Source: Candidatus Aerophobota bacterium (GTDB taxonomy: Bacteria > Aerophobota > Aerophobia > Aerophobales > B3-G15). From it: 10,299 bases of DNA. The notes beneath the pieces were generated by a model. That model saw nothing but the letters and a program-made list of their open reading frames with translations. It was not told the origin of the DNA and did not search any database. A program made the translations under genes and the position numbers. The stretch lies in NCBI GenBank assembly GCA_030607765.1, contig JAUWJJ010000017.1, positions 1 to 10,299 of the forward strand, written 5' to 3'. Shown here piece by piece: positions 1-10,299 of the stretch; position 1 is the stretch's first letter, and each line of letters opens with the position of its first letter.

Positions 1-101
1 CCAAAAATTCCTTGTTGGACGCTCAAATTTAAACAAGAGATAGCTTTAATATTACCAGGGTATGTCTTAGTTAGGTTTTTTATCTTTATCACTGTTTCCA
101 T
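1..101 (-). CDS. ABC transporter ATP-binding protein, N-terminal fragment (cut by window edge)
   Basis: Reading leftwards from an ATG at 99-101, the 33 visible codons begin METVIKIKNLTKTYPGNIKA and continue to VQQGIFG at the window edge. The pattern 'I.IKNLTKTYPG..KAI..L.L.V..G..' is the usual start of ABC-transporter nucleotide-binding subunits: first beta strand, the A-loop aromatic (Y of KTYPG), then the strand just before the Walker A P-loop. The P-loop itself would lie beyond base 1, so no catalytic residue is visible. Shine-Dalgarno complementarity before the ATG is poor (AGTAAG), and a TTGACA lies at 139-144 on this strand without a convincing -10 box. The substrate cannot be told. The short visible length is the main limit; the family resemblance itself is good. 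Confidence 0.7.
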   Translation of the reverse strand, partial: METVIKIKNLTKTYPGNIKAISCLNLSVQQGIF

Positions 102-173
102 AACTTACTTTTTTCTAAAGGTATGGGAATTTATAAAATGTCAACGGGTAACTATCCTCGTTTCTACTATCAA

Positions 174-262
174 ATGTAGTTCAGGTCTTTTAGACCTGAT
201 GAGATGTAGTTCAAGTCTAAAAGACCTGCCAGATTAGGCATACTTAAAGGTTTGCCCTACAT
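174..262. repeat. REPIN-like palindromic repeat, one half-unit plus one full doublet
   Basis: Positions 174-199 carry ATGTAG followed by a perfect hairpin (TCAGGTCT, TTT, AGACCTGA; 181-199). Directly after, 204-262 is a complete 59-nt doublet: ATGTAG plus a hairpin at the left end, a second imperfect hairpin (about 237-255), and the inverted end CTACAT at 257-262. The same design occurs at 4027-4084 and 4109-4164. A GTAG tetranucleotide at the foot of a hairpin, in two inverted copies, is the known architecture of REP/REPIN elements mobilised by RAYT (TnpA-REP) HUH transposases. No such transposase lies in this window. Resemblance to that family is inferred from structure only. Confidence 0.7.
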
Positions 263-270
263 CTTTATAT

Positions 271-291
271 TGGGTAGGAGAGACTAAGCTT
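271..291 (+). repeat. decayed copy of the GGGTAG-hairpin repeat seen at 2211-2240
   Basis: TGGGTAGGAGAGACTAAGCT here matches TGGGTAGGGGAGGCTAAAGC at 2211-2230 except for a few substitutions and a one-base gap. The stem of the 2218-2235 hairpin is no longer self-complementary here, so this looks like a degenerated member of the same short repeat family. It sits just outside the REPIN-like block that ends at 262. Confidence 0.4.
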
Positions 292-319
292 AATAATCGC
301 ATAGTAAAGACCGTTTAAG

Positions 320-628
320 CTACACCTGATAAAGGGATTGCCATAACGAAAGAGGGTTCTCCTCTTTTGCAATAACTTGAAAGTATTCCTTCTGAAAAGC
401 CTGCTTAACTCCAACACCCATATATATTACTCTTACCTTCTTTTAAGGATAAGTTTTTCCAAGCCATTCTCTCCCATATTCAAAAACCATCTCTTTATCT
501 TCTCTGCCTTTCTTTGCCTGGACTCCATTACCAACTGACAAAACCCTCTGAATTTCATCCTCTGTAGCTCCTCTTTCAATGGCTCTTTCCTTTGCATGTT
601 CAATGAGTCTAATCTTTGCTACCAACAA
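320..628 (-). pseudogene. DUF4258-like small protein gene, interrupted by an in-frame stop
   Basis: The first 61 codons (TTG start at 626-628, preceded by AAGG) give a protein with HAKERAIERGATEDEIQRVL at residues 11-30 and EMVFEYGREWLGKTYP at the end. This is the 'H(A)..R..ERGI...EI..VL' signature and following strand of DUF4258 proteins, which often sit in TA-like pairs. A TAA at 443-445 stops it, but the same frame continues KKVRVIYMG, the expected next strand, and runs to a TAG at 320-322. A CAA-to-TAA change would explain the stop. Beyond VIYMG the sequence stops resembling the family, and that part overlaps a hairpin (349-367), so there may be a second lesion. No partner gene is adjacent. 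Function is unknown; this copy is probably dead unless the 61-residue product works. Confidence 0.6.
349..367. repeat. inverted repeat AAAGAGG/CCTCTTT
   Basis: A 7-bp perfect stem with a five-base loop (GTTCT), flanked by ATTGC at 338-342 and GCAAT at 369-373 that extend the symmetry. It lies in the read-through part of the broken DUF4258-like gene, exactly where family similarity is lost. No T-tract follows, so it is not an obvious terminator. Confidence 0.4.
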
Positions 629-805
629 TTACCTTCAGCATTTCACTACTCTATTATATTTTTCCTGTGCCATAATAGTTTAAAAGTGCTTCATCGCTTC
701 CTTGATTAGCCTATTGTTTTAAGTTACTATATTTCTTATCCTCAGTCAAATTCATTGAGAAATCTAAATTTAACTATCTGAACTTTGGCTAAAGCAAAAG
801 AAAAT

Positions 806-1558
806 TTAAAAAAACTTAGACTTAATCTTCCACCAGATGAGTGATGATGCAATTAAGATTATGCTTACAATCTGGAATAAAGTTAAGTTAAAAACTATGG
901 GGTAAGTATCTGCCCGCACAAACTCTATAAAAAAACGATGGACAGAATAAAATATTAAAAAAAGAGGTAAAAGTTTGCCTTCAGCCTTTCCTCTTTTTTT
1001 AAACAAATGTAAAACCACACCCATTAAGAAGAGATTGAAAGAGGAGATAAGTTGAGTAGGAAAAAGAATTTGATGAGGAAAAGCCTCTCCTGCTAAAGAT
1101 GTGGGAGGAAAAACAAAACCAAATCTAAAAGGAATCCCGTAACAGCAACCGTTCAAAAAACAGCCTATGCGACCTATGCTGAAACCAAAGGCTATTGCTG
1201 GAGCTGCGCAGTCGGCTACCTTGCCAAGAGAAAGATTGTGAATTTTGATGTAAGAAAGAGAAAAGACCAGTGAAAAGAATAATCCTCCATAAAAAACCAT
1301 CCCTCCTTTCCATAACTGAATAATCTCTCCTGGATGAAGGGTGTAGTAGTGAGGGTGGATTAAAATATAAAAAATTCTTGCTCCCATTAAGGCAAAGAGA
1401 ATTATCCCTATTACCATATTTAATATTAAGTCCCGGGGAAGATGTTCCTTCTTAGTCAGGGTTAAAAAGTATAAAGTAGCTATCCCAAATCCCAGGGCTG
1501 CCATTACTCCATAACTATAAATGGTAAAAAAGGGAAGCTGCAAGATTATTCTGTACAT
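806..1558 (-). CDS. lgt: prolipoprotein diacylglyceryl transferase
   Basis: Inner-membrane enzyme that moves a diacylglyceryl group from phosphatidylglycerol to the lipobox cysteine of prolipoproteins, the first step of lipoprotein maturation. The 250-residue protein has the family length and about seven hydrophobic segments. The Lgt signature is at residues 129-141 (GRIGCFLNGCCYG); arginines R129, R208 and R215 and E212 in VHRFFIEFVRAD match the conserved C-terminal stretch. Two positions differ from E. coli Lgt: the HGG motif reads YGG (Y90), and the glutamate after the signature's asparagine falls in GCCYG. From memory this is a recurrent variant, not obvious decay. The ATG at 1556-1558 has a strong GGGGGA ribosome-binding site. 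The gene follows lspA on the same strand with a 137-bp gap, so the two may be co-transcribed. I saw no convincing promoter in that gap. Confidence 0.93.
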   Translation of the reverse strand: MYRIILQLPFFTIYSYGVMAALGFGIATLYFLTLTKKEHLPRDLILNMVIGIILFALMGARIFYILIHPHYYTLHPGEIIQLWKGGMVFYGGLFFSLVFSLSYIKIHNLSLGKVADCAAPAIAFGFSIGRIGCFLNGCCYGIPFRFGFVFPPTSLAGEAFPHQILFPTQLISSFNLFLMGVVLHLFKKRGKAEGKLLPLFLIFYSVHRFFIEFVRADTYPIVFNLTLFQIVSIILIASSLIWWKIKSKFF

Positions 1559-1694
1559 TTTTCCCCCGAGTTACATCAGGAAAAGATCCCCTGAAACATC
1601 TCTTCTATCATTGTAAGCATTAGCGAAATAATCTAAACTAAGGGATTACTTCCTCGCTCCTGAAAAAAGTATTTGTCCTGAAGTTTTTAAAATT

Positions 1695-1714
1695 TTCAGT
1701 GGTTAATTTTTCTT
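1695..1714 (-). repeat. 20-bp exact repeat, copy 1 (second copy at 5419-5438, plus strand)
   Basis: The minus strand here reads AAGAAAAATTAACCACTGAA, identical to 5419-5438 on the plus strand. In this copy it forms the last codons and TGA stop of lspA; at 5419 it lies just after the nicotinate phosphoribosyltransferase stop. A shared 20-mer in different contexts is unlikely by chance in 10 kb, although the AT-rich composition raises the odds somewhat. Confidence 0.6.
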
Positions 1715-2166
1715 GAAAAGATTAAATTAAGACAGAGTAAAACTGTCCCAACTGTAATAAATATATCTGCCAGATTAAAGATAGGCCAAAATTTAACATC
1801 AATGAAATCTATTACTCCTCCTCTAAATACTCTATCCAGTAAGTTTCCTGTTGCACCGCTGATAATAAAAGCTATCTCAAGATCACCTTTTTTCTTGAGT
1901 TTTATGAGCCACAGCAGGACAAAAACTATCGCTAAAAAAATAGTAAGAAAAACAGGAAGATAGGCAAGGTTGGGAAAGAGGTTCATAATTAGCCCCTTGT
2001 TTTTTACAGGTGTAAAATAGATGAATTCATCAACTACAGGGATCGATTTACCAGGTAAAATACGTAAAATAACCAGTTGTTTGCTAATCTGATCAATGAT
2101 AAGAAGAAAAAGAGTAAATAAAGCAAAAAATAAATTTTTTTTGTTAACCAGATTTTTTGTACTCAT
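1696..2166 (-). CDS. lspA: lipoprotein signal peptidase (signal peptidase II)
   Basis: Membrane aspartyl protease that removes the signal peptide from prolipoproteins after Lgt has acted. The 156-residue protein has four hydrophobic segments and the conserved motifs in order: D25 in LLIIDQISKQ, N56 in PVKNKG, the GNLLDR box at 107-112, VIDF at 118-121 with catalytic D120, and FNLADIFI at 130-137 with catalytic D134. The usual NxGAAF motif is loosely kept as NKGLIM. Start: ATG at 2164-2166, with only an A-rich stretch and no clear Shine-Dalgarno before it; the length agrees with the family. The last codons and TGA coincide with a 20-bp repeat shared with 5419-5438, so the natural C-terminus may have been altered, but all catalytic motifs lie upstream. 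lgt lies downstream, which is functionally coherent. Confidence 0.93.
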   Translation of the reverse strand: MSTKNLVNKKNLFFALFTLFLLIIDQISKQLVILRILPGKSIPVVDEFIYFTPVKNKGLIMNLFPNLAYLPVFLTIFLAIVFVLLWLIKLKKKGDLEIAFIISGATGNLLDRVFRGGVIDFIDVKFWPIFNLADIFITVGTVLLCLNLIFSRKINH

Positions 2167-2213
2167 TTTATTTTTTAACCCAGATTCGCTAAATTACAAA
2201 AACTATTTTATGG

Positions 2214-2235
2214 GTAGGGGAGGCTAAAGCCTCCC
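2214..2235 (+). repeat. GTAG-headed hairpin (solo REP-like unit)
   Basis: GTAG at 2214-2217 is followed directly by a perfect 8-bp hairpin (GGGAGGCT, AA, AGCCTCCC; 2218-2235), then by T's at 2236-2240. The stem plus T-run mimics a plus-strand intrinsic terminator, but no plus-strand gene lies upstream. The GTAG foot and the CTAAAG apex match the REPIN-like elements elsewhere in the window, so a solo half-element is the better reading. It lies in the lspA/vapC spacer, about 50 bp upstream of lspA. Confidence 0.55.
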
Positions 2236-2387
2236 TTTTTCTTGCAATCTTATGGACAATCTCCTGAGAAGAGTTAGGTTGAGATAGCTCTTTTGCTCTT
2301 TCCCTCAAAACTCTTCATTGAGACACATTCAGCTGGATTTTGGCAAACTAAAGTCGGCAAGTACTAATTGGTATTGTAACATTCTTT

Positions 2388-2795
2388 TCAATAAAATTTT
2401 GTCCATAATTGCTCAGGTAAGTATACTTCTAACTCCGGTATAGGATAATGTTTTTGATTGTTGGTTAAAAGAGTCAGGTTATTAGCAACAGCTATAGCAG
2501 CAATAGCTACATCGGGAAGGGAAAGAGAAATTCCTTTTCTTTGATATTTCTTTTTATATTCTCCAGCTTGTTTAGCTATCTCTTTGGTTAATTCATAATT
2601 CTCAAGACTGTCTATGAATTCCTCAGTTACCTTTCTTTCCCTTTCTTTCATTCCAGTATAAACTTCAATAACATTAACTGGGCAGCAACCTAAAGATGAA
2701 CCTTCATAGAACATTTTCTTTATTAACTTTATTATTTTATCTTTTCCTCGAAGATAATCAATAATTATTGTGGTATCTAAAAGATATTCAGCCAT
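2388..2795 (-). CDS. vapC: VapC-family PIN-domain toxin (ribonuclease)
   Basis: A 135-residue PIN-domain protein, the usual VapC size. Acidic active-site residues are visible: D7 in YLLDTTIIIDYLRG, E44 in NVIEVYTG, and D95 in LSLPDVAIAAIAV. The last site reads LLTNNQKHYP (residues 109-118), where asparagine replaces the fourth aspartate; many VapCs have N here, so this is not a sign of decay. VapC toxins are Mg-dependent endonucleases that cut tRNA or rRNA and are held inactive by the cognate VapB. The ATG at 2793-2795 lies 3 bp after the stop of the upstream antitoxin gene, a standard translationally coupled TA order. The frame is open over the full family length with no lesion. Chromosomal VapBC pairs of this sort are commonly horizontally acquired. 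Confidence 0.9.
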   Translation of the reverse strand: MAEYLLDTTIIIDYLRGKDKIIKLIKKMFYEGSSLGCCPVNVIEVYTGMKERERKVTEEFIDSLENYELTKEIAKQAGEYKKKYQRKGISLSLPDVAIAAIAVANNLTLLTNNQKHYPIPELEVYLPEQLWTKFY

Positions 2796-2798
2796 AAC

Positions 2799-3080
2799 TT
2801 ATTTTGTTACCTTTCTAAATCTTTTTTCCGATTCTTCTCTAAAATCTCTTACCCATTTATAAGTTCCTTTCTTTTCAAGTTCGGGGTGATCCTCATCTTT
2901 CCATGCTCCTGCTGCTCTTTCTAATGCTCTTTGAAGGTGGATTCTTTTTAATTCTTTTCGGGTCACTTTAGTTATAAATTTACTCCTCTTCCTTCTTCCA
3001 ATTAACTCATCTATTTCTTTTACCAAATCTTCAGGAAGAATTAAAGGAGTCTTAACCATTTTACTTTTTTCTTTAAACAT
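2799..3080 (-). CDS. vapB: VapB-type ribbon-helix-helix antitoxin
   Basis: A 93-residue protein directly upstream of vapC. Residues 10-47 (KTPLILPEDLVKEIDELIGRR...RSKFITKVTRKELKR) show the basic beta strand and two helices of a ribbon-helix-helix DNA-binding fold; the C-terminal half, with AGAWKDEDHPEL and KWVRDFREESEKR, matches the toxin-wrapping tail of RHH VapBs. Such antitoxins neutralise VapC and, with it, repress their own promoter. Start: ATG at 3078-3080 has GAGGG six bases upstream; the methionine at residue 8 lacks this site, so I prefer the longer form. A sigma70-like promoter (3121-3148) lies about 40 bp upstream, so vapBC is probably its own operon. I did not find a clear operator palindrome. 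Confidence 0.87.
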   Translation of the reverse strand: MFKEKSKMVKTPLILPEDLVKEIDELIGRRKRSKFITKVTRKELKRIHLQRALERAAGAWKDEDHPELEKKGTYKWVRDFREESEKRFRKVTK

Positions 3081-3120
3081 AATTACCCTCTATTATTATT
3101 CCTAATTTAGGTTACTTTAT

Positions 3121-3148
3121 AATATACCAAATATGGAGAAATAGTCAA
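3121..3148 (-). promoter_or_regulatory. sigma70-type promoter of vapBC
   Basis: On the minus strand TTGACT (3143-3148) and TATATT (3121-3126) are 16 bp apart, upstream of vapB. The start of transcription would fall near 3114, leaving a leader of about 30 bases containing the GAGGG ribosome-binding site. Confidence 0.6.
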
Positions 3149-3212
3149 GGACAAATTATTTTATATGCATTGTTACACCATAAAAGCTACCTAAAATTGT
3201 TCATTTACCCTG

Positions 3213-3254
3213 TTAGAAAAGGTCCGTCCGTAAGGACGGAGAAAGGTTTTCTAA
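3213..3254. repeat. nested inverted repeat (cruciform-like)
   Basis: The outer arms TTAGAAAA (3213-3220) and TTTTCTAA (3247-3254) are exact complements. Inside them TCCGTCC (3223-3229) and GGACGGA (3234-3240) pair around a GTAA loop. No T-tract follows, and no gene ends close by on either strand. It lacks the GTAG foot of the REPIN-like units, so it may be a different palindromic element. Confidence 0.6.
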
Positions 3255-3260
3255 ATGGAT

Positions 3261-3281
3261 GGTTAGGGGACTTAAAGTCCC
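3261..3281 (+). repeat. GTTAG-headed hairpin, relative of the 2214-2235 unit
   Basis: GGTTAG (3261-3266) is followed by the perfect palindrome GGGACTTAAAGTCCC (3267-3281). Compared with the GTAG hairpin at 2214-2235, the layout and the TAAAG apex are the same while the stem sequence differs. CTAA at 3284-3287 mirrors the TTAG foot, giving the unit a short inverted end. Confidence 0.4.
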
Positions 3282-3283
3282 TT

Positions 3284-3361
3284 CTAAAAATCTTACAGGT
3301 TTCCTCATCAATTCCAAGAACTGTGAACTCACGCTAAAAAATCCATAAGGGTTTTCTCATC
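3284..3361. repeat. imperfect direct repeat, period about 50 bp
   Basis: 3284-3309 (CTAAAAATCTTACAGGTTTC then CTCATC) and 3334-3361 (CTAAAAAATCCATAAGGG then TTTTCTCATC) match at most positions, with a two-base gap. The second copy overlaps the C-terminal codons of the small antitoxin-like frame, so the tail of that frame may be repeat-derived. Confidence 0.35.
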
Positions 3362-3468
3362 CTTCGAAGGATTGATCGAGTAGTAAATTCCTTACCTTCC
3401 TCAAGATCCAGTCTTCCCAAGGATTCAATTATTCCTTCTGAGAACCTTGTTTTTATGCTTTTTATCAT
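3334..3468 (-). CDS. orphan AF2212/DUF104-like antitoxin, short or truncated
   Basis: A 44-codon minus-strand frame with ATG at 3466-3468 and an AAGGAG at 3479-3484, about 10 bases upstream. The product starts MIKSIKTRFSEGIIESLGRL and goes on with DLEEGKEFTT. The order 'I.ARFS.GVIEPL..LDLEEGKEV' is the hallmark of AF2212-like (DUF104) antitoxins, which are about 55-70 residues long and pair with a PIN/VapC toxin encoded just downstream. Here family likeness ends near residue 28; the remaining residues (SILRRMRKPLWIF) overlap a duplicated stretch, and no toxin frame follows. I read it as an antitoxin remnant whose toxin has been lost; a free-standing small antitoxin cannot be excluded. The assignment is from memory of the family pattern. 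Confidence 0.5.
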   Translation of the reverse strand: MIKSIKTRFSEGIIESLGRLDLEEGKEFTTRSILRRMRKPLWIF

Positions 3469-3683
3469 TTTTTCATCACTCCTTAGCATTTGAGATTAAG
3501 CTTTCCATACATTCTTAAAATTCTATCAATCTTATTTTACTATAAAGCTAAAAATGTAAATACTCAGTAAAATACGTGTTTAGAAGGAAATTTATAGTCA
3601 ATGTGGGGAAGTAGCTTGAAAATTTGGTATTATGAGAGGTGAAATCTCTATTTTACCCTTTATTTTCTCTCTGTGTCGGAGAG

Positions 3684-3880
3684 ATGTCGCCTTTGGGACA
3701 TGGTTCACTGATTATTGGGCGAAAAGTTCCAGAGGCTGAAGAAGAAAATATTCGAGAACTCCTGTTTTATACCTACCGAATCATTTATCGTGTGGAAACA
3801 GAACGTTTTTAGTTTTAACTGTGATACATGGAAGTCGAGATTTAAGCCACAAAGAACCTAAACCGTGGGACGTCATCTAA
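3684..3880 (+). pseudogene. ParE-family toxin relic, N-terminally truncated and frameshifted
   Basis: From about 3717 the plus strand encodes GRKVPEAEEENIRELLFYTY then RIIYRVETERF, the classic C-terminal half of RelE/ParE toxins ('GR.VPEF...NIREL...YRIIYRV'). The frame then hits TAG at 3811-3813. If the T-run at 3806-3810 had one more T, it would continue as LVLTVIHGSRDLSHKEPKPW then DVI and a TAA at 3878-3880, which is the expected 'ILTVIHGARDL' end. The first half of the toxin (two N-terminal helices, about 45 residues) is not recognisable upstream, and no antitoxin gene is attached. It is therefore doubly broken. ParE toxins poison DNA gyrase or, for RelE types, cleave mRNA; this copy should do neither. 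The single-base lesion alone could be a sequencing slip, but the missing N-terminus is not. Confidence 0.72.
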
Positions 3881-4026
3881 TGTTTGTGGTTCTCTTTCCT
3901 TGGCAGATTACCTAAGAGATAACATATTAAATGAGGCTAAAAAAGGTATGCCTATTGAAATGTTTCCATAAAAATTCCGTCAAGTGCTCGTTTACTCCTG
4001 GTTTATTTTGTTGAGCTATTAGTGTT

Positions 4027-4084
4027 ATGTAGCGCATGTCGCAAGATTTGCCAGAATAGGCAGATCTGAAGGTCTGCACTATAT
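4027..4084. repeat. REPIN-like doublet, 58 nt
   Basis: Starts ATGTAG (4027-4032) and ends in the slightly mutated inverted end CTATAT (4079-4084). The right hairpin, GCAGATC around TGAAG to GGTCTGC (about 4060-4076), is nearly intact; the left one is degenerate (GCATGTCGCAAGATTTGC). It has the same length, orientation and right-arm sequence (AATAGGCAGA..TGCACTA) as the copy 25 bp downstream. Confidence 0.6.
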
Positions 4085-4108
4085 TGTTGATGGATTTAGG
4101 CAAATATC

Positions 4109-4164
4109 ATGTAGCTCAGGTCTTTAGACCTGACAATAGGCAGACCTAAAGGTCTGCACTACAT
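4109..4164. repeat. REPIN-like doublet, 56 nt, best-preserved copy
   Basis: ATGTAG (4109-4114) and CTACAT (4159-4164) are exact inverted ends. The left hairpin is TCAGGTCT/AGACCTGA (overlapping at the centre, 4116-4133) and the right hairpin is GCAGACC, TAAA, GGTCTGC (4140-4157). Each half is GTAG plus a hairpin, and the two halves are inverted. It ends 34 bp upstream of the -35 box at 4198, so it bounds the promoter region of the next gene. Confidence 0.72.
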
Positions 4165-4197
4165 TGTTAGCTATTTTCCAAAACTGGAAAAAAATGG

Positions 4198-4227
4198 TTG
4201 ACAACCTACAGGGAATTATGTTATAAT
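4198..4227 (+). promoter_or_regulatory. strong sigma70-type promoter with extended -10
   Basis: Consensus TTGACA (4198-4203) and consensus TATAAT (4222-4227) are 18 bp apart, with TG at 4219-4220 forming an extended -10. Transcription should begin near 4234, giving a leader of about 22 bases that contains the GAGGGAG site before ATG 4256. I saw no repressor operator or riboswitch fold in so short a leader. Confidence 0.85.
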
Positions 4228-4255
4228 CTTTAAAAAGTTAAAAAAAGAGGGAGTT

Positions 4256-5413
4256 ATGTTTCATATTTCTAACCCAAAAGATATTAAAGAGGGAAAAATT
4301 ACTGATGTTTACTTTAACAGAACGGTAAAGATAATAAAGAAGAAAAAAATAGACCGTCTGGTAGTAGCTGAAGTAAGAGCTAAAGATTTCCCGGATGATT
4401 ACAAATGGGCTGTTCTGGGAGGTATGGATGAGGTAGCTTATTTATTGGAAGGTCTTCCTATGAAGGTATGGTGGATGAAAGAGGGAACTTTTTTCCATTC
4501 TCTTGAGCCGGTAGTAGTCCTGGAAGGGAACTACAGTGATTTTGCTCTTTACGAAACTGCTCTTTTAGGACTGTTGTGTCAGGCATCGGGAGTAGCTACC
4601 CGGGCAGCAAGATGTAAAAAAGCATCCAGGGGAAAGATCATTTATCATTTTGGTGCCAGAAGAATGCATCCTGGAATTACCCTTATGATCGATAGAGCCT
4701 CTTATATAGGGGGATGTGATGGAGTAGCTGTGGGTGCAAGTGCTAAGTTATTTGGAAAGGAACCTTTGGGGACCATCCCTCACAGTTTAATTCTCCTAAT
4801 AGGAGATACTGTAGAGGCAACCTGTCTTTTCCATGAAGTTATTGAAACTTCAGTGAAGAGAGTAGCTTTAGTTGATACTATCGGAGATGAGAAATTTGAA
4901 TCTATTCGAGTAGCTGAAAAGTTGGGGAAGAATCTTTTTGCAGTAAGACTTGATACTCCTTCTTCCCGAAGGGGAAACTTTTTAGAGATACTGAAAGAGG
5001 TAAGGTGGGAGTTGGATTTAAGAGGCTACAGGAATGTAAAGCTATTTGTTTCCGGGGGAATAAATGAGGAAAGAATTGATAAGTTAAGTTCTGTAGTTGA
5101 TGCTTTTGGAGTAGGTACCTGGATAAGTAATGCTCCCGTAATAGATTTCTCTTTAGATATTGTAGAGGTAGAGGGAAAGCCCTTTTCCAAAAAAGGTAAA
5201 CGTTCAGGAAAAAAGCAGGTATGGAAATGTAGATCTTGCGACTCTACCTGGCTGCTCCCTTTTAGTGACCCAGCTCCGTCTTGCAGTTGTGGAGGGAGTA
5301 CTTTTCCTCTTTTGAATCTATCCATTGATAAAGGAAAATTAACTGAGCTTCTTTCCTCACCTCAAGAGATTAGAAAATACGTTTTAAATCAACTGAAAAA
5401 AGTTTCTCTGTGA
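4256..5413 (+). CDS. nicotinate phosphoribosyltransferase, archaeal-type with zinc ribbon
   Basis: Joins nicotinate to PRPP to make nicotinate mononucleotide (NAD salvage). At 385 residues it is the short archaeal-like class, typified by the Thermoplasma enzyme, rather than the longer E. coli or Bacillus PncB. Visible motifs: HFGARRMHPG (131-140), IGGCDGVAVGAS (151-162), GTIPHS (172-177), LVDTIGDEKFES (205-216), the phosphate-binding SGGIN (266-270) and GVGTWIS (285-291). The C-terminal region has four cysteines, C325, C328, C343 and C345, as CxxC and CxC: a zinc-knuckle like that described for the Thermoplasma protein. ATG 4256 has AGAGGGAG just upstream and a near-perfect promoter. It stands alone; the next gene starts about 100 bp later. 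A quinolinate-type substrate is the alternative, less likely from the FGARR and GTxPH motifs. Confidence 0.87.
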   Translation: MFHISNPKDIKEGKITDVYFNRTVKIIKKKKIDRLVVAEVRAKDFPDDYKWAVLGGMDEVAYLLEGLPMKVWWMKEGTFFHSLEPVVVLEGNYSDFALYETALLGLLCQASGVATRAARCKKASRGKIIYHFGARRMHPGITLMIDRASYIGGCDGVAVGASAKLFGKEPLGTIPHSLILLIGDTVEATCLFHEVIETSVKRVALVDTIGDEKFESIRVAEKLGKNLFAVRLDTPSSRRGNFLEILKEVRWELDLRGYRNVKLFVSGGINEERIDKLSSVVDAFGVGTWISNAPVIDFSLDIVEVEGKPFSKKGKRSGKKQVWKCRSCDSTWLLPFSDPAPSCSCGGSTFPLLNLSIDKGKLTELLSSPQEIRKYVLNQLKKVSL

Positions 5414-5418
5414 GTCTT

Positions 5419-5438
5419 AAGAAAAATTAACCACTGAA
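5419..5438 (+). repeat. 20-bp exact repeat, copy 2 (first copy at 1695-1714, minus strand)
   Basis: AAGAAAAATTAACCACTGAA lies just after the nicotinate phosphoribosyltransferase stop and is continued by GACACTGAA, an internal echo of CACTGAA. The other copy forms the end of lspA. This spacer (5414-5514) shows no convincing promoter or terminator. Confidence 0.55.
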
Positions 5439-5514
5439 GACACTGAATAAAAGACTAAGGACTAATGAGTAATAAGTAAATGCGGAAAAGAGGCTAAAGG
5501 TGAAAGAGGGTTGT

Positions 5515-6243
5515 ATGGCTCTAATTGTTCAAAAATATGGGGGAAGCTCTTTATCTACCCCGGAAAGAATCAAAAAAGTAGCTAAAAGAATTATTAAAAC
5601 AAAATCGCAGAACAATAAGGTAGTAGTGGTGGTATCGGCTATGGGAGACACTACAGATAAACTTCTGGATTTGATGTATAAGGTTAGCTTGAATCCCCCA
5701 AAAAAAGAAATGGACCTTTTACTATCCACGGGTGAGGTTATCTCTACTTCTTTACTTACCGCAGCTCTTCATTCTCTGGGAGGGGGGGCAATTTCCTTTA
5801 CCGCTTATCAAGGAGGAATAGTTACCGATGAGAACCATACTAAAGCGCGTATTCAAAAAATAAATCCTCAAAAAATAATGGAAGAGATTGAAAGGAATAA
5901 AATTGTAGTGGTAGCTGGCTTTCAAGGTATAACTTCTAAAAATGCTGTAACTACTCTGGGAAGAGGTGGCTCTGATACTACTGCTGTAGCCTTAGCTGCT
6001 GCTTTAAAAGCGGATATTTGTGAGATTTACAGTGATGTAGAGGGGGTATTTACTGCTGATCCCCGAATAGTGCACAGTGCAAGGAAAATTCACCGAATCT
6101 CTTACGATGAAATGTTAGAACTGGCGAGTTTAGGGGCTAAAGTTTTAAATCTTCGTGCCGTGGAAATGGCCAAGAAATACCAGGTTACTCTACATGTTCG
6201 CTCCAGTTTTAGTGAAAATCAAGGAACATTAATCACCACTTAA
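5515..6243 (+). CDS. lysC: aspartokinase, catalytic part (split from its ACT domains)
   Basis: Phosphorylates aspartate, the first step to lysine, threonine, methionine and diaminopimelate. The amino-acid-kinase domain is complete: VQKYGGSSL (5-13, K7), STGE (71-74), GRGGSDTTA (149-157), and [12 protein letters not shown] (173-184) for ATP binding. I start at ATG 5515 because GAGGG ends four bases upstream and [10 protein letters not shown] matches family N-termini; an in-frame GTG at 5500 would add five residues. At 242 residues it is far below the usual 400-410: a TAA at 6241-6243 ends it after [16 protein letters not shown], at the domain linker. The same frame resumes as the ACT part. Either a one-codon break produced a two-polypeptide enzyme, or the gene is damaged. 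The catalytic domain itself is intact. Feedback control would depend on the ACT polypeptide. Confidence 0.9.
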
Positions 6244-6250
6244 GGAGTAA

Positions 6251-6281
6251 ACCCCGTTAGATGTTTGCTATCTAATGGGGT
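6251..6281 (+). repeat. 12-bp palindrome at the aspartokinase domain junction
   Basis: ACCCCGTTAGAT (6251-6262) pairs with ATCTAATGGGGT (6270-6281) around the loop GTTTGCT; the only non-Watson-Crick position is a G.U pair in RNA. It begins seven bases after the TAA of the catalytic part and lies between a GGAG (6244-6247) and ATG 6292. As RNA it would bring that GGAG nearer to the ATG. The encoded linker, NPVRCLLSNGVN, is not part of normal aspartokinases, so the palindrome looks inserted. There is no T-tract, so a terminator is unlikely. Confidence 0.75.
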
Positions 6282-6801
6282 AAATGTTAATATGAAATTA
6301 GCTAAATCATCAAAAGAATTAATGGAACAGTTTATGGTTACCGGGATAGCTCTTAATGAAAATGAGGCAAAAATAACAGTGAAGAGAGTTCCCGATAAAC
6401 CAGGGATAGCAGGTTTTCTTTTTACTGAGCTTGCCAAATCGAATATCAATGTAGATATGATTGTTCAGAGCGGCGGAAGGGAAGGCAAAAATGACATTAG
6501 TTTTACTGTAAATAAAAGTGATTTAAAACAGGTAAAGGGGATTATGGAAAAGATGAAATCAGATTTAAAAGCGAAACAGGTAACCTACGATTCGGATATG
6601 GCTAAGGTTTCCATAGTAGGAGCAGGAATGCAGTCTTACCCTGGGGTAGCTGCCAGGATGTTTACCTGCCTGGGGAAAGCAGGGATAAATATAGATCTGA
6701 TAAGTACCTCTGAGATAAAGATCTCCTGTGCAGTAAAGAAAGAAGAGGGAGCAAGAGCGGTAAAGATTATTCATCAAGAATTTGAATTGGATAAGGAGTA
6801 A
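6265..6801 (+). CDS. aspartokinase regulatory part, two ACT domains
   Basis: Corresponds to the C-terminal half of a standard aspartokinase. It opens with MEQFMVTGIALNENEAKITV, then ACT 1 (VPDKPGIAGFLFTELAKSNI then NVDMIVQ) and ACT 2 (AKVSIVGAGMQSYPGVAARM, with GINIDLISTSEIKISCAV). These domains bind end-product amino acids (lysine and/or threonine) and dimerise. The frame is the same as the catalytic part, so one TAA separates them. The start is uncertain: TTG 6265 lies in the loop of a hairpin, while ATG 6292 (giving 169 residues) follows the hairpin and is more credible. Bacillus aspartokinase II makes a similar-sized beta subunit from an internal start, so a separate ACT subunit is workable. 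Its stop (6799-6801) is 4 bp from the asd start, and the GGAG for asd lies in its last codons, implying coupling. Confidence 0.85.
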   Translation: MLSNGVNVNMKLAKSSKELMEQFMVTGIALNENEAKITVKRVPDKPGIAGFLFTELAKSNINVDMIVQSGGREGKNDISFTVNKSDLKQVKGIMEKMKSDLKAKQVTYDSDMAKVSIVGAGMQSYPGVAARMFTCLGKAGINIDLISTSEIKISCAVKKEEGARAVKIIHQEFELDKE

Positions 6802-6805
6802 AAAT

Positions 6806-7822
6806 TTGAGTAGGGGTTATAATGTTGCCGTTGTTGGAGCTACAGGGGCAGTTGGGGAGGAGATGTTAAAAATTTTGCAGCAGCGAGAATTCCCCTTGAG
6901 GAACTTGAGAGTTTTAGCTTCAAAGAGATCTGAGGGGAAACTGCTGGAATTTAAGGAAGAAAAGTTAAAGGTGGAGAAGTTATCTTCAGCTTCCTTTAAA
7001 GGAATAGAGATAGCTCTATTTTCTGCTGGAGCCTCTATCTCACGTGAGTTCTCTCCTAAAATGGTAAAGATGGGGGCAGTGGTAGTTGATAACTCAAGTG
7101 CTTTTAGAATGGAGAAAAATGTGCCTTTAATAGTGCCTGAGGTTAATCCTCGGGCTTTAAAAAATCATCGGGGGATAATTGCCAATCCTAACTGCTCAAC
7201 AATTCAACTGGTGGTAGCTGTTAATCCCATCCACCTTAGGGCTAAAATTAAGAGAATGGTTATCTCCACTTTTCAAGCAGTATCAGGGACTGGAAGAGAG
7301 GCAATTCTTGAGCTAAAAAAACAAAGCGAGAATTGTTTAACCGGTAGTTTAATTACAAAGGAAGTTTATCCTCACCAAATTGGTTTTAACCTGCTTCCCC
7401 ACATTGGACAGTTTCTTCCCAGCGGATATACTGATGAGGAAATAAAACTGGTTAATGAAACAAGGAAAATTATGGAGGATGAAAGCATTGCTATAACGGC
7501 AACCTGCGTTAGGGTTCCTGTATTTATCTCTCACTCCGAAGTAGTAACTCTGGAAACCAAAGAAAAAATAAGTGTGAAAAAGGTAAGGGAAATTTTAGCC
7601 TCTTCTCCCGGAGTAATAGTGAGGGATGAACCTCAAAAAAATTTCTACCCTCTTCCTATAGAAGCAGCAGGGAGGGATGAGGTTTTTGTGGGTAGAATAA
7701 GAGAGGATGAATCCGTACCAAACGGTCTTAACCTCTGGGTAGTAGCTGATAACTTGCGCAAAGGAGCTGCTTTAAATACCATTCAAATTGCTGAATTCCT
7801 TATTCAGGAAAGGTTAATCTAA
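6806..7822 (+). CDS. asd: aspartate-semialdehyde dehydrogenase
   Basis: Reduces aspartyl phosphate to aspartate semialdehyde with NADPH, the step after aspartokinase and the branch point for diaminopimelate/lysine and homoserine. At 338 residues it has family length. Visible features: NADP-binding GATGAVGEEM (11-20), VVDNSSAFRM (93-102), VPEVNP (110-115), ANPNCST (126-132) with nucleophile C130, STFQAVSGTG (154-163) with Q157, and ATCVRVPVFISHSE (232-245) with R236 and the general base H243. I place the start at TTG 6806: GGAG at 6795-6798 has ideal 7-base spacing and the N-terminus MSRGYNVAVVGATG fits; an in-frame TTG at 6782 would add eight residues inside the preceding gene. It is the last gene of the plus-strand operon and its stop lies 9 bp from that of a convergent gene, with no intrinsic terminator between. 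Confidence 0.95.
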   Translation: MSRGYNVAVVGATGAVGEEMLKILQQREFPLRNLRVLASKRSEGKLLEFKEEKLKVEKLSSASFKGIEIALFSAGASISREFSPKMVKMGAVVVDNSSAFRMEKNVPLIVPEVNPRALKNHRGIIANPNCSTIQLVVAVNPIHLRAKIKRMVISTFQAVSGTGREAILELKKQSENCLTGSLITKEVYPHQIGFNLLPHIGQFLPSGYTDEEIKLVNETRKIMEDESIAITATCVRVPVFISHSEVVTLETKEKISVKKVREILASSPGVIVRDEPQKNFYPLPIEAAGRDEVFVGRIREDESVPNGLNLWVVADNLRKGAALNTIQIAEFLIQERLI

Positions 7823-7831
7823 ACATTAGTT

Positions 7832-8227
7832 TTATTTATAAGCTTTGGATTTTGCATCTTCCTGGAGAATCTTTATCTTTTCTTCAATCTCAGCTTTTCT
7901 CTCAGGCTCAAATTTGTTCTTTAAAATAAAGGAGAGAGCCTCCAAATGATAATCAATAGCTTTAGCAGGGTTGCTTTCTCTTTCCGTCTTTTCCAGTATC
8001 TCATCGAGTTGCATAATCTTATGAAATCTCTCTATTTCTGTTTCTAATCTTTTCAATCTGGTTTTACTTCTGAATGATTTAACTTTTCTTATGAAGTTCA
8101 TTATTTCTTCTTCATAGAACTTACATCTTAAATCTAATTCATCTTTAGGTTTTTGTTCCTTCTTTTTTCCTGTAAAATAAAAGAGAAAGATAATTAAAAC
8201 AGCAGCAATTATAGCAATCTGAACCAT
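7832..8227 (-). CDS. small membrane-anchored helical protein, function unknown
   Basis: I do not recognise this 131-residue protein. Residues 2-18 (VQIAIIAAVLIIFLFYF) form one hydrophobic segment, followed at once by a lysine-rich stretch (TGKKKEQKPK). This suggests a single N-terminal anchor with the rest in the cytoplasm by the positive-inside rule. The remainder (about 28-130) is charged, rich in E, K, R and L, with almost no glycine or proline, and has heptad-like spacing: likely a helical hairpin or coiled coil. No lipobox, catalytic motif or cysteine cluster is visible (one cysteine, in DLRCKFYEE). ATG 8225-8227 has a GAGGTGAGGA site. It has its own promoter (8301-8329) and is convergent with asd, so no operon context suggests its role. 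Confidence 0.75.
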   Translation of the reverse strand: MVQIAIIAAVLIIFLFYFTGKKKEQKPKDELDLRCKFYEEEIMNFIRKVKSFRSKTRLKRLETEIERFHKIMQLDEILEKTERESNPAKAIDYHLEALSFILKNKFEPERKAEIEEKIKILQEDAKSKAYK

Positions 8228-8300
8228 TCCTCACCTCTTCATTCTTTTAGTTGATGAAATTTGTTTTTGAATTTTTCTGGTTGAAAATTAATTATATTTC

Positions 8301-8329
8301 AATATAATATATTAGCTCTTCAAAGTCAA
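8301..8329 (-). promoter_or_regulatory. sigma70-type promoter of the small membrane-protein gene
   Basis: On the minus strand TTGACT (8324-8329) and TATATT (8301-8306) are exactly 17 bp apart. Transcription would start near 8294, leaving a leader of about 65 bases before ATG 8227. The hairpin block lies just upstream of the -35 box. Confidence 0.65.
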
Positions 8330-8402
8330 GCTTTACTTTTTTACCTGGTAACAGGTAAGTTTTCCTAAAAAATGGAAGGATTGCTCATCCGTCATTGTGA
8401 GC

Positions 8403-8458
8403 TGTAGCTTGCCGATTTATCGGCGCATTAAAACCGCCCAATGAATTGGGCAGCTACA
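8403..8458. repeat. REPIN-like doublet with different hairpin cores, 56 nt
   Basis: The ends TGTAGCT (8403-8409) and AGCTACA (8452-8458) are exact inverted repeats. Inside are two perfect hairpins, GCCGATTTATCGGC (8411-8424) and GCCCAATGAATTGGGC (8436-8451). Length (56 nt), GTAG feet and inverted-halves design equal those of 4109-4164, but the stem sequences are unrelated. It therefore looks like a second subfamily of the same element type. Confidence 0.65.
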
Positions 8459-8463
8459 ATTGC

Positions 8464-8487
8464 CAGAGAAAACAAGCCTTTTCTCTG
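8464..8487. repeat. 9-bp perfect inverted repeat CAGAGAAAA/TTTTCTCTG
   Basis: The arms at 8464-8472 and 8479-8487 enclose CAAGCC. It directly follows the REPIN-like doublet. The stem is AT-rich and is not followed by a T-run on either strand, so its role as a terminator is doubtful. Confidence 0.45.
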
Positions 8488-8604
8488 TAAAAAAGATGAG
8501 TTGAGCGAACTGTATAAATCAATTTTTTTTCTTTCTTCTCGGAGAGTGGGAATTTACTTTTCTTTTAAGTAGTATCGGATATTTTCTTCTCCAAGGATTG
8601 TTCT

Positions 8605-9306
8605 TCAGGAGTTTTCAAGGGAAGAGGTCTCTTTAGCTGCCCTGTCAGAGTCTTTTTTATCTTTAGGAATCTTTTCTTCTCCTGCTTTTTTCCAGAGATG
8701 GACTGCCTTTTCCAGCTCATTTATCTCTCTTCTAAACTCTTTTAATCTTTCCAGAATAGGATCGGGCAAATCTCCATGGTCCAAACTAACCCCGGGTACT
8801 CTTTTCCCTCTATGCCTAATAATTCTACCTGGAACTCCTACCACTGTAGCATCAGAAGGAACATCTTTAATTACTACAGATCCGGCTCCTATTTTCGCAT
8901 CATTTCCAATTCTTATATTTCCTAAAATTTTAGCTCCTGTAGATACCATTACATTATTTCCCAAGGTGGGGTGTCTTTTACCTTTTGCCTTACCCGTTCC
9001 TCCCAGGGTAACTCCCTGGAACAGAGTAACATTATCTCCAATTTCAGTAGTTTCTCCAATAACTACTCCCATTCCATGGTCAATAAAGAACCTTTTACCA
9101 ATTTTAGCTCCGGGGTGGATTTCTATCCCGGTAAAAAAGCGAACAATCTGGGAAATTAAACGAGCTAAGAATTTAAAGTGGTGAAGATACAAAAAATAAG
9201 AAATTCTGTGCCAAAAAATAGCATGTAAACCTGGATAAAGTAAAACTTCCCAGATATTTCTGGCCGCCGGGTCTCTATCAAAAACAACTTTAACATTTTC
9301 GAACAT
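8605..9306 (-). CDS. cysE: serine O-acetyltransferase
   Basis: Transfers acetyl from acetyl-CoA to serine, giving O-acetylserine for cysteine synthesis. The core is the short (Bacillus-like) class: an N-terminal helical part, [20 protein letters not shown], then a left-handed beta-helix of hexapeptide repeats. Active-site residues are visible: D76-H77 in [17 protein letters not shown] and H112 in GKRHPTLG (counterparts of E. coli H158 and H193), plus [10 protein letters not shown] for CoA binding. I place the start at ATG 9304-9306 because [16 protein letters not shown] matches family N-termini; an in-frame frame extends 22 codons upstream, but those residues are not family-like. That gives 233 residues. 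The last 50 or so are charged and helical ([20 protein letters not shown] then KK), longer than typical and lacking the classic inhibitory C-terminal isoleucine. A possible promoter lies at 9341-9368. No cysK is adjacent. Confidence 0.93.
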
Positions 9307-9340
9307 ATCTTCTTTCCTGACAACCCCAATTTTAAAGATT

Positions 9341-9368
9341 ATCTTATCATAATTAAGTAAAAAGGCAA
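9341..9368 (-). promoter_or_regulatory. possible promoter of cysE
   Basis: On the minus strand TTGCCT (9363-9368) and TAAGAT (9341-9346) are 16 bp apart, with a start expected near 9334 and a leader of about 28 bases to ATG 9306. Each box departs from consensus, so this is tentative. Its position supports the shorter start, since the longer frame would begin upstream of the predicted transcript. Confidence 0.4.
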
Positions 9369-9488
9369 GCAAGGATAGATGTGCACCTCATATAAATGGG
9401 AAAAGTTACATTTTTAATGATTTAACAACTGCATCTTCAATCATATTTTACTCTTGACGTCCTTTCCAAATTTAAAGGTTGTGACTAC

Positions 9489-9953
9489 TTAAAAATTAAA
9501 CTTTTGCTGAGGATTTTCTTTTTTAGCTAATTCTATAATTTTTTTCATAAATTCTTCTGCAGTCCTTAAAGCATTTTTAGCCTCCAACTTTGAGACGGGA
9601 AGAAAGGGATCGTAAGTAAATTAATTTTGCTTTCGCCGCATATTATCAAATTTTTTAACAATATTTATAAATTTCCCCCCAAGAATTTTTCCCGTAAATT
9701 CTATAACAATTTTGTGTTGTTGACCATCAGTTGGCCTACATCCCTTCATAAACATTATTGCTCTGCCACATCTAAGCATTGCTAAATAAGCATAATTATA
9801 AGTTACTTCTTCATCAATTTTTAAGTTAGCCTTTGAGGCAATCAAATCTTTCTTTGCTCGAAATAAAAGTGCATCAATTTGATTAAAATTTACTTTTTGT
9901 TTTTTTATTAGACCACGGTTAAGCAATCTTTTAAATGTGGTGCTATAATTCAT
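9489..9953 (-). pseudogene. HEPN-domain protein of an MNT-HEPN pair, interrupted by an in-frame TAA
   Basis: The open part (9621-9953, 110 codons, ATG 9951-9953) shows an all-helical HEPN protein: NYAYLAMLRCGRAIMFMKGC (53-72), then RPTDGQQH (73-80), which fits the R-x(4-6)-H motif of HEPN ribonucleases, and KKFDNMRRKQN at the end. A TAA at 9621-9623 stops it, yet the same frame goes on FTYDPFLPVSKLEAKNALRT then AEEFMKKIIELAKKENP, to a TAA at 9489-9491. That continuation is the expected final helix of the family (FD.MRRKRN.FTYD...), giving a normal length near 154. The lesion removes about 43 residues after the motif. In MNT-HEPN systems the HEPN protein is the toxin and the MNT partner silences it. 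The start overlaps the upstream MNT stop by 11 bp. Confidence 0.78.
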
Positions 9954-10299
9954 TTTTGTCCCCTATCAAAAATATCTTCCGCTCTTTTATAACCTCTAAA
10001 ATAAATGGGTTGCCTTCTTTTTTCTTTTGTTCAGAGTCACTTTTTTCATAAAGAGTGAAATTTATTTCTCTTTGTAATTTTTTCTCAAGTTTATTAGCTT
10101 CATCGATAAGTCTCCCCTCATCTATTTTACCTATAATAAATAGGTCTATATCGCTTGTCTCTCTTTCCTCACCTTTAGCAAAAGAGCCATAAATAAAAGC
10201 ATATTCTATTCCTTGTATTTTCTTTAAGGACTCTTTAAGCATTCTTGGAACACCAGAAGTTTTTGAAATAATGCTTTTTAATTCCTGAAAAAGAGGAAA
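9943..10299 (-). CDS. MNT-type nucleotidyltransferase antitoxin, N-terminus beyond window
   Basis: Partner of the HEPN gene. The visible 118 residues hold a minimal nucleotidyltransferase fold: IYGSFAKGEERETSDIDLFI, with the GS...SDxDL metal and nucleotide site, then KLEKKLQREINFTLYEKSDS and KIFLIGDKNEL at the end. A methionine at 10240-10242 could be taken as the start, but the frame is open to the window edge and its upstream residues (FPLFQELKSIISKTSGVPR) match the linker between an N-terminal winged helix and the transferase in wHTH-MNT proteins. I therefore treat it as a partial gene that began outside. MNT antitoxins AMPylate or otherwise neutralise HEPN toxins; a winged helix would add autoregulation. 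The stop overlaps the HEPN start codon region, as usual for such pairs. Confidence 0.82.
   Translation of the reverse strand, partial: FPLFQELKSIISKTSGVPRMLKESLKKIQGIEYAFIYGSFAKGEERETSDIDLFIIGKIDEGRLIDEANKLEKKLQREINFTLYEKSDSEQKKKEGNPFILEVIKERKIFLIGDKNEL

Follow-up and report, generated by a model that had tools for sequence, protein, structure and literature searches.

The aspartokinase of the Aerophobota is, we think likely, a two-gene enzyme that was divided in an ancestor at an internal start already present, its two genes first overlapping and only later being parted by a spacer and a repeat, and its two products, alpha and beta, forming a complex that senses effectors. We lean, with less assurance, towards a broader reading: that the enzyme is obligately two-gene in this phylum, internal starts being selected in many lineages, and that here the redundant tail was lost and the loss fixed phylum-wide. 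Aspartokinase catalyses the first step in making lysine and threonine, and in most bacteria it is a single gene. If the proposal is true, the Aerophobota, a little-known bacterial phylum, present a natural, phylum-wide case in which the catalyst and the sensor of an allosteric enzyme have come apart, and they put a natural catalytic-only aspartokinase on offer.

The divided gene in the window

The window, by which we mean the whole analysed stretch of 10,299 nucleotides from a Candidatus Aerophobota bacterium, carries the divided gene upstream of asd, with the following features.

Within the window, + strand: nicotinate phosphoribosyltransferase gene, sharing its strand with lysC-alpha, lysC-beta and asd
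5515..6243, + strand: lysC-alpha, a lone catalytic aspartokinase domain, 242 aa (AA_kinase, 2.8e-55)
6244..6247, + strand: GGAG, possible Shine-Dalgarno of lysC-beta (from the sequence)
6248..6251, + strand: TAAA, on the repeat's left, probably one half of a 4-base target duplication (identical flanks occur elsewhere)
6252..6280, + strand: 29-base palindromic repeat CCCC...GGGG, forming an RNA hairpin together with its neighbours (6251-6281)
6281..6284, + strand: TAAA, right flank of the repeat, probable second duplication copy (from flank comparison)
6284..6295, + strand: short frame ATG TTA ATA TGA, its stop overlapping ATG 6292 (from the sequence)
6292..6801, + strand: lysC-beta, two ACT domains, 169 aa, start ATG 6292 (ACT_9, 2.3e-37, and other ACT families)
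6795..6798, + strand: GGAG ahead of asd (from the sequence)
6806..7822, + strand: asd, aspartate-semialdehyde dehydrogenase, probable TTG start at 6806 (NF011456, 5.4e-149)

The catalytic frame (5515-6240) is closed by TAA at 6241-6243, and this stop, the GGAG at 6244-6247 and ATG 6292 all lie where the preliminary description had placed them. Its view that catalysis and regulation are here encoded by two distinct genes is upheld by the separate frames seen in the window and in its relatives. Pfam assigns AA_kinase to the first half of the split lysC and ACT families to the second, and by profile comparison lysC-alpha matches the catalytic part of NF005155 and of related aspartate kinase models. 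The two halves together cover NF005155 from end to end (residues 1-241 and 243-405), and lysC-alpha alone scores 375 bits against a cut-off of 346. It keeps KYGGSS and GRGGSD, which we take to be the kinase motifs. In the window lysC-beta lies in the same frame as lysC-alpha with a single stop codon between the halves, a relation particular to this copy: three in-frame stops separate the halves of L001/L081, and in L002/L082 and at nine junctions of the overlap type one half is out of frame with the other. The gene asd begins 4 bases past lysC-beta, in keeping with the placement proposed earlier, and lies 3' of lysC-beta in 8 of 13 phylum loci, several of the others ending near a contig end.

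Two further gene pairs were seen on the - strand of the window. At 2388-3080 a PIN-domain protein has upstream of it a small gene to which Pfam assigns no family, presumably an arrangement like that of a toxin-antitoxin pair, and at 9621-10242 a Nucleotidyltransferase-domain protein overlaps a small protein without a Pfam match, which we take to be an arrangement like that of an MNT/HEPN-type pair.

The palindromic repeat at the junction

The palindrome reported at the junction is present, with arms at 6251-6262 and 6270-6281, and is imperfect: 11 of 12 pairs are Watson-Crick and one is a G-T mismatch, which is a wobble pair in RNA. The RNA from 6248 to 6284 is predicted to fold into a hairpin of 13 bp (-18.8 kcal/mol, z -6.3), and since none of 200 shuffles was as stable, the hairpin is more than chance. 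A general repeat finder run on the window did not have the palindrome at 6251-6281 among its output, and the window gave no match to Rfam at gathering thresholds. Other palindromic repeats lie at 182-228, 4117-4132 and 4140-4157 of the window, with AGGTCT arms and TTTA, TAAA or TTTTA centres.

The preliminary description had looked ahead to further copies of the palindrome, and the pattern CCCCRTTAGA-N3to25-TCTAAYGGGG finds 18 family members in 5 of 17 phylum genomes, its reversed control finding none. Identical 4-base flanks border 12 of 16 copies (TAAA or TTTA in 11, TAGA in one; the 16 include the window and leave out three G016 copies without a locus), as against 0.8% of random places. At three G016 sites (L101, L106 and L107) the palindrome is nested inside another palindromic repeat, CGCAACCTTTAGGTTGCG, whose TTTA it interrupts. 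Uninterrupted copies of CGCAACCTTTAGGTTGCG number 26, in three of the five genomes searched; the three G016 insertions look alike and are therefore probably one event. Open frames of more than 120 codons run across the palindrome at 4 of the 16 sites (L098, L099, L108 and the window). The family is thus a small inserted element with a probable 4-base target duplication, and because it is multi-copy and has identical flanks, the palindrome most likely landed in an existing gap, entering the spacer between alpha and beta later than the split. In being short, multi-copy and inverted-repeat, with a probable 4-base target duplication, it resembles the MITE-like and small palindromic insertion repeats reviewed in PMC10969869 and PMC2229807; the CCCCRTTAGA family differs in matching no named family.

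How beta would be translated across this insertion bears on whether the hairpin has a function. The MEQ motif follows ATG 6292 at a distance of 10 residues, as it does the start of L001, and 44 bases separate this ATG from GGAG 6244, of which 13 are unpaired when the hairpin is folded. The folded hairpin may bring GGAG 6244 closer to ATG 6292. Alternatively, ribosomes finishing alpha would melt the hairpin and free the GGGG at 6277-6280, with beta still made; the short frame at 6284..6295 might, speculatively, be a re-initiation site. One may then ask whether the hairpin is a dedicated regulator of beta relative to alpha synthesis rather than a tolerated passenger, given that a stable fold sits between GGAG and the beta start and that its right arm places GGGG 3 bases ahead of the short ATG frame overlapping ATG 6292. 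We consider this unlikely, as the family occurs at other sites in 5 of 17 genomes, mostly without a long frame across it, and is absent from the junctions of the 13 relatives.

Distribution of the split, junctions and trees

Matches to the catalytic half were found at 144 loci, of which 80 were kept for comparison. The nearest relatives of the catalytic half among these are two Ca. Aerophobetes MAGs (L001 at 73% and L002 at 68%), and both are split; by BLAST the ACT half follows in frame without a stop in 77 of the 78 others, and the remaining one, L057, has no BLAST ACT match and an open frame of 393 aa. Within the phylum, lysC-alpha is found in 14 of 17 genomes as stand-alone frames of 178-277 aa and lysC-beta in 13 of 17 as stand-alone frames of 136-190 aa, no genome giving more than a single match to either at E 1e-10. 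The coordinates show that the alphas of G008, G004 and G011 and the beta of G010 are truncated by a contig end or begin close to one. No fused aspartokinase was found among the alpha or beta matches in these 17 genomes. Every one of the 13 genomes in which both halves were found is split, so the suggestion that the division is fixed in the lineage held up, and the division is probably ancestral to the Aerophobota. Four of the 17 genomes lack a beta match and three an alpha match, which counts against a simple phylum-wide story.

Searches of the protein collection give a similar picture. The closest three alpha proteins (98, 91 and 85% identical) are 242 aa each, as in the window, and among the best 120 alpha matches 94 are at most 270 aa and 26 at least 340 aa long. 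The best 120 beta matches span 155-182 aa, the six nearest being four of 169 aa, one of 170 and one of 155. At E 1e-20 or better there are 2128 beta matches of about 93-296 aa, candidates limited by length that may include fragments. A scan of viral contigs for the beta half gave 8 pattern matches and no true relative. Both halves had been called undamaged, and this agrees with purifying selection on alpha and beta in relatives: dN/dS was 0.058-0.159 in 7 computable alpha or beta comparisons, one further beta comparison not being computable.

Beyond the phylum the fused form prevails in the genomes searched. Among 16 other genomes the ACT half was found in 15, where the top match lies in frames of 402-478 aa; a further, distant ACT match of 177 aa occurs in G030. 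In the Calescamantes (the phylum of L011) 6 of 7 genomes have the ACT half, in frames of 407-422 aa, and in the Omnitrophota (the phylum of L004) 34 of 35 genomes have it, 33 of the 35 matches lying in frames of at least 255 aa and the other two being short (101 and 107 aa) and at contig starts. Among the Bacillota (the phylum of L003) it occurs in 71 of 101 genomes with 73 matches, three of them in short frames. One of the three, in G146, is cut by a contig end and does not count as a split. In G122 (L131) a catalytic frame of 266 aa overlaps an ACT frame of 172 aa in a different frame on a contig of 3.17 Mb, and the genome has a second, fused aspartokinase gene of 426 aa. The third, in G103 (L130), is a free double-ACT gene that follows genes identified by eye as those of threonine synthesis. 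It may encode a regulatory subunit expressed on its own, and G103 has a fused aspartokinase of 415 aa as well. Short control frames were likewise rejected as splits in G053 and G047, where contig ends cut them and the catalytic part lies upstream, and in G048 and G054, where match coordinates put their starts at most 10 bases from the contig start. Split or free regulatory copies elsewhere are thus sporadic (2 of 101 Bacillota genomes), with the fused enzyme alongside.

We read the alpha/beta junction in 13 phylum genomes, a set outside which the closest relatives, P0121-P0123 and P0001-P0006, lie. Nine junctions are of an overlap type, in which alpha ends in TTGNNTRA, the TTG is the beta start and GGAGG lies upstream inside alpha. 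Both TTG and GGAGG are kept in all nine, and the last alpha codon varies (GAA, GAG, GCT, GTC, GGC or GAT). Three junctions (L081, L082 and L090) have a spacer and an ATG start. In L086 (1282-1500) there are 194 extra bases, and a Shine-Dalgarno-TTG module, GAGGGAACAATAATTGA, stands at either end of them; in L089, closely related to L086, the junction is a plain overlap. From the 194-base extra in L086 and the palindrome in the window it follows that extra DNA entered the junction at least twice, after the split. As the overlap is found on both deep sides of the tree, we infer that the overlapping arrangement is ancestral and that spacers came later.

In the window the halves are parted by one in-frame stop only, and in the nine overlap junctions the second frame continues at canonical spacing, so that a single protein made by stop read-through or programmed frameshifting might be imagined. 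Such a protein is very unlikely: it would have to be read across three in-frame stops in L081, a spacer in L082 and L090 and the extra bases in L086. In the overlap junctions, moreover, the varying last alpha codon leaves no shared slippery site, and what is kept in all nine is TTG and GGAGG. The proposal in the preliminary description that a fused gene was broken in the window's lineage by the palindrome, whose insertion would have brought in the stop, we find scarcely credible. The repeat does lie exactly at the break, and the halves do share a frame in the window; however, the 13 relatives that have both halves are divided too, and the window palindrome is absent from each of the 13 junctions at which it was sought; three near relatives stop alpha at the same codon, and neither the repeat nor its duplicated flanks include the TAA. 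The comparison with relatives thus yielded a shared division and no shared palindrome, and the preliminary interpretation is partly supported overall: the split is real, its origin in the palindrome is not borne out. The reading that is left, of a phylum-wide and probably ancestral division, is broader than the original idea. A sequencing or assembly fault in a fused gene, for which the draft, metagenome-like source might speak, can practically be dismissed, the split being common to independent assemblies from several sources (13 phylum genomes and 94 of the best 120 alpha proteins).

In a tree of alpha and beta together (36 rows) a single clade (100/100) unites the 14 Aerophobota rows, with uneven support inside it, and this, with the similarity of the catalytic half to L001 and L002, points to the window's place in the phylum; the window groups with the spacer-type L081, L082 and L090 (96/74), and the overlap-type L088 is the next branch after this group (96/90). 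The alpha-only tree (156 rows), in which the chosen outgroup is not one side of a branch, has a clade of 108 split rows and one fused row, P0145 (99/93). This fused protein of 404 aa is nested among split rows (96/82), against the simple story, and its position requires two changes on the alpha tree; P0145 might be a re-fusion, an assembly fault or the mark of two fissions.

Internal starts, function and known systems

According to PMC8690038, the beta subunits of known alpha2-beta2 aspartokinases come from in-frame overlapping genes. Ribosome profiling in C. jejuni is reported to show a putative internal start from which a LysC beta subunit would be made (PMC11955535, which also cites the internal-start case of B. 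subtilis). The comparison with Bacillus aspartokinase II in the preliminary description was a good lead and has become central to our reading. In alignments with the solved beta chains 5yei_D and 2dtj_A, their residue 1 falls on residue 11 of the window beta, which has 10 residues ahead of the MEQ-type motif where solved free beta chains begin.

We asked whether fused genes have, from -45 to +15 bases of the codon for beta residue 11, a Shine-Dalgarno match together with an ATG, GTG or TTG in frame. The rows were 76 fused genes of the 80 loci, within L003-L080, leaving out L001 and L002 (split), L057 (no BLAST ACT match) and L062 (computed gene start on a stop codon). A Shine-Dalgarno of at least 5 bases with an in-frame start was present in 63 of these 76 genes, which are related and do not represent independent events (L006 and L007 share the same junction), as against 28.1 in 200 synonymous shuffles (sd 3.5, max 38). 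At a length of at least 6 bases there were 42 of 76 against 11.0 (sd 2.7, max 18), and at least 4 bases 73 of 76 against 54.3 (sd 3.3, max 62). Elsewhere in fused genes the signal of at least 5 bases was seen in 4.4% of 1005 stretches. The excess over synonymous shuffles means that the amino acids account for part of the internal-start signal and not for all of it, and suggests far more internal beta starts in lysC than the handful that have been studied.

With this in mind, one may propose how the two genes arose. The ancestor would have had a fused gene whose internal start already produced free beta, as in the known alpha2-beta2 enzymes. A single frame change in the linker would then have removed the regulatory tail from alpha, the internal start still yielding beta. 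The first layout would have been one of overlapping genes, with the beta TTG in the last alpha codons and its Shine-Dalgarno in the alpha KEGT codons, an arrangement that should couple the translation of alpha and beta. On the branch of the window, the overlap would have given way to a spacer with an ATG start, into which the small repeat was then inserted. This route, by loss of the tail at a pre-existing internal start, would fit both the split point and the overlap. If it is correct, the intermediates are visible (a nested internal start elsewhere, overlapping genes, spaced genes and repeat-filled spacers), and one route of gene fission becomes testable, in which the free subunit comes first and separation second.

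The two parts would make up a working enzyme with beta as the effector sensor. Alpha and beta probably form a complex, with beta sensing threonine and/or lysine. Of the effector positions of C. glutamicum, listed mostly from a table in PMC10464499, the equivalents of A279, Q298, I375 and S381 are kept in 14 of 14 beta rows and that of E382 in 13 of 13 readable rows. In readable Aerophobota rows I272 is replaced by V or L, T361 by A and N372 by G or K; the changes at N372 and T361 count against effector sensing by an alpha-beta complex.

Our literature search found no description of a split aspartokinase in the Aerophobota and no paper on Aerophobetes with aspartate kinase, most subscription papers being outside its scope. 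Among systems that are known, TIGR02078 (AspKin_pair, a putative Pyrococcus aspartate kinase subunit) also points, by the model's name, to more than one gene product; the window alpha scores 126.5 bits and does not reach its cut-off of 242.4, while beta does not match the model at all. Fused aspartokinases of the PRK06635 group (~400 aa) contain the same halves, which match one model, and some have asd as a neighbour, whereas the window has two genes with the ACT pair on a separate frame, as in the 13 phylum genomes. The Bacillota copy in G122 is like the window in that its catalytic and ACT frames are separate genes; unlike the phylum genomes, with one alpha match per Aerophobota genome, G122 has a fused enzyme too. 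A close parallel in the regulatory part is offered by the alpha2-beta2 aspartokinases of C. glutamicum, T. thermophilus and P. aeruginosa, which PMC8690038 lists, and by B. subtilis AK II: these share with the window the starting point of a free double-ACT beta and its expected effector binding. In those enzymes, however, alpha has ACT domains of its own and the beta reading frame is contained in that of alpha, whereas in the window alpha has nothing beyond the catalytic domain and beta has a gene to itself, the betas of this type lying in another frame or after a spacer.
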